From: Acidimicrobiales bacterium
Lineage (GTDB): Bacteria > Actinomycetota > Acidimicrobiia > Acidimicrobiales > SHLQ01
DNA length: 64,000 bases
Direction of reading: 5' to 3'
Assembly: GCA_020629635.1 (NCBI GenBank)
Contig: JAHDCX010000001.1
Coordinates: forward strand, 484,525 to 548,524
The position numbers were made by a program, and so were the translations under genes. Positions within the stretch are counted from its first letter, which is position 1. The number at the start of each line of letters is the position of its first letter. Positions 1 to 64,000 of this stretch are shown here, in pieces. The notes beneath the pieces are model-generated. The model saw only the letters and a program-made list of their open reading frames with translations, searched no databases and was not told where the DNA came from.

Positions 1-72
1 GAGCATGGTGATGAGGACCATGACGAGCATGGTGATGAGGACCATGACGAGCATGGTGATGAGGACCATGAC
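1..72 (+). repeat. 24-bp tandem repeat encoding His/Asp/Glu-rich loop
   Basis: Three exact copies of a 24-bp unit (GAGCATGGTGATGAGGACCA plus TGAC) lie head to tail at 1-24, 25-48 and 49-72. Each encodes EHGDEDHD in frame within the substrate-binding protein. The array touches the window edge, so the true copy number is unknown. Near-perfect DNA identity suggests recent expansion by slippage. Confidence 0.95.
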
Positions 73-636
73 GAGCATGACGATCACGGCCATGACCATT
101 CAGGTGTCGACCCGCACTTCTTCGCCGATCCGGCGCGGATGGCCATCGCTGCAGACGGCATCCTCGACTTCATCGTCGACAATGTCGAGGGCATCGACAC
201 CGACGCGGTGACCGAGTCGGCGGAGTCCTACATCGCCGAGCTCGAGGCACTGGATGAGGATGTCGAGTCCACCCTCGCCGGTCTGGACGAAAGCCAGCGC
301 GTGTTGGTGACCAACCACGAGGTCTACGGCTACTTTGCCGATCGCTACGACTTCGAAGTTGTCGGCGCAGTCATCCCGAGCGGTAGCACGGGCGACTCCG
401 CTGATGCGCAGGCGCTCGCCGAACTCGCCGAGACCATCGAAGACGAGGGCGTTCCGGCAATCTTCTCCGATACCAGCTCGTCCGACGAGCTGATCGAAAC
501 GTTGGTCGCCGAAGTCGGTGACGTGGAGATCGTCGAGCTGTTCACCGAGTCGCTCGGTGAGAGCGGATCGGGCGGAGCGACGTATGTCGAAATGATTCAG
601 ACGAACGCTGATCGAATCGCCGAAGCGCTTGGCTGA
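1..636 (+). CDS. Metal ABC transporter substrate-binding protein (ZnuA-like), C-terminal part
   Basis: The gene runs in from the left edge, so only the last 211 codons are visible. The protein should be an extracytoplasmic lipoprotein or secreted protein that binds Zn2+ or Mn2+ for the permease encoded next. The visible part opens with an acidic His-rich loop of repeated EHGDEDHD units, the usual position of the His-rich loop of ZnuA-type proteins, followed by DPHFF, TNHEVYGYF and a Rossmann-like C-lobe (FSDTSSSDELIETL) typical of cluster A-I (TroA/ZnuA) binding proteins. The stop at 634-636 lies 15 nt before the permease gene. The His-rich loop favours zinc, but the metal cannot be read from sequence alone. 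The start and signal peptide lie outside the window. Confidence 0.9.
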   Translation, partial: EHGDEDHDEHGDEDHDEHGDEDHDEHDDHGHDHSGVDPHFFADPARMAIAADGILDFIVDNVEGIDTDAVTESAESYIAELEALDEDVESTLAGLDESQRVLVTNHEVYGYFADRYDFEVVGAVIPSGSTGDSADAQALAELAETIEDEGVPAIFSDTSSSDELIETLVAEVGDVEIVELFTESLGESGSGGATYVEMIQTNADRIAEALG

Positions 637-651
637 GTAGCCTTCGCCGCC

Positions 652-1491
652 ATGGAATTCGTCATGGAGGCGTTCGACCCCAGTTTCATGCAGCGAGCCC
701 TGATCGGGAGCCTCATCGCGGTCGTCGCCAACTCCATCGTCGGCACGTGGGTGGTGCTCCGAGGACTGTCGTTCCTCGGAGACGCCCTGGCCCATGGGGT
801 GATCCCCGGTATCGCGCTGGCCGTGCTGCTGGGATTCAGTCCGCTGCTGGGTGCGTTGGTCGCTGCCGTCGTCATGAGCGGTCTCATCACCGTGGTCTCC
901 AACCGCACGGTTGTCCGAGAGGACACGGCCATCGGCCTGCTCTTCGTCGGGATGCTGGCCCTCGGCATCGTGATCGTCTCGAAGGCGCAATCGTTTGCCG
1001 TCGAGGTGACCGCGCTGCTTTTTGGCGACGTACTCGGTGTCACCGTCGACGACATTCGGTCGCAAGCGATCGCCACCCTCATCGTTGCGCTGGCCGGAAT
1101 CGTCCTCTATCGACCCTTTCTGGCGCTCACGTTCAACCGCAGCAAAGCGCAGACGTTGGGGATGCATCCGCGTGTCGCCGAAGCAACGCTCCTGGCGATG
1201 CTCGCACTCAGCATCGTTGCGAGCTTCCAGGCGATTGGGACCCTGCTCGTCTTCGGCCTGCTCGTCGGACCACCCGCGGCCGCCTCGCTCCTCGTGAATC
1301 GCATTCCGGCCATCATGGCGGTTGCCATGGTGCTCGGTGGGGTGGCGGTCTTCTTCGGACTCCTGATCAGCTTCCACTACGGGACGGCGGGCGGTGCCAC
1401 CATTGCTGGTCTGAGTGTGCTCGAGTTCTTCGTCGTGCTCGTCGCGAAAGAGGTGCGGGAAGCGCTGCGTCCTGCCGCCGCGACCGTCTGA
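652..1491 (+). CDS. Metal ABC transporter permease (ABC-3 family, ZnuB-like)
   Basis: 279 aa. This is the membrane permease of a Zn2+/Mn2+ uptake ABC transporter, with hydrophobic segments across almost the whole length. The N-terminal region carries the ABC-3 signature (GTWVVLRGLSFLGDALAHGV) and a later LLVGPPAAASLL helix, both usual for ZnuB/TroC permeases. The length matches the family (about 260-290 aa). It starts 15 nt after the binding-protein gene and the two should be co-transcribed. A TAGCCT hexamer at 638-643 lies 8 nt before the ATG but could be chance inside an operon. No ATPase gene follows, so it must lie upstream of the window or elsewhere. Confidence 0.92.
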   Translation: MEFVMEAFDPSFMQRALIGSLIAVVANSIVGTWVVLRGLSFLGDALAHGVIPGIALAVLLGFSPLLGALVAAVVMSGLITVVSNRTVVREDTAIGLLFVGMLALGIVIVSKAQSFAVEVTALLFGDVLGVTVDDIRSQAIATLIVALAGIVLYRPFLALTFNRSKAQTLGMHPRVAEATLLAMLALSIVASFQAIGTLLVFGLLVGPPAAASLLVNRIPAIMAVAMVLGGVAVFFGLLISFHYGTAGGATIAGLSVLEFFVVLVAKEVREALRPAAATV

Positions 1492-1507
1492 GGCGCACCA
1501 TCGAGCC

Positions 1508-3265
1508 TCATCGACAGTCGGTGTCTCCGATCCGGCACGCCAAGTCGCTTGCCGGGGTGTGGTCGATGCGTGCGGAGGTCCACCATCCATGGGGTCCGTC
1601 GTTGGCGAAGGCGTAGGCGTTCGCCCGGTTGGGGTCGCCGGCCACGGCAATACGAATGCGCTCTGGTCGTGTCGCGACCGGTACGTATCGGTCCGGATCA
1701 TCGGACTCGCCGTAGATCGGCGGGACGACGCCGCTTCGGGCGAGCTCGGCGAGCTGTGGGCGGCCCGGCGTCAGGTTGGACCACTCGCCGATGTAGCGCT
1801 CAAACGAGCGCGCCGTGATTCTGGCGTTCTCGAACAGATGCAGCTGCACCTCCTCGAAGGTCCGCCCGTCGCGATGAAGCGTTCGGGCGATGAGCGGGGA
1901 CACGACGAGCAGTGGACTGAACTGGTCGCTGCCGAGACCGTGGACATGGGTCAGATCCCATGACGCCGAACGAGCGATGCCGTCGGCCAGGTAGGGGATG
2001 ATCTCCTCCGCCACCGATCCCGTGACGCTGCCGATCAGAACGCCGCTGTTCATCCGTGCGAGCGTGACGACGTCCTCATCGGGCCCATGCCCCATCTGCT
2101 CGCCGATCGACGGCCAACCGAGCTCGCGGAGGCAACGCCGATCCTGACCGAGTACGGGGCGGGCGGGGTTGCCGAAGGTCGCCTTGTCGAGCTCATCGGC
2201 GGTGAACCCGAAGACGTTGCGCAGATACAGCCGCAACCACCGCCCGACCGCCGTATTTGCCGGTGTGCCCTCTCTCTGCGCTCCTGGACCAGCGGAGAAG
2301 CCGAGCGGCGCGGCGCTCGGGCCGTCGAGCAGGATCAATGCGTCAGCGCCAGTGGTGTTTCCGGAGTGCTCTGCCCCGTAGCCCGGGTCCAGCAGTATCT
2401 CGGCGATGGCGATCAGCACAGGCAAGTGCTCCGGGCGACAACCCGCCATCACTGCGTTGACTGCGATGGACCAGATGGTGACGTCGCGGCCCGACGACGG
2501 GGCCACTCCGAGCCTCTTCCAGGGGTCGTGCCCCGAGGCTCCGAGAAATCGCTCGACGCGAGCTTCGGTCGGAGGCGCAAACGTGGTGCCGTCGCTCCAA
2601 CCTCGGTCGATGAAGACGTCGTGGATGGTGTCGAGGTCACCACTGGCCACGATTTCGAGTGCCGTCGGTTCTTTCGACGAGGCGTCGTACTCCTGCTCGC
2701 CGGTGGGCGAGACGAGGCCCGCAACGATCTGGGGAATGGTCGTCTCGACGAAATGGCCCACCATCTCGTCGCGGTCCTGGGCGTCCACATGGCCGACCGT
2801 CATTGCCAGGGCGAGGCCGTCCCAACCGAGCCCACGGGCGGTTGCCGAAGCCTGGCCGGCAAAGCCTTCGCACAGGACCGAAACCGACGGAATCCCTGCC
2901 GATTCGGCGGCGATCGCTGCCCGCATCACGGCGGGCGTGCAGCTGCCTCAACAACCCATGCCGGACACGACGGCATCGACCCCTCTGGTCCGTAGATCGT
3001 CGGGGAGTCGGCCGATTCGTTCCTTCTCGTCCGCTCCATGGAGATTGCCGAACTCGGTGTGGTCAACGATCTGGACCTCGTTCTGCTCCATCAGGTATTC
3101 GGCGAGGACCGGAAAGAGCTCGTCGCCCCGAAAGAGGTGATCCCACAGGAAGGCGATTCGGGCCCCGTGAAGATCTGCGAGCCGTGGTGCTGGCCGGCGG
3201 GCCTGAACGCCGCGGGGAGACCGCGGCCAGACGACGTCGTAACGAGGTTCTTCAGGGTGCTCCAC
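1508..3265 (-). CDS. UGSC-type selenoprotein read through in-frame TGA (Sec106)
   Basis: Two abutting same-frame ORFs are separated only by one TGA (2950-2948). Read through, they give one 585-aa protein whose junction is GMGC-U-GSC-TPAV, the U-G-S-C motif for which this (seleno)protein family is named. Residues before the stop (LADLHGARIAFLWDH, then DAVVSGMGC) and after it (MRAAIAAESAGIPSVSVLCE) form one continuous domain. The long C-terminal part carries DGTTFAPPTEARV and AVNAVMAGCRPEHLP (around residues 270-280), which I associate with the long form of the family. A hairpin suited to a bacterial SECIS follows the TGA. The start is taken as GTG at 3265; no good ribosome site is visible and a later ATG is possible. 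Biochemical function is unknown; a redox or thiol/selenol role is inference. A conventional gene caller would split or truncate this gene. Confidence 0.82.
2919..2936 (-). promoter_or_regulatory. Candidate bacterial SECIS hairpin
   Basis: On the minus strand, 11 nt after the TGA, GCCCGC (2936-2931) pairs perfectly with GCGGGC (2924-2919) around the six-base loop CGTGAT. The loop begins 17 nt after the TGA and has G as its second base, within the usual description of bacterial SECIS elements (short upper stem, a G in the first two loop bases, about 16-37 nt from UGA to loop). It lies inside the coding region, as bacterial SECIS elements must. Confidence 0.7.
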
Positions 3266-3290
3266 CTGACCATGATGCCGCTGCAGTGGG

Positions 3291-3296
3291 TAGCGT
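3291..3296 (+). promoter_or_regulatory. -10 box TAGCGT for leaderless class V aminotransferase gene
   Basis: TAGCGT ends 8 nt before the ATG at 3305. It supports that start and a leaderless transcript. Confidence 0.5.
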
Positions 3297-3304
3297 CCGC
3301 AACC

Positions 3305-4495
3305 ATGAGTGATGGCTTTCCAGTTGACCGCGTGCGGGCAGACACGCCGGGCGTCGAGACGGTCGTGCACCTGAACAATGCGGGGAGTTCGTTGCCCCCA
3401 GACGTCGTTGTCGACACGGTGATCGACCACCTCCGTCGTGAGGCCTCGATTGGCGGCTACGAAGCGCGTGACGAAGCTGGCGCTCGCATCGACGCGGTCT
3501 ACGGCTCGATCGCCCGGCTCATCAACGGGCGCGCCGAGCAGGTGGCCATCGTCGAGAACGCCACCCGAGCGTGGGACATGGCGGTCTACGGCTATCCGTT
3601 CCAGGCGGGGGACCGTGTGCTGACGGGCCGAACCGAGTACGCAAGCAATCTCATCGCCCTTCGACAGCTCCGAGACCGCCATCGCCTCGAGATCGTTCTC
3701 ATCGAAGACGACGATGCCGGCCAGATCGACCTCGATCATCTCGAACGCGAACTCTCCGCGGGCGCCGCCATGGTCGCCCTCACTCACATCGCGACGAGCG
3801 GCGGATTGATCAACCCCGCAGCCGAAGTCGGCCGACTCTGTCGGGCGCACGGGGTGTTCTTCGTCCTCGACGCGTGCCAGTCGATCGGCCAGGTTCCGGT
3901 CGACGTGGAGGCGATTGGTTGCAATGTCCTCACGACCACGGGTCGCAAGTTTCTGCGGGGGCCACGGGGCACGGGGTTCTTGTGGGTCGACGGAGACGCA
4001 CTCGATCGGCTCACGCCTCCGCTGCTCGACCTTCACGCCGCCGAGATCACCGATGACGGGTATCGGCTCGTCGACGGTGCCCGACGCTTCGAGAACTGGG
4101 AGCGCTACTTCGCCGGGACGCTCGGACTCGGTGCCGCCGTCGACTACCTGCTCGGACTCGGGATTGACGCCACAACGGGTCGGACGCTCGCGCTCGGCCG
4201 GAGTCTGCGTGCCGGTCTCGAGGCTGCGACCGGGGTGACCGTCCACGACAAGGGTGTCGACAAAGGCGCCATCGTGACCTTCTCGATGGACGGGGTGCCG
4301 GCCTCCGAGGTCAAAGAGCGGCTGGCCGCTGCGGGCATCAACACGAGCGTGTCGAGCGGTTTGCGCGCACGATACGACCTCGGTGACCGAGGTCTCGACC
4401 TCGTGATCCGGGCGTCCGTTCACTACTACAACACCGTCGAGGAGCTCGAACACTTCTTCGGCACGATCGAGAGGATCCGCAATGAGCGATCGTGA
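3305..4495 (+). CDS. Class V aminotransferase (cysteine desulfurase/selenocysteine lyase fold)
   Basis: 396 aa. A PLP-dependent fold-type I enzyme. Visible landmarks: LNNAGSSLPP near the N-terminus, LTHIATSGG with His161, VLDACQSIGQ with Asp189 (cofactor pyridine contact), and TTTGRKFLRGPRG with Lys215 as the Schiff-base lysine. The family includes cysteine desulfurases, selenocysteine lyases, kynureninases and EgtE-like C-S lyases; there is no obvious desulfurase active-site Cys loop, so the substrate is open. The ATG at 3305 has a -10 box 8 nt upstream, and the ORF continues upstream without support. It diverges from the UGSC selenoprotein gene (39 nt between starts) and overlaps the following oxygenase gene by 14 nt. 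A role in selenium or sulfur chemistry is suggested by context only. Confidence 0.85.
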   Translation: MSDGFPVDRVRADTPGVETVVHLNNAGSSLPPDVVVDTVIDHLRREASIGGYEARDEAGARIDAVYGSIARLINGRAEQVAIVENATRAWDMAVYGYPFQAGDRVLTGRTEYASNLIALRQLRDRHRLEIVLIEDDDAGQIDLDHLERELSAGAAMVALTHIATSGGLINPAAEVGRLCRAHGVFFVLDACQSIGQVPVDVEAIGCNVLTTTGRKFLRGPRGTGFLWVDGDALDRLTPPLLDLHAAEITDDGYRLVDGARRFENWERYFAGTLGLGAAVDYLLGLGIDATTGRTLALGRSLRAGLEAATGVTVHDKGVDKGAIVTFSMDGVPASEVKERLAAAGINTSVSSGLRARYDLGDRGLDLVIRASVHYYNTVEELEHFFGTIERIRNERS

Positions 4496-5426
4496 AGCAC
4501 GTATCCAGAGACTCGGGGAGGTCCTTGGCATCCATCGTCCGGTCCTGTGTGCCCCGATGGCGCGGATTGCGGGTGGACGCCTGGCGGCTGCTGTGTCGAG
4601 CGCAGGAGGACTCGGCTTCTTGGGTGCCGGCTACGGAGATCCGGGTTGGCTCGGCGAAGAGATGACCCACGTGCCCGACTCGTCTGCAGTCGGGATCGGC
4701 CTCATCACCTGGCACATGGCGCCAACGGCGGTACGCGATGCGCTCGTCCACCAGCCGAAGGCGATCTGGCTTTCGTTCGGGGACCCGGCGCCGCACATTC
4801 CCGAGATCCACGAGGCGGGTGCACTCGCCGTGTGCCAGGTCGGCCGCGTCGCCGAGGCGGTGGCGGCTGCAGATGCTGGCGCCGATGTTGTGGTCGTGCA
4901 GGGGAGCGAGGCCGGCGGACATGGGCGGGCGGGACGAGCGCTCTTCGGTCTCGTCCCCGAAGTCGCCGATGCCGTCGATGTTCCGATCGTGGCAGCTGGT
5001 GGGATCAGCGAGCCCCGCGGGCTCCGTGCGGCGACAGAGCTGGGCGCGGCGGGCGTGGCGCTAGGTACGGCCCTCTACGCGACCGACGAAGCCCTTGACG
5101 TCGAGGAGGCGAAGCGGCACCTCGTCGCCACGGACGGAGACTCAACCGTCCAAAGTCGCGTGTATGACCACGTTCGCGGGCCGCTGTGGCCAGACGAGTA
5201 CGTCGGTCGATCGGTGGCGACCGAGCTCACCAACACATGGGCCGGCCGCGAGGATTCGATGGCCGCGGACCTCGACGGGATACGGGATCGCTACGTCGAG
5301 GACGTGGCCCAAGCCAACATGGAGCGACGCGTCGTCTGGGCGGGCGAGGGAGTTGGCGCGATCGATGCGATCGTGCCGGCAAGCTCCGTGGTCGAGGCGT
5401 TCCCCGCGATCCCCTCGATCGGATAG
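4482..5426 (+). CDS. Nitronate monooxygenase family flavoprotein
   Basis: 314 aa. A TIM-barrel FMN enzyme of the nitronate monooxygenase (2-nitropropane dioxygenase) family, which oxidises alkyl nitronates; many members have unknown substrates. The N-terminal PVLCAPMARIAGGRLA and GGLGFLGAG segments, and VVQGSEAGGHG with the expected catalytic His147, are visible, followed by the phosphate-binding VPIVAAGGIS and GAAGVALGTA loops. Length is normal. It overlaps the end of the class V aminotransferase gene by 14 nt, so the two are probably translationally coupled. A strong hairpin follows the stop codon. Confidence 0.88.
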   Translation: MSDREARIQRLGEVLGIHRPVLCAPMARIAGGRLAAAVSSAGGLGFLGAGYGDPGWLGEEMTHVPDSSAVGIGLITWHMAPTAVRDALVHQPKAIWLSFGDPAPHIPEIHEAGALAVCQVGRVAEAVAAADAGADVVVVQGSEAGGHGRAGRALFGLVPEVADAVDVPIVAAGGISEPRGLRAATELGAAGVALGTALYATDEALDVEEAKRHLVATDGDSTVQSRVYDHVRGPLWPDEYVGRSVATELTNTWAGREDSMAADLDGIRDRYVEDVAQANMERRVVWAGEGVGAIDAIVPASSVVEAFPAIPSIG

Positions 5427-5430
5427 ACGC

Positions 5431-5459
5431 CTGAGCTCGCTGGTGCCCAGCGAGCTCAG
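5431..5459. terminator. Bidirectional terminator-like hairpin between convergent genes
   Basis: CTGAGCTCGCTGG (5431-5443) and CCAGCGAGCTCAG (5447-5459) form a perfect 13-bp stem with a TGC loop. It begins 4 nt after the nitronate monooxygenase stop and its right arm covers the purE stop codon. There is no U-tract, as is common for hairpin terminators in GC-rich actinobacteria. Confidence 0.75.
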
Positions 5460-5950
5460 CGGCCCGAGGTCAGGTTTTCGTTCTTCGCCCGCGACTCCTC
5501 TGCAAGTGCCGACTGGAAGTCGACCAGCTTCGAGCGCAGATCAGGATCGCTCGCCCCGAGAATGCGGGCAGCCAGAATCCCGGCGTTCCGGCCTGCGCCG
5601 ATCGCAACCGTCGCAACGGGGATGCCCTTGGGCATCTGGACGATCGACAGGAGCGAGTCCATGCCGTCGAGATTCTTGAGCGGTACGGGAAGACCGATCA
5701 CCGGCAGCGGCGTCACGGACGCGAGCATGCCGGGCAGATGCGCAGCTCCTCCTGCCGCTCCGATCAGGACTCGTAGACCTCGACCGGCGGCGTCAGCGCC
5801 GTAGGCCAACAGATCGTGGGGCGTGCGGTGCGCCGAGACCACTCGGGCTTCGTACGCGATCCCGAACTCCTCGAGCACCTCGGCCGCCTGCCCGGCGATG
5901 GGCCAATCGCTGTCCGACCCCATGGCGATGCCGACCAACGGCGTGCTCAT
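5456..5950 (-). CDS. purE: N5-carboxyaminoimidazole ribonucleotide mutase
   Basis: 164 aa. Class I PurE converts N5-CAIR to CAIR in purine biosynthesis in the cytoplasm. The [11 protein letters not shown] phosphate-binding motif at residues 7-17 and VVSAHRTP at about 38-45 are diagnostic. Length is standard. The ATG overlaps the last 4 nt of purK (ATGA), so the pair should be translationally coupled; PurK makes the unstable substrate for PurE. The coding end forms part of a long hairpin shared with the convergent gene. Confidence 0.97.
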
Positions 5951-7089
5951 CGCCCCACCAGCCGGTCCGCAGCCCCGTGCGCGGAGTTGAGGGCATCGTC
6001 AACGTCATCAGCGAGGGCGGTCACGTGGCCGAGCTTGCGCTCGGGACGGCTGCCCTTTTCGTAGAGATGAACATGCACGGTGGGGTCCTCCAAGGCGAGG
6101 GGCAGGGTAGCGGAGAAGTCGTTTGTGTCGTCCACGCCGACGACGTTGACGGTGGCGGCTGCGGGCCCGACGAGCTCGGTCGAACCGAGTGGCCAGTCGA
6201 GCACCGCCCGCAGGTGGTTCTCGAACTGCGAGGTCCGACACGCCTCCATCGTGATGTGTCCGGAGTTGTGTGGCCGAGTCGCGAGCTCGTTGATCAGAAG
6301 GTCGCCCGAAGTCGTCACGAACAGCTCCACGGCCATGATTCCCGTGACGTCGATCCGGTCCGCGATCTCGGTGGCGAGCGCTGCGGCGCGATCTGCGAGC
6401 GCAGCGTCGATCCGTGCGGGGAGGACCAGCTCGCGGCACATGCCGCCCTCCTGAACCGTTTCGACGACCGGGTAGGTGACGGCTTCGCCAGTCGGACGGC
6501 GAGCGACGAGCACCGCGACCTCCATCGCGATAGGCACGGTCTCCTCGAGCAGCCAGGTCGCCGAGTTGCTTGCGAGTGCATCGTTGGCGAGCGCGTCCGC
6601 GCTCTCGATGAACGCGACGCCGCGACCGTCGTAACCACCCGTCGGAGCCTTGAGGACGATTGGCCAACCGTGCTCGTCGCCGAAGCGAACCCCGGCCTCG
6701 ACATCCGCGTCGATCACCTCAAACGACGGAACCGGCAGATTCCATTCCGAGAAGCGACGGCGAGCGAAGGCCTTGTCCTTTGCGTAGGCAGAGGCCGCTG
6801 GCATCGGATGCACCGCGTGGCCAGCTTCGACCAACGACTCGAGCGTTTCGGTGGGCGTCTGCTCGTGGTCGAGCGTCACGACGGACACCGCGGATGCGAG
6901 CGCGCCGACGGCCTCGGCGTCGAGGTGAGAGCCTTCGTGCATTGTGGCGCCGGCGCGAATCGCTGGCTCGTCTTCGTGCATGGCAAGCACGTGCAGGTCG
7001 ACGCCGAGCGAGATGGCAGCCTGCTGCGTCATGCGGCTGAGCTGGCCGCCGCCGATCATTCCGACGATCGCTGTCGATCCTGAGCGCAT
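5947..7089 (-). CDS. purK: N5-carboxyaminoimidazole ribonucleotide synthase
   Basis: 380 aa from the chosen ATG. An ATP-grasp enzyme that makes N5-CAIR from AIR, bicarbonate and ATP for the adjacent PurE. The N-terminal [12 protein letters not shown] motif, the central ATP-grasp region ([16 protein letters not shown]) and the late [16 protein letters not shown] segment are characteristic. An in-frame GTG at 7119 would add ten residues but would overlap the neighbouring pseudogene; ATG 7089 puts the GGGQL motif at the usual distance from the N-terminus. The 4-nt overlap with purE indicates one operon. Confidence 0.95.
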
Positions 7090-7109
7090 TCGGGTGATTC
7101 TGGTCGACG

Positions 7110-7840
7110 TCACGTCCACGACGCCACTGGGTCGCCCAGAACCGCGAGGTCAGGTGACACACCGAGGCCGGGGATCTCCGGTGCCCGGAGTCCGCCGTCA
7201 CGGATCGGGACGTCCAACTCGGCGGTCACGACCGGTGAGTCATCGCGGAGGTCGAGCACGCACCGGAGGTTCTGGGCCGGGATCGTCTGGGCGAGATGCA
7301 GGACGGCGGCGAAGGCGACCTCGGAGCCCCAGGCGTCCTGCACGCTCATCGTGAGACCCGCGGCGCGGCACACGTCCCGTTGACGGCGGCCGCGGGTGAG
7401 TCCGCCGCACTTGGACAGCTTCATCCCGATGCCGTCGGCGACGTCGTCCACGATGGCCCGCACGATGCTCGCCTCATCGGTGGCGAGCTCGTCGATCACG
7501 ATCGGTACGTCCGTGCGGCGTCGAGCGCAGGGCCGCCTTCGGTGGGGGAGGCGCCGACCATGATCGAGTGACCGCGGTAGCCCCGGTCACGATGGTCGGC
7601 GACCCGAGCACGCATCTCCTCGGGCTCTCCGGATCCGATTGACGAGATCGTCTGAATCACGTCGCCGGTCGACCCGCCGAGCAATGCATGCACCGGGAGA
7701 TCGACCGAGCGTGCGAACAGATCCCAACACGCGAGGTCGATTGCCGCTTTCGCATGAAGATGGCCGGCAAGGACCGTGTCCATACGGTCTGTGATGCGGT
7801 CGAACAGCCGCGGATCCTCACCGAGTAGCGCCGGTGCCAT
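7110..7840 (-). pseudogene. Enolase-superfamily (mandelate racemase/muconate lactonizing) gene remnant
   Basis: Two minus-strand reading frames carry pieces of one enolase-superfamily enzyme. The upstream piece (7840-7496) holds HAKAAIDLACWDLFARS and DRGYRGHSIMVG, the start of the barrel with its RGYRG-type lysine/arginine region. The downstream piece (about 7520-7110) holds TDVPIVIDELATDE, GIGMKLSKCGGLTRGR and MSVQDAWGSEVAFAAV, the C-terminal barrel with the KCGG and DxWG regions. The stretch expected between them, with metal-binding Asp/Glu ligands (roughly 60 residues), is absent, and the frames meet out of phase at a GCCGCACGG sequence near 7525. The N-terminal capping domain (about 90 residues) is also missing, with an in-frame TAG eight codons upstream of the apparent start. 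The parent may have resembled cis-3-hydroxyproline dehydratase-like members; that is a guess. A sequencing error cannot explain the missing core. Confidence 0.8.
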
Positions 7841-7880
7841 CTCGGCGATGCCATGCGCATCGCCCTACGGTAGGGGCGTC

Positions 7881-8774
7881 ATGGCCGATCACCCGCTGTT
7901 TGTACGAGTCGCCGACCTGCTCGACGCTCCGGTGGTGGGTCATCGACGGCTCGGCGGCGGCGACTTCGCCGAGTCCTACCGACTCGAACTCCTTGATGGT
8001 TCGCTCGTGTTCGCCAAAACGCACCGTGCTCCACCGCCGAACTTCTTCACGACCGAGGCCGCCGGTCTCGAGTGGCTGCGGTCGAGCGGGTCGATGCTCG
8101 TGCCCGACGTGCTGGCGGCCGACGATGGGCGTATCGACGACCCGGACGCGCCCGCGTGCCTGATACTCGAGTGGATCGAGGAGTCCCCCGGCGGACGGGG
8201 TGACGACGGCGAATTCGGTGCGGCGCTCGCCGAGCTTCATCGCTCGACCTCCGACGGCGGAATCGGCGGATTTGGGCGACCGGACGGGCGAACGACGGGC
8301 TCACAAGCGCTTCCGAATGAACCCTGCGCGACCTGGGTCGAGTTCATGCGCGACCGCCGATTGCTCCCGCTCATCGAGAAGTGCCGTGTCAGCGGTGCAG
8401 TGCCGGCGAGCACGCTCGATGGCGTCGAGGCGATCGCAGGAACCCTCGAGCGATGGGGAGCATCCGACGAGTCCGCATCGCTCCTTCATGGCGACCTCTG
8501 GGCGGGGAATCGTCTGATCGATGATCGTGGCCGCTCATGGCTCATCGACCCCGCAGTGCACGGCGGTCACCGGGAGTTCGATCTCGCAATGATGCGACTC
8601 TTCGGTGGCTTCGCGATGAGCGCATTCGACGCGTACGACCGGGTGAGTCCTCTCGAAGACGGCTGGGAACGCCGAATCGCACTGCACCAGCTGCCGCCCC
8701 TACTCGTCCATGCGCTCAAGTTCGGTGGTCGCTACGTGCACGCCGTCGAACGTGCGGTCACTTCACTTCGCTGA
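7881..8774 (+). CDS. Fructosamine kinase family protein
   Basis: 297 aa. A kinase-like fold related to fructosamine-3-kinase, which phosphorylates ketoamines on glycated proteins or small amines to trigger deglycation. The N-terminal LGGGDFAESYRLELLDG (nucleotide loop) and VFAKTH (ATP-binding Lys) are visible; the catalytic loop is LLHGDLWAGN and the metal-binding segment LIDPAVHGGHREFDLAM. Length matches the family. The ORF is open upstream, but ATG 7881 with TACGGT nine nt earlier is the best start. It diverges from the enolase remnant, whose lost N-terminus lies where this gene's promoter is now. Some family members phosphorylate other small molecules. Confidence 0.85.
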   Translation: MADHPLFVRVADLLDAPVVGHRRLGGGDFAESYRLELLDGSLVFAKTHRAPPPNFFTTEAAGLEWLRSSGSMLVPDVLAADDGRIDDPDAPACLILEWIEESPGGRGDDGEFGAALAELHRSTSDGGIGGFGRPDGRTTGSQALPNEPCATWVEFMRDRRLLPLIEKCRVSGAVPASTLDGVEAIAGTLERWGASDESASLLHGDLWAGNRLIDDRGRSWLIDPAVHGGHREFDLAMMRLFGGFAMSAFDAYDRVSPLEDGWERRIALHQLPPLLVHALKFGGRYVHAVERAVTSLR

Positions 8775-8804
8775 TCGGCTCAGTTCACCACGCCATAGCG
8801 GCTT

Positions 8805-10064
8805 TCACCCAGACGTCCCGCCCGTGAGTCTCACTGCCGTCTCCGCATATCTGCCGGCAGCGGCCCGGCGCGTGGTGCCGTCACGTTCGGCGGCGACCTG
8901 GTCTGGCGGCAGGGCGGTTGCACACTGCTCGAGTCGGAGACCCGGTGTTCTGATCGTCGGGAGTCCGGCGGCTGCCCGACCTTCGAAACGCGCGCTCAGG
9001 GCAAGTTTCTTGCGCCGCTGATGCGGCTGAAGGTCATCGAAATCACGAGGAGAGATCGTCTCGCCGAGGACGAGATGGCCGGAGTCCACCGCGGCCGAAA
9101 CGAGGGCCAGGCCGGTTTCGCTCCGAACGGCGATCGCGTTGAAGCCGTCGTCCTCGCCCGTCGGTGCGCCACCGGGCCAGGCATCGGCGGCAGCGACGTC
9201 GGCCATCTCGCCGAGGGCGTCCGGGCAGATGGTGCAGCGGGCATCGAGATCCCAACCGCCTTCGTCCTCCCACATCTCCAGGTACGACTTCTGGTGCGCG
9301 CTGCCACCGACCGTCTCGATGCGAGTCGGTCCGGGGTTGCCGAATCCGCGGTACCGAAACAGCGAGAGCTCGTGCTCGTCGACGCCGAAGTCGTCGAGCA
9401 CGCCCTGTGACTTCGACAACCGTGACTGGCCCCCACACACCATCGCCAGCGTGGCCACGAGGTTTGTGTCGAGTGAACGGTTGCTCCGCGCGAGTGCGGC
9501 AACGGCACCGATGTCGCACGGCTTGGCGATGATGGCGAACGGCTCGTCTCGGGCAATTGCCACCTGCAATCCGGCGAGGGGAGCCGTTGGGCCGTATCGC
9601 GAGCCGGCGTTGGCGAGCACGTCCTCGGGCGTTTCGCTCATCACCCACCGGGTGCGCATCGGCGCATCCGGGTCTGCCCCGACGTGCAGAACGAACCTCG
9701 CTGCGCCGCTTTCGAGGAGATGCCGTCCGAGCGCGGTGAGCACTCCGCCGGTGGCCGCCTGATGGCGTACCTGGGCTTCTCCCGACCACGCCATCGCGAG
9801 CAGCGACGCGGGGCCCCAGACCGCGTCGCCGTCGCCGCGGCCCGGAGCGATGACGCCAGGGCAGGCGGCGAGCACCGCCGCTTCTTGACCCGGTCCGAAC
9901 CCGTCCACTGGAGCGGGTCGCATCGCGCCGTGCTCGGCGAGTCGCATCGTCACCGCACCGTCGGAGAGCGCCTCGCAGAGCCCGCAACCGATACAGAGGC
10001 CGGACTCCACGACCTCGGCAATCGAGCTGGCGGTTCTCCCAGCAATCGGTGTGGCTTCGCTCAC
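8805..10064 (-). CDS. FrhB-like coenzyme F420/flavin iron-sulfur oxidoreductase
   Basis: 419 aa. Related to the beta subunit of F420-reducing hydrogenase (FrhB/FdhB), which passes electrons between reduced F420, flavin and Fe-S clusters. Cys24, Cys27 and Cys30 in LCIGCGLC, with Cys68 in AACPGV, form a ferredoxin-like 4Fe-4S site. The middle has ATGGVLTAL and IAKPCDIGAVAAL, and later DARCTICPDALGEMADVAAADAWPG, all usual for the FrhB C-terminal domain. Stand-alone relatives are frequent in polysaccharide and natural-product clusters. Its ATG overlaps the stop of the sulfotransferase gene by 4 nt, making it the last gene of the run. The substrate is unknown; a reductase step in the pathway is inferred from position. 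Confidence 0.85.
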   Translation of the reverse strand: MSEATPIAGRTASSIAEVVESGLCIGCGLCEALSDGAVTMRLAEHGAMRPAPVDGFGPGQEAAVLAACPGVIAPGRGDGDAVWGPASLLAMAWSGEAQVRHQAATGGVLTALGRHLLESGAARFVLHVGADPDAPMRTRWVMSETPEDVLANAGSRYGPTAPLAGLQVAIARDEPFAIIAKPCDIGAVAALARSNRSLDTNLVATLAMVCGGQSRLSKSQGVLDDFGVDEHELSLFRYRGFGNPGPTRIETVGGSAHQKSYLEMWEDEGGWDLDARCTICPDALGEMADVAAADAWPGGAPTGEDDGFNAIAVRSETGLALVSAAVDSGHLVLGETISPRDFDDLQPHQRRKKLALSARFEGRAAAGLPTIRTPGLRLEQCATALPPDQVAAERDGTTRRAAAGRYAETAVRLTGGTSG

Positions 10065-10834
10065 GGGGCCTGCTCCTCGGTCGTGCGGTGGAGGCGATGA
10101 CGATGCAGCGCCGCATAGCGGGGTGTCGCCCGCGCAATCATGTCGGCGATGTCGGGGTGGGTGGCATCGACCGAGTAGCTCTCGTCCTGCCGGGCGAGCG
10201 TGGTCGAGCGAGCCAGTTGTTCGTGCCAGGATCCACCGTCGTAGAAGCTGAACTCGGTCGTCGAATCAGTCGAGTCCCACTGCAGCGCCTCGGGACGGTG
10301 GTCGATGCCGACCGCGGCACTCCACGCAGCCATCGTGCCGTCCGGGTCGTCGACGAGGTCGTCGGCATCGATGACCGGGGGTGGAGTGCCCAGCTCGCGG
10401 TGAAGACGCTCGAACAACGCCCATTGTTCGGCATGCCCGGTTTCCCATTCGAGGAGATCGGGCCACTTGTGGCGCATCGAAACGATCTGCTGCCGGGGGT
10501 CGCGAATCAGAAACGAGTGGATCATCCCGGCGTGCAGCGGGGCCGCGTCGGTGAGGCCGTCCCACCGGTCGAGTACGTAGTGGGGGAAGTCCTTGATGAA
10601 GACCGGACCGGATTCGGCGGCGCCTCGAAGTCGACGCACCACGTCATCGAACGTGTAGCTGCTCGGGACGGCGGAGCGCCGCTGTGGAGGAGCTTTCGCT
10701 TCGGGTCCGGAATACCACGGCTCGCCGAACGGCTCATGGAAGCACTGGTGGTCGCCTCGGGTCCGCATCACCTTCTCGAACGCCGTTGACCGCGAGCGGG
10801 GAACCGCCCAGAGCACGAGGATCGGTTGGGTCAC
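10061..10834 (-). CDS. Sulfotransferase-like protein (module A)
   Basis: 257 aa from the GTG at 10834, which sits 8 nt after the stop of the upstream gene with GAGG six nt before it. The protein opens with ILVLWAVPRSRSTAF, the PAPS 5'-phosphosulfate loop of sulfotransferases (PRSRST, residues 12-17), followed by CFHEPFGE and a central HSFLIRDPRQQIVS segment resembling the 3'-phosphate-binding region. This resembles the Sulfotransfer_5-type family, sometimes misnamed aminotransferase-like. It would transfer sulfate to a hydroxyl or amine, but the acceptor is unknown. It has a paralogue at 24322-25062 that likewise follows a racemase-like gene. Confidence 0.78.
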   Translation of the reverse strand: MTQPILVLWAVPRSRSTAFEKVMRTRGDHQCFHEPFGEPWYSGPEAKAPPQRRSAVPSSYTFDDVVRRLRGAAESGPVFIKDFPHYVLDRWDGLTDAAPLHAGMIHSFLIRDPRQQIVSMRHKWPDLLEWETGHAEQWALFERLHRELGTPPPVIDADDLVDDPDGTMAAWSAAVGIDHRPEALQWDSTDSTTEFSFYDGGSWHEQLARSTTLARQDESYSVDATHPDIADMIARATPRYAALHRHRLHRTTEEQAP

Positions 10835-10842
10835 GTCGGACC

Positions 10843-11667
10843 TCAGACCCTGCTCAGGAGATGGCCCCACCCCGAGATCGGTGACCGGAGATCGAGCGCA
10901 CGCAGCATCGCCCATTGCAGGGCGTTGTCCGAGGCGACGACAGGCGTGCCGATCGCCGCCTCGAGGGCGGCAACGTGTGGGCCGATTCGCATGCCAGAAC
11001 CGGTCTGCACGACGACGTCGGCATCGGGCGCGGCTTCATGTGCGCGCAGCACCGTTTGCACACAGTCGCGGTCGGGGTGATCCCAGATCGTGGCGGCCTC
11101 GACCGCCATCTGTGCCTCGAGCGACGCGTAGATGCCTTGGTCGCGCATGTGTCCGGAGGCGATGATCTCGAACCCCGCAGCTTCGAGGTAGCCGTTGATG
11201 CCGTCGCGCCAGTCATCGCGGTAGTAGCCGTTCGAGACCGCGATTCGCTCGGCACCGAGTTCGTGGAGCGCGTCGACGATGCACTGGCCCGCCATGAGAA
11301 ACGGGGTGCCGATCCTCTCGCTCGTCTCGTCGCAGAAGGCGACGATGTCGTCGGGCCCGGTCGTGCCTTTGCAATGGACCCAGTTGGTTCCTGCCTGACC
11401 GATGACCTGGCAGTGGGCGTTGGCAAGGCACATGGCTGCCTCGGTCAGCAGATCGAAATTTGCCGCACGCTCATCGAGCCCATAGTCGTAGTTGGCGACG
11501 TGCAGGACGCGCTGCATGACGCCGATCGGCTCTGGACTGACCTCGAGCAACCGTTGAGGAGAATCATCGAAGTAGCGCGGTGTCGTGACGAATCCGGCGT
11601 ACCCCGCGTAGCGCGGCCCGAACCCCTCAGCCGCTGGATCCGGATCCGTTTGCGGGGTCGTCTGCAC
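10843..11667 (-). CDS. Asp/Glu-racemase/arylmalonate-decarboxylase-like protein (module A)
   Basis: 274 aa. It has the two-lobed layout of maleate isomerase/arylmalonate decarboxylase-type proteins of the Asp/Glu racemase superfamily: a first lobe ending in QAGTNWVH (residues 91-98) and a second lobe with VVVQTGSGMR (218-227), ALEAAIGTPVVASD and an LQWAMLR helix. These enzymes usually use one Cys in each lobe at these two turns; here both positions lack Cys (GTN and TGSG), so conventional two-thiol racemase chemistry is unlikely. TATCGT at 11675-11680 lies 7 nt before the GTG, supporting this start and a promoter internal to the larger run. It precedes a sulfotransferase gene, as does its paralogue at 25059-25889. 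Confidence 0.75.
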   Translation of the reverse strand: MQTTPQTDPDPAAEGFGPRYAGYAGFVTTPRYFDDSPQRLLEVSPEPIGVMQRVLHVANYDYGLDERAANFDLLTEAAMCLANAHCQVIGQAGTNWVHCKGTTGPDDIVAFCDETSERIGTPFLMAGQCIVDALHELGAERIAVSNGYYRDDWRDGINGYLEAAGFEIIASGHMRDQGIYASLEAQMAVEAATIWDHPDRDCVQTVLRAHEAAPDADVVVQTGSGMRIGPHVAALEAAIGTPVVASDNALQWAMLRALDLRSPISGWGHLLSRV

Positions 11668-11674
11668 GTCGCGG

Positions 11675-11680
11675 ACGATA
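11675..11680 (-). promoter_or_regulatory. -10 box TATCGT before racemase-like gene (module A)
   Basis: TATCGT ends 7 nt before the GTG at 11667. It could drive a leaderless racemase-sulfotransferase-FrhB transcript separately from the upstream glycosyltransferase genes, which end at 11692. Confidence 0.5.
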
Positions 11681-11691
11681 CCCGCGACGGG

Positions 11692-12495
11692 TCATGAACT
11701 CGGCTTCCGGCCGATCGCAAGAAGTTGTTTGCCCAGGTCAGCGACCGCAGACTCCTCGGCCAGGGCGCGTTCGGTCGCCATCGTCTGGTCGTGTTGGTCG
11801 ACGAGGCGGGCGTGCGCGTCGTCCCGCGGCCGAACGGACCAATCGACGAGCAACCCGTGAACCGAGATGTTGTCGAGGTGCGCAGACTCGAACGATCTCC
11901 GAAGGGCGTGTGCGTCATACAACAGGTGGCTCGCAGCACCGTGCGCATCACGGTAGATGCCGGTCCGGGTGGCAAGTCGCTCCATCGCCTGCTCGACGTC
12001 GTCGCGACGCAACAACTCGGCGACCAGTCCGACCAACGAGTCGACCAGGACGACGAGATGGGCGTGCGGGCGGAGCCATGACGCCATTCGGGCGATGCTC
12101 GCAGTCGGGTCCGGTGCGTACTGAACCGAACCCATCGCGATGACGAGGTCGCAGGACTCCGGGTCGATCTGTGCCTCGTCGACTCCACAATGATGGACCG
12201 CATATCGCCCGGCGGACCGCCGGCGAGCGTGGTTGACCATCGCGGCGCTCGGCTCAACGCCGACGACCTGATGTCCGCGGTCGGCGAGGGGGCCGGCCCA
12301 GCGCCCGACTCCGCAACCGACGTCAACGATCGAGAGCGCCGGCCGGTCGCCAATGATCCGGTTGACGTACTCCCAGCAAAGGTCGTCGTATGCGCGCCGG
12401 TGTGGTGCATCGAACTGCTCGTCGTAGCCGTCGGCCAACTCGTCGTAGAACGTCGCGGGGTCGAGGAGTTCGGTCTTGGGCGGCTGATCGGTCAT
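11692..12495 (-). CDS. Class I SAM-dependent methyltransferase
   Basis: 267 aa from the ATG at 12495, which is preceded by GAGGACGAGG. A Rossmann-fold methyltransferase: FYDELADGYDEQFDAPH at the N-terminus, motif I IVDVGCGVGRWAG (residues 56-68), VVGVEPSAAMV (motif II acidic region) and CDLVIAMGSVQYAPD (motif IV). The N-terminal segment resembles small-molecule and quinone-type methyltransferases. The start overlaps the radical SAM stop by 4 nt (ATGA). Upstream in-frame codons exist but lie inside the radical SAM gene. The acceptor is unknown and presumably belongs to the same pathway. Confidence 0.85.
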   Translation of the reverse strand: MTDQPPKTELLDPATFYDELADGYDEQFDAPHRRAYDDLCWEYVNRIIGDRPALSIVDVGCGVGRWAGPLADRGHQVVGVEPSAAMVNHARRRSAGRYAVHHCGVDEAQIDPESCDLVIAMGSVQYAPDPTASIARMASWLRPHAHLVVLVDSLVGLVAELLRRDDVEQAMERLATRTGIYRDAHGAASHLLYDAHALRRSFESAHLDNISVHGLLVDWSVRPRDDAHARLVDQHDQTMATERALAEESAVADLGKQLLAIGRKPSS

Positions 12496-13694
12496 CCTCG
12501 TCCTCGTTCTCGGTTGATGCGTCGTTGTGTTCTCGTCGACGATGCGGTCCGGCGCGTCGGTCGGGCCAGAGTGGGGAGAACTCGGCGAGGTTGAGTCCGC
12601 AGGTTGACGCTGTAGTTGCTTCCGCACTGGACACAGTCCTTGCGGAAGAGGCGCGCTTGCTCGGCGCGATATTGCGGCGAATCGATGATTTCTGAGATTC
12701 GTCGCGACCGAACGTTCAGCTCGGCGTCGTGCCCCCAGCAGCCTCCCGTCGCTCCCGTCGACCGAATCATCAACTTGAGCTGTGATTCGACGCACGGCAC
12801 GTCGATCTGGGGTTCGAGGCCGAAGTGTCCAGGGATGTACGAGAGATCGAGCTCGGAAGGAAGACGGGCAGGATTCGTCCGACGCACCCGCTGAATCGCT
12901 TTGAGCGAGCTTCGCAGCGTGGCCTCGTCGACGGCCGTCAGCTCGGAGATGGTTGCGTCTCGGAACATGAACGTCGTGTCCGTGGCGAGGTTGAGGTACA
13001 GGTCGACGTCGAGTTCCTGGGCGAGATGTGCCATGTCGGCGAGTCGGTCGCAGTTGTCGCGCATCACCGTGAAGTTCAAACGGATCGCGAGCTCCTGTCG
13101 GGGTCGCCGCTCGACAAGGGCTCGGATCGCCTCGATGGTGTCGTCGTAGGCGCCTTGGCGGCCGCGGATCGCATCATGAGTGGCGGCGTCGGGGCCGTCG
13201 ATCGAGACGTTGAACGAGCGAACGCCGGCGGCGATGACCTCGTCGATCCGATCCTCGTCGAGCAGCAATCCGTTGCTGTTGAGGTGAAGGTCGGAGATCC
13301 CGGCTTCTCGAGCGTGAGCGATGATCCGGGCGGCGTCACGGCGAATCAGGGCTTCGCCGCCAGTGAAGTTGATCTTGATGAAGCCGAGCTGAGCCAACTG
13401 GTCGACGACGGATCGCCATTCATCCTCGGACAGTTCGCCCGTCGTGTTCTCGTGCCAACAGGTACAGCTGATGCACCGGAGATTGCAGTTGTCGGTGAGG
13501 AAGCACTCTGCGGCAATCGGCCGAATGTGAAGCTCGGGCGCGAGCGATCGCTTGACCCACGTCGCGGCGACGAACCTGCCCAACCGCGCCGAGCGGCGCC
13601 ACGAGGCGATCGGCGGCCGAGCGATGTGCGGGACGGGGGCCACGCGACGCGGCTCCCGACCGCGTGTGGAGATCGAGACCGGAGTGGACGTCAT
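12492..13694 (-). CDS. Radical SAM protein with partial SPASM-like tail
   Basis: 400 aa. The CxxxCxxC 4Fe-4S/SAM site is CNLRCISC (Cys70, Cys74, Cys77), followed by INFTGGEALIRRD (SAM-binding GGE), LNSNGLLL and FNVSIDGPDAATHD, all standard for radical SAM enzymes. Additional cysteines at 301, 319, 354 and 357 (GGCWGHD, KDCVQCGSNYS) suggest an auxiliary cluster of the SPASM/twitch kind. The tail is very Arg/Thr rich. It overlaps genes on both sides by 4 nt. Such enzymes in glycan or peptide clusters perform epimerisation, oxidation or cross-linking; no precursor-peptide gene is visible here, so a sugar or small-molecule substrate is more likely. Confidence 0.85.
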   Translation of the reverse strand: MTSTPVSISTRGREPRRVAPVPHIARPPIASWRRSARLGRFVAATWVKRSLAPELHIRPIAAECFLTDNCNLRCISCTCWHENTTGELSEDEWRSVVDQLAQLGFIKINFTGGEALIRRDAARIIAHAREAGISDLHLNSNGLLLDEDRIDEVIAAGVRSFNVSIDGPDAATHDAIRGRQGAYDDTIEAIRALVERRPRQELAIRLNFTVMRDNCDRLADMAHLAQELDVDLYLNLATDTTFMFRDATISELTAVDEATLRSSLKAIQRVRRTNPARLPSELDLSYIPGHFGLEPQIDVPCVESQLKLMIRSTGATGGCWGHDAELNVRSRRISEIIDSPQYRAEQARLFRKDCVQCGSNYSVNLRTQPRRVLPTLARPTRRTASSTRTQRRINRERGRG

Positions 13695-14923
13695 CGTCGT
13701 ACCGCCCGCACGAACAGGTTGGCCTGATGGAACCAGCGGCCGTCGAGGCGCAGCGGGAGGTGGGTCAACGGCGCAAGGCGTTGGGGAAGGAGCAATCGGG
13801 GGATGTCGAAGAATCGCCAGAACAGGTTTGCTGCGTCGTGTTGGACGACATCGAAGCCTGCCTCGGCCAACGTCTCGAAGAGCTCGGCGGGGACATAGTT
13901 GGTGTGCCAGCCGCGCTCGATCGCGAGGTCTCCAGCCATCCCGTCGCTCATGTCGACGAATCGCTCGTCGTAACGCTCACGGCCAAAGCGTGCCCGATAC
14001 ACCGCGCCATGGAGGCGTGGCCACCGAAACTTTGCGTTGTCCGGGTCCAGGATGCTCAGCCAATGCTGACGCGGAACGGTGACGATCAGGGTGCCGCCTG
14101 GCTGGAGGACACGTCGCACCTCCGAGAGAACGGCCTGCTCGTCCCAGACGTGTTCGAGGACGTCGAGCATTGACACAGACGCAAGCGTGGCCTCCCCGAA
14201 GGGAAGGTCGAGCTTGTTGCCGAGCGCGACCCTCGGGGGTCCGCCGTGGGTGGTGTCGCTGATCTTGTCGGAGGCGACGTCGGCGGCCACAACACCTGGC
14301 CGAACAGTGCTGAGGCCGGCGGCGAACTCGCCGTATCCGGCGCCGAGATCCAAGTGTGGTCCATCGATGCCTGCCAGTTGGTCCCATGCCCAGCCGTACC
14401 GTCGGGTCGGGTGATCGTCGAACGGGTTGTCGGCCGGCGGTTGGATGACGGTCTCGAGACGGGCGCGGACATCGCAGGTGGCCGATGCCGGAGGGACGGT
14501 TCGCTCGGCGACGGTGGCTGCGACGGTCGGGTGATCAGCGACGACTTGTGCGAGCTCCGCGACATCGTCGAGCACGACCACGGGCGAACGGGTCCGTTCG
14601 TGTTCGGCGAAGCGGACCTGATGATCATTCGACATCTCGCCGAACTTCGCCTTCCGGGGCACGACGATCGGCACTTTGCCGTGCCGTTGGACTGAGCGAA
14701 CGGTGTTGCCTGCGTGGGTGATGACGACGTCAGCCCCAGCGATCCGACGGTCCAACTCTTCAGGACTCAACTCGCGGACATGCGGAACGCTTGGCACGAC
14801 GGTCGAGGTTCCGATTTGGGCGAACACGTCATGGTCGGGGGCGATCGTCTCCAGTGACTGCACGAGACGATCGAATGGGAACGGTCCCATCCCCACGGTG
14901 ACGAGCACGGACAGTCGTCTCAT
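13691..14923 (-). CDS. Fusion: Alg13-like glycosyltransferase domain plus SAM methyltransferase
   Basis: 410 aa. Residues 1-160 look like the Alg13/EpsF (GT28 C-terminal) domain that binds the UDP-sugar: SVLVTVGMGPFPFDRLV at the start, FAQIGTST, IAGADVVITHAGN (62-73) and VPIVVPRKAKFGEMSNDHQ (84-102). After a short linker, residues 175-410 form a class I methyltransferase with HLDLGAGYGEFAAG (190-203), SMLDVLEHVWDEQAVL and GGTLIVTVPRQHW. The two halves are in one uninterrupted frame. The upstream neighbour is Alg14-like, the membrane partner that Alg13 needs, and overlaps by 4 nt. The protein probably glycosylates a lipid-linked or small-molecule acceptor and methylates the product; this coupling is inference. 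Confidence 0.8.
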   Translation of the reverse strand: MRRLSVLVTVGMGPFPFDRLVQSLETIAPDHDVFAQIGTSTVVPSVPHVRELSPEELDRRIAGADVVITHAGNTVRSVQRHGKVPIVVPRKAKFGEMSNDHQVRFAEHERTRSPVVVLDDVAELAQVVADHPTVAATVAERTVPPASATCDVRARLETVIQPPADNPFDDHPTRRYGWAWDQLAGIDGPHLDLGAGYGEFAAGLSTVRPGVVAADVASDKISDTTHGGPPRVALGNKLDLPFGEATLASVSMLDVLEHVWDEQAVLSEVRRVLQPGGTLIVTVPRQHWLSILDPDNAKFRWPRLHGAVYRARFGRERYDERFVDMSDGMAGDLAIERGWHTNYVPAELFETLAEAGFDVVQHDAANLFWRFFDIPRLLLPQRLAPLTHLPLRLDGRWFHQANLFVRAVRR

Positions 14924-15363
14924 TGAAGCTCTCCGACCAGGAAGGCGCGTGTGTGTGCGTCGAGCCGATCCCGGCGCTGTACGGCCGTCGACTCGGCCAA
15001 GGTGCTGCAGAGCCTGGCGACTCGGCCCTGGGCGCCATGAATGTTCAGCGTCTCGATCCAGAGGCTGGGGGTCCGACGCATCTTGGCGGCCACGAAGTAG
15101 GGGAGGGCTATTGCCGTTCCGGCCGACACGACCCAGCTGGGATCGAGACGGTCGAGGTGTCGCGCCGCGGCCGCCGCTCTGCCGGGCATCGATCGCATCG
15201 TGGGCTCTTCGACCCAGTGCACGTCGAGGTCTTCGAGGCGTGATGCGGTGTCGGCCGCCGGCGAAGCGACCCAACAGTGGGGTTCGTTGGTCGGCCACGC
15301 ATTGGCAACGGCGAGGACGTCCGGCAGCACGCCTCCAGAACTCGTCACGAACACGACAGTCAC
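14920..15363 (-). CDS. Alg14-like glycosyltransferase partner protein
   Basis: 147 aa. Resembles the Alg14/PssD/EpsE family, the membrane-anchoring acceptor-binding half of two-component GT28-type glycosyltransferases. The N-terminal VVFVTSSGGVLPDVLAVA is the Alg14 signature start, and WVVSAGTAIALPYFVAA and LWIETLNIHG match the central conserved blocks. The GTG start at 15363 has TAGCGT six nt upstream. It is the first gene of the seven-gene minus-strand run and overlaps the Alg13-like fusion by 4 nt, which fits a functional Alg14-Alg13 pair. Confidence 0.78.
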   Translation of the reverse strand: MTVVFVTSSGGVLPDVLAVANAWPTNEPHCWVASPAADTASRLEDLDVHWVEEPTMRSMPGRAAAAARHLDRLDPSWVVSAGTAIALPYFVAAKMRRTPSLWIETLNIHGAQGRVARLCSTLAESTAVQRRDRLDAHTRAFLVGELQ

Positions 15364-15369
15364 GCACGA

Positions 15370-15375
15370 ACGCTA
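15370..15375 (-). promoter_or_regulatory. -10 box TAGCGT for the seven-gene minus-strand run
   Basis: TAGCGT ends 6 nt before the GTG of the Alg14-like gene, suggesting a leaderless transcript that starts the run extending towards 8805. Confidence 0.5.
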
Positions 15376-15494
15376 GACCCGACAACATCGGTCGGGCATG
15401 GGGCGATGAGCCCTCTGTGGCAAATGCGTACGTGGACCCATGACGAGAAGCGATCGGTGATCCAATCTGGTCGCAGGTCTGGAGGAGGTGACAG

Positions 15495-17585
15495 GTGAAA
15501 CGGTCGAACGGTGATGTCGTTCTCGTCACGGGCGGTGCGGGCTATGTCGGCAGCGCCATGCTCGGCGAGCTCGCGCTGCGGCGAGCCGTTCGAACATGTG
15601 ACACCCACTGGTTCGTCCCCGGAACGGGAGGCGGAGGAACGGACCACCGCACTCTGCGCTCTAGCGACCTCGACGACGTGGACACGATCATTCACCTCGC
15701 GGATCCCTCGTCGGCAGAGATCGTCGAGGCGTTCCCGGAGATGGCCGAGGTGGCCGACACCGCCCGGCTCGCGCAGAGCGCCCGCTCCGCCGGGGTGCGG
15801 CGGTTCGTTTTCGCGTCGACCGCTGCGGTCTACAACGACGGCCACGCCCCAGCGACCGAAGCCAGTCCCGTCCACACGGCCTCTGCGTATTCGAGACACA
15901 AGTACGAAACCGAGCAGGTCCTCAAGTCGCTCGCCGACGACGACTTCGAGGTGGTCGTGTGTCGACTGGCGAGTTGCTTCGGGTGGTCCCCGGCGCTTCG
16001 CCCGGAGCTCGTGATCAATCGGATGAGCCTGCGGGCGTTTGCCGGCGAGTGTCTGTCGTTGTCCTCGGATGGAACCTCCTGGCGTCCGTTCGTGCACGTT
16101 GCCGACGCTGGCCGGGCATTCATCCACGCCGCAACTGCGCTCGACCCTGCGCCGTTTCGTGTGTTCAACGTGTGCGGTACCGATGGCAACAGGCGCGTCG
16201 CCGATGCACTCGACGCGGTCGCCGACGGCGCTCGCGAATTCGGTCTCGACGTGGAGGTGGGGACGCCCGAGGACGTTCGAGACCCACGGTCGTACACGAT
16301 CGATGCCTCTGCCTTTGCGAAGGCGGGCTTTGTCCCGAGCTGGTCGATCGACGAAGGAATCACCGACCTGCTCCGTCGGCTGGGGAGCGTTCACGGAGCA
16401 GCCGTACCGGTCGAACGGCTCGAACGCCTGCGAGCGCTCCGTGCCACGGGCGCGCTCGGCATGGTCGCGCCGGGTGCGACGGCTTCGTCGACGCCGGGCT
16501 CGGTCACGCCCTATCGCTTGCCCCGAGCCGCCGCCGCCGTGGTGTCGAAGGAACATGATCGGGTCATGTCTCGTTCGAGGTACCGCTTGGGCGGTGGCCA
16601 CGCCGAACAGGCCGAGGCGCTACTTGCCGATGCGCTGTGTCTGCCCGACTCCTGGGGCGTCATCGGACTTCGCTCCGGAACGGATGCGCTGACACGGAGT
16701 CTCTGGCTCGCCGGGGTGCGACCGGGTTCTCGGGTCGCCGTACCTGATGTTGCGTTCCACGCAGTCGCCGCGACGGTGGTCACGCTCGGGGCAGAACCGG
16801 TCTTCGTCGACGTCACGTCGGACACCTGGAATTTGGACCCAGAAGACCTCCGCCGCCGTCGCCGTGACGGTCCGATCGACGCGGTCATCGCCGTCGACAA
16901 CTACGGAACGCCGGCCGATCTGGTCGGTCTTCGTGCGGCCTGCGGACACGAAGTGCCGATCGTGCTCGACGCGTGCGAGTCGTTGGGGGCCGGCAGGTCG
17001 GGCCCGCCCGTCGCCGAAGTCGTCGACTACGTGGCGATGAGCTTCAGCTTCACGAAGCCGATCCACGCAGCCGGAATGGGCGGCGCGCTGTGTGCTCCGG
17101 TGGCCGATCTCGAACGTGCCGAGTCCTCACCGGAGCTTCTGATTCGCCAGACCCGGCTGCCAGAGCTGAATGCTGCATACCTCGTCCATGCCTGGTCGGA
17201 TCTTCCCCGCAACCTCGAACGCCTTCGGTCGATCTATGACCGGTACTCGCAGGTCCTGCGGGTCCACGGGTTCGACGCTCAGGCTGAGGACGGGCGCAGT
17301 ACACGGATCCATGCACCGTTTCTCGTTCCGCGGTCGCGAGTCCGAGACCGAGATGGCCTCGTTGACGCGCTCGTCGCCGCAGGCGTCGCGGCGACCACGC
17401 AGTTTCCCTCGCAGTCGCGGCTGCTCGGCCGAGGGACGCCACCGCCGGTGGCCGCGGAGGTCGATGCCCGAGTGGTGTCGTTCCCGACCGGCGCCGGTCT
17501 CTGCGAACCGGCGATCGACGAGCTGCTCGCAAACGTCAAAGACGTCGTCGCTCGATGGGTGGCGCTGAAGCCGACCTCGGGCTAG
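15495..17585 (+). CDS. Fusion: NAD-dependent sugar epimerase/dehydratase plus DegT/DnrJ-type aminotransferase
   Basis: 696 aa. Residues 1-300 form an extended SDR sugar-nucleotide epimerase/dehydratase: VTGGAGYVGSAM (11-22), FASTAAVY (107-113) and catalytic Tyr132-x3-Lys136 (YSRHK). Residues 355-690 form a fold-type I sugar aminotransferase: RYRLGGGHAEQAE, GLRSGTDALT (390-399), VLDACESLGAG with Asp491, and MSFSFTKPIHAAG with Lys520 as the PLP lysine. These activities are usually separate proteins acting in series to make amino- or deoxyamino-sugars. GGAGG about 10 nt before the GTG supports the start. It diverges from the Alg14/Alg13 run, so it probably supplies a modified nucleotide sugar for it. 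The stop overlaps the convergent TIGR03943 gene by 4 nt. Confidence 0.85.
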   Translation: MKRSNGDVVLVTGGAGYVGSAMLGELALRRAVRTCDTHWFVPGTGGGGTDHRTLRSSDLDDVDTIIHLADPSSAEIVEAFPEMAEVADTARLAQSARSAGVRRFVFASTAAVYNDGHAPATEASPVHTASAYSRHKYETEQVLKSLADDDFEVVVCRLASCFGWSPALRPELVINRMSLRAFAGECLSLSSDGTSWRPFVHVADAGRAFIHAATALDPAPFRVFNVCGTDGNRRVADALDAVADGAREFGLDVEVGTPEDVRDPRSYTIDASAFAKAGFVPSWSIDEGITDLLRRLGSVHGAAVPVERLERLRALRATGALGMVAPGATASSTPGSVTPYRLPRAAAAVVSKEHDRVMSRSRYRLGGGHAEQAEALLADALCLPDSWGVIGLRSGTDALTRSLWLAGVRPGSRVAVPDVAFHAVAATVVTLGAEPVFVDVTSDTWNLDPEDLRRRRRDGPIDAVIAVDNYGTPADLVGLRAACGHEVPIVLDACESLGAGRSGPPVAEVVDYVAMSFSFTKPIHAAGMGGALCAPVADLERAESSPELLIRQTRLPELNAAYLVHAWSDLPRNLERLRSIYDRYSQVLRVHGFDAQAEDGRSTRIHAPFLVPRSRVRDRDGLVDALVAAGVAATTQFPSQSRLLGRGTPPPVAAEVDARVVSFPTGAGLCEPAIDELLANVKDVVARWVALKPTSG

Positions 17586-18313
17586 TAGGGAGACTCGTAC
17601 GGGTCTTTGGGGATCCCGCCATCCACCGCAGTGATCGAGACGACGTCGGCTTCGACGATTCGGGGGCCGGTCATCTGGTGATAGGGGATCTCTGGTTCGC
17701 GCCAGACGACATCTGCGATGACCCACGTGTCGTTGTCGAAGGATGCGCCGACGTCTCGAAGCAGGACCTGAATCGGAATGCCGTCCGCTGCGCAGCAGCT
17801 GACCATGAAGCGCGTGAGCTTGAACCCATCGGGGGTTTCTGAGTCGTTGACGACGAGTCCCTCGAGACGAATCACGATATCGCTCAAGCTCTTTTCGTCG
17901 TCCCAGTGCGCACGATCGAGAAACTCCGAGACGCGCATGTCCGGTGGGCCCTGCGATGTGTCGATCGGTTCGAATCGGTCACCGGTGTCCACAGGAGTGA
18001 ATGCGTCGACGCGATCCGCAGCTGCGGCCCCCAACGCGGTCGGCGCGACCGCGATCAGCACGAAGATGGGGAGCATCAGCAGCCAGCCGACACCCGGGCC
18101 GGCGCTGCGATTCATCGACTCGGGGTCCCGGCCTTCTTCTCGTGAGGCATTGATGGCTTCGATGGCGCCGATCGCGAGCAGCACTCCGGCGGCGAGCATC
18201 AGCGGGATCTGCATGCGTTGCTGCACGAACCAACCGAAGCCTCCGTTGAGGAGGAGCCGAGCCGTGATGAGGCCCAGACACAAGACGACGACGGCGCGGC
18301 CGAGCCGGTTCAC
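17582..18313 (-). CDS. TIGR03943 family membrane protein (permease partner)
   Basis: 243 aa. Two or three N-terminal membrane helices (VVVLCLGLITARLLL, IPLMLAAGVLLAIG, WLLMLPIFVLIAVAP) are followed by an extracytoplasmic domain with IVIRLEGLVVN, FKLTRFMVSCCAADG (tandem Cys) and DTWVIADVVW. This matches the TIGR03943/YcgQ family, usually encoded next to a UPF0718 permease and often in zinc-responsive loci. The start overlaps the permease stop by 4 nt. The transported ion is not established. The pair probably forms a metal or thiol-related membrane complex. Confidence 0.85.
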   Translation of the reverse strand: MNRLGRAVVVLCLGLITARLLLNGGFGWFVQQRMQIPLMLAAGVLLAIGAIEAINASREEGRDPESMNRSAGPGVGWLLMLPIFVLIAVAPTALGAAAADRVDAFTPVDTGDRFEPIDTSQGPPDMRVSEFLDRAHWDDEKSLSDIVIRLEGLVVNDSETPDGFKLTRFMVSCCAADGIPIQVLLRDVGASFDNDTWVIADVVWREPEIPYHQMTGPRIVEADVVSITAVDGGIPKDPYESPY

Positions 18314-19371
18314 AAGACCACCTGTCCGATCACCACGGCGGAGATCACGGCGACAGTCAGGGTGACCGGGGCGAACAGCATTGCGAATCGCCGACCGAAC
18401 ACGCCCGCATGCATCGCCACCAACTTGAGGTCGATGACCGGTCCCACGACAAGAAAGACCAGGCGAGACGTCAGCGAGAACTGAGGGAGGCCCGCAGCGA
18501 CGAACGCATCTGCTTCGGAGCAGATCGACAACAGCACGGCGAGGGCAGCGAACATGAGGATCGACAACAGTTCGTTGTCCGCTACGACGTCGAGCACGCT
18601 TCTTGGCACCACGAGCTGGAGGGTCGCCGCAGCCATTGCCCCGACGACCAGATAACCCCCAGCGTGCACGAGATCGCGCGAGGCAACGTCAACGAAGTTC
18701 GACCACCGGCTTCCCTCGTGTTCGTGGAGGTGCTGAGCCTTGCTCAACAACGAATGGTCGTTCCGTCGGGCCCACCACAGGCCCACCGTGATCGCCGCAA
18801 TGAACGAGGCGAGAAAGCGAGCGACCACGAGACGGCCCTCGCCCGGGAAAGCCACTGCGGTCGATACGAGGACAACGGGGTTGATCGCCGGTGCGGCGAG
18901 CAGGAAGGTGAGCGCCGCCGCCGGTGGTGTACCGGCCCCGACCAGCCGGCCAGCGATCGGCACGCTCCCACACTCGCAGCCGGGCAGCGCGAGACCCGCC
19001 ACGCCTGCGGCGGGCACGGCGAGGACCGGTCGCTTCGGCATGATGCGTTGGACGAAGTCGGGGCTGACGAACGCGGCAATCAGGCCCGAGATCACGACGC
19101 CGAGCACCAGGAAGGGGAGTGCTTGGATCGAGACTGAGACAAAGAGGGTCGACCACAATCGGACCTCGGTGTTTTCGAGCACACCGACTCGCTCGCGGAT
19201 CAGGATCGCGACGATGAACGGCAGTACGAGGATCCACGGTCCGAAGCTGACGCCGCCGGTTGCGTGATGATGGTCGTGGTGATGGTGGTTGTGCCCGGTC
19301 CCGTCACTCCCGGATGACGCAGGATCGGCGTCGACCACGGTCGAGTCGCTCACCACTTCAATGTCGGCCAC
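18310..19371 (-). CDS. UPF0718/DUF318 family permease with His-rich N-terminus
   Basis: 353 aa from the GTG at 19371, supported by GATACT six nt upstream; in-frame codons extend much further upstream inside the divergent gene but are antisense noise. The N-terminus carries a HNHHHHDHHH cluster, likely a metal-binding patch, before the first helix. Eight or so membrane helices follow. The conserved LPGCECGSVPIAGRL and SICSEADAFVAA motifs define the family (YraQ-type permeases). It overlaps its TIGR03943 partner by 4 nt. The substrate is unknown; the His stretch suggests a divalent metal. Confidence 0.85.
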   Translation of the reverse strand: MADIEVVSDSTVVDADPASSGSDGTGHNHHHHDHHHATGGVSFGPWILVLPFIVAILIRERVGVLENTEVRLWSTLFVSVSIQALPFLVLGVVISGLIAAFVSPDFVQRIMPKRPVLAVPAAGVAGLALPGCECGSVPIAGRLVGAGTPPAAALTFLLAAPAINPVVLVSTAVAFPGEGRLVVARFLASFIAAITVGLWWARRNDHSLLSKAQHLHEHEGSRWSNFVDVASRDLVHAGGYLVVGAMAAATLQLVVPRSVLDVVADNELLSILMFAALAVLLSICSEADAFVAAGLPQFSLTSRLVFLVVGPVIDLKLVAMHAGVFGRRFAMLFAPVTLTVAVISAVVIGQVVL

Positions 19372-19377
19372 AGAAGA

Positions 19378-19383
19378 AGTATC
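19378..19383 (-). promoter_or_regulatory. -10 box GATACT for permease gene
   Basis: GATACT ends 6 nt before the GTG at 19371, the same box and spacing as seen before phhA at 63298-63303. Confidence 0.4.
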
Positions 19384-19451
19384 GCTCAGCAGTGCCCGGT
19401 CTTGAGGGCAGCCGCTTCGGCCATCGTCGTTTGGGGGCTGTAGCGTCCGGG

Positions 19452-19457
19452 TAATGT
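19452..19457 (+). promoter_or_regulatory. -10 box TAATGT for molybdopterin oxidoreductase operon
   Basis: TAATGT ends 7 nt before the GTG at 19465. The ATG inside it is followed by a stop after three codons, so GTG is the real start. Confidence 0.5.
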
Positions 19458-19464
19458 CGCTGGC

Positions 19465-21780
19465 GTGACGGCACAGTCGCTCCCGCTCACCGCTGCACAC
19501 TGGGGTGTGAATCGGGTCCGCGTCATCGATGGACGCGTCGAAGAGGTCCAGCCGTTCGAGCACGATCCCGACCCGACCCGGATCGGAGAGGGGATCGTGG
19601 GCCTGCTCGACGCGCCAACCCGGATCACCGCACCGATGGTCCGGTCGAGTTGGCTCGCAGACGCACCCGGCGCTGCCACCGATCGACGCGGCACCGACCC
19701 CTTCGTCGAGGTTGATTGGGATCAGGCCGAGTCCCTGATCGCCGCGGAGCTCGATCGAGTTCGCTTCGGGTTCGGGAATGACGCGATCTACGCCGGTTCG
19801 TATGGCTGGGGCAGCGCCGGCAGGATGCATCACTCGAAGACCTGGCTCAAGCGCTTCCTCAATCTGATCGGTGGCTTCACCCGTTCGGTCGATTCGTACA
19901 GCTTTGCCTCGGGCGAGGTCGTCACCCGTCACGTGTTCGGTATCGATCTTCCCGAGTTCGCCTTCGACGGGCCGACCTGGCCCGACATTGCTGACCACGC
20001 CGACCTTGTCGTGTGCTTCGGCGGAATTCGTCTCTCGAACGGTCAGATCGGTCAGGGTGGCGCGGCCCGACACGTTCAGCGAGGCGGCCTCCACCATGCG
20101 GCGGCCAGTGGCGTGCAGTTCGTGAATGTGTCGCCGATCGCATCCGACCTCGACCCGTCGGTCGGTCCCCGCCATCTCGCGATCCGCCCCTCCACCGACG
20201 CGGCGTTGATCATGGGTCTGGTCCACACGCTCATCGTCGACGGGTTGGTCGACGACGACTTCGTCGACGCCCATACGACGGGCTTCGAGCGATGGACGCA
20301 GTATCTGCTCGGCCGAAACGACGGGATCGTCAAGGACGCAGCATGGGCATCAGAGATCTGCGGCGTGTCGAGCGACGAGATCGTGGCGCTCGCTCGGCGC
20401 ATGGCGACGTCGAAGACGCTCGTCAATCTCGCCTGGGCGATCACCCGTCAGCAGCATGGGGAGCACGCGTGGTGGGCAGGGATCGCCCTTGCCGCGGCGT
20501 TGGGTCAGATTGGTCTGCCCGGTCGTGGCCTCGCCATGGGGCTCAGCTCGACGAATGCGGTCGGCAATGACCGTCGACGCCTCCGTCCTCCCGCGATCGA
20601 TCCGGGAACGAATCCCGTCGAGACGTTCATTCCCGTGGCGCGCATCGCGGACATGTTGCTCGGACCCGGCACCGAGTTTCGCTACGACGGTCAGACCTAC
20701 AGTCATCCAGACATTCGCCTGGTCTGGTGGGCGGGCGGCAACCCGTTCCACCACCATCAGGACCTGAACCGGCTCCTCCGCGGTTGGCAGAAGCCGGAGA
20801 CGATCATCGTCAATGACTGGACCTGGACGGCGACCGCCCGACGGGCAGACATCGTGCTGCCCGTCGCAACGACGTTGGAACGCCGCGACATCGCGATGAC
20901 CCCGTCGGACGGTGCGGTGGTTGCGATGGACCAGCTGATCGACCCGCCGCCGCTCGCCCGCACCGACCACGAGATCTTCGGTGCGCTCGCCGACCGGATG
21001 GAGGTGGGAGCGGACTACCACGAAGGACGTGATGCCGAGGCATGGCTCGCCCATCTCTACGAGGAACTGCGTCGAATCGAACCGGAGCTTCCGGACCTCG
21101 ATCAGCTCTTTGCCGACGGCTGGGCTGACCTCGCCCCTCGACCGGAGAAAGAAGCCCCGATGCTCAGCGCCTTTCGTGCCGACCCGACGTCCGCGCCGCT
21201 GTCGACCCCGAGCGGACGTATCGAGATCTTCTCGGAACGAGTCGCTGCCCGACGTGACGGATCCGGTCCGGGGTATCCCGTGTGGACCGAACCCGATGAG
21301 TGGCTGGGCGCACGAGACGTCGGCACACGGCTGCACGCGATCACCAACCAGCCCACCACCATGTTGCACAGCCAGCTCGACCCCGGGGCCGTGAGCCGGT
21401 CCGCGAAGATCGATGGCCGGGTTGTCATCCGAATGAACCCGGCCGACGGCGTCGCCCGTGGTTTGGCCACTGGCGATCACGTGGTCGTCGCCAGTGCGCG
21501 CGGCGGTTGTCACGCGGTGGTCGCGCTCGACACCAACCTGCGAGCAGGAGTGATCCAGATGCCGACGGGGGCGTGGTTCGACCCGATCGAGAGCGGCGTC
21601 ATCGGCTCGCCTTGCGCTCACGGCAACCCGAACACGTTCACCTCGGATCGTGGGAGTTCGGATTGGGCGCAGGGCTCGACGGCGCAGACTTGCCTCGTCG
21701 AGGTTTCTCCCGTCGACGCAACACCACCGGCTGTTCGAGCCCATGAGCCACCCGAGATCATCCGTGGGGCGTCATCATGA
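19465..21780 (+). CDS. Molybdopterin-dependent oxidoreductase (DMSO/TMAO/biotin sulfoxide reductase type)
   Basis: 771 aa. Belongs to the bis-MGD family of DMSO-reductase-like enzymes. It lacks an N-terminal Fe-S Cys motif, as do the single-subunit reductases. The GSYGWGSAGRMHH segment places Ser as the likely Mo ligand, and VEVDWDQAESLIAAEL, NPFHHHQDLNRL, TATARRADIVLPV and the C-terminal cap (DPGAVSRSAKIDGR, VVIRMNPADG) are typical of BisC/TorA. No twin-arginine signal is visible, so a cytoplasmic, biotin-sulfoxide-reductase-like enzyme is likely. Its stop overlaps the start of the aconitase X gene (ATGA), an unusual partner that suggests a dedicated pathway. The substrate is unknown. Confidence 0.88.
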   Translation: MTAQSLPLTAAHWGVNRVRVIDGRVEEVQPFEHDPDPTRIGEGIVGLLDAPTRITAPMVRSSWLADAPGAATDRRGTDPFVEVDWDQAESLIAAELDRVRFGFGNDAIYAGSYGWGSAGRMHHSKTWLKRFLNLIGGFTRSVDSYSFASGEVVTRHVFGIDLPEFAFDGPTWPDIADHADLVVCFGGIRLSNGQIGQGGAARHVQRGGLHHAAASGVQFVNVSPIASDLDPSVGPRHLAIRPSTDAALIMGLVHTLIVDGLVDDDFVDAHTTGFERWTQYLLGRNDGIVKDAAWASEICGVSSDEIVALARRMATSKTLVNLAWAITRQQHGEHAWWAGIALAAALGQIGLPGRGLAMGLSSTNAVGNDRRRLRPPAIDPGTNPVETFIPVARIADMLLGPGTEFRYDGQTYSHPDIRLVWWAGGNPFHHHQDLNRLLRGWQKPETIIVNDWTWTATARRADIVLPVATTLERRDIAMTPSDGAVVAMDQLIDPPPLARTDHEIFGALADRMEVGADYHEGRDAEAWLAHLYEELRRIEPELPDLDQLFADGWADLAPRPEKEAPMLSAFRADPTSAPLSTPSGRIEIFSERVAARRDGSGPGYPVWTEPDEWLGARDVGTRLHAITNQPTTMLHSQLDPGAVSRSAKIDGRVVIRMNPADGVARGLATGDHVVVASARGGCHAVVALDTNLRAGVIQMPTGAWFDPIESGVIGSPCAHGNPNTFTSDRGSSDWAQGSTAQTCLVEVSPVDATPPAVRAHEPPEIIRGASS

Positions 21781-23075
21781 CCGCCCTCCTGACCGCTGCT
21801 GAGCAGGAGTTCCTCGACGGTCGACACGGCGACGGAGCGGCGGTTGCCATGCGGATTGTCGTCCGGCTCGCTGAGGCGATGGGAGCGGATCGACTGCGGA
21901 GCATCGAGGGTGCACACATCGACTCCTGTCTGTTCCACGGTCATTCGGGCATCGACTTCGTCGAACGACTCGTCGACGGAGGTGCCCACGTTTCGGTACC
22001 GACCACACTCAATGTGTCAAGCCTGGATCTGATCCACCCGGAGCGGTTCCTCGGCAGTGACGCTGATCGGTCAGCGTCTCAGCGTCTGATGGACGGATAC
22101 GTTGCGCTGGGCTGCGAGGCCACGTGGACGTGTGCGCCGTATCAGCGCGAGCAACGGCCCGGATTCGGCTCGCATGTCGCCTGGGCGGAGTCGAACGCCA
22201 TCGTTTTCGCCAACAGCGTGCTCGGCGCTCGCACGCATCGGTACGGCGACTTCATCGACATCTCGGCCGCGATCACGGGGCGAGTGCCCCACGCGGGCCT
22301 GCATCTCGACGCAGAACGGCTCGCGACCATCGTGATCGACGTCGGCGACCTGCACCCGGCGCTTTGGGAGTCATCTGTTCTCGCGCCAGTACTTGGCGTC
22401 GTTGTCGGCCGCTGCGCCGGGACTGGCGTGCCGGTGATCGACCGGTGTCCGGCCGAGATGTCTGAGGATGCGCTGAAGGCGCTCGGCGCGGCTGCGGCAT
22501 CGTCGGGTTCGGTCGGCCTCTTTCACGTGGTCGGCGTGACCCCCGAGGCGCCGACGCTCGACGCCATCACTCGAGGACACGTGGACGAGGTCGAACGCGT
22601 CGTGGTCACGCCGTCGATGTTGGCTGACGCCGCGGCGGAGTTGTCGACGGCGGTCGGCGAACGCCCGCTTCGATCGGTCAGCCTGGGCACGCCCCACTAC
22701 TCGGTCGACGAGATCGCAACGCTGGCCGGGCTACTTGGAGAACGCCGCGTCCACCCCGACGTCGACGTCTTCGTCTCCACCGGTCGCGACGTCCTCGCTG
22801 AGGCGAACCTTCGCGGGGATGCCGAGCGCTGCCGGTCGGCGGGCGTGAAGTTCGTGGTCGACACGTGCACCTACATCACGCCGATCCTCCGGGCGATCGA
22901 CGGGATCGCAATGACCGATTCGGCCAAGTGGGCCTGGTACGCGCCGGGCAACATCGGGGCCGAGGTCGTCTTCGCAGACGTGACGGACTGCATCGAATCC
23001 GCGATCGCTGGGAAGCTTCGCGTTCGGGTCGACGAATCCTGGTGGACCAACCCGCTGGGCGAGAGCGACTCGTGA
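21777..23075 (+). CDS. Aconitase X, catalytic (large) subunit
   Basis: 432 aa. A DUF521/AcnX protein, a dehydratase relative of aconitase. The family includes cis-3-hydroxy-L-proline dehydratase and archaeal phosphomevalonate dehydratase. Visible motifs include EGAHIDSCLFHG, VPTTLNVSSLDL, CEATWTCAPYQ with the Cys-Ala-Pro-Tyr Fe-S region, GSHVAWAESNAIVFANSVLGARTHR-type conserved central blocks, and VVDTCTYITPIL with a further Cys. It overlaps the upstream molybdopterin gene and the downstream small subunit by 4 nt each, giving a three-gene operon. Bacterial AcnX commonly acts in hydroxyproline catabolism, but none of the usual partner genes is present, so the substrate is open. Confidence 0.88.
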   Translation: MTALLTAAEQEFLDGRHGDGAAVAMRIVVRLAEAMGADRLRSIEGAHIDSCLFHGHSGIDFVERLVDGGAHVSVPTTLNVSSLDLIHPERFLGSDADRSASQRLMDGYVALGCEATWTCAPYQREQRPGFGSHVAWAESNAIVFANSVLGARTHRYGDFIDISAAITGRVPHAGLHLDAERLATIVIDVGDLHPALWESSVLAPVLGVVVGRCAGTGVPVIDRCPAEMSEDALKALGAAAASSGSVGLFHVVGVTPEAPTLDAITRGHVDEVERVVVTPSMLADAAAELSTAVGERPLRSVSLGTPHYSVDEIATLAGLLGERRVHPDVDVFVSTGRDVLAEANLRGDAERCRSAGVKFVVDTCTYITPILRAIDGIAMTDSAKWAWYAPGNIGAEVVFADVTDCIESAIAGKLRVRVDESWWTNPLGESDS

Positions 23076-23479
23076 ACGGTGGGTACGCCGTCGTGGCGGG
23101 GACGGCGCAGGGGCCGCTGGTTCGCCTCGACGAGCCGTTGAGTTTCTGGGGCGGATTCGATCCCGAGACCGGCGAGATCATCGATGTGCATCATCCGCAA
23201 CGGGGCCTGGACCTCCGAGGGGCCGTCGTCGCAATGCCGGCTGGTCGCGGCTCGAGCTCGGCCTCGTCCGTGATCCTCGAGGCGATCCGAGCCGGAGCGG
23301 CACCCGCAGCGTTGCTGCTCACCGAACCGGACGAGATCATCGCGCTCGGCGCCATCGTCGGCCACGAACTCTACGACGTGTCGTTGCCGATTCTGGTTGG
23401 TGTCGATGACGTCGGGTTCGCCTCAGGTGCCATCGTGATGGTCACGTCGGAACCACCGGCGGTGCGGCTCGCGGAGTAG
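23072..23479 (+). CDS. Aconitase X swivel domain (small subunit, DUF126)
   Basis: 135 aa. The swivelling small subunit that completes the AcnX active site. GTAQGPLVRLDEPLSFWGGFD at the N-terminus and VVAMPAGRGSSSASSVILEA contain the conserved PxGRGSSSAS loop that binds the substrate carboxylate. The GTG start overlaps the large-subunit stop (GTGA). In some species the two halves are fused; here they are separate and coupled. An 8-bp hairpin follows directly. Confidence 0.9.
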   Translation: MNGGYAVVAGTAQGPLVRLDEPLSFWGGFDPETGEIIDVHHPQRGLDLRGAVVAMPAGRGSSSASSVILEAIRAGAAPAALLLTEPDEIIALGAIVGHELYDVSLPILVGVDDVGFASGAIVMVTSEPPAVRLAE

Positions 23480-23493
23480 ACCGACCTACTCCG
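23472..23493. terminator. Hairpin spanning both stop codons of convergent genes
   Basis: CGGAGTAG (23472-23479) pairs with CTACTCCG (23486-23493) around ACCGAC. Each arm contains the TAG stop of one of the two convergent genes. It is a short candidate bidirectional terminator without a U-tract. Confidence 0.5.
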
Positions 23494-24307
23494 ACGTCGG
23501 TCCGTCAAACGACGGATCGCGTCGCTCCCGATGGCTCGCCACGCCCTCGGCCACGTCCGGGCCGAAGAAGCCGAGAAACTCGTACGCCAGCGATGCGTCG
23601 AAGGCGGGTTCGAGCAACCGGTACGAGTGATTGAGCGTTCGCTTGGTCCACCGGATCGCTTGCTGGGCGCCGTTCGTCAGTTCGAATGCGATCGTCGTCG
23701 CCTCGTCGAGTACGCCCTCTGGCCCGTCGGTGTCGTCGATGCACACCGACACGAGCCCGATACGTTCGGCTTCGGCACCCGAGAGATCTCGGCAGGTGAG
23801 CAGGTAGTACTTCGCCTTCGCCATGCCGCAGAGCAACGGCCAGCAGATCGCGGCGTGGTCGCCAGCCGCGACGCCGAGTCGGGTGTGGCCATCGATGATG
23901 CGGGCATTCGATCCGACGACGGACACATCCGCGAGGAGCCCCGCCACGAGCCCCGCGCCGACCGCCGGACCCCAGATCGCCGAGACGACGGGCTTCGAGC
24001 AGTTGATGACGTTGAGGACGAGGTCGCGGGCTTCCCGAAGAATTCTGAGGCTGGTCGGATAGTCCGTCGAGATCGCGTCGATCATCTCGAAGCTGCCCCC
24101 CGAGGAGAATCCTCGGCCGGCACCCGTCAGGAGCGCCACACGGACATCGGGATCTCGGTCGATCGTCAGCCACACGTCGGCGAGTTGCCGGTGGGCTCGT
24201 TCGTCGACGGAGTTGAGGCCGGGCCCTTCGAGCGTGACCTGGAGGACGCCCTGGCCGAGATCGGCGAAGGTGAGTTTGTCGAACTCGGCGACGTAGCGAT
24301 CGATCAT
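23486..24307 (-). CDS. Enoyl-CoA hydratase/isomerase (crotonase) family protein
   Basis: 273 aa from the ATG at 24307. The crotonase fold is indicated by [20 protein letters not shown] (first oxyanion-hole segment, about residues 59-78), [27 protein letters not shown]-type second oxyanion segment, and ITHxRLG-like [14 protein letters not shown]. Length is typical. The family hydrates, isomerises or hydrolyses acyl-CoAs; the exact reaction cannot be assigned because the usual catalytic Glu positions are unclear. It begins 14 nt after the sulfotransferase stop and ends the minus-strand operon that includes the sterol-desaturase-like gene. Confidence 0.85.
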
Positions 24308-24321
24308 CGTTGGCTCTCCCG

Positions 24322-25062
24322 TCACGGCCGGAGTCGGTGGGCCGCCAACTCGTCGTAGAGGACTCGCGCCCGTTCGTGCAACTCGACGAGTCGCGGATCT
24401 TCGATCGGTGGATACGTCGAGGTCGGGACAGCGAAGCCGCTGCTCTCTCGAAGTCCGTCGTGCCACGGGCCGGTACCTTCGCCGTACCAGGACACTTCCT
24501 TGCGTTCGCCGGGCTCCCAGGTGAGGGCGTCGTCGATGTACCGAATCCTGACGGCCTCGCACCAGGCCTGGATGATCGCCGGCGGGTCGGCGAGAAGATC
24601 TCCCGATTCGATCAGCGGCGGAGCGGTGCCATCACGATCCGCGATGCGGTGGAAGAGGCGGTGCAGTGACTCGAAACCACATTCCTCCCACGTGCAGTCG
24701 GGCCAGTGCTTCGAGAGCCCCTGGATGACACGTTCGGGATCGCGCAACAAGAAGCTGTGGGTCATCGTTGCGAGCATGTCGTCGTCGAGCGCGTGCTCGA
24801 CCGAATACACGAAGTCCTTGATGAACACCGGCCCGGACTCCGCCGTCGTCGACAGCGTCTCCCAAGTGGCGGCGTAACTCAGCCCTTCGGTCGGGGCGAC
24901 GTGGGCGTCACGGTCAGAGCGTCGGTCCTCGCCGTAGTAGAAGCACTCGTTCCATGGCTCGTGAAAGCACGCGAAATCGCCTCGCTGACGCATCATCCAC
25001 TCGAAGGCGGTGGAGGTCGATCTGGGCGTCGCCCAGAGCATGAGCAGCGACGGTGCCGTCAT
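24322..25062 (-). CDS. Sulfotransferase-like protein (module B)
   Basis: 246 aa from the ATG at 25062, which overlaps the stop of the racemase-like gene (ATGA). The N-terminus, [19 protein letters not shown], carries the phosphosulfate loop PRSTST (residues 13-18), then [14 protein letters not shown] and a central [15 protein letters not shown] block. It aligns by eye along its whole length with the module A protein at 10061-10834 (PRSx[18 protein letters not shown], HSFLxRDP), so they are paralogues. The acceptor substrate is unknown. The pairing with a racemase-like gene is conserved between the two loci. Confidence 0.78.
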
Positions 25063-25889
25063 TGGGACTCCTGAAGCGACGCGAGCACGGATCCGTGATT
25101 GCCGACAGGTGCGACGCCGAGTGTGGAGAGAATCCGCCAGTACAGCGTGATGTCCGCGGCCAGGATCGGCGTGCCGAGCTCGTGTTCGATGGCCGCAGCG
25201 TGCTCGACGAGGCGCCGGGGTACGCCGTCGTCGCCTCGATAGTTGGACATGCCGTTGATGAGGATCGCATCGACGTCGGGAGCGGCCTCGAGCGTGCGGC
25301 GGCACGATTCGAGGGCCCAGGATTCGGGGAAGATCCAGTACTGGTCGTTGACCCACCGCTGATCGTCACTCAGGCCCTGGTCGACAAAGTTGCCAAACCA
25401 CACAACGTCGATGTCTGCGCTCCTGAGGAATCGTGCCACACCGTCTCGCCAATCCGGCCAGAAGTAGACCGAGTTGAGTGCGATGCGTTCGTACCCGAAG
25501 TGGCGACAGGCCTCCACGAGCGTCATGCCGGCCATGTGGAGCGGAATACCGTAGGTCTCCTCCATCGAACGGACGAAGTCCGTGATGTCGCCAACGTTGC
25601 GTCCACCGGCGTGGACCCAGTTGGTGCCGACCTGCCCGACCACGTCGGCGCCGCTGTTCGACATGCAATAAACGACCTCCTCGAGCAGGTGGAAGTTGTC
25701 CGCACGTTGGTCGAGCTGATGCGCGTACTCGGGCGCATGCAAGAGCCGTCCGTGCACGCCGACGGTCCGCGGCGCAAGCCTCAGGAAGTCACTGGGCGCT
25801 GCGTCGAAGTCCCGTGGTGGGCCGGTGAAGGCCACCTGGTGTTCGAACAGCTTGTGGGCCGGGTCGGTCCAATGCTCGGGTCGACTCAT
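25059..25889 (-). CDS. Asp/Glu-racemase/arylmalonate-decarboxylase-like protein (module B)
   Basis: 276 aa. A paralogue of the module A protein: same length, same ADNFHLLEE/C...VVGQVGTNWVH segment (GTNWVH at 88-93), matching WPDWRDGVARFL and a second-lobe turn ILINGMSNYR (209-218). As in module A, neither lobe has a Cys at the catalytic turn (GTN and GMSN), although the scaffold is kept. The start overlaps the sterol-desaturase-like gene by 4 nt and its stop overlaps the sulfotransferase start by 4 nt. It could be an isomerase, decarboxylase or non-catalytic binding protein; I cannot choose. Confidence 0.75.
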   Translation of the reverse strand: MSRPEHWTDPAHKLFEHQVAFTGPPRDFDAAPSDFLRLAPRTVGVHGRLLHAPEYAHQLDQRADNFHLLEEVVYCMSNSGADVVGQVGTNWVHAGGRNVGDITDFVRSMEETYGIPLHMAGMTLVEACRHFGYERIALNSVYFWPDWRDGVARFLRSADIDVVWFGNFVDQGLSDDQRWVNDQYWIFPESWALESCRRTLEAAPDVDAILINGMSNYRGDDGVPRRLVEHAAAIEHELGTPILAADITLYWRILSTLGVAPVGNHGSVLASLQESQ

Positions 25890-26893
25890 CGCGTCACCGC
25901 GGCCTTTCGTCTCCGGATCTCGTTGAGCCGTCGACGCCGGGCCGCAATGTGTGCGTCGCCCTCTGTGGTGCCGTCGTGGAACGAGTCGAGCAGATCGTCG
26001 ATTGGCGACTCGGGTCCGCCGTAGTTGCACTCGATGAACCGATGGTGGAGCTGATGGTGAAAGTCGCCGACGGGCAGGGTGAGTGCAGAACCGACACGGA
26101 TGCCGTCGTAGCCGGTGTGGCTGAGGGGAGCGCCGAGCGTGTGGTGCATCATGGCGAACAGTGCGTGCACGGGGTGGACCGGAAGCACGAAGAACAAGAG
26201 TGCGTCTCCCCAAAGGACGACGTGCTCTGCGGGATGCATGGCGAGCCCCGACCACGGGCCGACGTTGACGTTGCGGTGATGCCACGAGTGCACGTGTGTG
26301 TACGCCGGACCTCGGTGGAGCAGCCAGTGGCCGATCGAGAAGTACGCGATCGACCAGACCGGGATGAGCAGGATCAGCAACACCGACCAGACGGGGTTGT
26401 CCCAGAACCCGAGGGTGGGAGCTATGCCGTTGGCCATGCCCCACCAGAGCAACGACTCCCACGCTGTCGCGATGATCGGTGCCGGCACGATCGAGAGGAA
26501 CACGTTGTCCTTGACCTGATCGTCGAAGAGGAAGAGTCGCTTGTTCTTGCCGAGCGGGCGGGCGTCGTAGCGCAGGTCGTTGCCCTGCCGCCACCAGACG
26601 TACAACCAGAGGTGGGGGAGCCCGGCCGCAAGCGCAATCAGTGCGACGTTGCGAAGCCAGATCTCGGCCACCCACCCGACACGGATCGTGGCCATCTCGT
26701 CGAGCGGCGGTGTGAACCACTTCCAGACGGCGATGGCGACGACGAGCATCAGAACCCGGGTCGAATGCGGTCGCCACGTTCGAGCGACGTGGCGGACGAT
26801 CTCGCGAGCCCGTGCCGGCTGCCGCAGGAACGGCGCTGTCTGTATCGGCAGTGGCGGGTGATGATCCCACCGACTCGACCCATTGGCTGCCAT
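25886..26893 (-). CDS. Fatty acid hydroxylase/sterol desaturase superfamily membrane protein
   Basis: 335 aa. A di-iron membrane oxygenase of the superfamily that includes sterol desaturases and lipid hydroxylases. The His clusters are HWLLH, HSWHHRNVN and FHHQLHH, the expected HxxxH, HxxHH and HxxHH pattern. Four or more membrane helices (VLMLVVAIAVWKWF, VALIALAAGLPHLWLYV, VLLILLIPVWSIAYF, ALLFFVLPVHPVHALF) surround them. TACCGT at 26900-26905, six nt before the ATG, suggests a leaderless transcript that continues through racemase-like, sulfotransferase and crotonase genes. A lipid or isoprenoid substrate is a reasonable inference, since a hydroxyl formed here could be sulfated by the operon's sulfotransferase. 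Confidence 0.87.
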   Translation of the reverse strand: MAANGSSRWDHHPPLPIQTAPFLRQPARAREIVRHVARTWRPHSTRVLMLVVAIAVWKWFTPPLDEMATIRVGWVAEIWLRNVALIALAAGLPHLWLYVWWRQGNDLRYDARPLGKNKRLFLFDDQVKDNVFLSIVPAPIIATAWESLLWWGMANGIAPTLGFWDNPVWSVLLILLIPVWSIAYFSIGHWLLHRGPAYTHVHSWHHRNVNVGPWSGLAMHPAEHVVLWGDALLFFVLPVHPVHALFAMMHHTLGAPLSHTGYDGIRVGSALTLPVGDFHHQLHHRFIECNYGGPESPIDDLLDSFHDGTTEGDAHIAARRRRLNEIRRRKAAVTR

Positions 26894-26899
26894 CGGCGC

Positions 26900-26905
26900 A
26901 CGGTA
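26900..26905 (-). promoter_or_regulatory. -10 box TACCGT for sterol-desaturase-like operon
   Basis: TACCGT ends 6 nt before the ATG at 26893, suggesting a leaderless transcript. Confidence 0.5.
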
Positions 26906-26966
26906 GAAGTGGGCTGAACGATTGTCCAGTCTGTGTTGTCTGCCGTCTTCGGCGGAGTCTGTCGTC

Positions 26967-26972
26967 TAGCGT
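26967..26972 (+). promoter_or_regulatory. -10 box TAGCGT for RNA-methylase-like gene
   Basis: TAGCGT ends 8 nt before the GTG at 26981 and favours that start over the earlier codon at 26933. Confidence 0.5.
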
Positions 26973-26980
26973 CTCCGTCG

Positions 26981-27997
26981 GTGACCGGTCACCTTGCACT
27001 TCTTCTCGGCACCGACGTGAGGTCGGCCTACTTCGCCGATCGGCGAGCGGTTGCCGCAGCCGAGCTGCGAGCGGTGCTCGGCGACGTCGAGATCGGCTGG
27101 CGAAGCGTCGGCAACCTCGAGTTTGTCGACGTCGAGTCGTGCGTCGATCCGGCCGCGGCTGCCCGCATGTCGTTCGTGCATGGCGTGTTCCGAGTGGAAT
27201 CGGAGACGACACACACGCCCGTCGAGGTCTCCCCGGGCTTCGCCTTTGACGACGATCTCGTGCTCGGTGCGAAGTATCGAGGCAAGACCAACGAGCGGCT
27301 GACGCAACTCCTCATCAACGTCGGCCTGGCGGCCGTCGGGCGAACGGAGGGGGTGCGTCTGCTCGACCCGATGTGCGGTCGGGGCACCACGCTCTCGTGG
27401 GCGATGCAATACGGACTCGAGGCGGTCGGTATCGACGCGGAGCCCGGCGTGCTGGCGGACGTCGAACGGAACCTGAAGCGGTTCGCAAAGGTCCATCGGG
27501 TGTCGCACTCGATCGATCGTCACGTAATGGCTCCGAAACGCTCGGCGACTCCAGAACCCGGAAGCTGGCTGGACGTCACGCTCGGCGACTCAGGGTTTGG
27601 AATCGTCGTCGGTGACAGCCGGAGGGTCGATCGCATACCGAAGGCACTGCGGAAGAACCCCTTCGATCTCGTCGTGACCGATCTTCCCTACGGCGTCGAC
27701 CACCGGACGAGCGAAGACGCTCGGAATCCGCTCGACCTCGTTCGAGACAGTCTGCAGTCTTGGCGGCGAGTGCTCGCCCCCGGTGGTGTCGCCGTGCTGG
27801 CCTTCAATCGCTACCAGCCGACCCGCGCCGCACTCTCCGCAGCGTTCGACGATGCGGGTTGGCGGGTTGCCGACTTCGCTGCAGAGCACCGCATGAGCGA
27901 GTCGATCGTCCGAGATGTTCTCGTCGCTCATCGCCCTCCTGTGGGGTCATCCCCAGCGGTTCTTGACGACGTCGGGGGCGAGGCTGGCCCGAAGTGA
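26981..27997 (+). CDS. TRM11/UPF0020-like RNA or DNA methyltransferase
   Basis: 338 aa. A class I SAM methyltransferase of the TRM11/THUMP-type (UPF0020) group. LLDPMCGRGTTLSWAMQYG (motif I, Asp near residue 129), VGIDAEPGVLADVERNLKR, and the catalytic TDLPYGVDH (motif IV, D/N-PP-Y type) are present. The N-terminal part may serve in tRNA binding, but I see no clear THUMP domain. The first 16 codons of the longer ORF (from 26933) are dropped because of the -10 box. Its last 51 nt overlap the convergent adenosine deaminase gene. The likely product is a base-methylated tRNA; target unknown. Confidence 0.75.
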   Translation: MTGHLALLLGTDVRSAYFADRRAVAAAELRAVLGDVEIGWRSVGNLEFVDVESCVDPAAAARMSFVHGVFRVESETTHTPVEVSPGFAFDDDLVLGAKYRGKTNERLTQLLINVGLAAVGRTEGVRLLDPMCGRGTTLSWAMQYGLEAVGIDAEPGVLADVERNLKRFAKVHRVSHSIDRHVMAPKRSATPEPGSWLDVTLGDSGFGIVVGDSRRVDRIPKALRKNPFDLVVTDLPYGVDHRTSEDARNPLDLVRDSLQSWRRVLAPGGVAVLAFNRYQPTRAALSAAFDDAGWRVADFAAEHRMSESIVRDVLVAHRPPVGSSPAVLDDVGGEAGPK

Positions 27998-28930
27998 GTT
28001 CTCGGCGAGGGTGCGGAGCCCCTCGTCGTCCAGCCCGCAAAGCTCAGCGGCGGTGCGATATTCGTCGAGCAGGGTCGTCTGGAACATCGGCGGGTCGTCG
28101 CTGCCAAGTGTCACGGTGACGCCACGCTCGAGCATCAATGGCAACGGGTGCGATGCCATGTCGGGGACCGCGGCAAGGGCCACGTTGGAACCGGGGCACA
28201 CGTCGCACGGGATGCCGAGATCGGCGAGTTCATCGAGCAACGCGATGTCCTGCGCCGCGCCAATGCCGTGTTGGATTCGCACGGGGGAGAAGTGCTCGAG
28301 GGCAAATCGGACTTCTTCGGGCCCGCCATGCTCTCCGGCGTGGGCAACGCCAGGGATGCCGACCGACGCGGCGTCCGCGTAGATCGGCGAGAAGTCGTCG
28401 GTCGACCACGTGTCGGCGGGCCCGCCCATGCCGATGGCGACGAGGTGTTCGGTGCTGTGGGCCAGGACCTCGCCGATGGCGGTCCGGCAGGCGTCGGCCG
28501 GCAGGTGCGGTGAGATGTCCGGGATCAAACCCCACGAAATCCCGGTCTTGGCCGCCGCCGCTGCACAGCCGCGAACGATGCCGTCATGGATCGGCGCCCA
28601 TGCTCGACCGTTCTCGACGATGTGGCCGCACGCCGACACGTGAAACTCGACATGCACGACGCCGTCGTCGTGGGACCGGCGAAGGTACCGCTCGGCGATC
28701 AGGGCAAAGTCGTCCGGGTCGCGCAGCAGTCCGAGGACCGTGAAGTATCGATCGAGGAACATCGGAAAGCCGTCGAACCGATACCACTTGTCGATCGCCG
28801 CCGCAGTCGCTGCGGGCGGCTCGACGTCGTGTCGGGCGGCCAGATCGAGCACCGTGTTCGAGTCGACGGTGCCTTCGAGGTGTACGTGAAGCTCGGCCTT
28901 GGGCAAGGCTCGTATCGCATCTGGTGACAT
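27947..28930 (-). CDS. add: Adenosine deaminase
   Basis: 327 aa. A zinc-dependent TIM-barrel deaminase that converts adenosine to inosine (some relatives act on adenine or other aminopurines). LPKAELHVHLEGTVD supplies His15 and His17 as metal ligands; VAHAGEHGG gives His and catalytic Glu; QHGIGA and LGSDDPPMF give the late His/Asp ligands. Start ATG 28930 has an upstream GAGAG. The gene diverges from an ArsR-family regulator (61 nt apart) and overlaps the end of the convergent methyltransferase gene by 51 nt. Subfamily substrate not determined. Confidence 0.93.
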   Translation of the reverse strand: MSPDAIRALPKAELHVHLEGTVDSNTVLDLAARHDVEPPAATAAAIDKWYRFDGFPMFLDRYFTVLGLLRDPDDFALIAERYLRRSHDDGVVHVEFHVSACGHIVENGRAWAPIHDGIVRGCAAAAAKTGISWGLIPDISPHLPADACRTAIGEVLAHSTEHLVAIGMGGPADTWSTDDFSPIYADAASVGIPGVAHAGEHGGPEEVRFALEHFSPVRIQHGIGAAQDIALLDELADLGIPCDVCPGSNVALAAVPDMASHPLPLMLERGVTVTLGSDDPPMFQTTLLDEYRTAAELCGLDDEGLRTLAENSLRASLAPDVVKNRWG

Positions 28931-28955
28931 GTCGCTCTCTTTGGCGGTGGTTTCC

Positions 28956-28983
28956 TTGACCTAAGGGACTTAACGACTATGTT
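28956..28983 (+). promoter_or_regulatory. Promoter with -35 TTGACC and -10 TATGTT, overlapped by TAAG-GGA-CTTA inverted repeat
   Basis: TTGACC (28956-28961), a 16-nt spacer and TATGTT (28978-28983) lie 8 nt before the ATG of the ArsR-type gene. Inside the spacer TAAG (28962-28965) and CTTA (28969-28972) form a symmetric inverted repeat centred on GGA, suitable as an operator for the regulator itself. Confidence 0.55.
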
Positions 28984-28991
28984 ATGTCGCC

Positions 28992-29336
28992 ATGTCCGCG
29001 TCGTCGCCAACCTCGGCCCTCTCGGCAGATGATCTCGCTGCGCTCGAAGCGGTTCTCAAGGCACTGGCGTCGGAGCGACGTTTGCAGATCCTCGAGTGGC
29101 TCAAGGACCCCGCAGCGCACTTTCCGCCTCAAGAGCACGGCGACCCCGAGCTGCACGGCGCGTGCAATCTCTTCATCGTCGAGAAGCTCGGCGTCAGCCA
29201 ACCCGCTGGGTCGAGACACCTCAAGGTGCTCGTCGAAGCGGGCCTCGTGATCCCAACTCGGCGAAAGAGCTGGATCTACTACCGGCGAGACGAGGCGGCG
29301 ATCGCCCGCATCCCCGAACTGCTTCGATCCATCTAG
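28992..29336 (+). CDS. ArsR-family winged-helix regulator
   Basis: 114 aa. Winged helix-turn-helix protein: LKALASERRLQILEWL at residues 23-38 (first helices), LFIVEKLGVSQPAGSRHLKVLVEAGLV-type recognition helix region around 60-86, and RKSWIYYRRDE as the wing. One Cys (GACNLF) precedes the HTH; a classic metal-binding ELCVCDL motif is absent, so the inducer may be organic. It is first in the apparent operon with an SDR, hyuA, hyuB and an FAD oxidase, and probably controls that operon and perhaps the divergent adenosine deaminase. Confidence 0.85.
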   Translation: MSASSPTSALSADDLAALEAVLKALASERRLQILEWLKDPAAHFPPQEHGDPELHGACNLFIVEKLGVSQPAGSRHLKVLVEAGLVIPTRRKSWIYYRRDEAAIARIPELLRSI

Positions 29337-29345
29337 GAGACAGCC

Positions 29346-30149
29346 ATGCACGAATCGCTACACGACAAGGTCGTCATCGTCACCGGTGCCGGCAAGGGCA
29401 TTGGACGGGCGATCGCCGAACGTTTCGCCGGCTCAGGCTCGATCGTCGCCGTCAACGATGTCGACGAAGACGCCGTCAGCGCCGTCGTCACCGCAATCCG
29501 CGACAACGGCGGGCAGGCGATGCCCGCTGCCGCCGACGTTTCCGACTCGGGCAGCGTCAACGCCATGATCGATGCCGTGATGACCCAGCACGGCCGCATC
29601 GACGTGGTGGTCAACAACGCCGGACTCGTGAGCCCGATGTTGCACTTCTTCGAAGCGGACGAAGCGTGGTGGCGAAGGATCATCGACGTCAACCTCACGG
29701 GTCACTTCCTGGTCTCGCACCCGGCCGCACGGATCATGGCCAAGCAGGGTGGCGGCTGCATCATCAACATGAGCTCGGGTGGCGCCACCCGAGCGCACCG
29801 AGCCTTCACGGCCTACGACGCAACGAAGGGTGGCATCGAGGCGCTGACGCGAGCGATGGCTCTCGACCTCGGGCCGTACAACATCCGGGTCAACGCGCTC
29901 ATGCCAGGGTCGATCGACACGAGCGGACTCGACCTCGAACAACGCACCCTCCGCGGCGAGAACGTGCCGCTCGGACGAATCGGCGAGCCGATCGACATGA
30001 CCGGCGCCGCCCTGTTTCTCGCCTCCGATGATGCGGCGTACATCACGGGCGACGTCATCAAGGTCGACGGCGGCATGCTCGCACAGCAGCGCTCGGCGAC
30101 CGTCGACATCATGCCGCCGGCCGACTTTCCCAAGGTCGAGGACCTCTAG
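29346..30149 (+). CDS. Short-chain dehydrogenase/reductase
   Basis: 267 aa. A classical SDR: VVIVTGAGKGIGRAIA (TGxxxGxG, residues 9-24), VVVNNAGLVSP (NNAG), Ser in INMSSGGAT, and catalytic Tyr-x3-Lys in AYDATKGG. The C-terminus extends beyond the usual IKVDGG ending by about 25 residues. GGAG nine nt before the ATG supports the start. It lies 9 nt after the regulator gene and its TAG overlaps the GTG of hyuA by one base, so it belongs to the hydantoinase operon. The alcohol or ketone substrate is unknown. Confidence 0.88.
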   Translation: MHESLHDKVVIVTGAGKGIGRAIAERFAGSGSIVAVNDVDEDAVSAVVTAIRDNGGQAMPAAADVSDSGSVNAMIDAVMTQHGRIDVVVNNAGLVSPMLHFFEADEAWWRRIIDVNLTGHFLVSHPAARIMAKQGGGCIINMSSGGATRAHRAFTAYDATKGGIEALTRAMALDLGPYNIRVNALMPGSIDTSGLDLEQRTLRGENVPLGRIGEPIDMTGAALFLASDDAAYITGDVIKVDGGMLAQQRSATVDIMPPADFPKVEDL

Positions 30150-32269
30150 TGGCATCGGGCGGTCTCCGCATCGGAGCCGACGTGGGTGGCACGTTCACCG
30201 ACGTGGTCGTCGAACGCCCCAACGCCCAAGACGCCAACGCCGGCACTGAATACCTGTCGACTGAGTACCTGTCGACGAAGGTGCTCACGACCCACGAGGC
30301 GCCTGAGCGCGGGATCCTCGCGGGCATCGAGGCGCTGTCAACCGAGCACGACATCGACCTCGCCGACCTCGAGCAGGTCATCCACGGAACGACACTCGCC
30401 ACCAACGCACTCATCGAACGGCGCGGCGCACGGACCGCGCTCGTCACGACCCAGGGCTTCCGTGACGTCATCGAGACCCGAACCGAAGGACGGTTCGAGC
30501 AGTACGACATCGACATCGTGCTTCCGACGCCGCTGATCGCCCGCTGCGACCGGTTCGTCGTCCCCGAACGTATCAACGCTCGAGGCGAGGAGCTCCTGCC
30601 ATTCGACGAAGCCGCAGCGCGCCAGGTCGTCGATCAGCTGGTCGAGGGGGGCTACGAATCCGTGGCCGTCGGGTTCCTCCACTCGTATCGAAACGCGACC
30701 AACGAACGACGCTTCCGCGACATCGTCGCCGCCGTGGCATCCGACATGACCGTGTCGATCAGCGCCGAGGTCTCGCCGCAGATGCGGGAGTTCGAACGGT
30801 TCAACACCGTCGCCGCCAACGCGTACGTACAGCCGCTGATGGCGTCGTATCTCCGACGGCTCGAAGCGGGGTTGCGCGACCTCGGTGCCAACTGCCCGCT
30901 CTACCTGATTCACTCCGGCGGCGGACTCATCAGCGTCGACACGGCGGCGGCGTTTCCGGTTCGACTGGTCGAGTCTGGGCCCGCAGGCGGCGCGATCTTC
31001 GCCGCCCACCTCGCCGCTCGCCACGGCCTCGACCACATCCTGTCCTACGACATGGGCGGCACCACGGCGAAGATCGCGCTCATCGAGGATCACGTTCCGC
31101 AAACCGCAAAGACCTTCGAAGTGGCCCGGACGACCCGCTTCAAGAAAGGCAGCGGGATGCCCATTTCGATCCCGGTCATCGAGATGATCGAGATCGGGGC
31201 GGGCGGCGGATCGATCGCCTCGGTCGACAACCTCGGCCAGATCCGGATCGGCCCGCACTCGGCTGGCTCCGAACCCGGACCGGCGGCCTACGCGCTCGGC
31301 GGCCAACGGGCGACGGTCACCGACGCCAACGTCAAGCTGGGCCGACTCCACCCCGACACCTTCGGTGCGACGTCGATCACGCTCGATCCCGGGCTCGCCG
31401 AAGAAGCGCTGGTCCGAGACATCGGCGTGGCGCTCGGATTCGATGCACGCACGTCGGCGATCGGCGTCGCAGAGATGGTCGACGAAAACATGACCAACGC
31501 GGCACGAGTCCACGCGGTCGAGAACGGCAAAGACCTCGCCGACTACACGATGGTTGCCTTCGGTGGCGGCGCGCCGCTCCACGCCGCCCGACTGATGGAC
31601 AAACTCGGCATCCGCGAGTTGCTGGTGCCCGTAGGTGCCGGGGTCGGCTCGGCGATCGGCTTCTTGCTTGCGCCGTTCTCCTACGAAGCGGTACGCAGCT
31701 TCTACACCTCCACCGACGACTTCGCCGTCGACGAGGCAGTGGCGTTGCTGAACGAACTCGCCGACGAAGCCACCACGTTCGTCCGGCAGGGCACCGACGC
31801 TGATCTCGTCGTCGAGCGCCAGGTGTCGATGCGATACCGCGGCCAAGGTTGGGAGATCCCGGTCACGGTGCCGGGCGGGCCGTTCGACCTGGTGGCCGCC
31901 GATGCGCTCGTCACCGAGTTCACCAAGACCTACGAGCGGTACTTTGGTCGCGCCATCGAGGGCCTCGCCGTCGAGGCCGTCAGCTGGGCCGTCCGGGTCG
32001 CGTCCGCCGCTGGTGTCCCCGGCGCCGTTGAGCGGGCGCCCTTCGGCGACCCCGTCATCGCTGACGCCGATCGAACCGCCCACGACACGGCGACCGGTCG
32101 CGACATGCCGACTGCGGTTGTCGAACGAGACATCCTCAATCCGGGTGACACGGTCGCCGGACCGGCGGTGATCGTCGAGTCCCAGACCACCACCGTCCTG
32201 TCCAGCCATCACCTCGCCGTCGTCGACGGCGACCGAAGCCTGCGGATCCGCCGCCAGGAGAACACATGA
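30149..32269 (+). CDS. hyuA: Hydantoinase/oxoprolinase subunit A (N-methylhydantoinase A-like)
   Basis: 706 aa. The ATP-binding subunit of ATP-dependent hydantoinase/5-oxoprolinase-type enzymes. LRIGADVGGTFTDVVVE at the N-terminus and IHGTTLATNALIERRG, then LSYDMGGTTAKIALI and IGAGGGSIASVD, are family signatures of the HyuA/OPLAH/acetone-carboxylase group. It overlaps hyuB by 4 nt. With the downstream FAD oxidase the operon could convert N-methylhydantoin towards sarcosine and on to glycine, the creatinine-degradation logic; the family has several substrates, so this is inference. Confidence 0.9.
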   Translation: MASGGLRIGADVGGTFTDVVVERPNAQDANAGTEYLSTEYLSTKVLTTHEAPERGILAGIEALSTEHDIDLADLEQVIHGTTLATNALIERRGARTALVTTQGFRDVIETRTEGRFEQYDIDIVLPTPLIARCDRFVVPERINARGEELLPFDEAAARQVVDQLVEGGYESVAVGFLHSYRNATNERRFRDIVAAVASDMTVSISAEVSPQMREFERFNTVAANAYVQPLMASYLRRLEAGLRDLGANCPLYLIHSGGGLISVDTAAAFPVRLVESGPAGGAIFAAHLAARHGLDHILSYDMGGTTAKIALIEDHVPQTAKTFEVARTTRFKKGSGMPISIPVIEMIEIGAGGGSIASVDNLGQIRIGPHSAGSEPGPAAYALGGQRATVTDANVKLGRLHPDTFGATSITLDPGLAEEALVRDIGVALGFDARTSAIGVAEMVDENMTNAARVHAVENGKDLADYTMVAFGGGAPLHAARLMDKLGIRELLVPVGAGVGSAIGFLLAPFSYEAVRSFYTSTDDFAVDEAVALLNELADEATTFVRQGTDADLVVERQVSMRYRGQGWEIPVTVPGGPFDLVAADALVTEFTKTYERYFGRAIEGLAVEAVSWAVRVASAAGVPGAVERAPFGDPVIADADRTAHDTATGRDMPTAVVERDILNPGDTVAGPAVIVESQTTTVLSSHHLAVVDGDRSLRIRRQENT

Positions 32270-33876
32270 GCAGCACCGTCGCCCACCAGATCATGTGGAA
32301 TCGTCTGATCGCGATCGTCGAAGAACAAGCGCTCACCCTGGTGCGCACGTCGTTCTCGACATCGGTTCGCGAAGCCGGAGACCTCTCCGCCGGCGTCTTC
32401 GACGCCCACGGTCGACTCATGGCCCAAGCCGTCACCGGTACACCCGGCCACGTCAACACGATGGCCGCGGCCGTCGGTCATTTCATCAACGACATCGGCC
32501 CGGACCGGATGTACCCCGGCGACGTGTACATCACCAACGACCCGTGGAAGGGCACCGGTCACCTCCACGACATCACCGTCACCACTCCGGTCTTTGCGGG
32601 GGCGCGGTTGATCGGCTTCTTCGCGTCGACGAGCCATGTCGTCGACGTCGGCGGACGCGGCTATGGCCCCGACGGACGGGAGCTCTACGAAGAAGGCATC
32701 CGGATCCCGATCATGAAGTGGGCAACCCAGGGAAGGCTCAACGACGACCTCGTCAACATTCTCCGCAACAACGTGCGCGAATCCGATCAGGTCGTCGGCG
32801 ACATTCACGGACTCGCTGCGTGCAACGAAACCGGACGGCGTCGCCTGCTCGAGATGCTTGACGAGTTCGACCTCCACGACCTCGATGAGCTCGCCGACTT
32901 CATCTTCGAGCGAACTCATCAGGCGGTGATGGGAGCGCTCGCCGACGTCCCCCGTGGCACCTACCGCAACACGATGGACGTCGACGGCTACGACGAACCA
33001 GTGCACCTCGAGGTCGCCGTCACCGTCAGCGACCACGGCATGCACGCCGACTTCGAGGGAACCTCCGGTGTCAGCCCGTATGGCATCAACGTGCCGATCG
33101 TCTACGCCCAGGCGTACTTCACCTACGGCATGATCGTCGCGCTCGCTCCCGAGCTGCCGAACAACCACGCGTCGCTCGCGCCCTTCACCGTGTCGGCGCC
33201 TCCCGGCGTGATCCTCAACGCCGTCGAGCCGGACCCAGTCTCGGTTCGTCACGTCATCGGCCACTTCGTCACCGACCTCTGCCTCGGCGCACTCGCGGAG
33301 GCCCTTCCGGGAAAGGTTCCGGCCGAGGGCGCAGGAGCACTCTGGAACTTCCAAGCCAGTGCCCGAGCGGTCGACCCCATCAACGAACCCCGACCACCGG
33401 TCGAGGTATTGATGTTCAACTCCGGCGGTAGCGGGGCTCGCCCATCCCTCGATGGGCTGACCGCCACCGCGTTCCCCTCCGGCGTGCGCACGATGAGCGC
33501 CGAAGCGACCGAGCAGGTCGGCCCGATCGTCATCTGGCGCAAGGAAATCCGCGAGGGATCGGCCGGCGCAGGGGCCCAACGCGGCGGCCTCGGCCAGGTG
33601 ATCGAGATCGGCGCAACCGACGGGTACTACTTCGAGTTCTCGGCAATGTTCGACCGTGTCGAGCACCCGGCTCGCGGACGTCACGGCGGTGGCGACGGTG
33701 CACCCGGGCGGGTCTCGCTCGACGACGGGACCCCGTTCCGCTCGAAAGGAAAACAGCCGATCCCACCCGACCGGCGCCTCGTGCTCGAGCTTCCGGGTGG
33801 GGGCGGCTTCGGGGATCCTGCCGACCGTGACGCTGCCGCCCACGCCCATGACGAACAGATGGGGTACCTCGGATGA
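32266..33876 (+). CDS. hyuB: Hydantoinase/oxoprolinase subunit B (N-methylhydantoinase B-like)
   Basis: 536 aa. The partner subunit of HyuA. MSSTVAHQIMWNRLIAIVEEQALTLVRTSFSTSVRE-type N-terminus (first conserved block), then SAGVFDAHGRLMAQAVTGTPGHVNTMAAA, PGDVYITNDPWKGTGHLHD and, near the C-terminus, GGGGFGDP, are the standard HyuB blocks. Length is normal (520-600 aa). It overlaps hyuA and the FAD oxidase gene by 4 nt each. HyuA and HyuB form a heteromeric ATP-dependent amidohydrolase or carboxylase-like complex in the cytoplasm. Confidence 0.92.
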   Translation: MSSTVAHQIMWNRLIAIVEEQALTLVRTSFSTSVREAGDLSAGVFDAHGRLMAQAVTGTPGHVNTMAAAVGHFINDIGPDRMYPGDVYITNDPWKGTGHLHDITVTTPVFAGARLIGFFASTSHVVDVGGRGYGPDGRELYEEGIRIPIMKWATQGRLNDDLVNILRNNVRESDQVVGDIHGLAACNETGRRRLLEMLDEFDLHDLDELADFIFERTHQAVMGALADVPRGTYRNTMDVDGYDEPVHLEVAVTVSDHGMHADFEGTSGVSPYGINVPIVYAQAYFTYGMIVALAPELPNNHASLAPFTVSAPPGVILNAVEPDPVSVRHVIGHFVTDLCLGALAEALPGKVPAEGAGALWNFQASARAVDPINEPRPPVEVLMFNSGGSGARPSLDGLTATAFPSGVRTMSAEATEQVGPIVIWRKEIREGSAGAGAQRGGLGQVIEIGATDGYYFEFSAMFDRVEHPARGRHGGGDGAPGRVSLDDGTPFRSKGKQPIPPDRRLVLELPGGGGFGDPADRDAAAHAHDEQMGYLG

Positions 33877-35102
33877 CTGGCCACGGGCAGGCGCCTCAAC
33901 CGATCACCGACCGTCCGGCGGCGAGTCGATACGACGTCGTCATCGTGGGTGGAGCCGTCATCGGGACGTCGGTGGCCTGGTTCTTGTCGTCGGACCCCAA
34001 CTTCGACGGGACCGTCCTCGTCGTCGAGAAGGACATGTCGTACGAGCACAGCTCGACCGGGCACACCAACAGCTGCATGCGTCAGCAGTTCACCAACCCG
34101 CTCAACATCAAGATCAGCCAGTTCGCCGCCGAGCACGTTCGCAACTTCCGCGAACACCTGGGTGGCGACCCCGAGGTCCCCGACCTCCACGTCAACCACT
34201 ACGGCTACATGTATCTGGCGGGCGACGAGATCTTTGCCGAGACGCTTCGGACGAACCAGGAAGTGCAGGCGAGCAACGGCGCCGCAACGCGTATTTGGTC
34301 GGTCGAGGAGATCGCCGAGGCCTACCCGTTCTACAACCTCGACGACATCGTCTGCGGAAGCCACAACCTCGTCGACGAGGGTTATTTCGACTCCGGCACG
34401 ATGTTCGACACGTGGCGTCGCAAGGCGCGCCAGAACGGCGTCGAGTACACCCGTGGCGAGGTGGTCGGTATCGACGTCGACGGCGGTCGAGCCAAAGCCG
34501 TTCGGCTCGAAACGGGGGAGCGAATCGAATGCGACACGGTCGTCAATGCCGCGGGACCACGCGCCTCGATGGTGGCGGAGATGGCCGGCATTCATCTCCC
34601 CGTCGAACCACGCAAGCGGTACACGTTCATCTTCGACGCTGCCGAGCCACTCGATCGTGACCTTCCGCTCACGATCGACCCCAACGGCGTGCACGTCCGC
34701 TCGGAGGGCTCGGCCTACATGGCCGGTTGCACCCCCGACCACGACCCAGCCGTCGAGCCCGACGACTTCGTGATGGACCCCGACATCTGGGAAGACAAGG
34801 TCTGGCCGGCGCTCGTTCATCGGATCCCCGCGTTCGAACGCATCAAGGTGCAGACCAAATGGGCCGGGCATTACGCCCACAACCGTCTCGATCAGAACGT
34901 CATCGTCGGCCCCCACACCGAAATCGAGAACGTCGTGTTCGCCAACGGCTTCTCCGGCCACGGCATGCAACAGTCGCCAGCGATCGGCCGAGGGGTCGCC
35001 GAATGGATCGCCCACGGCCAATACCGCACCCTCGATCTCACCCCGCTCGGCTACGCCCGAATCGAGGCCAACGACCCCTTCCCGGAAGGGGCCGTCATCT
35101 AG
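33873..35102 (+). CDS. FAD-dependent oxidoreductase (DAO/sarcosine-oxidase-like)
   Basis: 409 aa. A glycine/D-amino-acid oxidase-type flavoprotein. VVIVGGAVIGTSVAWFL is the FAD-binding Rossmann motif, followed by VVEKDMSYEHSSTGHTNS and, in the second half, VVNAAGPRASMVAEMAG and the C-terminal VFANGFSGHGMQQSPAIGRGVAE, which closes the FAD site. It resembles the sarcosine oxidase beta/monomeric sarcosine oxidase group. The start overlaps hyuB by 4 nt. Its position after HyuAB fits oxidation of an N-methylated amino acid released by the hydantoinase; substrate not proven. Confidence 0.88.
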   Translation: MTGHGQAPQPITDRPAASRYDVVIVGGAVIGTSVAWFLSSDPNFDGTVLVVEKDMSYEHSSTGHTNSCMRQQFTNPLNIKISQFAAEHVRNFREHLGGDPEVPDLHVNHYGYMYLAGDEIFAETLRTNQEVQASNGAATRIWSVEEIAEAYPFYNLDDIVCGSHNLVDEGYFDSGTMFDTWRRKARQNGVEYTRGEVVGIDVDGGRAKAVRLETGERIECDTVVNAAGPRASMVAEMAGIHLPVEPRKRYTFIFDAAEPLDRDLPLTIDPNGVHVRSEGSAYMAGCTPDHDPAVEPDDFVMDPDIWEDKVWPALVHRIPAFERIKVQTKWAGHYAHNRLDQNVIVGPHTEIENVVFANGFSGHGMQQSPAIGRGVAEWIAHGQYRTLDLTPLGYARIEANDPFPEGAVI

Positions 35103-35108
35103 ACGGAG

Positions 35109-35600
35109 TCAGAAGCCGTCGTCGTCGATGTCATCGGGGACCATGCCCTCCGAGGGGGTGTCATCGGCACGGGAGGAGGGTTGCGTTCCTCCGGCGAAGT
35201 GGTAGGCCTCGGTGATCCACTCGAGGATCTCGTCGTCGATCTGATCAGGCTCGGTCACGTTGATCACGTGGAACCACTTGCCGCCGTGGTCGATGACCTT
35301 GCGTGACAGTCGGTCGGAGGTCAGGCGGCGACCCAGGGAGAAGCCGAGCGCCGTCCACTTGGTCTTCGCTCGGAGCTCGCACAGCATCGGGCCGTTCTTG
35401 AACAAGACGCCGATCTCGATCGGATCGACGATCACGTCACCGAGCGAATCGATATGCTCCCGAACGTGATCGAAGATCGGCCGCTCCCACGGCTTCGCGT
35501 CGGCAAAGTACTCATCGACGGACAGCCCTCGCTGGCACATGTGGCCTTGACGGACCTTGCCGAACCATCGATCGCACTGCGGGCATTGCCACTTCTGCAC
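35109..35600 (-). CDS. DUF5655 domain protein with N-terminal zinc-ribbon-like motif
   Basis: 163 aa. The N-terminus has WQCPQCDRWFGKVRQGHMC, a C-x2-C...H-x2-C pattern that could bind zinc. The middle (VDEYFADAKPWERPIFDHVREHI) and the VIVDPIEIGVLFKN and WTALGFSLGRRL segments resemble DUF5655, a small domain of unknown function. The C-terminus is acidic and low-complexity. It starts with GTG at 35600 and diverges from the alpha/beta hydrolase gene (28 nt between starts). No operon partner is evident, and its function is unknown. Confidence 0.75.
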   Translation of the reverse strand: MQKWQCPQCDRWFGKVRQGHMCQRGLSVDEYFADAKPWERPIFDHVREHIDSLGDVIVDPIEIGVLFKNGPMLCELRAKTKWTALGFSLGRRLTSDRLSRKVIDHGGKWFHVINVTEPDQIDDEILEWITEAYHFAGGTQPSSRADDTPSEGMVPDDIDDDGF

Positions 35601-35614
35601 GAAACCGTTCTACC

Positions 35615-35620
35615 TAGACT
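35615..35620 (+). promoter_or_regulatory. -10 box TAGACT for alpha/beta hydrolase gene
   Basis: TAGACT ends 8 nt before the ATG at 35629 and supports that start over the earlier in-frame codons. Confidence 0.5.
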
Positions 35621-35628
35621 TTGTCGGG

Positions 35629-36633
35629 ATGAGAAAGACCACACCGCTCGCGATGGCAGGGCTTGCTGCGGCCAGCGCGCTGATCGGACGTCGCTCGATC
35701 CGGTCCTGGGAATCAACGGCCGACCCCGAGGCAGCGACCCCGCTCCGACTCCGCGACGGCCAATCGCAATTCGTCGAACTCGCAGACGGAGCTCGCATTC
35801 ACGTGGCCTCCTTTGGCGTGACCGGTCCGGCGCTGCTTGCTGTCCACGGACTGACGGCCAGCCACCACGACTGGAGCTTGATCGTGCCGAAGCTCGTCCG
35901 ATCAGGCTTCCGCGTCTTCGCCGTTGACCAGCGCGGTCACGGGCGGTCGACACGCGGCACTGCGGGCTTTGGAAGCGAACAACTGGGCCGCGATCTCGAG
36001 CAGGTGATTGATGCGCTGGGCGTCGACTTCGAGGCGTTGATCGGGCATTCGATGGGGGGAATGGCGATCTTCGGCCTCGCCGCCCGAACTCCACGGACGT
36101 TCGATTGGGCCTCGAGGGTGGTGCTGATCGCCACAGATTCCTCGCTCGACGACCGCCTTCACCAGGTCGCGCTTCGCCTCGGTGGGCTGCCGCTGGTCCC
36201 TGATGACCCGAGCGGTCCTCGGTGGTTCCGCCGGATCGTTGCTCGTCTCGGCGTCTTTGGCGAGGCGCCGCCCATCCGATGGGTCGATACGGCGGTGGCG
36301 AACTACTTCGAGTGCCCGGCCGATGTTGTCCGAGACGCCACGGCCGCGTTGGCGTCCCACGATCTGGACCACATTGCCGAGACGCTCCCCGTGCCCGTAC
36401 TGCTCATCGGCGCGGGACGCGATCGACTGATCTTTCCCCGCCAGATCCGTGCGCTTCATGATCGGCTACCCGACTCCACACTCACGATGTACGACGACGC
36501 CGGGCACATGGTGATCTGGGAGCGTGCGGCCGACATCGCCGCCGAAATTGTCGCGTTCGTTCAGGCGGACTCGTCACCCGTGGCGACGGGTCGAGTCGGG
36601 TCTGACGACCATCCGCTCCACGACCCCACGTAG
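35629..36633 (+). CDS. Alpha/beta hydrolase
   Basis: 334 aa. Alpha/beta-hydrolase fold: LLAVHGLTASHHDW (oxyanion HG), FAVDQRGHGRS, nucleophile elbow LIGHSMGGMAIF (GHSMGG, Ser in the centre), LLIGAGRDRLI with the acid, and AGHMVIWE with the catalytic His. The N-terminal 30 residues contain a short hydrophobic stretch (PLAMAGLAAASALI) that may anchor the protein or act as a signal. The substrate is unknown; esterase or lactonase are common for this group. The last 73 nt overlap the convergent sulfurtransferase gene. Confidence 0.85.
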   Translation: MRKTTPLAMAGLAAASALIGRRSIRSWESTADPEAATPLRLRDGQSQFVELADGARIHVASFGVTGPALLAVHGLTASHHDWSLIVPKLVRSGFRVFAVDQRGHGRSTRGTAGFGSEQLGRDLEQVIDALGVDFEALIGHSMGGMAIFGLAARTPRTFDWASRVVLIATDSSLDDRLHQVALRLGGLPLVPDDPSGPRWFRRIVARLGVFGEAPPIRWVDTAVANYFECPADVVRDATAALASHDLDHIAETLPVPVLLIGAGRDRLIFPRQIRALHDRLPDSTLTMYDDAGHMVIWERAADIAAEIVAFVQADSSPVATGRVGSDDHPLHDPT

Positions 36634-37394
36634 AGACGGGGACGACCGAGTCCGACCGACTCCATCACCAACGCGTTGTGGCATGCCGTGACGCCAGAAC
36701 CGCAGTAGACGATCGGACGGGGGCCGAGGTCGGTCCAACGCTCGGCGAGCTGGTCGTGGTCGACGAATCGCTTGTCCTCGTTGATGTTGTCGGCGAACGG
36801 TCGGTTGATTGCGCCGGGAATGTGTCCGCCAACCGGATCGATCGGCTCGACCTCTCCTCGGAACCGGGGAGCGGCGCGGCTGTCGATGACCGTTTCGCCG
36901 GCTCGAAGTGCGTGGAGCACGTCCGCAGCATCGGCGGTCGCGTCGCTCGGCCACGCCACCGGCGTGCGGAGCACGGGTTGACGAGGTGCGGCCGGCCCGA
37001 CTTCGAGATGGTGCGGCCACGCGCCGATTCCACCGTCGAGAAGGGCGGCCGGAGCCCCGATGATCCGAAGCATCCAGACCAGTCGCGCAGCGATCGCGCC
37101 GCCTGCATCGTCGTACGCGACCACTGTGTCGGTGTCGGCGATCCCCAGCGCGCCGAGCCTGCTGGCGAAGTGCTCGCTCGTGGCGAGCGGGTGCCGTCCC
37201 GCTGAGGCATCGGCGGTCCGACAGAGATCCCGGTCGAGGTCAACATGCACAGCGCCACGGAGATGGCCTTGTTCGAAGGCTTCGACGCCGGATCGACCGT
37301 CGAGATAGTGCCGACAGTCCACAAAGACCACCGAGGTGCGCTCCGCCAGTGTCGTGACGTCGGTGAGCGTGAGGATTGGCGCCAAGTCGGGCAT
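36561..37394 (-). CDS. Thiosulfate/3-mercaptopyruvate sulfurtransferase (two rhodanese domains)
   Basis: 277 aa from the ATG at 37394. Two tandem rhodanese domains; the second is active with Cys231 in VYCGSGVTACHN. The first has FVDCRHYLDGRSGVEAFEQGH, and the linker DADTVVAYDDAGGAIAAR-type segment is standard. The active-site loop CGSGVTA is the form common in 3-mercaptopyruvate sulfurtransferases. The enzyme transfers sulfane sulfur from thiosulfate or mercaptopyruvate to cyanide or thiols in the cytoplasm. An apparent 1006-codon reading frame runs into it from upstream, but only the last 277 codons look real. It ends inside the convergent hydrolase gene. Confidence 0.9.
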   Translation of the reverse strand: MPDLAPILTLTDVTTLAERTSVVFVDCRHYLDGRSGVEAFEQGHLRGAVHVDLDRDLCRTADASAGRHPLATSEHFASRLGALGIADTDTVVAYDDAGGAIAARLVWMLRIIGAPAALLDGGIGAWPHHLEVGPAAPRQPVLRTPVAWPSDATADAADVLHALRAGETVIDSRAAPRFRGEVEPIDPVGGHIPGAINRPFADNINEDKRFVDHDQLAERWTDLGPRPIVYCGSGVTACHNALVMESVGLGRPRLYVGSWSGWSSDPTRPVATGDESA

Positions 37395-37541
37395 CGACTG
37401 AGCATGCCACTTCGAGCACCCGAAGACCATCGTCATGAAACAGTGGGTGAAACCACTCATCTCCACGGTGCCTTGCGCCGATAGCAAGTGGACCCGGCGG
37501 CCCAGCAGACACGCCCCGTGGTCAGATCCGTGGAGGTTGGC

Positions 37542-40178
37542 GTGAATCGCATCGGAATTCGAGCTCGAGTGCTTCTTCTCGCACTTCTTCCCCTGCTCGT
37601 GTTGTTCGTCTTCGGCGCGGTCGTGCTGAACGATCGCAGGGTCGAGGCGTCGGACGCCGCAGCGCTGGGTGAGAACGTGCGCTTCGGCGTGGTCGCAACC
37701 GACCTCGTCCACGAGCTCCAGCGGGAACGTGGCCTGTCGTCCGGTTTCATCGGTTCTGCCGACGCGGACGCCACCCAGATGCTCAATCAGCGCCTCGTCG
37801 TGGACGCCGCCCGGGCCGAGTACGACGCCGGCCTGGCACTGCTCCGAGCGTCCGATCCGGTGAATGGCGCTCGATTCGACCTCACCCTCACCGATCTCGG
37901 TGAGATACCCGCGCACCGCTCCGCCATCGATGCCCGGTCGATCTCCATCGAGGAGACGCTCGCTCCGTACACGATCGCAATCAACGACATCCTCGATGCG
38001 CTCAGCGGCCTCGACTTCACGATCGCGGACGCCGAGCTCACCCAGGAGCTCACCGCACTTCGGTCGCTCTCTCGTGGCAAGGAGCTGACCGGCCTCGAGC
38101 GTGGCTTCGCCAACGGCGTCGTCGCTCGCGGATCCTTCTCCGACGAGCCGGAGCACGCCCGATACGTGCAGCTGACGACGGACGCCCTCGTCCACCTTGT
38201 CGAGTTCCGCCGCAACAGCCCGGCGGAAGAGCTCGCCATCTTCGATTCGGAGATCAACGCCGTCTCCGGGGCATCCGATCCGCTCCAGGCAGAGCTGTCT
38301 GCGGTCAAGCCCGGAGATCCGATCTCGTTCGACGAGAACACGTGGTGGACAGCAATGACCGCCCGAGTCGACGCGATGCGTGTCGCCGAGATTGCGATCT
38401 CGAACGACATCACCGACATTGCCGACACCGTCGAGAGCGACGGTCAGCGAGCGTTGTATACGGCGCTCGCCGTTGCGGCCGCCCTCACGCTTCTCCTGAT
38501 CGGCATTTCGTTCTTCATCGCCCGAACCATCACCGTGCCGATGCGACGCCTCTCGGGCGCAGCACTCAAGAGCGCAGAGGACGACCTCCCGGAGGCAATC
38601 AGCCGAATCGCCGCTGGTGAGGCCGTGGCACCCCAGACCGACGACTTCGACATCGAGGGGCCGCACGAGATCGTTTCGCTGTCGAACTCGGTCGACTCCC
38701 TCCGCTCCACCGCCGTCGAGCTCGCCGGCGAGCAGGCGCAGGTGCGCCGCAACGTGGCGGCGCTGTTCGTCAGCCTCGGCCGACGCAACCAGAGCCTCCT
38801 CTCTCGGCAGATGTCGTTCATCGATCAGCTCGAACGTGACGAGCCCGACGCCGGCCGGTTGCAGAACCTCTATCGCCTCGACCACCTCTCGACCCGCATT
38901 CGACGCAACGCCGAGTCTCTTCTCGTCATCGCCGGTGCCGAGTCGCCCCGCCGTTGGACCCAGCCCATCGAAGCCTCGGACATGATCCGTGCGGCATTGT
39001 CGGAGACTGAAGCGTACGACCGGGTCGATGTGGCGCCGTCGGGCTCCAGCCCGGTGCTCGGCGCCGCCGTCTCCGACCTCACCCACCTTCTCGCCGAACT
39101 CATCGAGAACGCCACGCAGTTCTCCCCGCCGAACACCCGGGTCAATGTGACAAGTCGTCGCGTCGCGGACACCTTGGTCATCACGATCTCTGACGAAGGG
39201 CTTGGCCTGTCTGAGGATGAGCGGACGCTGCTCAACAATCAGCTCAATGCGCCCTCGGACACGCTCGATCTGGACGAGACCGGCCGACTCGGCCTTCACG
39301 TGGTCGCGCGCCTTGCGGCACGCCACGGCGTCAAGGTCGAGCTTCAGACAAATGCCTCCGGAGGGACCACCGCCCGCGTGGAGCTGCCGAGCGCCCTCGT
39401 CGATGCCGGTGGCGACAGCACGATCGAGGCTGGAGGTTCGGCCACCGCCGTGGTGACCGGCACGGTGGAGCCGCTTCCGGCTGTGGCCGATGTCGCCGGC
39501 AGCGCCGCGCCGACCCCAACAGTCGTCCCCCAGTCGGTCGCCGAAGCGCTTGGGCGTGACGCGGCAATCCCGCAACCGCAACCAGACGCGGCGCCACTCG
39601 CGGAGGTGCCCGCTCCCGCCTCGCCCTCAGTTCCGGCGTCGCCACATCCGGTGGACGGCCCGGCGGCCGTTCTTTCGGCAGATCTGCATCATGCTCCGGT
39701 GGCGCCACCCACCGATCCGAGTCACGCCGCTCCGCCGGTGGCGGCACCGGCGTTCGATCCCGTGGGTCAGCCCGCATCGCCCCCGGTCACCTCGTCAGAC
39801 GACTCGTCCCCACATCCGGCTCCGACCGCTCCCGTTCCGCCTCCGGTGCCGCAACGGGCCCCGACTCGCGGGGTGGCAAGTGGCGTCGCTGCATTGCGAG
39901 ACGACGTCGCGGATCGCGAGTCGATTCTCGAGCGTCGAGCCCGGCGCCTCACGCCGATTCGGGATCGGGCAGAAGCCGGCGAGACCGGCGCACTCCCGAC
40001 TCGCACCAGAAAGGCCCCCGAGGCGACGGCGCCCCGCCTCGCCCACGGCCCCGAGACCGGTCGAACACCTGAACAGGTTCGATCGATGCTCAGCGGTCTC
40101 GCTGCCGGCCGCGCAGCCGCCGAAGCGAACACGACGAATTCGCCCCACGACCCCAACACCGACCAGGAGCGACGATGA
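37542..40178 (+). CDS. cvnA: Conservon sensor histidine kinase-like protein (CvnA)
   Basis: 878 aa from the GTG at 37542, chosen because GGAGG lies 5 nt upstream (37532-37536). The N-terminal membrane helix (VLLLALLPLLVLFVFGAVV) precedes an extracytoplasmic nitrate-sensor-like (NIT) helical domain, a second helix (LYTALAVAAALTLLLIGISFFIA), a HAMP segment, and an HATPase region with LGRRNQSLLSRQMSFIDQ, DHLSTRIRRNAESLLV, LAELIENATQFSPPNTRV and GRLGLHVVARLAARHG. The last 250 residues are Pro/Ala-rich and poorly conserved. It is the first gene of a cvnABCD conservon, a module that links a sensor to a small GTPase in actinobacteria. The signal is unknown. Confidence 0.9.
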   Translation: MNRIGIRARVLLLALLPLLVLFVFGAVVLNDRRVEASDAAALGENVRFGVVATDLVHELQRERGLSSGFIGSADADATQMLNQRLVVDAARAEYDAGLALLRASDPVNGARFDLTLTDLGEIPAHRSAIDARSISIEETLAPYTIAINDILDALSGLDFTIADAELTQELTALRSLSRGKELTGLERGFANGVVARGSFSDEPEHARYVQLTTDALVHLVEFRRNSPAEELAIFDSEINAVSGASDPLQAELSAVKPGDPISFDENTWWTAMTARVDAMRVAEIAISNDITDIADTVESDGQRALYTALAVAAALTLLLIGISFFIARTITVPMRRLSGAALKSAEDDLPEAISRIAAGEAVAPQTDDFDIEGPHEIVSLSNSVDSLRSTAVELAGEQAQVRRNVAALFVSLGRRNQSLLSRQMSFIDQLERDEPDAGRLQNLYRLDHLSTRIRRNAESLLVIAGAESPRRWTQPIEASDMIRAALSETEAYDRVDVAPSGSSPVLGAAVSDLTHLLAELIENATQFSPPNTRVNVTSRRVADTLVITISDEGLGLSEDERTLLNNQLNAPSDTLDLDETGRLGLHVVARLAARHGVKVELQTNASGGTTARVELPSALVDAGGDSTIEAGGSATAVVTGTVEPLPAVADVAGSAAPTPTVVPQSVAEALGRDAAIPQPQPDAAPLAEVPAPASPSVPASPHPVDGPAAVLSADLHHAPVAPPTDPSHAAPPVAAPAFDPVGQPASPPVTSSDDSSPHPAPTAPVPPPVPQRAPTRGVASGVAALRDDVADRESILERRARRLTPIRDRAEAGETGALPTRTRKAPEATAPRLAHGPETGRTPEQVRSMLSGLAAGRAAAEANTTNSPHDPNTDQERR

Positions 40179-40600
40179 CCACCACCGAGATCTCCACCTC
40201 CGCCCAGAACGTCAACTGGCTCCTCGCCCAGTTCGTCGAACAGACCAACGGCGTCGAACAGGCGGTGGCCGTCTCGAGCGACGGTCTGCTGATGGCGATG
40301 TCCGAGGGGCTGCGGCGCGAGCAAGCCGACCGCTTCGCGGCGATCACGTCGGGGATGATGAGCCTCGCCAGGGGCGGCGCGCAGACCTTCGGCGACAGTG
40401 GCGTCAGCCAGTGCATGATCGAGATGCACCAGAACATGGTCTTCGTCAGCTCGATCTCCGATGGATCCGCACTCGGCGTCCTGACCACCAAAGAGATCGA
40501 CATGGGACTCGTCGGCTACGAGATGACGATGCTGGTCGATCGGGTGGGCCAGCACCTGAGTCCCGAAGTGATCTCCGAACTCAAGAAGGCGCTGCGGTGA
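40175..40600 (+). CDS. cvnB: Roadblock/LC7 domain protein (CvnB)
   Basis: 141 aa. A roadblock/LC7 fold of about 100 residues: VNWLLAQFVEQTNGVEQAVAVSSDGLLMAMS opens the domain, and GGAQTFGDSGVSQCMIEMHQNMVFVSSISDG is its centre. These proteins modulate small GTPases, here presumably CvnD. The start overlaps the cvnA stop by 4 nt (ATGA), and the stop overlaps the GTG of cvnC. Length and order fit known conservons. Confidence 0.92.
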   Translation: MTTTEISTSAQNVNWLLAQFVEQTNGVEQAVAVSSDGLLMAMSEGLRREQADRFAAITSGMMSLARGGAQTFGDSGVSQCMIEMHQNMVFVSSISDGSALGVLTTKEIDMGLVGYEMTMLVDRVGQHLSPEVISELKKALR

Positions 40601-41010
40601 GCGAGATCGACCCGCCGCTGGTTCCGCGCTTCCTTCAGAGCGGTGCCGCACCAAAGCCCGAAGTCGCTGCTCCCTTGACAGACGGCGATGACGACACGAG
40701 AACCGTGCGACCCTTTGTGGTCACCGGTGGCCGCACCGGTGCGGCCAGCCCGTTCAAACCCGAGACGCAGCTTGTGGCCATCGCCGACGGTACGCAGCAT
40801 GCGTTCGAAGCCGGCCAGCTGCTTCAGCTGGCGGTCACACCGCTGAGCACCGCCGAGGCGTCGGCGATGCTGAAGCTTCCGCTTCAGGCGATCTACGTCC
40901 TTGCGGAGGACCTGGTTCGGAGCGGCGCCATGCAAGCCAGAACGACGCAAGGAAGCGCGGCGGACCCCGCGACGATCAGGAGGTTGATGGATGCAGTCAG
41001 TTCCCTCTAA
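40597..41010 (+). CDS. cvnC: DUF742 protein (CvnC)
   Basis: 137 aa. A DUF742 protein, a winged-helix-like domain of unknown molecular role found in nearly every conservon. TRTVRPFVVTGGRT in the N-terminal half is the DUF742 signature, and LKLPLQAIYVLAEDLVRSGAMQAR resembles its helix-turn-helix. It starts at GTG overlapping the cvnB stop and overlaps the start of cvnD by 20 nt. Confidence 0.9.
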   Translation: MSEIDPPLVPRFLQSGAAPKPEVAAPLTDGDDDTRTVRPFVVTGGRTGAASPFKPETQLVAIADGTQHAFEAGQLLQLAVTPLSTAEASAMLKLPLQAIYVLAEDLVRSGAMQARTTQGSAADPATIRRLMDAVSSL

Positions 41011-41581
41011 CGCCGGGATGCGCGCGCCCGAACCTGTCAAGGTCATCATCTCGGGCGGCTTCGGCGTCGGAAAGACCACGTTCGTCAGCGCCGTGTCCGA
41101 AATCGAACCGCTCACCACCGAGGCGGCGATGACCGAGGTCGCGACTGGCGTCGACGATCGAAGCTGGGTCGAGAACAAGACGACGACCACGGTCGCGATG
41201 GACTTCGGCCGGATCAGCGTCGGCGATCAGCTCGTGCTGTATCTGTTCGGCACTCCCGGACAGGACCGCTTCTCGTTCATGTGGGAAGACCTGGTCATCG
41301 GCGCGTTGAGCGCGGTCGTCCTGGTCGACACCCGACGAATCGAAGACTGCTTCCCTGCGCTCGACTGGTTCGAGACCCGAGACATTCCCTTCGTGGTCGC
41401 CATCAATGAGTTCGACGGCAAGCTTCTTCACACGCCGGCCGAAGTTCGCAAGGCGCTCGACATCGCTCCCGCCATTCCGGTGCTGAACATCGATGCGCGG
41501 GACAAGGAACGCGTGAAGGTGGCGCTCCTCGCGTCGCTCGAACAGGCGCTTCAGCGGGCCGAAGCGGCGATGGTCGGCTGA
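40991..41581 (+). CDS. cvnD: Conservon GTP/ATP-binding protein (CvnD)
   Basis: 196 aa. A small GTPase-like P-loop protein: VIISGGFGVGKTTFVSAV (Walker A, residues 18-35), FGTPGQDRFSFMW (G3-like DxxG equivalent), and VVAINEFDG in place of the canonical NKxD specificity motif. The missing NKxD lysine is usual for CvnD. It completes the cvnABCD set; no cvnE (P450) follows directly. The likely role is signal output through roadblock-regulated GTP cycling. Confidence 0.92.
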   Translation: MQSVPSNAGMRAPEPVKVIISGGFGVGKTTFVSAVSEIEPLTTEAAMTEVATGVDDRSWVENKTTTTVAMDFGRISVGDQLVLYLFGTPGQDRFSFMWEDLVIGALSAVVLVDTRRIEDCFPALDWFETRDIPFVVAINEFDGKLLHTPAEVRKALDIAPAIPVLNIDARDKERVKVALLASLEQALQRAEAAMVG

Positions 41582-41606
41582 ATCGATCGCGGTCAGGGTC
41601 GGTCGC

Positions 41607-41612
41607 TACGAT
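41607..41612 (+). promoter_or_regulatory. -10 box TACGAT for MttB-superfamily gene
   Basis: TACGAT ends 6 nt before the ATG at 41619. It suggests that the methyltransferase gene is transcribed separately from the conservon, which ends 37 nt upstream. Confidence 0.5.
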
Positions 41613-41618
41613 TCGGTC

Positions 41619-43160
41619 ATGTCGAGACGAGCCGGGGGACGAGCCGCCCGCAAAGCCCTCCGCGAAGCACCACCGGCCGACGACGCCGTCGCCATCTGGT
41701 CAGGGATGGCCGGCGGTGCCTACTCGCCGCTCACCGAGCCGGCGATGCAGGCCGTTTTCGACGCAGCGCTCGAGCTGCTCGAGCGGATCGGGATGGGTTC
41801 GGCCCCGCCCGAATTCGTTCAGCTGGTCACGACCGCCGGCGGGTCGGTCGACGAGCAGGGCCGTCTCCTCTTTCCGGCCGACCTGGTTCGTCGCACGATC
41901 GACGGTGCGGCCAAGGAGTTCACGCTCTACAACTTCGCTGGAGACGGCGGGCTGGCGATCGGTGGCAGCCGCGTTCACTATTCGACGGCTGGCGCCGGCG
42001 TCATGATGCTCGATCACGAGACGAAGCGCTTTCGGCATTCGACGCTTCAGGACGTGTACGACACCGGCCGGCTGGTCGACACGCTCGACAACATCGACAT
42101 GTACATCCGGACCGTCGTGGCCCGCGACATGGAAACCGCACGCATGCTCGACCTGAACTGGGCCTACGCCGTCATGGCCAGCACGTCCAAGCCCGTCGGC
42201 ACGTCAATGTTCGAGGCGGCGCACGTGCACGAGATCATCGCCATGTACGACATGGCGTTGGGAGGCGAGGGCGAGTTCCGCAAGCGACCGTTCGCGCTCG
42301 CCAACAACACCTTCGTGGTCCCGCCGCTGCGATTCGCCGAAGAGTCCGCACTCGGCCTGGCTGAACAGGCTCGCGTCGGGATTCCGATCACGTTGCTCTC
42401 CGCGGGTCAAGCCGGCGCCACGTCGCCCGCCGCACTCGCCGGATCGCTCGCTCAAGCATTGGCCGAGTGCCTCGCCGCGCTGGTCTGCGTGAACCTGATC
42501 TCGCCAGGGCACCCCTGCGTCATGGGGATGTGGCCCTTTGTCTCCGACCTCCGAACCGGAGCGATGAGCGGCGGAAGCGGCGAAGAGGCAGTGCTCAACG
42601 CGGCGTCAGCGCAGCTGATCAATTGGCTCGGTCTTCCGTCGGGGGTTGCCGCGGGCATGGCGGACTCCAAGCTCCCCGACAACCAGGCGGGCCACGAGAA
42701 GGCCCTCACGGTCGGACTCGCGGCGCACGCCGGGTCGAACATCGTCTTCGAGTCGGCGGGCATGCTCGCCTCGATCATGGCGGGATCGCACGAAGCGCTG
42801 GTCATCGACAATGACATGATCGGTTCGGTTGCCCGGACCGTGCGCGGGATCGAGGTCGACGCAGACACGCTCAGCGTCGACGTCATCGACTCGGTCATCA
42901 ATGGCGAGGGTCACTTTCTCGGGCACCCGCAGACGCTGTCGATGATGCAGACCGAGTACACGTATCCACTCGTGGGAGATCGCCTGAGCCCCGACGACTG
43001 GGTCGACGCCGGCGCCCGCTCGATCGAAGAGACGGCCCACGACTACGTCGTGCGCACGCTGGCCACGCACCTGCCCCGACATCTGCCAGCGGATCGGGAC
43101 GCCAAGATCCGCGACGCATTTCCGATCGAGCTCGGTCCGTTGTCGTCGATGATCGACTGA
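41619..43160 (+). CDS. MttB-superfamily corrinoid methyltransferase (non-pyrrolysine)
   Basis: 513 aa. Belongs to the trimethylamine methyltransferase (MttB) superfamily of TIM-barrel corrinoid-dependent demethylases. YSTAGAGVMMLDHETKRFR, LLSAGQAGATSPAALAGSLAQALAE, GMADSKLPDNQAGHEKALT and FESAGMLASIMAGSHEALV are conserved family blocks. The ORF has no in-frame amber codon, so this is a pyrrolysine-free member, which typically demethylates quaternary amines such as glycine betaine, proline betaine or carnitine. No corrinoid protein or second methyltransferase gene lies nearby. It is preceded by the conservon and faces the amidase gene. Confidence 0.85.
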   Translation: MSRRAGGRAARKALREAPPADDAVAIWSGMAGGAYSPLTEPAMQAVFDAALELLERIGMGSAPPEFVQLVTTAGGSVDEQGRLLFPADLVRRTIDGAAKEFTLYNFAGDGGLAIGGSRVHYSTAGAGVMMLDHETKRFRHSTLQDVYDTGRLVDTLDNIDMYIRTVVARDMETARMLDLNWAYAVMASTSKPVGTSMFEAAHVHEIIAMYDMALGGEGEFRKRPFALANNTFVVPPLRFAEESALGLAEQARVGIPITLLSAGQAGATSPAALAGSLAQALAECLAALVCVNLISPGHPCVMGMWPFVSDLRTGAMSGGSGEEAVLNAASAQLINWLGLPSGVAAGMADSKLPDNQAGHEKALTVGLAAHAGSNIVFESAGMLASIMAGSHEALVIDNDMIGSVARTVRGIEVDADTLSVDVIDSVINGEGHFLGHPQTLSMMQTEYTYPLVGDRLSPDDWVDAGARSIEETAHDYVVRTLATHLPRHLPADRDAKIRDAFPIELGPLSSMID

Positions 43161-43162
43161 CG

Positions 43163-44536
43163 TCAGCCCGAAAGCACTCGTTCGATCACGGCAGCCATCG
43201 ACAGCAACGCTGCGTCGGCGCCCACCGGTGCGACCAGCTGCAGCCCAACGGGCAAGCCGTTCGCCGTGCCCGCCGGTATCGAGATCGCGGGGCAACCCGT
43301 CGTGGTGATGATGCAACACGCCGACATCCACTCGAGGTAGTCGTGTTGATCGACGCCCTCGATCCGGGACGGGTATTCGGTTTCGACCGGGAAGGGGAGC
43401 ACCTGCGCGGCGGGCAGGGCGAGCAGGTCGTACGACTCGAAGAAGGTGGTCATGGAGGCGTGGATTCGCGCCCGGTCCTGCTCGGCGGCCAACAGGTCGT
43501 CGAGTTGCAGCGAACGCCCGTACGCGACGTTCTCTCGCACCGACGCCTTGCAATCGTCGAGCTGCTCGCCGAGCTCGTCGCCGAGACCCCGGTAGCTGAG
43601 GCCTCGGAGCACGCGGAACACGTCCATCGCAGCGTGGAGGTCGGGCGTGGCGTCGAATGTCTCGATCCCCGAGACGCGAGAGGCGTCTTCGAGCGCTCGG
43701 CGACAAGTGAACAAGACGGCCTTCTCGGCGGTGAACGCACCCCCGAGGTCGCCCGCCCAGGCGATCCGGATCGTGCCTGGCGCGGCGGTCACCGACTCAA
43801 AGCTCGAACCCGGATCGGGCAGCGACAACGGATCCCTCGGGTCAGGACCAGCGAGCGCGGACAAGAGCAGTGCGCAGTCGGCGACCGTCCGAGCCATCGG
43901 GCCGCGCACCCCCGATCGAAGCAGGTGGGTGGATCGGTCAGGAATCGATGGGACGCGACCGACCGATGGTCGCAGACCGACAACGCCGCAGAATGCGGCG
44001 GGGTTCCGAAGCGATCCGCCCAGATCGCTTCCGTCGGCGATCGGTAGCATGCCCGACGCGAGCGCACTCGCCGCTCCTCCCGACGAGCCGCGGGCACTTC
44101 GAGCAGGGTCGTGTGGGTTGCGGGTGACGCCGTGGATCTCGTTGAAGGTATGTGACCCGGTTCCGAACTCGGGGGTGTTGGTCTTGCCGATGATGATCGC
44201 TCCGGCCGCACGGAGTCGCTGTGCGACGATTCCGTCCTGCTCGACGGGCTCGCTCGATGTGGTGGTCGAACCCGCACGGGTCGGGAGACCGGCCACGTCT
44301 TCGAGATCCTTGACGGCGACCGGGAGACCGTGGAGGGGACCACGAGGTGCAGCATCATCGTCGAGCCGGCGCGCCTCGGCCCGGATCTGATCGTCGTCGT
44401 ACATCGCGACGATGGCGTTGAGGTGTGGGTTGCGTTCGGCGATGCGGTCGAGGTGGGCATCGACGACCTCGAGCGCAGAGAGTTCGCCGGATCGGGTGTG
44501 GGCGACGAGGTCGACGGCATCACGGTCCGGGATCAT
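43163..44536 (-). CDS. Amidase signature family protein
   Basis: 457 aa. The Ser-cis-Ser-Lys triad is visible: VAVKD (Lys) early, RSARGSSGGAASALASG with the cis-Ser, and GSDLGGSLRNPAAFCG with the catalytic Ser. It resembles amidases of the GatA/aryl-acylamidase group but lacks GatB/C neighbours, so it is a stand-alone amidase. Substrate unknown. TAGGTT six nt upstream of its ATG overlaps the divergent promoter of the protease gene, giving shared divergent -10 boxes. Confidence 0.88.
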   Translation of the reverse strand: MIPDRDAVDLVAHTRSGELSALEVVDAHLDRIAERNPHLNAIVAMYDDDQIRAEARRLDDDAAPRGPLHGLPVAVKDLEDVAGLPTRAGSTTTSSEPVEQDGIVAQRLRAAGAIIIGKTNTPEFGTGSHTFNEIHGVTRNPHDPARSARGSSGGAASALASGMLPIADGSDLGGSLRNPAAFCGVVGLRPSVGRVPSIPDRSTHLLRSGVRGPMARTVADCALLLSALAGPDPRDPLSLPDPGSSFESVTAAPGTIRIAWAGDLGGAFTAEKAVLFTCRRALEDASRVSGIETFDATPDLHAAMDVFRVLRGLSYRGLGDELGEQLDDCKASVRENVAYGRSLQLDDLLAAEQDRARIHASMTTFFESYDLLALPAAQVLPFPVETEYPSRIEGVDQHDYLEWMSACCIITTTGCPAISIPAGTANGLPVGLQLVAPVGADAALLSMAAVIERVLSG

Positions 44537-44542
44537 CGCCGC

Positions 44543-44552
44543 AACCTAGCCT
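44543..44552. promoter_or_regulatory. Overlapping divergent -10 boxes (amidase and secreted protease genes)
   Basis: On the minus strand TAGGTT (44548-44543) lies 6 nt before the amidase ATG; on the plus strand TAGCCT (44547-44552) lies 6 nt before the protease ATG. They share the CTAG-centred sequence AACCTAGCCT, so the two leaderless promoters overlap. Confidence 0.55.
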
Positions 44553-44558
44553 TGGGTG

Positions 44559-46232
44559 ATGACCAACACTCGGTCGTTGTTGATCGGTGCCGCAGGGATG
44601 TTGCTCCTCGTCCTCGTCGCGGCCGGAGGTTTCCTCCTCGGACGCTCGGGAGACGATGCCACGGGAGACGATGCATCGTCGGCGGACCCAACGCCGTCGA
44701 CGACGACCCCCGACGTCGCCACGACCGTGGTGCCGTCCGGTGACGTCACGACGACGCGGGCTCAGGCACTCCGCTCCACGTCGTCGACAACCCCGCCGGC
44801 CAGCGCTGCACCCGCAGTGCAGGAGTTCTCCGACCTCTTCGAAGCACTTCGAGGAGCCGTCGGCCGTGTCGACGCAGTCGGTTGCGATGCCGAATCCCAA
44901 GGAACCGCCTTTCTGGTGTCTCCCGAGATCGCCTACACCGCACAACACGTCGTGGACGACGCGGCGGAGATCGCGCTGCGGATCGGCGGCGAGCGTGTCG
45001 AGGCCGAAGTCCTTGGCGCCGATGCGGCTCTCGATGTTGCGGTCCTACGTCTCGCTCGCCCCATCGAGAACGCGCCGATTCTCGAGATTGCGTCCGAGTC
45101 ACCCCGGGTGGGCGAGGAGGTCGCGGCCATGGGCCATCCACGGGGCCTCCCGCTCGCGTTGACCGTCGGCCGGGTCACCTCCATGAACGGCTCGTTCGAC
45201 TTTGGCTCGGGAGACGCCCTGGACAACTTGATCCAGACCGATGCGGTGGTCGCACCCGGCAGTTCGGGAGGGCCACTGATCGATCGGATGGGCCGCGTCG
45301 TCGGGATCGTCATCCTGAAGGATCTTGCTGCCGAGGGGCTGATGTACGCCGGCGACATCCAGGGGTCGATCGGCGTGCTCACCGACTGGCGCGACGCCGC
45401 CACGGTGCAGCGTCCGGCCGTCTGCGTTGGTTCGCTCGACCTGGACACGATCGAGAGCTTCGCCGCGGACACGATCGGCGCCACGGTGGATCATCCCGAA
45501 CTCGCCCGTCTGCAACTGACGTTTGCGGCCTACACCCAGGCGATCAACTCGGGCCGCGCCGAAGACGGATTCGCACTTCTCGGCCCCGCCATCACGACGA
45601 ACAACTCCGCTGCTGCGTGGGCGGAGGGCCAGGCCACGTCGTCGTTGTGGGGTTGGACGATCCGTTCGATCGACCAACCCGTCGCCGGGACCCTCGACGT
45701 GCGATCGACCTTCATGAGCACGCAGGAAGCGGCATTCGGTTTCGACGGGGAGAGCACCTGCACCCGCTGGGACATCACCCACGAGCTCGTCGATGGAGAG
45801 CTCGATGGGCGGCCGTTCTGGTTCGTGAACCGATCACGAGCGACCGACGGGGGTGGGCCGGTTGATTGCGCCGGTTGGGAACCGTCGCTCGCCCAGGAGT
45901 GGGTCATCGACCCGATCGCCGAAGGCGATGCGTTCGCAGGATCCTCGGTGCTCGATCCGGGGACCTACGACGCCTGGTTCACCGACGTTGATGCCGGAGC
46001 GACCGTGGTGGTCGACCTGGATTCCTCGTTCGACACGTTCGATCCGCTTCTCGAGATCTTCGGCGCCGATGGTCGTCTTCTGGCGGAAAACGACGACCGC
46101 GGCGACGGCACGTTGAACTCATCGGCGACCGCAGAGGTGGCGGCGAGCGGTCCGATCCAGATTCGTGTTCAGGATCTCGCCCACGTTTCTGGTGGGGAGT
46201 ATGAGCTGACCGTCGCAGTTGCCGCCGGCTGA
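44559..46232 (+). CDS. Secreted S1C-type serine protease with C-terminal domain
   Basis: 557 aa. N-terminal signal anchor (LLIGAAGMLLLVLVAAGGFLL) and a Ser/Thr/Pro linker, then a trypsin-like/HtrA-like protease domain with His130 (TAQHVV), Asp159 (ALDVAVLRL) and Ser236 (APGSSGGP). No PDZ domain is evident. The C-terminal 200 residues include a PPC-like beta-rich segment (YDAWFTDVDAGATVVVDLDSSFDTFDPLLEIFG, near residues 475-500). The ATG at 44559 is favoured over the GTG three nt earlier by its -10 box. It is probably exported and anchored at the cell surface. Substrate unknown. Confidence 0.85.
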   Translation: MTNTRSLLIGAAGMLLLVLVAAGGFLLGRSGDDATGDDASSADPTPSTTTPDVATTVVPSGDVTTTRAQALRSTSSTTPPASAAPAVQEFSDLFEALRGAVGRVDAVGCDAESQGTAFLVSPEIAYTAQHVVDDAAEIALRIGGERVEAEVLGADAALDVAVLRLARPIENAPILEIASESPRVGEEVAAMGHPRGLPLALTVGRVTSMNGSFDFGSGDALDNLIQTDAVVAPGSSGGPLIDRMGRVVGIVILKDLAAEGLMYAGDIQGSIGVLTDWRDAATVQRPAVCVGSLDLDTIESFAADTIGATVDHPELARLQLTFAAYTQAINSGRAEDGFALLGPAITTNNSAAAWAEGQATSSLWGWTIRSIDQPVAGTLDVRSTFMSTQEAAFGFDGESTCTRWDITHELVDGELDGRPFWFVNRSRATDGGGPVDCAGWEPSLAQEWVIDPIAEGDAFAGSSVLDPGTYDAWFTDVDAGATVVVDLDSSFDTFDPLLEIFGADGRLLAENDDRGDGTLNSSATAEVAASGPIQIRVQDLAHVSGGEYELTVAVAAG

Positions 46233-46234
46233 GG

Positions 46235-47299
46235 TCAACCCGGAGTCCGGATCCTCCAACGGGTGGCCTCGGCGTCGCCGAAGAGGACGACCTCGTCGCC
46301 TGCGGACGTCGTGAGGTGAGTTGCTCGTTCGAGGTCGATCGAGGCCCGCTCGAGCTCCACCGTTCCCTCTGGGGGGTCAACGCCGTAGATGGCACAGCCA
46401 TTACGTGAAACGAAGTTGGCGAGCTCTGCGAGGGCGTCATGCCGGTCGAAGACGTCGGCCACGACCTCGAGCCCATACGCCGCGTTGAACACTCCGGCTT
46501 TTGCGGTCGGGCCGTACTTCGCGGTCGTTGGATGGGGTGCAGAATCGGTGCCGAGGCAGAACGCCGGGTCACCGGAGATGACCGTCGCAACGAGGCGCTC
46601 ACGATCTGCTGCCGAATTGATGACGGGCTTGCAGTACAGGTCGGGCTTCATCCCGGATGCGAGCAGGTCCGAGCGGTCTCGAGCGAGATGATGCGGGGTG
46701 ACCGTGGCTGCGCACTGTGGGTGTTCGGCCACGAAATCGACCCCAGCTGCCGTGCTGACGTGTTCGACGGTGACGCCGAGTTCGGGGATTGCGGCACACA
46801 ACGGGGCGAGCTCCTCAGTGAGGAACGCCTCTTCACGATCGAAGATGTCGATGGTCGGGTCGGTGCTCTCGGCGTGGACCAGCAAGCGGATTCTCGCCTC
46901 GGCCATACGTTCGAAGAGCGTCATGAACGACGCGAGTGACGTCCCGCCACCGTCGGAGTTGGTGGTCGCCCCTGCCGGGTAGTACTTGACCGCAGCGGCC
47001 TCCCCGCTCTCGTGGGAGGTCACGAGCTCGTCTGCGTCGATGGCGGGGGAGCAATACCAGACAATCCACGGGGTGAAGGGGTCCAGCTCTCGGTGCTCGC
47101 TCGGGGGCACGGCGGCGAGGATGCGGTTGCGATAGGCAACGGCGGCGCTCGCGTCGGTGATCGGCGGCACGAGGTTTGGCATCACCATCGAGTGTCGGAA
47201 GCGTCTGGCGGAGTAGCCCACCACCGCCTCCAGCATCGGCCCGTCGCGGAGGTGCACGTGCCAGTCGTCGGGCGTCGGAATCTCGATGGAGCTCGCCAC
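46235..47299 (-). CDS. pyrC: Dihydroorotase (PyrC type)
   Basis: 354 aa from the GTG at 47299, close to the 348 aa of the enterobacterial type. Zinc enzyme of pyrimidine synthesis that cyclises carbamoyl aspartate to dihydroorotate. TPDDWHVHLRDGPML (metal HxH), VKYYPAGATTNSDGG (carboxylated Lys in KYYPAG), TVEHVSTAAG, TVTPHHLARD and CLGTDSAPHPTTAK (catalytic Asp) match PyrC. TACGAT seven nt before the GTG supports the start. The gene is alone rather than in a pyr operon, and its stop lies 2 nt from the convergent protease stop. Confidence 0.95.
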   Translation of the reverse strand: MASSIEIPTPDDWHVHLRDGPMLEAVVGYSARRFRHSMVMPNLVPPITDASAAVAYRNRILAAVPPSEHRELDPFTPWIVWYCSPAIDADELVTSHESGEAAAVKYYPAGATTNSDGGGTSLASFMTLFERMAEARIRLLVHAESTDPTIDIFDREEAFLTEELAPLCAAIPELGVTVEHVSTAAGVDFVAEHPQCAATVTPHHLARDRSDLLASGMKPDLYCKPVINSAADRERLVATVISGDPAFCLGTDSAPHPTTAKYGPTAKAGVFNAAYGLEVVADVFDRHDALAELANFVSRNGCAIYGVDPPEGTVELERASIDLERATHLTTSAGDEVVLFGDAEATRWRIRTPG

Positions 47300-47306
47300 G
47301 GAGGGG

Positions 47307-47312
47307 ATCGTA
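47307..47312 (-). promoter_or_regulatory. -10 box TACGAT for pyrC
   Basis: TACGAT ends 7 nt before the GTG at 47299, supporting a leaderless pyrC transcript. Confidence 0.5.
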
Positions 47313-47352
47313 CGTGCGAGGATGCTGGCCGACCGCACCCAGGGAGACATCG

Positions 47353-48060
47353 ATGTCTGAATCCACCCTCGTCTCGACCCGGCTGGCATTGCATCGCCTC
47401 GCCACGTACGTAATCGCTCCGGCGCGATACCGGGTCACCGACCGGTTCGGGCTTCGTTCGATCGGGGATGGATTCGGTACGCCGCAGTTCGAGGGACGAC
47501 AGATCCGGGTGTCAGGAGACGAACTCATCGACGTCCGAGACGGTCACGAGGTCCGTCACCCGATCACGACCTTGCGTGCCGCCGCCGACGCCCTCGAATC
47601 CGACATCGACCCCGAAACCGCGGCCGAACACGATTCGCCACCGCTCGGCGACGTCGACGAGCCACTCGAGGTCGATGCAGCGGCGAGCCGCTCGCTCGGC
47701 GACTTCTGGACGATGGGGACCGCTGCGCTCGAACAGGTTCGCGCCGCCGAGCACTCGGTGGATCCGAGCATCGTGCAGCTCTGGCCCGGGCACTTCGACG
47801 CCGCCGTCGAGGTCGGGGATGACGATCACCGCGCGAGCTACGGAGCATCTCCGGGCGATCCTGCGATTCCTGAGCCGTACTGCTACGTCAGCATCTGGTG
47901 GCCCGATCGTGTGCGGGGCGATCTCGACGACCCGTTCTTCTCCGCATCGAGCTTTCGTGGCGCCGTCGTTCGGGCGAGGGCGCTCGGCGATGTCGACCCT
48001 GCGGCAGCGGCAGCCGAGTTCTATCTCGAAGCGAGGGACCGGATCGAGGGGCGGGCCTGA
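47353..48060 (+). CDS. Conserved hypothetical protein
   Basis: 235 aa. No recognised domain. GGGAG six nt before the ATG gives a good ribosome site, so a real gene is likely. The sequence is soluble-looking, with HPITTLRAAADALESDIDP, then LGDFWTMGTAALEQVRA, VQLWPGHFDAAVEVGDDDHRASYG-type and PYCYVSIWWPD segments, which seem conserved in related actinobacteria from memory only. The gene diverges from pyrC and faces the VWA operon. No function assigned. Confidence 0.65.
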   Translation: MSESTLVSTRLALHRLATYVIAPARYRVTDRFGLRSIGDGFGTPQFEGRQIRVSGDELIDVRDGHEVRHPITTLRAAADALESDIDPETAAEHDSPPLGDVDEPLEVDAAASRSLGDFWTMGTAALEQVRAAEHSVDPSIVQLWPGHFDAAVEVGDDDHRASYGASPGDPAIPEPYCYVSIWWPDRVRGDLDDPFFSASSFRGAVVRARALGDVDPAAAAAEFYLEARDRIEGRA

Positions 48061-48078
48061 GCAGCGGTTTTCGGGTCG

Positions 48079-49164
48079 TCAGGTCCTGCGCCAGAGCATC
48101 GCCACAGCGCCTGCAGTGAGGAGTGCGAGCAGTCCTGCGACAGCAAACCCCACACTGATCTCGGTCTGTTCGTCCTGCAATACGACCTGGCTTGGGAGCT
48201 CGTTGAAGACCTGCAGGAGCTGCTCGGCGTCCTGCGCCCGGAAGTACTCGCCGCCCGTGAGGTCGGCCATCGACTGCAGCGTGGGCTCGTCGATCACCAG
48301 GAACGGTCGCAGCTCGTCGAGCGTTGCGCCGCCGAGATCAGGACTTCCGTTGCGAAACCCTCCGAACCCTGGTGCGAACGAACCCGGCCCGATCTGGTTC
48401 GGTGCGCAGATCATCTCCGCGATCGAGTCGCTCCCGAAGCCGATCGTGTACACCCGAACCCGCCGATCGAAGGCCTGCTGAGCGGCGATCAGCGGTTCGA
48501 CACCCTGGCTGTTCGCGCCATCGGTCAAGAGCACCACGATGTCGGGGACGAAGTCGTCCGATGCCTCGAGTTCGGCCCGGTCGACGTCGTCGGAAAGGTC
48601 CTGGAGTGCCGGAGCGACGTCGGGATTGATCTCCGAGATCGCATCGATCGATTTGAGGGTTGCGTTCCCGATTCCGGTGCCGAGCGAGGTGGTGAAACGG
48701 TCGATGGCCATGACCAGGTCATCGGTGTCATCGGTGGGCGGGACGACGAGCTCGGCCGTGGCGCCAAAAGCAACGATGCCGATGCGAGTCCCGTCGTCCC
48801 TCGCAGACACGAACGAGCGGGCCGCCTCTTGCGCCGCAGCGAGCCGATTCGGTTGCACGTCGGTCGAACACATCGACAAGGAGACGTCGAGCGCAAGGAT
48901 GATCGAGGTTCGATTCAGAGGCACCTCGACGACGGCCTGCGGCCTCGCAGAGGCGACGCCGAGCGCGGCCAGTCCCAGCGCGAAGAGCGCAACAGGGACG
49001 TGGCGTCGCCACGTTGGCCCCGTCGGGTTGGCAGCCCGGACCACGGTGAGACTCGAGTAGCGAACTGGTTCCCGGCGGCGACGCCGAAGCGACCAGACGT
49101 GGAGCGCAACGAGGAGGATCGGTACGAGCAGGCTGAAGAGCATCAGCGGCCATTCGAAGGTCAC
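48079..49164 (-). CDS. VWA domain membrane protein (BatA/BatB-like), distal
   Basis: 361 aa. An N-terminal hydrophobic segment (LMLFSLLVPILLVALHVWS), a second helix, then a VWA domain with MIDAS DVSLSMCST, GIVAFGATAELVVPPTDD and VVLLTDGANSQGV, and a C-terminal helix (VGFAVAGLLALLTAGAVAML). It matches BatA/BatB-like proteins of MoxR-associated operons, involved in envelope stress or protein assembly. It overlaps the preceding VWA gene by 4 nt and is last in the operon. Two long VWA genes in tandem suggest heteromeric action. Confidence 0.88.
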   Translation of the reverse strand: MTFEWPLMLFSLLVPILLVALHVWSLRRRRREPVRYSSLTVVRAANPTGPTWRRHVPVALFALGLAALGVASARPQAVVEVPLNRTSIILALDVSLSMCSTDVQPNRLAAAQEAARSFVSARDDGTRIGIVAFGATAELVVPPTDDTDDLVMAIDRFTTSLGTGIGNATLKSIDAISEINPDVAPALQDLSDDVDRAELEASDDFVPDIVVLLTDGANSQGVEPLIAAQQAFDRRVRVYTIGFGSDSIAEMICAPNQIGPGSFAPGFGGFRNGSPDLGGATLDELRPFLVIDEPTLQSMADLTGGEYFRAQDAEQLLQVFNELPSQVVLQDEQTEISVGFAVAGLLALLTAGAVAMLWRRT

Positions 49165-50168
49165 AGAATCCGACCCTCCCTCACGATGCCGACGGAGGCC
49201 GCAACGAAGGCAAGCAGGAGGCCGGCCAGCGCAAAGAGGGCCGTCAGCTCGATCTCGTCCGGCTCGATACGGAGCGCCCGCTCGACCGAGTCGTAGACCT
49301 GCGTCAGATCGACAGGTGTCTCGGCACGCTGGTAGGTCCCGTTCGTCGTGGCGGCGATCGCCTGCAGCGGTTCTTCGACGAGCGCCGTCGAGAGGTTGAA
49401 ACCATCCAGTTCGAGTACCGAACCGTCGACGGTCCCGATGCCGACCGTGTCGACTCGCAGCCCCACCGTGCTGGCAAGTTCGGCGAAGATCAGCGGGTCC
49501 GTCTCGGTGGTGTCCTCTCCGTCCGACATCATCACGATCACGGCGGAACCGAAATCGTCGACGTCGAGCGGTGGCAGCGCACCTTCTTCGAGTGCGCCGG
49601 GTTCGAAGGTGATCGGTGCGTCCGCGCCCGCGTCGATCGCGGCCAACAGCCCCTGGGACAGCGCCGTTTCGCCGACCGGCTGGAGGCGGTCGATCGCCGC
49701 AAGGACATCGTTGCGGACGGCGGTCGGACGCATGGTCACCAGGCCCGCCGAGGAGAACGAGACGACACCGATCTCGAGGTCGTCTGGCGCGTCGATCACG
49801 AAGTCGCGTGCGGTCTGCTTCGCGAGCTCGAGTCGAGTGCCCGTTTTGTCGTCAGTGGCATCGCCGAGCTCGACGTCCGTCGCCGCCATCGACGCCGAGG
49901 TGTCGAAGGCGAGAATGACCCGACCGGAGAAGCGCGGGACATCGACCTCCGCCGATGGTCGAGCGATGCCGACGAGCAGCGTCGCGAGGGCGAGGAGCAG
50001 AACGACTGGCGCAACGAAGCGTCGTCGCGGCGACGTCGTTGCCACGCCAACCGACGCTCCGAGGGCTGCCCGCCGCGCTCGTCGGGTCCGGTCGAAGCGA
50101 ACGAAGGCGACGACCGCCAGCGGAAGCATCGCCAGGCCGACGAGGGCCAGCGGCCAAAGAAACGTCAT
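49161..50168 (-). CDS. VWA domain membrane protein (BatA/BatB-like), proximal
   Basis: 335 aa. Layout as for the following gene: N-terminal membrane helices (PLALVGLAMLPLAVVAFV, VVLLLALATLLVGIA), MIDAS FDTSASMAATD, VGVVSFSSAG-type strand, VIVMMSDGEDTTETDP and a C-terminal helix. It overlaps the DUF58 gene and the second VWA gene by 4 nt each. The DxSxS metal-binding triad is intact, so ligand binding is probable. BatA/B-like proteins act at the cytoplasmic membrane with MoxR AAA+ ATPases. Confidence 0.88.
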   Translation of the reverse strand: MTFLWPLALVGLAMLPLAVVAFVRFDRTRRARRAALGASVGVATTSPRRRFVAPVVLLLALATLLVGIARPSAEVDVPRFSGRVILAFDTSASMAATDVELGDATDDKTGTRLELAKQTARDFVIDAPDDLEIGVVSFSSAGLVTMRPTAVRNDVLAAIDRLQPVGETALSQGLLAAIDAGADAPITFEPGALEEGALPPLDVDDFGSAVIVMMSDGEDTTETDPLIFAELASTVGLRVDTVGIGTVDGSVLELDGFNLSTALVEEPLQAIAATTNGTYQRAETPVDLTQVYDSVERALRIEPDEIELTALFALAGLLLAFVAASVGIVREGRIL

Positions 50169-51097
50169 CGGATCGTCCCCGGCTGTCTTCCCAGCGCACG
50201 ACCCCCAATCGCGCGGCGTCGAATCGCGCGGCGTCGCACCATGGTCGTGATCGCCGGCACGAGGTCCTCGCCGGTCGCCAGTTCGTGCAGGTCGGCTCCG
50301 GCATGGCCGACCGCCGCCCGGAGCTGCGCGGCCCGCTGCGTGTGGCTCTCGACGAATCGTTCACGAAATCCCGGGTCGTCGGTGTCGATCACGAGCTGTT
50401 CGCCCGTCTCGGCGTCCTCGATGACCACGATCCCCGCGTCGGGGAGCGTCGACTCGTCCGGATTGATGCAGTGGATGACGATCACCTCGTGGCGTCGGCC
50501 GAGTCGGCGTAGCGAGGCTTCCCAGCCCGGTTCGACGAGGAGATCGGACAGGACGAAGACGAGCGAACGACGCCGCATGCGCTCTGCAGCGACCGAGAAC
50601 AGGCCGTCGATGCGGGTCGTCGTCCCGCTCGGCGGCGCCGGGTCGAGTAGGTGCTGGGTGAGCGACAACAGGTGCGCACGGCTGCCGCCGGGTTCGATCA
50701 CTCGTTCGAGCCCGTCGTTCCACAGCACCGCCCCGACTCGATCACCTCGTCGGACGAGCAACTGCGCGACCGCAGCGACGAAGCGAGCGACCGTCTGCTC
50801 CTTGGTCGGAACGGCACCGACCGACATCGAACGCGAGCGATCGATGAGGAACCACGTCGTCAGCTCTCGGTCTTCGACGAACTGGCGAACGTGCGGTTCG
50901 CCGGATCGGGCGGTGACGTTCCAGTCGATGTGGCGGATGTCGTCATCGGGCCGGTAGAGGCGGATGTCGCTCAGGTCGGTACCGGCACCGATCCGTGCCG
51001 TGCGATGGTCGCCCTGCAACACGCCGTCCAGGTGCCGCAGGACCTGCCAGTCGACGTCTCGGAGCACCGCCGCGGCGTCAGGCGCCGGGACGCTCAT
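50165..51097 (-). CDS. DUF58 domain protein
   Basis: 310 aa from the ATG at 51097. A DUF58 protein of the MoxR-linked type: GDHRTARIGAGTDLSDIRLYRPDDDIRHIDWNVTAR-type N-terminal block with the conserved YRPDDDIRHIDW core, LIDRSRSMSVG (degenerate MIDAS-like), and VFVLSDLLVEPGWE. Overlaps the MoxR gene by 20 nt and the proximal VWA gene by 4 nt. An earlier ATG at 51109 would add only four residues. Presumably a soluble partner of MoxR in the same complex. Confidence 0.88.
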   Translation of the reverse strand: MSVPAPDAAAVLRDVDWQVLRHLDGVLQGDHRTARIGAGTDLSDIRLYRPDDDIRHIDWNVTARSGEPHVRQFVEDRELTTWFLIDRSRSMSVGAVPTKEQTVARFVAAVAQLLVRRGDRVGAVLWNDGLERVIEPGGSRAHLLSLTQHLLDPAPPSGTTTRIDGLFSVAAERMRRRSLVFVLSDLLVEPGWEASLRRLGRRHEVIVIHCINPDESTLPDAGIVVIEDAETGEQLVIDTDDPGFRERFVESHTQRAAQLRAAVGHAGADLHELATGEDLVPAITTMVRRRAIRRRAIGGRALGRQPGTIR

Positions 51098-52100
51098 GGA
51101 GGGCCACATCAGGGACAGGCACGGTGTGGAGGATCTGACCGATCACTCGGTCGGCTTCGATCGACTCGGCGAGGGCGTCGTAGCTGAGGACGACTCGGTG
51201 TCGGAGGACATCGAGGGCAAGGTCCCGAACGTCCTGGGGGAGGGCGTAGTTGCGGCCCCGGACCAGCGCCAGAGCCTTTGCGGTCAAGACCAGGTTGATG
51301 GAGGCGCGTGGACTGGCGCCGTGAGTGAGGTACTGCGACAGATGGTCCTGGCCGATCGACGCTGGATTGCGGGTGGCGCCGACAACGGTGACGGCGTACT
51401 CGATGATGGCCGGGTCGACGTACACGGCATCGGCGAGACGTTGGAGGTCTTCGAGCTCCTCGGTGGTGATGACCTGACGGATCGCTTCGACCGCCGTGGT
51501 CATCCGCTCGACGATCACGAACTCCTCAGTCGGCGTCGGGTAGTCGACGAGCACCTTCATCATGAAGCGGTCGAGCTGCGCTTCGGGCAACGGATACGTG
51601 CCCTCCGATTCGATCGGATTCTGGGTGGCGAGCACGAGGAACGGTCGTGGAACCGGATGCGATTCGCGTCCGATCGTGACCTGCCGCTCCTGCATCACCT
51701 CGAGCAAGGCCGACTGCACCTTGGCTGGGGCCCGGTTGATCTCGTCGGCCAAGAGAAGATTGGTGAAGACCGGGCCGAGCGACGTCTGGAAGTCACCGGT
51801 TTTCTGGTTGTAGATGCGATTGCCGGTCAGGTCCGCCGGAACGAGATCCGGGGTGAACTGAATGCGCTGAAACTCGCCGCCGATCGCGTCGGCGAGTGTC
51901 TTGATCGCCAGCGTCTTGGCGAGGCCGGGTACCCCCTCGACGAGGATGTGGCCCCGTGCGATCAACGCCACGATGAGCTGTTCGAGCAGCAGGTCCTGGC
52001 CGACGATGACCTTCTTGACCTCGTAGAGGACCTCTTCGAGGCGACGTTGTTCCTCGGGTGGCGTGGGTGGTGGTGGCGGCGAATCCGAATGCATGGTCAT
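51078..52100 (-). CDS. MoxR-family AAA+ ATPase
   Basis: 340 aa. AAA+ ATPase with Walker A GVPGLAKT, Walker B LLLADEINRAPAKVQSALLEVMQERQ-type (ADEINR), sensor 1 ATQNPIE and the arginine-finger segment EAQLDRFMMKV. The N-terminus is Pro-rich (SPPPPPTPPEE). MoxR ATPases act as chaperones that activate partner proteins with VWA domains; the DUF58 and two VWA genes downstream in the same operon are the expected partners. It overlaps the protease gene stop by 4 nt. Confidence 0.93.
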   Translation of the reverse strand: MTMHSDSPPPPPTPPEEQRRLEEVLYEVKKVIVGQDLLLEQLIVALIARGHILVEGVPGLAKTLAIKTLADAIGGEFQRIQFTPDLVPADLTGNRIYNQKTGDFQTSLGPVFTNLLLADEINRAPAKVQSALLEVMQERQVTIGRESHPVPRPFLVLATQNPIESEGTYPLPEAQLDRFMMKVLVDYPTPTEEFVIVERMTTAVEAIRQVITTEELEDLQRLADAVYVDPAIIEYAVTVVGATRNPASIGQDHLSQYLTHGASPRASINLVLTAKALALVRGRNYALPQDVRDLALDVLRHRVVLSYDALAESIEADRVIGQILHTVPVPDVALHERPGA

Positions 52101-52972
52101 TGCTGTGGGCCTCCTGCGGCACCGCCGGCGACGGCGATGGGTACGGCGAATCCGAGTCCGGCAAACGTGTCGTTGCCGGACGGGTTGGCGAGTGCGGTGA
52201 CGATCCCGACGACGCGGCCGCCTCGATCGAGGAGCGGCCCGCCGGAACTCCCCGGATTGACCGCCGCATCGAACTGGATCAGGTCATTGAGGATCAGGTC
52301 ATCGCCGACCGGGATCCGACGATCGAGCCCCGACACGATCCCCTCGGACAACGACCCTCCAAGTCCGAGTGGAGCGCCGAGCGCCCACACCGGATCGCCA
52401 ATGGTGACGCCACCTCCGAGCACGGCCGGGACGAGCACCTCCGGCAGTCCGTCCGGGCTGAGCACGGCGATGTCGTTCTCGGGTTCGGCGGTCGCCACCT
52501 GCGCTCCCGATTGGGTGCCGTCGCTGAAGCGGATGGTGATCGCGGCAGCGTCTGCAACCACGTGGTACGCCGTCAGGATCGAACCGTCAGCCGCGACGAT
52601 CACGCCCGACCCGATCCCGTCTTCCGCGTCGCCTCCGTCTCGGTCGACCTCGATGATGACCGTCGAAGGGATCGCCGTCGCATAGATCGCCGGGCCGAGC
52701 GGCCCCGGAACGGTCGTGGTCTCGAACGCCTCCGCGATGGACTCCTCGACGACGCTCTCGTCGAGGGGCTCCGGCCGAGTCGTCAGCCAGACCGCCATGG
52801 CCACGACGCTCAGGAGCGACAGGACCGCCAAGGCCATGGCGAGTCGTCGCGGCTCGGGCCGAGCGCGCAGAGTCGGTTCCGGCGGGCCGGGAATCGGCGG
52901 CGGGGGAGCAGCGGGCGCATCGTGCGCGAAAGGGTCGTCGAGAGGCTCGATCGGAGGACGCGCCGCGGTCAC
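52097..52972 (-). CDS. Membrane-anchored S1C/HtrA-like serine protease
   Basis: 291 aa from the GTG at 52972, selected because TACCGT lies 8 nt upstream; the ORF can be read up to 53059. A Pro-rich cytoplasmic tail, one membrane helix (MALAVLSLLSVVAMAVWL, about residues 46-63) and a trypsin-like domain with His137 (TAYHVV), Asp167 (ENDIAVL) and Ser243 (NPGSSGGP). No PDZ domain is visible. It is first in the MoxR/DUF58/VWA/VWA operon (4-nt overlap with MoxR). This fits a membrane quality-control or secretion complex, although an HtrA-like leader is not part of the usual BatA/B set. Confidence 0.85.
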   Translation of the reverse strand: MTAARPPIEPLDDPFAHDAPAAPPPPIPGPPEPTLRARPEPRRLAMALAVLSLLSVVAMAVWLTTRPEPLDESVVEESIAEAFETTTVPGPLGPAIYATAIPSTVIIEVDRDGGDAEDGIGSGVIVAADGSILTAYHVVADAAAITIRFSDGTQSGAQVATAEPENDIAVLSPDGLPEVLVPAVLGGGVTIGDPVWALGAPLGLGGSLSEGIVSGLDRRIPVGDDLILNDLIQFDAAVNPGSSGGPLLDRGGRVVGIVTALANPSGNDTFAGLGFAVPIAVAGGAAGGPQQ

Positions 52973-52980
52973 GAGCAGCC

Positions 52981-52986
52981 ACGGTA
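52981..52986 (-). promoter_or_regulatory. -10 box TACCGT for protease-MoxR-VWA operon
   Basis: TACCGT ends 8 nt before the GTG at 52972, supporting that start and a leaderless transcript for the whole operon. Confidence 0.5.
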
Positions 52987-53060
52987 TCGGTCGCCGGAAG
53001 GGAACTTCAGTCGGCTCGCGTCGTGGCTGTCTCGAAGCGCGCAGTAGGTTCGAACCCACC

Positions 53061-53624
53061 GTGAGCGATGAAATGCAGGATCAGATCCTCGACGCCGTCC
53101 AGACCGTGATCGTCCGGGAAGGCGTTCGGGGGGCGAGCATGCGACAGGTGGCCCAGGAGGCAGACGTGTCGGTGGGTCTGCTCAGCTATCACTTCGACGA
53201 CAAGGAGAGCTTGATCACGGCGACGTTCACGCGCACCACGGAGCGCCTTCTCGAAGCATCGATCGCCGCCGCCGATCAGGTCTCGGGCGCCGAAGCAAAG
53301 GTCCGTGCCTTTCACCGCGGCGCCTTCACCGACGAGTTCCTCGATGGGGACCATCTCCGGTTGCGGGTGTCGCTCTGGGCGGTGTCGTTGACCGATCCGG
53401 TCCTCGCCGCGATCGATGCTGAGTATCTCAGTCGCTACCGACACGCCCTCGACTCGCTACTGGCCGCCGCGCGCCCCGACCTGAGTGCATCGGAGGTCGC
53501 CGAGCGGGCGCTCGATGCCTTTGCCCTCGCCAATGGGCTCTGGCTGGCGTGGGCGCGCCAGCCCGACGGCGATGCGCTCGAACGCGGGCTTCGGCGATGC
53601 GAGGAGATCATGCTCGGCGAATGA
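53061..53624 (+). CDS. TetR-family transcriptional regulator (BetI-like)
   Basis: 187 aa from GTG 53061. The N-terminal helix-turn-helix domain is DQILDAVQTVIVREGVRGASMRQVAQEADVSVGLLSYHF-type (residues 6-44, with GASMRQVA and LLSYHFDDKE), typical of BetI-like TetR regulators. The C-terminal half should bind a ligand. TAGGTT lies 10 nt before the start, a looser fit to a -10 box. It diverges from the protease-MoxR operon and precedes an SDR gene by 15 nt, so it may regulate that SDR and the P450 behind it. Ligand unknown. Confidence 0.88.
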   Translation: MSDEMQDQILDAVQTVIVREGVRGASMRQVAQEADVSVGLLSYHFDDKESLITATFTRTTERLLEASIAAADQVSGAEAKVRAFHRGAFTDEFLDGDHLRLRVSLWAVSLTDPVLAAIDAEYLSRYRHALDSLLAAARPDLSASEVAERALDAFALANGLWLAWARQPDGDALERGLRRCEEIMLGE

Positions 53625-53639
53625 GCCGGGTGTGTGGCC

Positions 53640-54392
53640 ATGGGACGCCTCGACGACCTCTCGGTGGTGGTCACCGGTGCCAGCTCTGGCATCGGCGAAG
53701 CGATCGCCGATCGTTTCTGGCGAGAAGGGGCACGGCTGACCCTCGGCAGCCGCAGCGAACCGTCGTCGGTCGGTGGCGCAGGCGTGCGATGGGTCCCAAC
53801 CGACGTCCGCAACGCCGCCGACGCCGATGCGTTGATCCACGCGGCCGTCGAGCAGTGGGGCCGCCTCGACGTGCTCGTGAACAATGCCGGCGTGCAGATC
53901 GAGAAATCGATCGTCGACACGACCGACGACGACTACGACGCGCTGATGGGCGTGAACGTTCGTGGGGTGTTCAACTGTGCGCGAGCGGCCGTGCGCCAGA
54001 TCCGCTCGCAGCCCGGCGGCGGTTCGATCATCAACATCGGCTCGATCTCGGGGGACGCCGCCGATCACGGCATGGCGATCTACAACGCGTCGAAGGGGGC
54101 CGTGCACGCACTGACCCGATCGATCGCGACCGACCATGGTGTGGATGGAATCCGCTGCAATGCGATCGCCCCCGGGTGGATCGCGACCAAGCTCGCCGAC
54201 GCGGCGTTCGACGCGATGGACGATCCAGCTGGTGCCCGTGGCGCAGCGGTCGGACGTCACCCCGTTGGACGGCTTGGCCTTCCAAGCGACATCGCGTCGT
54301 TGGCGGTCTGGTTGGCGAGCGACGAGTCGACCTTTGCCTCCGGCTCGGTGTTCACCGTCGACGGTGGTCTCACCGCGCAGTCGCCCATCTGA
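53640..54392 (+). CDS. Short-chain dehydrogenase/reductase
   Basis: 250 aa from the ATG at 53640 (an in-frame GTG lies two codons earlier). LSVVVTGASSGIGEAIA (TGxxxGIG), LVNNAGVQIEKS, INIGSISGDAA (Ser) and catalytic YNASKGAVHAL. The C-terminal FTVDGGLTAQSPI is the standard SDR ending. It follows the TetR gene by 15 nt and its 3' end overlaps the convergent P450 gene by 23 nt. Substrate unknown. Confidence 0.9.
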   Translation: MGRLDDLSVVVTGASSGIGEAIADRFWREGARLTLGSRSEPSSVGGAGVRWVPTDVRNAADADALIHAAVEQWGRLDVLVNNAGVQIEKSIVDTTDDDYDALMGVNVRGVFNCARAAVRQIRSQPGGGSIINIGSISGDAADHGMAIYNASKGAVHALTRSIATDHGVDGIRCNAIAPGWIATKLADAAFDAMDDPAGARGAAVGRHPVGRLGLPSDIASLAVWLASDESTFASGSVFTVDGGLTAQSPI

Positions 54393-55620
54393 TCGGCAGC
54401 TTGCGGGGCCCACGAACCTGCCCGCCCGCCCACGTGACAGCGCTCGGATCGACGAGTTCGAATTCGGGAATCCGATCGAACCACGCACCGATGGCGACAT
54501 CCATCTCGAGACGGGCGAGGTTTGATCCCGCGCAGCGATGGATCCCCGAGCCGAAGGCGAGGTGTCGGTTGCGGGTTCGGTCGATCTGAATCTCCTCGGG
54601 ACTCTCGAACGCGGCCGGATCGTGGTTGGCACCGGGGAAGTTCATCAGCACCTTTTCGCCCTCGCGAATGACCACGTCACCGAACTCGACGTCGGTCTGG
54701 GCGACCCGGGCCATCGTCACCGGGGAGTAGTACCGCAACATCTCCTCGATCGCTGTTGGACGAAGCGAGGGGTCGGCGGCCAATCGTCGGCGATCCACGG
54801 GATGCGTGCCGAAGTGGTAGAGCGCAGAGCCGATTGAGCTCCATGTGGTGTCGATTCCCGCGATGACGAGCAGGTTGCAAATGCCGACGACGACCCGGAT
54901 CTCCTGTCCAGACATTTCGGGCACGTCCATGCGGAGGAGTTCGCTGATGAGGTCATCGCATGGGTTCGCCGCTCGGTCTCGGACCTCGTTGGCGAGGAAG
55001 ATGTTGAACTCCTGGCGATTCTTCACCCGGGCGGCCGGGTCATAGAAGCCGATCTCGAGGATCCCGCGAACCCACTCGACGAACTGGTCGGCCATCGACG
55101 GGTCGAAGCCCAACAGATGCGCGATGACTCGTGGCGGGATCTGTTGGGCGTAGTCGCGAGCGGCATCGCACTCGCCGCGTTCGATGAGATTGTCGATGAG
55201 CTCGTGGCAGAGGTTCTCGGTGAACTCGCGGTGCGCCTCGATCGCGCGGGGAGCGAACGCCGGCAGGATCATCTTTCGGGTCCAGGTCTGCTCGGGCGGG
55301 TCCGCGCTGATCGGCGGCGCATTGAGTCCGTCCTCGTTTGCTGCGTTGGGGTCGATGGCTTCGAACTCGGGTGGCAGGGTGATGACCAGCGGGTCCTTCG
55401 AGGACAGGTCTGGGACGATGCCCGCCAGTGCACGCACGTCGTCGAAGCGCGTCGGCAGCCACGTCCGGATACCGCGTCGGTCCGTGCGCGCCATGGGACA
55501 GGCCTCGCGCAGGTCGTCCCACACCGGAACGGGGTCGACGATGTACTCGGCGTCGAGCAGATCGAAGTCGGTCGCCCAGTCGGTGACGGGGTCAGTTGCG
55601 GGGATGACGGGATCGGTCAT
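54370..55620 (-). CDS. Cytochrome P450
   Basis: 416 aa. A soluble bacterial P450 with I-helix VIAGIDTTWSSI (AGxDTT), K-helix AIEEMLRYYSP (ExxR), and heme loop AFGSGIHRCAGSNLAR with axial Cys363. Members of this class often oxidise steroids, terpenoids or fatty acids using ferredoxin partners; no ferredoxin or reductase gene is adjacent. Start ATG 55620 lies near the divergent serine hydrolase gene. Its 3' end overlaps the SDR gene by 23 nt; the two convergent genes need not act together. Confidence 0.93.
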   Translation of the reverse strand: MTDPVIPATDPVTDWATDFDLLDAEYIVDPVPVWDDLREACPMARTDRRGIRTWLPTRFDDVRALAGIVPDLSSKDPLVITLPPEFEAIDPNAANEDGLNAPPISADPPEQTWTRKMILPAFAPRAIEAHREFTENLCHELIDNLIERGECDAARDYAQQIPPRVIAHLLGFDPSMADQFVEWVRGILEIGFYDPAARVKNRQEFNIFLANEVRDRAANPCDDLISELLRMDVPEMSGQEIRVVVGICNLLVIAGIDTTWSSIGSALYHFGTHPVDRRRLAADPSLRPTAIEEMLRYYSPVTMARVAQTDVEFGDVVIREGEKVLMNFPGANHDPAAFESPEEIQIDRTRNRHLAFGSGIHRCAGSNLARLEMDVAIGAWFDRIPEFELVDPSAVTWAGGQVRGPRKLPIRWATAR

Positions 55621-55665
55621 GGAGAAGAGGACCTGCCGGGTCGGGAGAGGTGACGGGCGCCACAG

Positions 55666-55671
55666 TACCGT
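55666..55671 (+). promoter_or_regulatory. -10 box TACCGT for serine hydrolase gene
   Basis: TACCGT ends 8 nt before the ATG at 55680 and supports that start rather than the GTG at 55650. Confidence 0.5.
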
Positions 55672-55679
55672 TGTCGCTC

Positions 55680-56714
55680 ATGCTCGACGACCCGCACTCC
55701 GCAGGACTGCCACCGCTTCCCGTCCAGCCTGCAGCGGCGCCCTGGCCAGACGCGAAGTGGCTGGCCGCTCCCGCCACCGATGCGGTCGTCGAGCTTCTTG
55801 ATCGGGCGACCTCGATCGACAAATCCGTCGCCGGTCTGCATCTCGCCGTCGTCGTCGTCCACCAGGGGCGACTGATCGCTGAGCGGTACGGCGAAGGCAC
55901 GACGTTCGACACCGAACTGATCTCATGGTCGATGGCGAAGTCGATCACCCAGGCGCTGGTCGGCATCTCGTCAACATCGTCGCCGCCACTCGATCTCAAC
56001 GGGCCGGCGCCCGTCCCGGAATGGACAGACCCGTCCGACCCTCGCCATCGGATATCGGTCGATGACCTGTTGCGGATGTCGTCGGGGTTGGAGTTCGTCG
56101 AGGACTACGTCGACGAGGGCATCAGTCACTGCCTCGAGATGCTCTTCGGCGAATCGCGAGGTGACGCCGGGGCCTATGCCGCGTCGTTACCGGCCGTCGC
56201 CGCTCCCGGCGAGCAGTTCAACTACTCGAGCGGGACGACCAACATCGTGTGCCGTGTCCTCGCAGAGCGCCACGGCCACCACGACGCCTTTGGGGCCTGG
56301 GCCAATGAGGTGTTGTTTGGGTCGATCGGGATGACCGCCCGCCTGACGTACGACGAGTCCGGCACGTGGCTCGGGTCGAGCTTCCTTCACGCCACTGCAC
56401 GGGACTACGCCCGATTCGGACTGTTGTATCTCCGGGACGGTGTGTGGAACGGCACCCGCGTGCTGCCGGCAGGATGGGTCGACCGGGCGCGGACGCGCCA
56501 GTCCCAGAACGCGGAGGGCGTGGGCTACGGCGACCACTGGTGGATCTGGGATTCCCGCCCTGGGGTCTTTTACGCCGCGGGGTACGAAGCACAGCGAATC
56601 GTCTGCGACCCGGTCTCGGATTCCGTCATTGTCCGTCTCGGGAAGACGCCGATCGATCAGGCACCTGCCGTCGACGCTTGGATCGACGAACTCATCGGCC
56701 TTCTCCGGGGGTAG
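55680..56714 (+). CDS. Serine hydrolase, beta-lactamase class C family
   Basis: 344 aa. SxxK motif SWSMAKS (Ser84, Lys87) and the second motif Tyr in QFNYSSGTTN fit class C beta-lactamase/esterase/peptidase family S12 members. DLLRMSSGLEFVED and TARDYARFGLLYLRDGVWNG are conserved fold segments. The third motif appears as a GYE near the end. No obvious signal peptide, so probably a cytoplasmic esterase or amidase rather than a true beta-lactamase. Its end overlaps the convergent membrane-protein gene by 23 nt. Confidence 0.85.
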   Translation: MLDDPHSAGLPPLPVQPAAAPWPDAKWLAAPATDAVVELLDRATSIDKSVAGLHLAVVVVHQGRLIAERYGEGTTFDTELISWSMAKSITQALVGISSTSSPPLDLNGPAPVPEWTDPSDPRHRISVDDLLRMSSGLEFVEDYVDEGISHCLEMLFGESRGDAGAYAASLPAVAAPGEQFNYSSGTTNIVCRVLAERHGHHDAFGAWANEVLFGSIGMTARLTYDESGTWLGSSFLHATARDYARFGLLYLRDGVWNGTRVLPAGWVDRARTRQSQNAEGVGYGDHWWIWDSRPGVFYAAGYEAQRIVCDPVSDSVIVRLGKTPIDQAPAVDAWIDELIGLLRG

Positions 56715-57339
56715 GTGGCGGCGAGGAGGGACCTGGGGGAGGAGGCGGCGGACCGGGCGTGGTCGAAGGCGGTATCGGGAAGCCCGCAGCGCCGGGAAAG
56801 GTCTCGGTTTCTCGGGTGCGGCGCCGGTCACGAAGCCAGAGCACGATCAAGATCACGCCAGCGACAAGGGCAACCATGGCGCCGACCACCATCACGATCG
56901 CCCAGCCTGCAGCTTCTGGGATGCTGTTCTCGATCGACGGTGCAACGATCAGGCGAGTCTCGCCGACGCCGAGCACGTCGAATCGATGCCGGCCGGGATC
57001 GGACACCGAGAAGGTCCCGACGCCTTCGTAGAACGCAAGGCCGCGGGTCACGTCCTCGAGGGGTGCCGAGGCGATCGACAGGATCTGCCCCGTCGGACTG
57101 GTGATCGTGATGTCTTCGGGGGTCACGAACACGGTCGAGGAGTCCCCGAATGCGGCTTCGGCGAACATGTGGATCTCGTGCTCGCCCTCGATCAGGTCTC
57201 GCTCGAATGACGCAGGGACCTCGATGGTCTCGTTCGTCAGAAGTTCGAAAGCGGTGTTGTAGGCCTGGACGCCACCCCACGTTGCGGCCACGGATCCCGC
57301 CAAAACCGCCGCGAGCAGAATCCACGTGCGTGCGTTCAT
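56692..57339 (-). CDS. Small membrane protein with extracytoplasmic domain and Pro-rich tail
   Basis: 215 aa. An N-terminal signal anchor (WILLAAVLAGSVAATWGGV), an extracytoplasmic domain of about 120 residues, a second helix (WAIVMVVGAMVALVAGVILIVLWL) and a cytoplasmic Pro-rich tail (PPSTTPGPPPPPPG). No known domain recognised. The upstream ORF continues for hundreds of codons antisense to the MFS gene and is not used. TACGCT seven nt before the ATG supports the start. Function unknown; a role at the membrane is all that can be inferred. Confidence 0.72.
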   Translation of the reverse strand: MNARTWILLAAVLAGSVAATWGGVQAYNTAFELLTNETIEVPASFERDLIEGEHEIHMFAEAAFGDSSTVFVTPEDITITSPTGQILSIASAPLEDVTRGLAFYEGVGTFSVSDPGRHRFDVLGVGETRLIVAPSIENSIPEAAGWAIVMVVGAMVALVAGVILIVLWLRDRRRTRETETFPGAAGFPIPPSTTPGPPPPPPGPSSPPPTPGEGR

Positions 57340-57346
57340 CGAGATG

Positions 57347-57356
57347 AGCGTACTGT
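57347..57356. promoter_or_regulatory. Overlapping divergent -10 boxes (membrane protein and MFS genes)
   Basis: TACGCT on the minus strand (57352-57347) lies 7 nt before the ATG at 57339, and TACTGT on the plus strand (57351-57356) lies 7 nt before the GTG at 57364. The two boxes share the TA pair at 57351-57352. Confidence 0.5.
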
Positions 57357-57363
57357 TCGTCTC

Positions 57364-58758
57364 GTGACAGGCTCGGTGACCGCGATCGATGAACGTTCGA
57401 TGCGACGCATCTGGATCGCCGTTGCGGCGGCGGGGTTCGTGACCGCCGTGTCGCTCGGCGTTCGGTCGACGTTCGGCATCTTGATCGACCCCATCGTCGA
57501 TGGGCTCGGTACCGATCGAGGCTCGATCGCTCTGGCAATTGCGATCCAGAACCTCATGTGGGGGTTCAGCCAACCGATCGCCGGCGCGATCTCCGACCGA
57601 TTCGGCGCGGCACGAACTCTCGCGGGTGGCGCGCTTCTGTACGCCCTCGCAATGTTCCTGATGTCCACGGCCACGAGTAGCGGCATGGTCTTGCTTTCCG
57701 GGGGGTTTCTGGCGGGCATTGCGATCGGTGCGGCGAGCTTCGCCGTGGCCCTGTCTGCTGTCGGTCGCATGGCCCCGCCCGAGAAGCGCTCCCTGATGCT
57801 CGGCGTGGTGAGCGCGGTTGGATCGCTCGGGCAGTTCGTGCTCATCCCGATCGCCAATCAGCTCTTGGAGAACGGCGACTGGCAGGGCACTGCCCGAGCG
57901 ATGGCCGTGATTCTGCTCCCCATCCTGCTCGTGGCCCCGTTCGTGCGACGCGAGCTTGAGCAGCAGGCCACGTCGGCAGCCAGTCCGGTTGCCGCGTACA
58001 CGCTCACGGAGGACCTTCGACGTGCCGCGGGATCTGCGAGTTATCTGATGCTCAATGGGGCGTTCTTCGTCTGTGGCTTCCACGTGACCTTCATCGGGAT
58101 CCACTTGGCCGGGTACGTCGGCGATCTCGGCGTCTCGACCCGAACGGCAAGCACGGCGTTGGCGTTGATCGGATTGTTCAACGTGTTCGGGTCGTTGTTC
58201 GTTGGTTGGCTCGGCGGAAGGATGGCCTTCACGGCAGTCCTGGCCTGGATCTACGGGCTTCGAGCGGTTGCGATCGCGGCGTTCGTGCTCGTTCCGCTGT
58301 CGGCGACGACGACGATCGTCTTCGGCATGGTGATCGGAACCCTGTGGCTCGCGACCGTGCCGATGACGTCGGCCATCGTGACCCAACAGTTCGGGCCGGC
58401 GAACTCGGGTGCGCTCTTCGGGATCGTGTTTCTCTCCCACCAGCTCGGTTCGTTCATCGGGGCGTGGATGGGCGGAGAGGTCGTCGACGCGACGGGGTCG
58501 TACCAAGCGGCATGGTGGACCGCGATCGCCCTCGGTATCGCGGCGATGATCCTGCATCTACTCATCGACGAATCACCGCTCCCAGACCCTCCGGCTTCCA
58601 GTCGCGGCATGAGGGTCGTGCCGGGCGCTGCGGCGTTGCTGTTCGTGGTCATTGCGTCGGCCGGGATGTGGGCGACCGCGAGTCCGCTTGTCGCAGCAAG
58701 TGTCGACGGCCGCACCGGCGCCGTCGCCACGCACTGCAGCCTCGTCCTCGCGTCGTAG
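57364..58758 (+). CDS. Major facilitator superfamily transporter
   Basis: 464 aa. About 12 membrane helices, with MFS motif A-like GAISDRFGAARTLAGG between helices 2 and 3, and typical Gly-rich helices (GGFLAGIAIGAASFAVAL). Resembles monocarboxylate/oxalate-type (MCT-like) transporters more than sugar transporters, judging by the GVRSTFGILIDPIV N-terminal helix. GTG 57364 is supported by its -10 box. It lies alone between the divergent membrane protein and the peroxiredoxin gene, so no context is available. Substrate not predictable. Confidence 0.88.
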   Translation: MTGSVTAIDERSMRRIWIAVAAAGFVTAVSLGVRSTFGILIDPIVDGLGTDRGSIALAIAIQNLMWGFSQPIAGAISDRFGAARTLAGGALLYALAMFLMSTATSSGMVLLSGGFLAGIAIGAASFAVALSAVGRMAPPEKRSLMLGVVSAVGSLGQFVLIPIANQLLENGDWQGTARAMAVILLPILLVAPFVRRELEQQATSAASPVAAYTLTEDLRRAAGSASYLMLNGAFFVCGFHVTFIGIHLAGYVGDLGVSTRTASTALALIGLFNVFGSLFVGWLGGRMAFTAVLAWIYGLRAVAIAAFVLVPLSATTTIVFGMVIGTLWLATVPMTSAIVTQQFGPANSGALFGIVFLSHQLGSFIGAWMGGEVVDATGSYQAAWWTAIALGIAAMILHLLIDESPLPDPPASSRGMRVVPGAAALLFVVIASAGMWATASPLVAASVDGRTGAVATHCSLVLAS

Positions 58759-58776
58759 GGGCACCCGCGGTCGTCC

Positions 58777-58782
58777 TAGCAT
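58777..58782 (+). promoter_or_regulatory. -10 box TAGCAT for peroxiredoxin operon
   Basis: TAGCAT ends 6 nt before the ATG at 58789, the same box and spacing as before the ClC gene at 61127-61132. Confidence 0.5.
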
Positions 58783-58788
58783 GCGGTC

Positions 58789-59262
58789 ATGGCCTCCAAA
58801 CCTCAGCCACTCGACGCCGGAACCTCCGCCCCCGATTTCTCGGCGACGACCCATGACGGCCGCACGGTGACCCTGTCGGAGATGGCGGGACGTCAGGTCG
58901 CGCTGTACTTCTACCCGAAGGACGCGACGCCGGGATGCACCAAGCAGGCGTGCAACCTGCGCGACAACCTCGCGGCGTTGACCGAGGCGGGCATCGAGGT
59001 GATTGGGGTATCGCCCGACTCGTTGGAGAGCCACGAGCGGTTCTCCGACAACCACGAGCTTCCGTTTCCGCTGATTGCTGACCCAGACCACGAGATCATC
59101 GAGGCGTACGGGGTCTGGGGTGAGAAGTCGAACTATGGCAAGACCTACATGGGTCTGCAGAGGACGACCTTTCTGATCGGCCAAGACGGGATCATCCGTC
59201 ATGTCTTCAAGCGGCCGAAGACGAACGCGCACGCCGAGGAGATTCTGGCGAAAGCGTCATGA
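58789..59262 (+). CDS. bcp: Thioredoxin-dependent peroxiredoxin (BCP/PrxQ type)
   Basis: 157 aa. AhpC/TSA-fold thiol peroxidase that reduces H2O2 and organic hydroperoxides using thioredoxin. PKDATPGCTKQACNLRD holds the peroxidatic Cys50 and a resolving Cys55, the CxxxxC pair of atypical 2-Cys BCP. Residues YGVWGEKSNYGKTYMGLQRTTFLI-type segments (GVWGEK, RTTFLI) match the family. Its stop overlaps the ATG of the Gfo/Idh/MocA gene (ATGA). No oxidative-stress regulator is adjacent. Confidence 0.95.
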   Translation: MASKPQPLDAGTSAPDFSATTHDGRTVTLSEMAGRQVALYFYPKDATPGCTKQACNLRDNLAALTEAGIEVIGVSPDSLESHERFSDNHELPFPLIADPDHEIIEAYGVWGEKSNYGKTYMGLQRTTFLIGQDGIIRHVFKRPKTNAHAEEILAKAS

Positions 59263-60359
59263 CTGTTCGAGTCGGGGTGTTCGGCACGAGCTGGTGGGCC
59301 GACACCATGTACCTTCCTCCGCTCGACGCGCATCCTGACGCCGAGGTCGTCGCGATCTGCGGCCGACGTACCGAGCCGGCGATCTCGTTCGCCAAGAACT
59401 GGTCCATCCCCGCGTGGTTCACCGATCCGAACGAGATGCTCGACACGGTCGACCTCGATGCCGTCGTCATCGCAACGTCAAACGACTCGCATCATTCGCT
59501 CGCGCACGCGGCGATCGAACGTGGCCTTCACGTCTTGTGCGAGAAGCCGCTGGGGCGAACCGTTGCCGAGGCGGAGTCGATGACCGATGCAGCAGCCGAC
59601 GCGGGCGTCGTCACGATGCTTCCGTTCACCTACCACCACATGCCCGTCAATCGCTGGGTCAAGCAGCTCGTTGACGACGGCTACGTCGGGCGACCGCTGC
59701 ACACGAACATCCGGTATTACACGGACTTCGGATTCGACGACTCGTACTCGTGGAGATTCGATCGCGAGTTCGCCGGTAGTGGGATCATCGGTGACCTCGG
59801 CGCGCACTGGGTGCATCTCGCTCGGTGGTTGCTCGACTCGACCGAGACGGTGGTGTCTGCGATGTCGTCGACGTTCGTCGAGCGTGGTCCGCGGCCCGAC
59901 GGTTCGGACTACGAGCGTTGCGAGGACTCGGTGTCGATGAACATCCGCTATGCGAATGGGGCCTACGGAGTGCTGCAAACGTCGGCCGTCGCTTGGGCCC
60001 GTACGCCGTTCGGGCAGACCCATCACCTCGAGATCCACGGCACCGAGGGCGCCATTCACGCCTACTGCGACTGGGACACCGTTCAGGAGGTTCGTGGAGT
60101 ACGACGAGACGAGACCGGTCCTCCCGCGCTGCTCGCAATTCCCGAGTCGATCTGGGGTGAACTTCGCCGCGACACGGTGCACAACACCTACCGTGACGTG
60201 TTTCGCACGACCGACACGATGACGAGGGCGTGGGTGTCCGCCATCCGGGATGGGCGAATGATCACCCCGGACTTTGCCGAGGGGTTGGCGGTGCAGCGGG
60301 TACTCGATGCGGCAGTCGAGTCGTCCGCTGGGGACGGCACCCCGATTCGCCTCGCCTGA
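59259..60359 (+). CDS. Gfo/Idh/MocA-family oxidoreductase
   Basis: 366 aa. N-terminal Rossmann domain VRVGVFGTSWWADTMY, then VVIATSNDSHHSLAHAAIERGLHVLCEKPLGR with the characteristic EKP motif, and C-terminal GDLGAHWVHLARWLL with the conserved H region. Members oxidise or reduce sugars, inositols or related polyols with NAD(P). It is translationally coupled to the peroxiredoxin gene, which looks coincidental biochemically. Substrate unknown. Confidence 0.88.
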   Translation: MTVRVGVFGTSWWADTMYLPPLDAHPDAEVVAICGRRTEPAISFAKNWSIPAWFTDPNEMLDTVDLDAVVIATSNDSHHSLAHAAIERGLHVLCEKPLGRTVAEAESMTDAAADAGVVTMLPFTYHHMPVNRWVKQLVDDGYVGRPLHTNIRYYTDFGFDDSYSWRFDREFAGSGIIGDLGAHWVHLARWLLDSTETVVSAMSSTFVERGPRPDGSDYERCEDSVSMNIRYANGAYGVLQTSAVAWARTPFGQTHHLEIHGTEGAIHAYCDWDTVQEVRGVRRDETGPPALLAIPESIWGELRRDTVHNTYRDVFRTTDTMTRAWVSAIRDGRMITPDFAEGLAVQRVLDAAVESSAGDGTPIRLA

Positions 60360-60408
60360 GCCACACGGCTCCTAAGGGCGCGCGGAGGATCTGTCGACAA
60401 CCCGAAAC

Positions 60409-60900
60409 GTGTCAACTGGACAACATCACGACGAGGGCCTCCGTCGCGCTGTCTCGGCGGCCCGACAGGGCTCGGATCACGGTGTCGAGTGGCTGTGGAA
60501 TCGCTGGGCGCGTGCTGTCGTCGCGTTCGGGCGAGTGCACGGCCTCGATGACCCTGAAGGCGTCGCACGCGTTGCGTTCGACCGTGTGCTGGTGCAGCTA
60601 CCGGAACCGGGGGAGGAACAGCGCTTCGCACGATGCCTCTTCGGGGTCGTGCGAGTGCGCATCGCCGAAGTCGAGGCCGATCGGCCGCTCCGCATCGAAG
60701 CCGGAGCGATCTCGCGCGATACGGCAGCTGCGCTGCGTCGCCTCGAGGACATCGACCGCGAACTGATCTTGCTGCGGGCAATCGCCGGCCTCTCCCGAAC
60801 CGATGCCGCCCACGTGCTCGGAATCGACGTTGACGACGTCGGCCCGCGCGAAGCCGCCGCGTTGCAGTCGGTACGCAACCACATCCTGGAGCCGACATGA
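60409..60900 (+). CDS. Sigma-70-like (ECF region 2/4) small protein
   Basis: 163 aa. The middle and C-terminal part (RRLEDIDRELILLRAIAGLSRTDAAHVLGIDVDDVGPREAAALQSVRNH-type, with ELILLRAIAGLSRTDAAHVLGI as core) resembles region 4 of ECF sigma factors; the N-terminal WLWNRWARAVVAFGRVHG may be region 2. The match is weak, and the DNA-contacting residues of region 4 are poorly defined, so it could be a divergent sigma factor or a regulator derived from one. GTG start without clear ribosome site or -10 box. The small gene that follows overlaps by 4 nt and may encode its partner. Confidence 0.55.
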   Translation: MSTGQHHDEGLRRAVSAARQGSDHGVEWLWNRWARAVVAFGRVHGLDDPEGVARVAFDRVLVQLPEPGEEQRFARCLFGVVRVRIAEVEADRPLRIEAGAISRDTAAALRRLEDIDRELILLRAIAGLSRTDAAHVLGIDVDDVGPREAAALQSVRNHILEPT

Positions 60901-61076
60901 GCGATCCCGATCGAAGTGAGCTCTGGGCTGAGCCCCTCGACGCCAACGCCGCGGACCGGCTCCTCTCGGGTGAGCCGGACATGCTCGACGAATTGCAGCA
61001 TCCCGAGATCGGCGCGTTCGTCACCGAATTGCGGACCGTGCTGCGATCCACCCCGACTCCGCCACGATCGCGATGA
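60897..61076 (+). CDS. Small protein of 59 aa, possible partner of sigma-like protein
   Basis: 59 codons from ATG 60897 to the stop at 61076, overlapping the sigma-like gene by 4 nt (ATGA). The sequence is acidic (SELWAEPLDANAADRLLSGE) with no membrane helix, no Cys, and no known domain. The ATGA coupling and adjacency suggest translation, and an anti-sigma or stabilising role is conceivable. Too short for confident assignment. Confidence 0.5.
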   Translation: MSDPDRSELWAEPLDANAADRLLSGEPDMLDELQHPEIGAFVTELRTVLRSTPTPPRSR

Positions 61077-61080
61077 CCCC

Positions 61081-61116
61081 GCAGCACCCTCCACAACCGC
61101 AGCACCCTCCACAACC
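61081..61116. repeat. 18-bp tandem repeat, two copies
   Basis: GCAGCACCCTCCACAACC occurs exactly twice in tandem (61081-61098, 61099-61116), then a partial third start (GCAGCGCC). The repeat sits between the 59-aa gene and the ClC -10 box. No function seen. Confidence 0.9.
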
Positions 61117-61126
61117 GCAGCGCCTC

Positions 61127-61132
61127 TAGCAT
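61127..61132 (+). promoter_or_regulatory. -10 box TAGCAT for ClC gene
   Basis: TAGCAT ends 6 nt before the GTG at 61139, and supports that start. Confidence 0.5.
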
Positions 61133-61138
61133 GCGGAG

Positions 61139-62758
61139 GTGACCAACGGGGCAGTGCGATTCGCCGTGTACGCGGGCCTCGGCATCGTCATTGGTGCTCT
61201 GGTCGCGCTACTCGATTGGGTCACCGTCGAGGTCGTTCTCGAACGGGTGCTCTCCGCGCCGCTGCCCGTCCAGCTGATCCTTCCATCGCTCGGGATGCTG
61301 GCCGTCGCCGTGATTCTGCGAGCCAGACCCGGTACGAGCTCCTCGACGTCGGACAGTTACATCACCTCGTTCCACTCCGGTTCGGGCGCCGAGGCCGGTT
61401 CGCTGCTCCCAAAGCTGGCGGCTGCGTTCGCCACGATCGGTTCGGGAGGCGCCGTCGGCATGGAAGGACCGGCCGTCCTGACCGGTGCAACGCTTGGCCA
61501 GTCGCTCGGAGATCGCCTGCCGCGGGTCCTGGGCGAGCGCCCCCGATTGGTCCTGCTCGTGGCGGGTGCTGCCGCCGGTGTTGCCGCGATCTTCAAGGCG
61601 CCCGCAACAGGAGTCTTGTTCGCGATGGAGTCGCCGTACCGGCGCGATATCTCCCGACATGGGCTCATTCCTGCGCTCGTGGCGGCTGCGGCGTCGTACC
61701 TGACCTTCGTTGCGTTCCTGGGCGACAAGCCGCTCCTCGAGTTCGATCCGGTCGAAGTCACGCTTCGAGACGAGATCGTCGCGGCGCTCGTGCTCGGCGT
61801 GGCTGCCGGCGTCGCCGCTCGTGCGCTGGCCCGATGGTTCGTGTGGGCCAAATCGCTGCACAAGCGCTACTCGTTTGCCCAACGATTTGCCGTGAGTGGG
61901 GTGACGTTCGCCCTCTGTCTGCTCGCAGCGGATGCGCTGGTCGATCGTCCGGTCACCCTCGGACTCGGTGCGGAGATGGCCGCCGAGCTCGTGCAGGACC
62001 AGGAGGTCACGGTCTTTGCGGCGGTCGCGCTGTTCTTTCTCCGAGCGTTGGTGACCGGGGCGACGCTCGGTGTCGGCGGCGTCGGCGGACTCTTCATTCC
62101 GTTGGTCGTTCAGGGGCTGCTGTTGGGGTCGGCCGTCGAGATCCTGGTCGACGCTCCGACGACCGGCTTGTATCCCGTGATCGGCCTGGCGGCCGTGCTC
62201 GGCGCGGCATACCGGACGCCGCTCGCCGCGGTCGTGTTCGTCGCGGAGACGACTGGCCGCGCCGAGTTCGTGATCCCGGCGCTGATCGCGACGGCGATCG
62301 CGCAGTCGTTGATGGGCGAGATCTCGGTCTCGGATGGTCAGCGAACCGAACGTCAAGGCCATCTGGAGCGGCGGCTTGTCGAGCCAGCGTCGGTGGTGAT
62401 GATCGACGATCTCGGGGTCATCGACCCAGAAGCGACGCTGCTCGACGTGATCGACCAGTACGGCGACCGGCCCGAATCATTTGCGGTGCCGGTCGGGGGG
62501 CCGACCTATGTTGGGCTCCTCGTGCTGCACGATCTCGCGTCGGCGATGCTCGAACACGGACCGGATGCCACGGCTCGGGTGGCGATGCGCGAACTCCCAG
62601 CGGTCGAAGGCGATGCCCCGGCCATCGACGCAGCGAAGCTGATGAACGAACACGACACGGCAGCGATCGCTGTGGTGAACGACCGGAACCGCCCGATCGG
62701 AGTGATCTCGACCACGTCGCTGGCGGGACTCAAGAACCTCGGTTCGGATCTGACCTAG
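61139..62758 (+). CDS. ClC-family chloride channel/antiporter with CBS domains
   Basis: 539 aa. Membrane domain of about 400 residues with GSGGAVGMEGPAV (gating Glu109 in GxEGP), LFAMESPYRRD (internal Glu), GATLGVGGVGGLFIPLVV (GxFxP) and AAYRTPLAAVVFVAE. The two C-terminal CBS domains (SVVMIDDLGVIDPEATLLDVI and DTAAIAVVNDRNRPIGVIS) sense nucleotides in some ClC proteins. The GSGIP anion-filter motif is not conserved: the equivalent position reads TSDSYITSFHSGSGAEAG, so ion specificity is uncertain. It is likely an H+/anion antiporter or channel in the cytoplasmic membrane. Confidence 0.87.
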   Translation: MTNGAVRFAVYAGLGIVIGALVALLDWVTVEVVLERVLSAPLPVQLILPSLGMLAVAVILRARPGTSSSTSDSYITSFHSGSGAEAGSLLPKLAAAFATIGSGGAVGMEGPAVLTGATLGQSLGDRLPRVLGERPRLVLLVAGAAAGVAAIFKAPATGVLFAMESPYRRDISRHGLIPALVAAAASYLTFVAFLGDKPLLEFDPVEVTLRDEIVAALVLGVAAGVAARALARWFVWAKSLHKRYSFAQRFAVSGVTFALCLLAADALVDRPVTLGLGAEMAAELVQDQEVTVFAAVALFFLRALVTGATLGVGGVGGLFIPLVVQGLLLGSAVEILVDAPTTGLYPVIGLAAVLGAAYRTPLAAVVFVAETTGRAEFVIPALIATAIAQSLMGEISVSDGQRTERQGHLERRLVEPASVVMIDDLGVIDPEATLLDVIDQYGDRPESFAVPVGGPTYVGLLVLHDLASAMLEHGPDATARVAMRELPAVEGDAPAIDAAKLMNEHDTAAIAVVNDRNRPIGVISTTSLAGLKNLGSDLT

Positions 62759-62771
62759 AAACCCAGACGAA

Positions 62772-63224
62772 TCAGCCCGGGCGGATCTCGTCGAGGAGCA
62801 CCGACGTCTGCGTGGCGATCACGCCGGGAACGGACTGCAGGTCTCGCAGCACCACATCACGCATCTCGTGGAGGTTCGCCGCACGCAGCAACACGATCAC
62901 ATCGTGTTCTCCGGCCGCGAGTCCGACCCATTCCACCCCGGCGAGCGCCGCCAGATCACTGCTCGTCTCCTGCCATCGGTGCTGATCGACCCGCAAGAAG
63001 GCGAGCGCGCACACGCCAAGGCCGATCTTTTCTGGGTCGACCTCGGCCCGAAAGCCTCGGATCACACCGGCATCGCAGAGACGGTCGAACCGGGAGTATG
63101 CGGTGGCACGCCCGATTCCGGCGGCTTCCGCGATGGCGGGGATGGACATCCGCCCGTCGCGGAGCAGGCAGTTGACGATCGTCTGGTCGATCGGGTCGAG
63201 CGGAGTCGTCGACGGGATGTTCAT
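62772..63224 (-). CDS. Lrp/AsnC-family transcriptional regulator
   Basis: 150 aa from the ATG at 63224. N-terminal HTH (LDPIDQTIVNCLLRDGRMSIPAIAEAAGIGRATAYSRFDRL-type, core MSIPAIAEAAGIGRATAYSRF) and a C-terminal RAM/AsnC ligand domain (VEWVGLAAGEHDVIVLLRA). It diverges from phenylalanine hydroxylase and probably controls it; aromatic amino acids may be the ligand. TAGGCT seven nt upstream supports the start. Longer in-frame codons upstream (to 63311) reach into the neighbouring gene and are not used. Confidence 0.9.
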   Translation of the reverse strand: MNIPSTTPLDPIDQTIVNCLLRDGRMSIPAIAEAAGIGRATAYSRFDRLCDAGVIRGFRAEVDPEKIGLGVCALAFLRVDQHRWQETSSDLAALAGVEWVGLAAGEHDVIVLLRAANLHEMRDVVLRDLQSVPGVIATQTSVLLDEIRPG

Positions 63225-63231
63225 ACTCAAC

Positions 63232-63237
63232 AGCCTA
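63232..63237 (-). promoter_or_regulatory. -10 box TAGGCT for Lrp-type regulator gene
   Basis: TAGGCT ends 7 nt before the ATG at 63224. Confidence 0.5.
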
Positions 63238-63255
63238 GCCAAGGCAGACGATCCT

Positions 63256-63269
63256 CTGACTTTGGTCAG
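63256..63269. promoter_or_regulatory. Inverted repeat CTGAC-TTTG-GTCAG, candidate Lrp operator
   Basis: CTGAC (63256-63260) and GTCAG (63265-63269) form a perfect inverted repeat around TTTG in the intergenic region between the divergent regulator and phhA. It overlaps the -35 region of the regulator promoter, the usual place for autorepression by Lrp-type proteins. Confidence 0.5.
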
Positions 63270-63297
63270 CTTCTCCAGATTCTTGATCGACATAGTT

Positions 63298-63303
63298 GAT
63301 ACT
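63298..63303 (+). promoter_or_regulatory. -10 box GATACT for phhA
   Basis: GATACT ends 6 nt before the ATG at 63310, matching the permease promoter at 19378-19383. Confidence 0.4.
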
Positions 63304-63309
63304 TGGTGC

Positions 63310-64000
63310 ATGATCGTCGACTCGGATGCTGTCTATCGGGCCCGGCGGGCCTGGTTCGCCGAGCACGCAACGGGTCCGGGGGAGCGTCCAGCGTTTGTCG
63401 ACTACACGACCGATGAAGATCTGGTCTGGTCGACGGTTGTTCCTGCGCTGCACGCTCGCTGGATGCACGCCGCCGTACCCGAGATTCTGGACGCCGCGGC
63501 GGTCGTTGGTCTGCCGGCCAGTCGTGTGCCGCAGCTCACCGAGGTGACCGAGCGGCTCGTCGGCACCGGCTTCGAGTTCCACGCCGTGGCGGGTCTGGTC
63601 CCGGTCGACGTGTTCTTCGGCGCGCTTGCGACGCGCCGATTTCTCTCCACGCAGTATCTGCGTCATCCGGCGTCACCGCTCTACACCGAGGAGCCCGACA
63701 TCGTGCACGAGGTCGTCGGGCACGCCACGTTGCTCGCCGACCCCCGACTTGCCCAACTCCACGTGATGGCGGGCGAAGCCATTCTTCGATGCGACGATCC
63801 AGTCGCCCGCCAGTTCGTGGCCGACGTCTTCTGGTTCAGCGTGGAATTCGGCGTCGTCCGCGGCCACGACGGCGTGGTGCGCGGTTGGGGTGCCGGCGTG
63901 TTGTCGTCAATCGCGGAGATCGATCATCTCACTCACGTGGAGACCCGACCGCTCGACATCGACGAGATGGGCACTTTCCCGTATCGGATCGATCAGGTGC
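63310..64000 (+). CDS. phhA: Phenylalanine 4-monooxygenase, 3' truncated by window edge
   Basis: 230 codons visible, open at the right edge. Non-heme iron, pterin-dependent aromatic amino acid hydroxylase that converts phenylalanine to tyrosine. The iron ligands are all visible: HEVVGH with His133 and His138, and Glu179 in FWFSVEFGVV. The N-terminal region lacks the mammalian regulatory domain, as in bacteria. The preceding divergent Lrp-type gene and the inverted repeat between them suggest amino-acid-responsive control. The C-terminus lies beyond the window. Confidence 0.93.
   Translation, partial: MIVDSDAVYRARRAWFAEHATGPGERPAFVDYTTDEDLVWSTVVPALHARWMHAAVPEILDAAAVVGLPASRVPQLTEVTERLVGTGFEFHAVAGLVPVDVFFGALATRRFLSTQYLRHPASPLYTEEPDIVHEVVGHATLLADPRLAQLHVMAGEAILRCDDPVARQFVADVFWFSVEFGVVRGHDGVVRGWGAGVLSSIAEIDHLTHVETRPLDIDEMGTFPYRIDQV

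Follow-up and report, generated by a model that had tools for sequence, protein, structure and literature searches.

A predicted UGSC-family selenoprotein fused to a companion domain in an Acidimicrobiales bacterium, and its possible remote kinship with glycine reductase

According to a 2008 paper (PMC2398784), UGSC is among the most abundant selenoproteins of the ocean (GOS) survey, with 255 sequences. Both the family and a fusion of UGSC to another domain have been on record since then, the UGSC/Unknown_1 fusion from ocean metagenomes appearing in Figure S1A of that paper. A 2026 review still counts UGSC among the selenoproteins with largely uncharacterised functions (PMC13188914). In bacterial SECIS elements the distance from UGA to the loop is 16-37 nt (PMC10778597), and the hairpin has 5 or 6 bp with an invariant G in the loop (PMC4607533). 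In glycine reduction, electrons pass from NADPH through thioredoxin reductase (TrxR) and thioredoxin (PMC3091704).

We analyzed a stretch of 64,000 nucleotides from an Acidimicrobiales bacterium, referred to here as the window. On its minus strand a frame of 585 codons is open from GTG 3265 to a stop codon at 1510-1508 (positions 1508-3265), with the TGA at 2950-2948 as its sole internal stop. An earlier note on this DNA had described two same-frame minus-strand ORFs meeting at this single TGA, and re-reading the frame gave the same result. The TGA is codon 106, and the translation around it reads ...VSGMGC-U-GSC-TPAVMRA..., with U as residue 106 in the motif GMGC-U-GSC-TPAV that the note had singled out. 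Standard calling breaks the gene into a 473-aa ORF (1508-2929) and an upstream ORF ending at 2948. The probable start codon is GTG 3265, from which the protein would begin MEH..., like two homologues.

The Pfam UGSC family (PF24696) matches residues 10-184 (2714-3238, minus strand), across the TGA, with an E value of 2.3e-29 and 103.2 bits against a cut-off of 25. The U/C-G-S-C motif is present at the Sec site. The remaining residues, from about 200 to 585 (1511-2668, minus strand), form a C-terminal companion domain. Like the UGSC family at large (PF24696, NF041046), the window protein has the U-G-S-C motif, a Pfam match across the TGA, and both Sec and Cys relatives. Unlike the family at large, it is fused to a 385-aa companion and lies far below the NCBIfam equivalog cut-off. 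Its score with NF041046 is 55.2 bits where 125 is required, so the fused form is a divergent UGSC branch and not the NCBIfam equivalog. Weak Pfam matches of the protein to the encapsulin model SrpI were disregarded.

To find homologues of the fused gene we searched 84,980 species genomes and recovered 40 loci, 36 of which cover residue 106. All 36 have a TGA at the identical site and no other stop, and continue through both halves as a full fused protein with 58-72% identity, so that the homologue alignment proposed as a check in the earlier note came out in its favor. The loci L043, L047 and L048 are either remnants or fragments at the edge of a contig. L046 has repetitive sequence where its N-terminal part should be, probably through misassembly. 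The closest homologues found were from Acidimicrobiia. In more distant relatives the Sec site is either TGA or a Cys codon, in line with the Sec and Cys variants that had been claimed for the family. Cys109, the partner cysteine of the U-G-S-C motif (2939-2941, minus strand), is invariant in 35 fused homologues and 20 diverse UGSC domains. Because the Pfam domain spans the TGA, and the TGA and frame are kept in 36 homologues, the junction of the two ORFs is not due to chance, as had been suspected from the residues on either side.

The source genome (4.45 Mb, 96.5% complete) was searched family by family for the Sec machinery. It encodes a tRNA-Sec scoring 65.1 bits, above the Rfam cut-off, with which ARAGORN agrees (anticodon TCA). 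SelB adjoins SelA on contig 28, and SelD itself carries an in-frame TGA at its active site (SHGAG-U-GCK). selA, selB, selC and selD, which had been supposed to lie outside the window, are therefore all present. Reading the TGA as a true stop, with two genes, a decayed gene or read-through without Sec, has as its sole support that standard ORF calling ends there; with 36 homologues, the least similar at 58% identity, retaining the TGA and frame without any other stop, with codons frozen in the hairpin described below, with the full Sec machinery in the genome and with Cys replacing Sec in relatives, it is scarcely credible. Recoding of TGA as Trp was set aside, as TGA terminates other genes here and the Sec machinery is present. 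On the sequence evidence, the window gene almost certainly encodes a selenoprotein in which UGA106 would be read as selenocysteine. Its decoding by ribosomes with tRNA-Sec, SelA, SelB, SelD and a SECIS hairpin, though a predicted step, is strongly supported.

A second UGSC gene with a TGA lies at C6:79614-80114 of the genome. Together with the TGA in SelD and a GrdB/PrdB-like frame, it brings the number of further TGA-containing selenoprotein candidates in the genome to at least three. On contig C6 (L089 566-2505, and L109) this second UGSC selenoprotein reads ALAD-U-GSCVSCSV around its TGA and is encoded downstream of a thioredoxin-fused companion gene. The GrdB/PrdB-like frame, at C12:50623-51204, contains one TGA.

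A SECIS-like hairpin directly follows the UGA of the window gene (2919-2936, minus strand). It consists of a GCCCGC stem, a CGUGAU loop (2925-2930) and a GCGGGC stem. With the U of UGA as nucleotide 1, the motif GCCCGC-CGUGNU-GCGGGC spans nucleotides 15-32, with 6 bp and the loop 17 nt downstream, and the window site is its only match in the genome. With its position right after the UGA, its 6 bp and a G in a small loop, the hairpin fits the published bacterial SECIS rules (PMC10778597, PMC4607533). Codon usage over the hairpin is frozen: T110, P111, A112, V113 and R115 (+4, +5, +6, +7 and +9 after the TGA) are each encoded by a single codon in 37 sequences, despite the 4- or 6-fold degeneracy of these residues. 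Beyond the 12 codons that follow the TGA, no position among 176 conserved ones (116 4-fold, 60 6-fold) is frozen, and the largest single-codon share there is 0.97 for 4-fold and 0.86 for 6-fold residues.

As the stem is identical in all 38 copies of the fused form, covariation within that form is not scorable. Split relatives have a hairpin at the same position with other paired bases, GUCGUGCA/UGCACGAC, GUCGUGGA/UCCACGAC and GGCGUGG/CCACGCC, and 23 of 24 of these hairpins have GU in the loop. The predicted pairs covary between the two classes, fused and split, and within the split one. Unlike the bacterial SECIS as described, the UGSC family has two sequence classes of hairpin, GCCCGC/GCGGGC and GUCGUGC/GCACGAC.

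We also examined how the companion domain occurs elsewhere. Searching the proteins of 396 actinobacterial genomes gave mostly matches to residues 200-550 alone, and in most relatives the companion is a separate gene. We chose 27 actinobacterial loci by the companion domain and scanned the surrounding DNA with an HMM for UGSC. In 24 of the 27 the companion has a UGSC gene beside it or fused to it (22 with TGA, two with Cys), though some of these genomes are from the same genera and the loci are not 27 independent events. The 24 include a second UGSC-companion pair in the window's own genome. Gene order varies, the companion coming first in most loci and UGSC in others. Besides the window family, Variovorax (Cys) and one further actinobacterium (L084) have the two parts fused. 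On haloarchaeal plasmids, genes for UGSC (Cys) and the companion are adjacent or overlapping.

That the same two parts occur separately, in swapped order and fused argues that UGSC and companion may form a physical complex. The two halves very probably make up one functional unit, the second being a putative companion subunit that most relatives would produce as a separate neighbouring protein. From its distribution the C-terminal domain can be described as an apparently constant partner of UGSC. It matches no Pfam or NCBIfam family and no PDB sequence. Its structure model has a pLDDT of 82 and a pTM of 0.85; Foldseek gave no match at E < 0.007, and the best VIA match had a Z of 4.3. Structure matches to fumarate hydratase, SelD/ThiL and cyanuric acid hydrolase were unconvincing. 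We do not claim a new fold from this model.

Some companions carry a redox domain of their own. In 11 companion proteins, including one in the window's genome, there is an N-terminal CxxC domain. Ten of the 11 were aligned; they have T-V-P-T in common, and their profile matches thioredoxins in the PDB with an E value of 1.3e-6. Four loci, from Haloterrigena, Variovorax, Paracoccus and an actinobacterium, encode TrxR-like Pyr_redox_2 proteins near the pair. These are about 305 aa long with a C-x-x-C-D motif, and their best match is thioredoxin reductase TIGR01292, below its cut-off. In Paracoccus versutus, plasmid pTAV4 (L092) encodes UGSC (TGA) and companion between SelA and a block of SelB, the TrxR-like protein and tRNA-Sec, all within about 17 kb. 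Beside the window gene itself there is no TrxR-like gene and no thioredoxin domain.

An AlphaFold2 model of the UGSC half (pLDDT 82, pTM 0.84) is a parallel, Rossmann-like three-layer domain with Sec106 predicted between a strand (98-104) and a helix (109-122). It differs from the likely thioredoxin-like fold suggested in the 2008 survey (PMC2398784). That suggestion and the U-x-x-C motif would suit a stress-defence selenoprotein of thioredoxin-like fold that reduces peroxides or disulfides in general. Going by its title, a paper cited by PMC3091704 finds GrdB itself active as a peroxidase, a further point on that side insofar as a title can be. We regard this reading as unlikely, because the modeled sheet is parallel with Sec after a strand, structure comparison finds resemblance to many Rossmann folds at Z of about 10, the UGSC profile has no similarity to the companions' thioredoxin domains, and the genes next to annotated UGSC relatives are mostly for catabolism (CoA transferases, enoyl-CoA hydratases, transporters), not for stress.

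Sequence comparison points to the Sec proteins of glycine and proline reductases. UGSC members give weak but repeated matches to the GrdB and PrdB models. The strongest is a Cys-form UGSC against GrdB (E 9.7e-7, 28 bits against a cut-off of 65.45), other members matching weakly. The window protein and UGSC members are all below the TIGR01918 and TIGR04483 cut-offs, the window protein giving PrdB alone at an E value of 0.099. Counted along the reported ranges, the UGSC Cys/Sec maps to position 345-347 of the GrdB model and 148-149 of PrdB; for comparison, the Clostridium sticklandii proteins have Sec350 in GrdB and Sec152 in PrdB. An hhalign comparison of 20 UGSC domains with 11 GrdB proteins placed Sec on Sec (E 8.3e-5, probability 61%), and two control comparisons were far weaker. 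The fused UGSC branch alone gave a weak match to GrdB (P 0.005). Against the PDB, the UGSC profile found FtsZ-like noise only.

These results support a putative remote homology of UGSC and GrdB and do not support membership in GrdB/PrdB. The UGSC half would then be distantly related to the C-terminal, Sec-bearing part of GrdB and PrdB (glycine, betaine and D-proline reductases). As in GrdB/GrdH and PrdB, the UGSC Sec is in a similar context, U-G-[ST]-x-T followed by a helix and GIP, and the thioredoxin/TrxR supply proposed for it would be shared with glycine reductase. Unlike those proteins, UGSC is shorter and similar to them only remotely, would have the companion as its partner where they have pyruvoyl GrdE/PrdA, and is found in Acidimicrobiia, haloarchaea and Pseudomonadota.

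We favor, with some reserve, the view that the window gene encodes a GrdB/PrdB-like selenol reductase, a selenoprotein with the companion as its second half, fed from NADPH through a thioredoxin-type relay. For a GrdB/PrdB-like selenol reductase supplied with thioredoxin-type electrons, taken by itself, we consider the case evenly balanced. In the proposed mechanism the Sec106 selenolate, in its Rossmann-like domain, would attack a substrate lying where the two domains meet; the companion might, as a guess, hold this substrate. Cys109 would resolve the product, giving a selenenylsulfide, and NADPH would re-reduce it via a TrxR-like flavoprotein and the thioredoxin-type domain. The outcome would be a reductive step, probably in breaking down a small organic acid or amino compound. 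More tentatively, UGSC and companion could constitute a selenol (or thiol) reductase of two components, so far unrecognised but widespread in bacteria and haloarchaea, and fed by TrxR. Its Sec domain would be shared by descent with glycine and proline reductases, and a companion of unmatched fold would replace the pyruvoyl subunit, with a single chain in Acidimicrobiia.

In the window the neighbours of the gene encode an ABC-3 (zinc-type) permease, a class V aminotransferase and a nitronate monooxygenase. The aminotransferase gene (3305-4495) is related to EgtE/SufS and divergent, with just 40 bp between it and the start codon of the UGSC gene. At 1-100 are repeated His/Asp-rich codons (EHGDEDHD) in a gene that adjoins the permease and probably encodes its metal-binding protein. 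Near the fused genes, the only recurrent neighbour is an upstream AsnC/Lrp-type regulator, in about nine loci, the remainder being antisense shadows; in L042 it is at 4442-5074 on the opposite strand. As neighbours differ among the fused homologues, the substrate is not readable from context.

Genes like class V aminotransferases or desulfurases, namely the divergent EgtE/SufS-like gene so close to the window gene, a SufS-like one close to the pair of Paracoccus and an Aminotran_5 gene close to that of Variovorax, could suggest that the UGSC-companion pair serves sulfur or selenium metabolism. This seems improbable, as no homologue of the window aminotransferase was found beside four or more other fused genes, and the three aminotransferase-type enzymes differ from one another and fall below curated family cut-offs. 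Elsewhere in the window, an Rfam PYLIS_3 match (42657-42756) lies inside an MTTB-family ORF (41619-43160). As this ORF is open without an in-frame TAG, the match is probably coding similarity and not pyrrolysine use.

Like UGSC/Unknown_1, the window protein combines UGSC with a conserved domain of unknown function and is found in aquatic microbes, and the two probably have the same architecture. The fusion itself has therefore probably been reported already (PMC2398784). The accessible text of that paper is without genomic pairing, thioredoxin/TrxR links or similarity to GrdB. Judged against the open-access literature, the constant partner and the redox context of UGSC look new. Knowing a constant partner, a likely source of electrons and a remote tie to glycine reductase makes this orphan family accessible to assays.

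The UGSC domain is above cut-off in 105 of 296 sampled Acidimicrobiia genomes, with a TGA in most of the copies listed, and many of these genes are therefore probably split into two fragments in gene catalogues. In one genome of this class (G481) we counted eight UGSC domain matches, suggesting an expansion of the family there.
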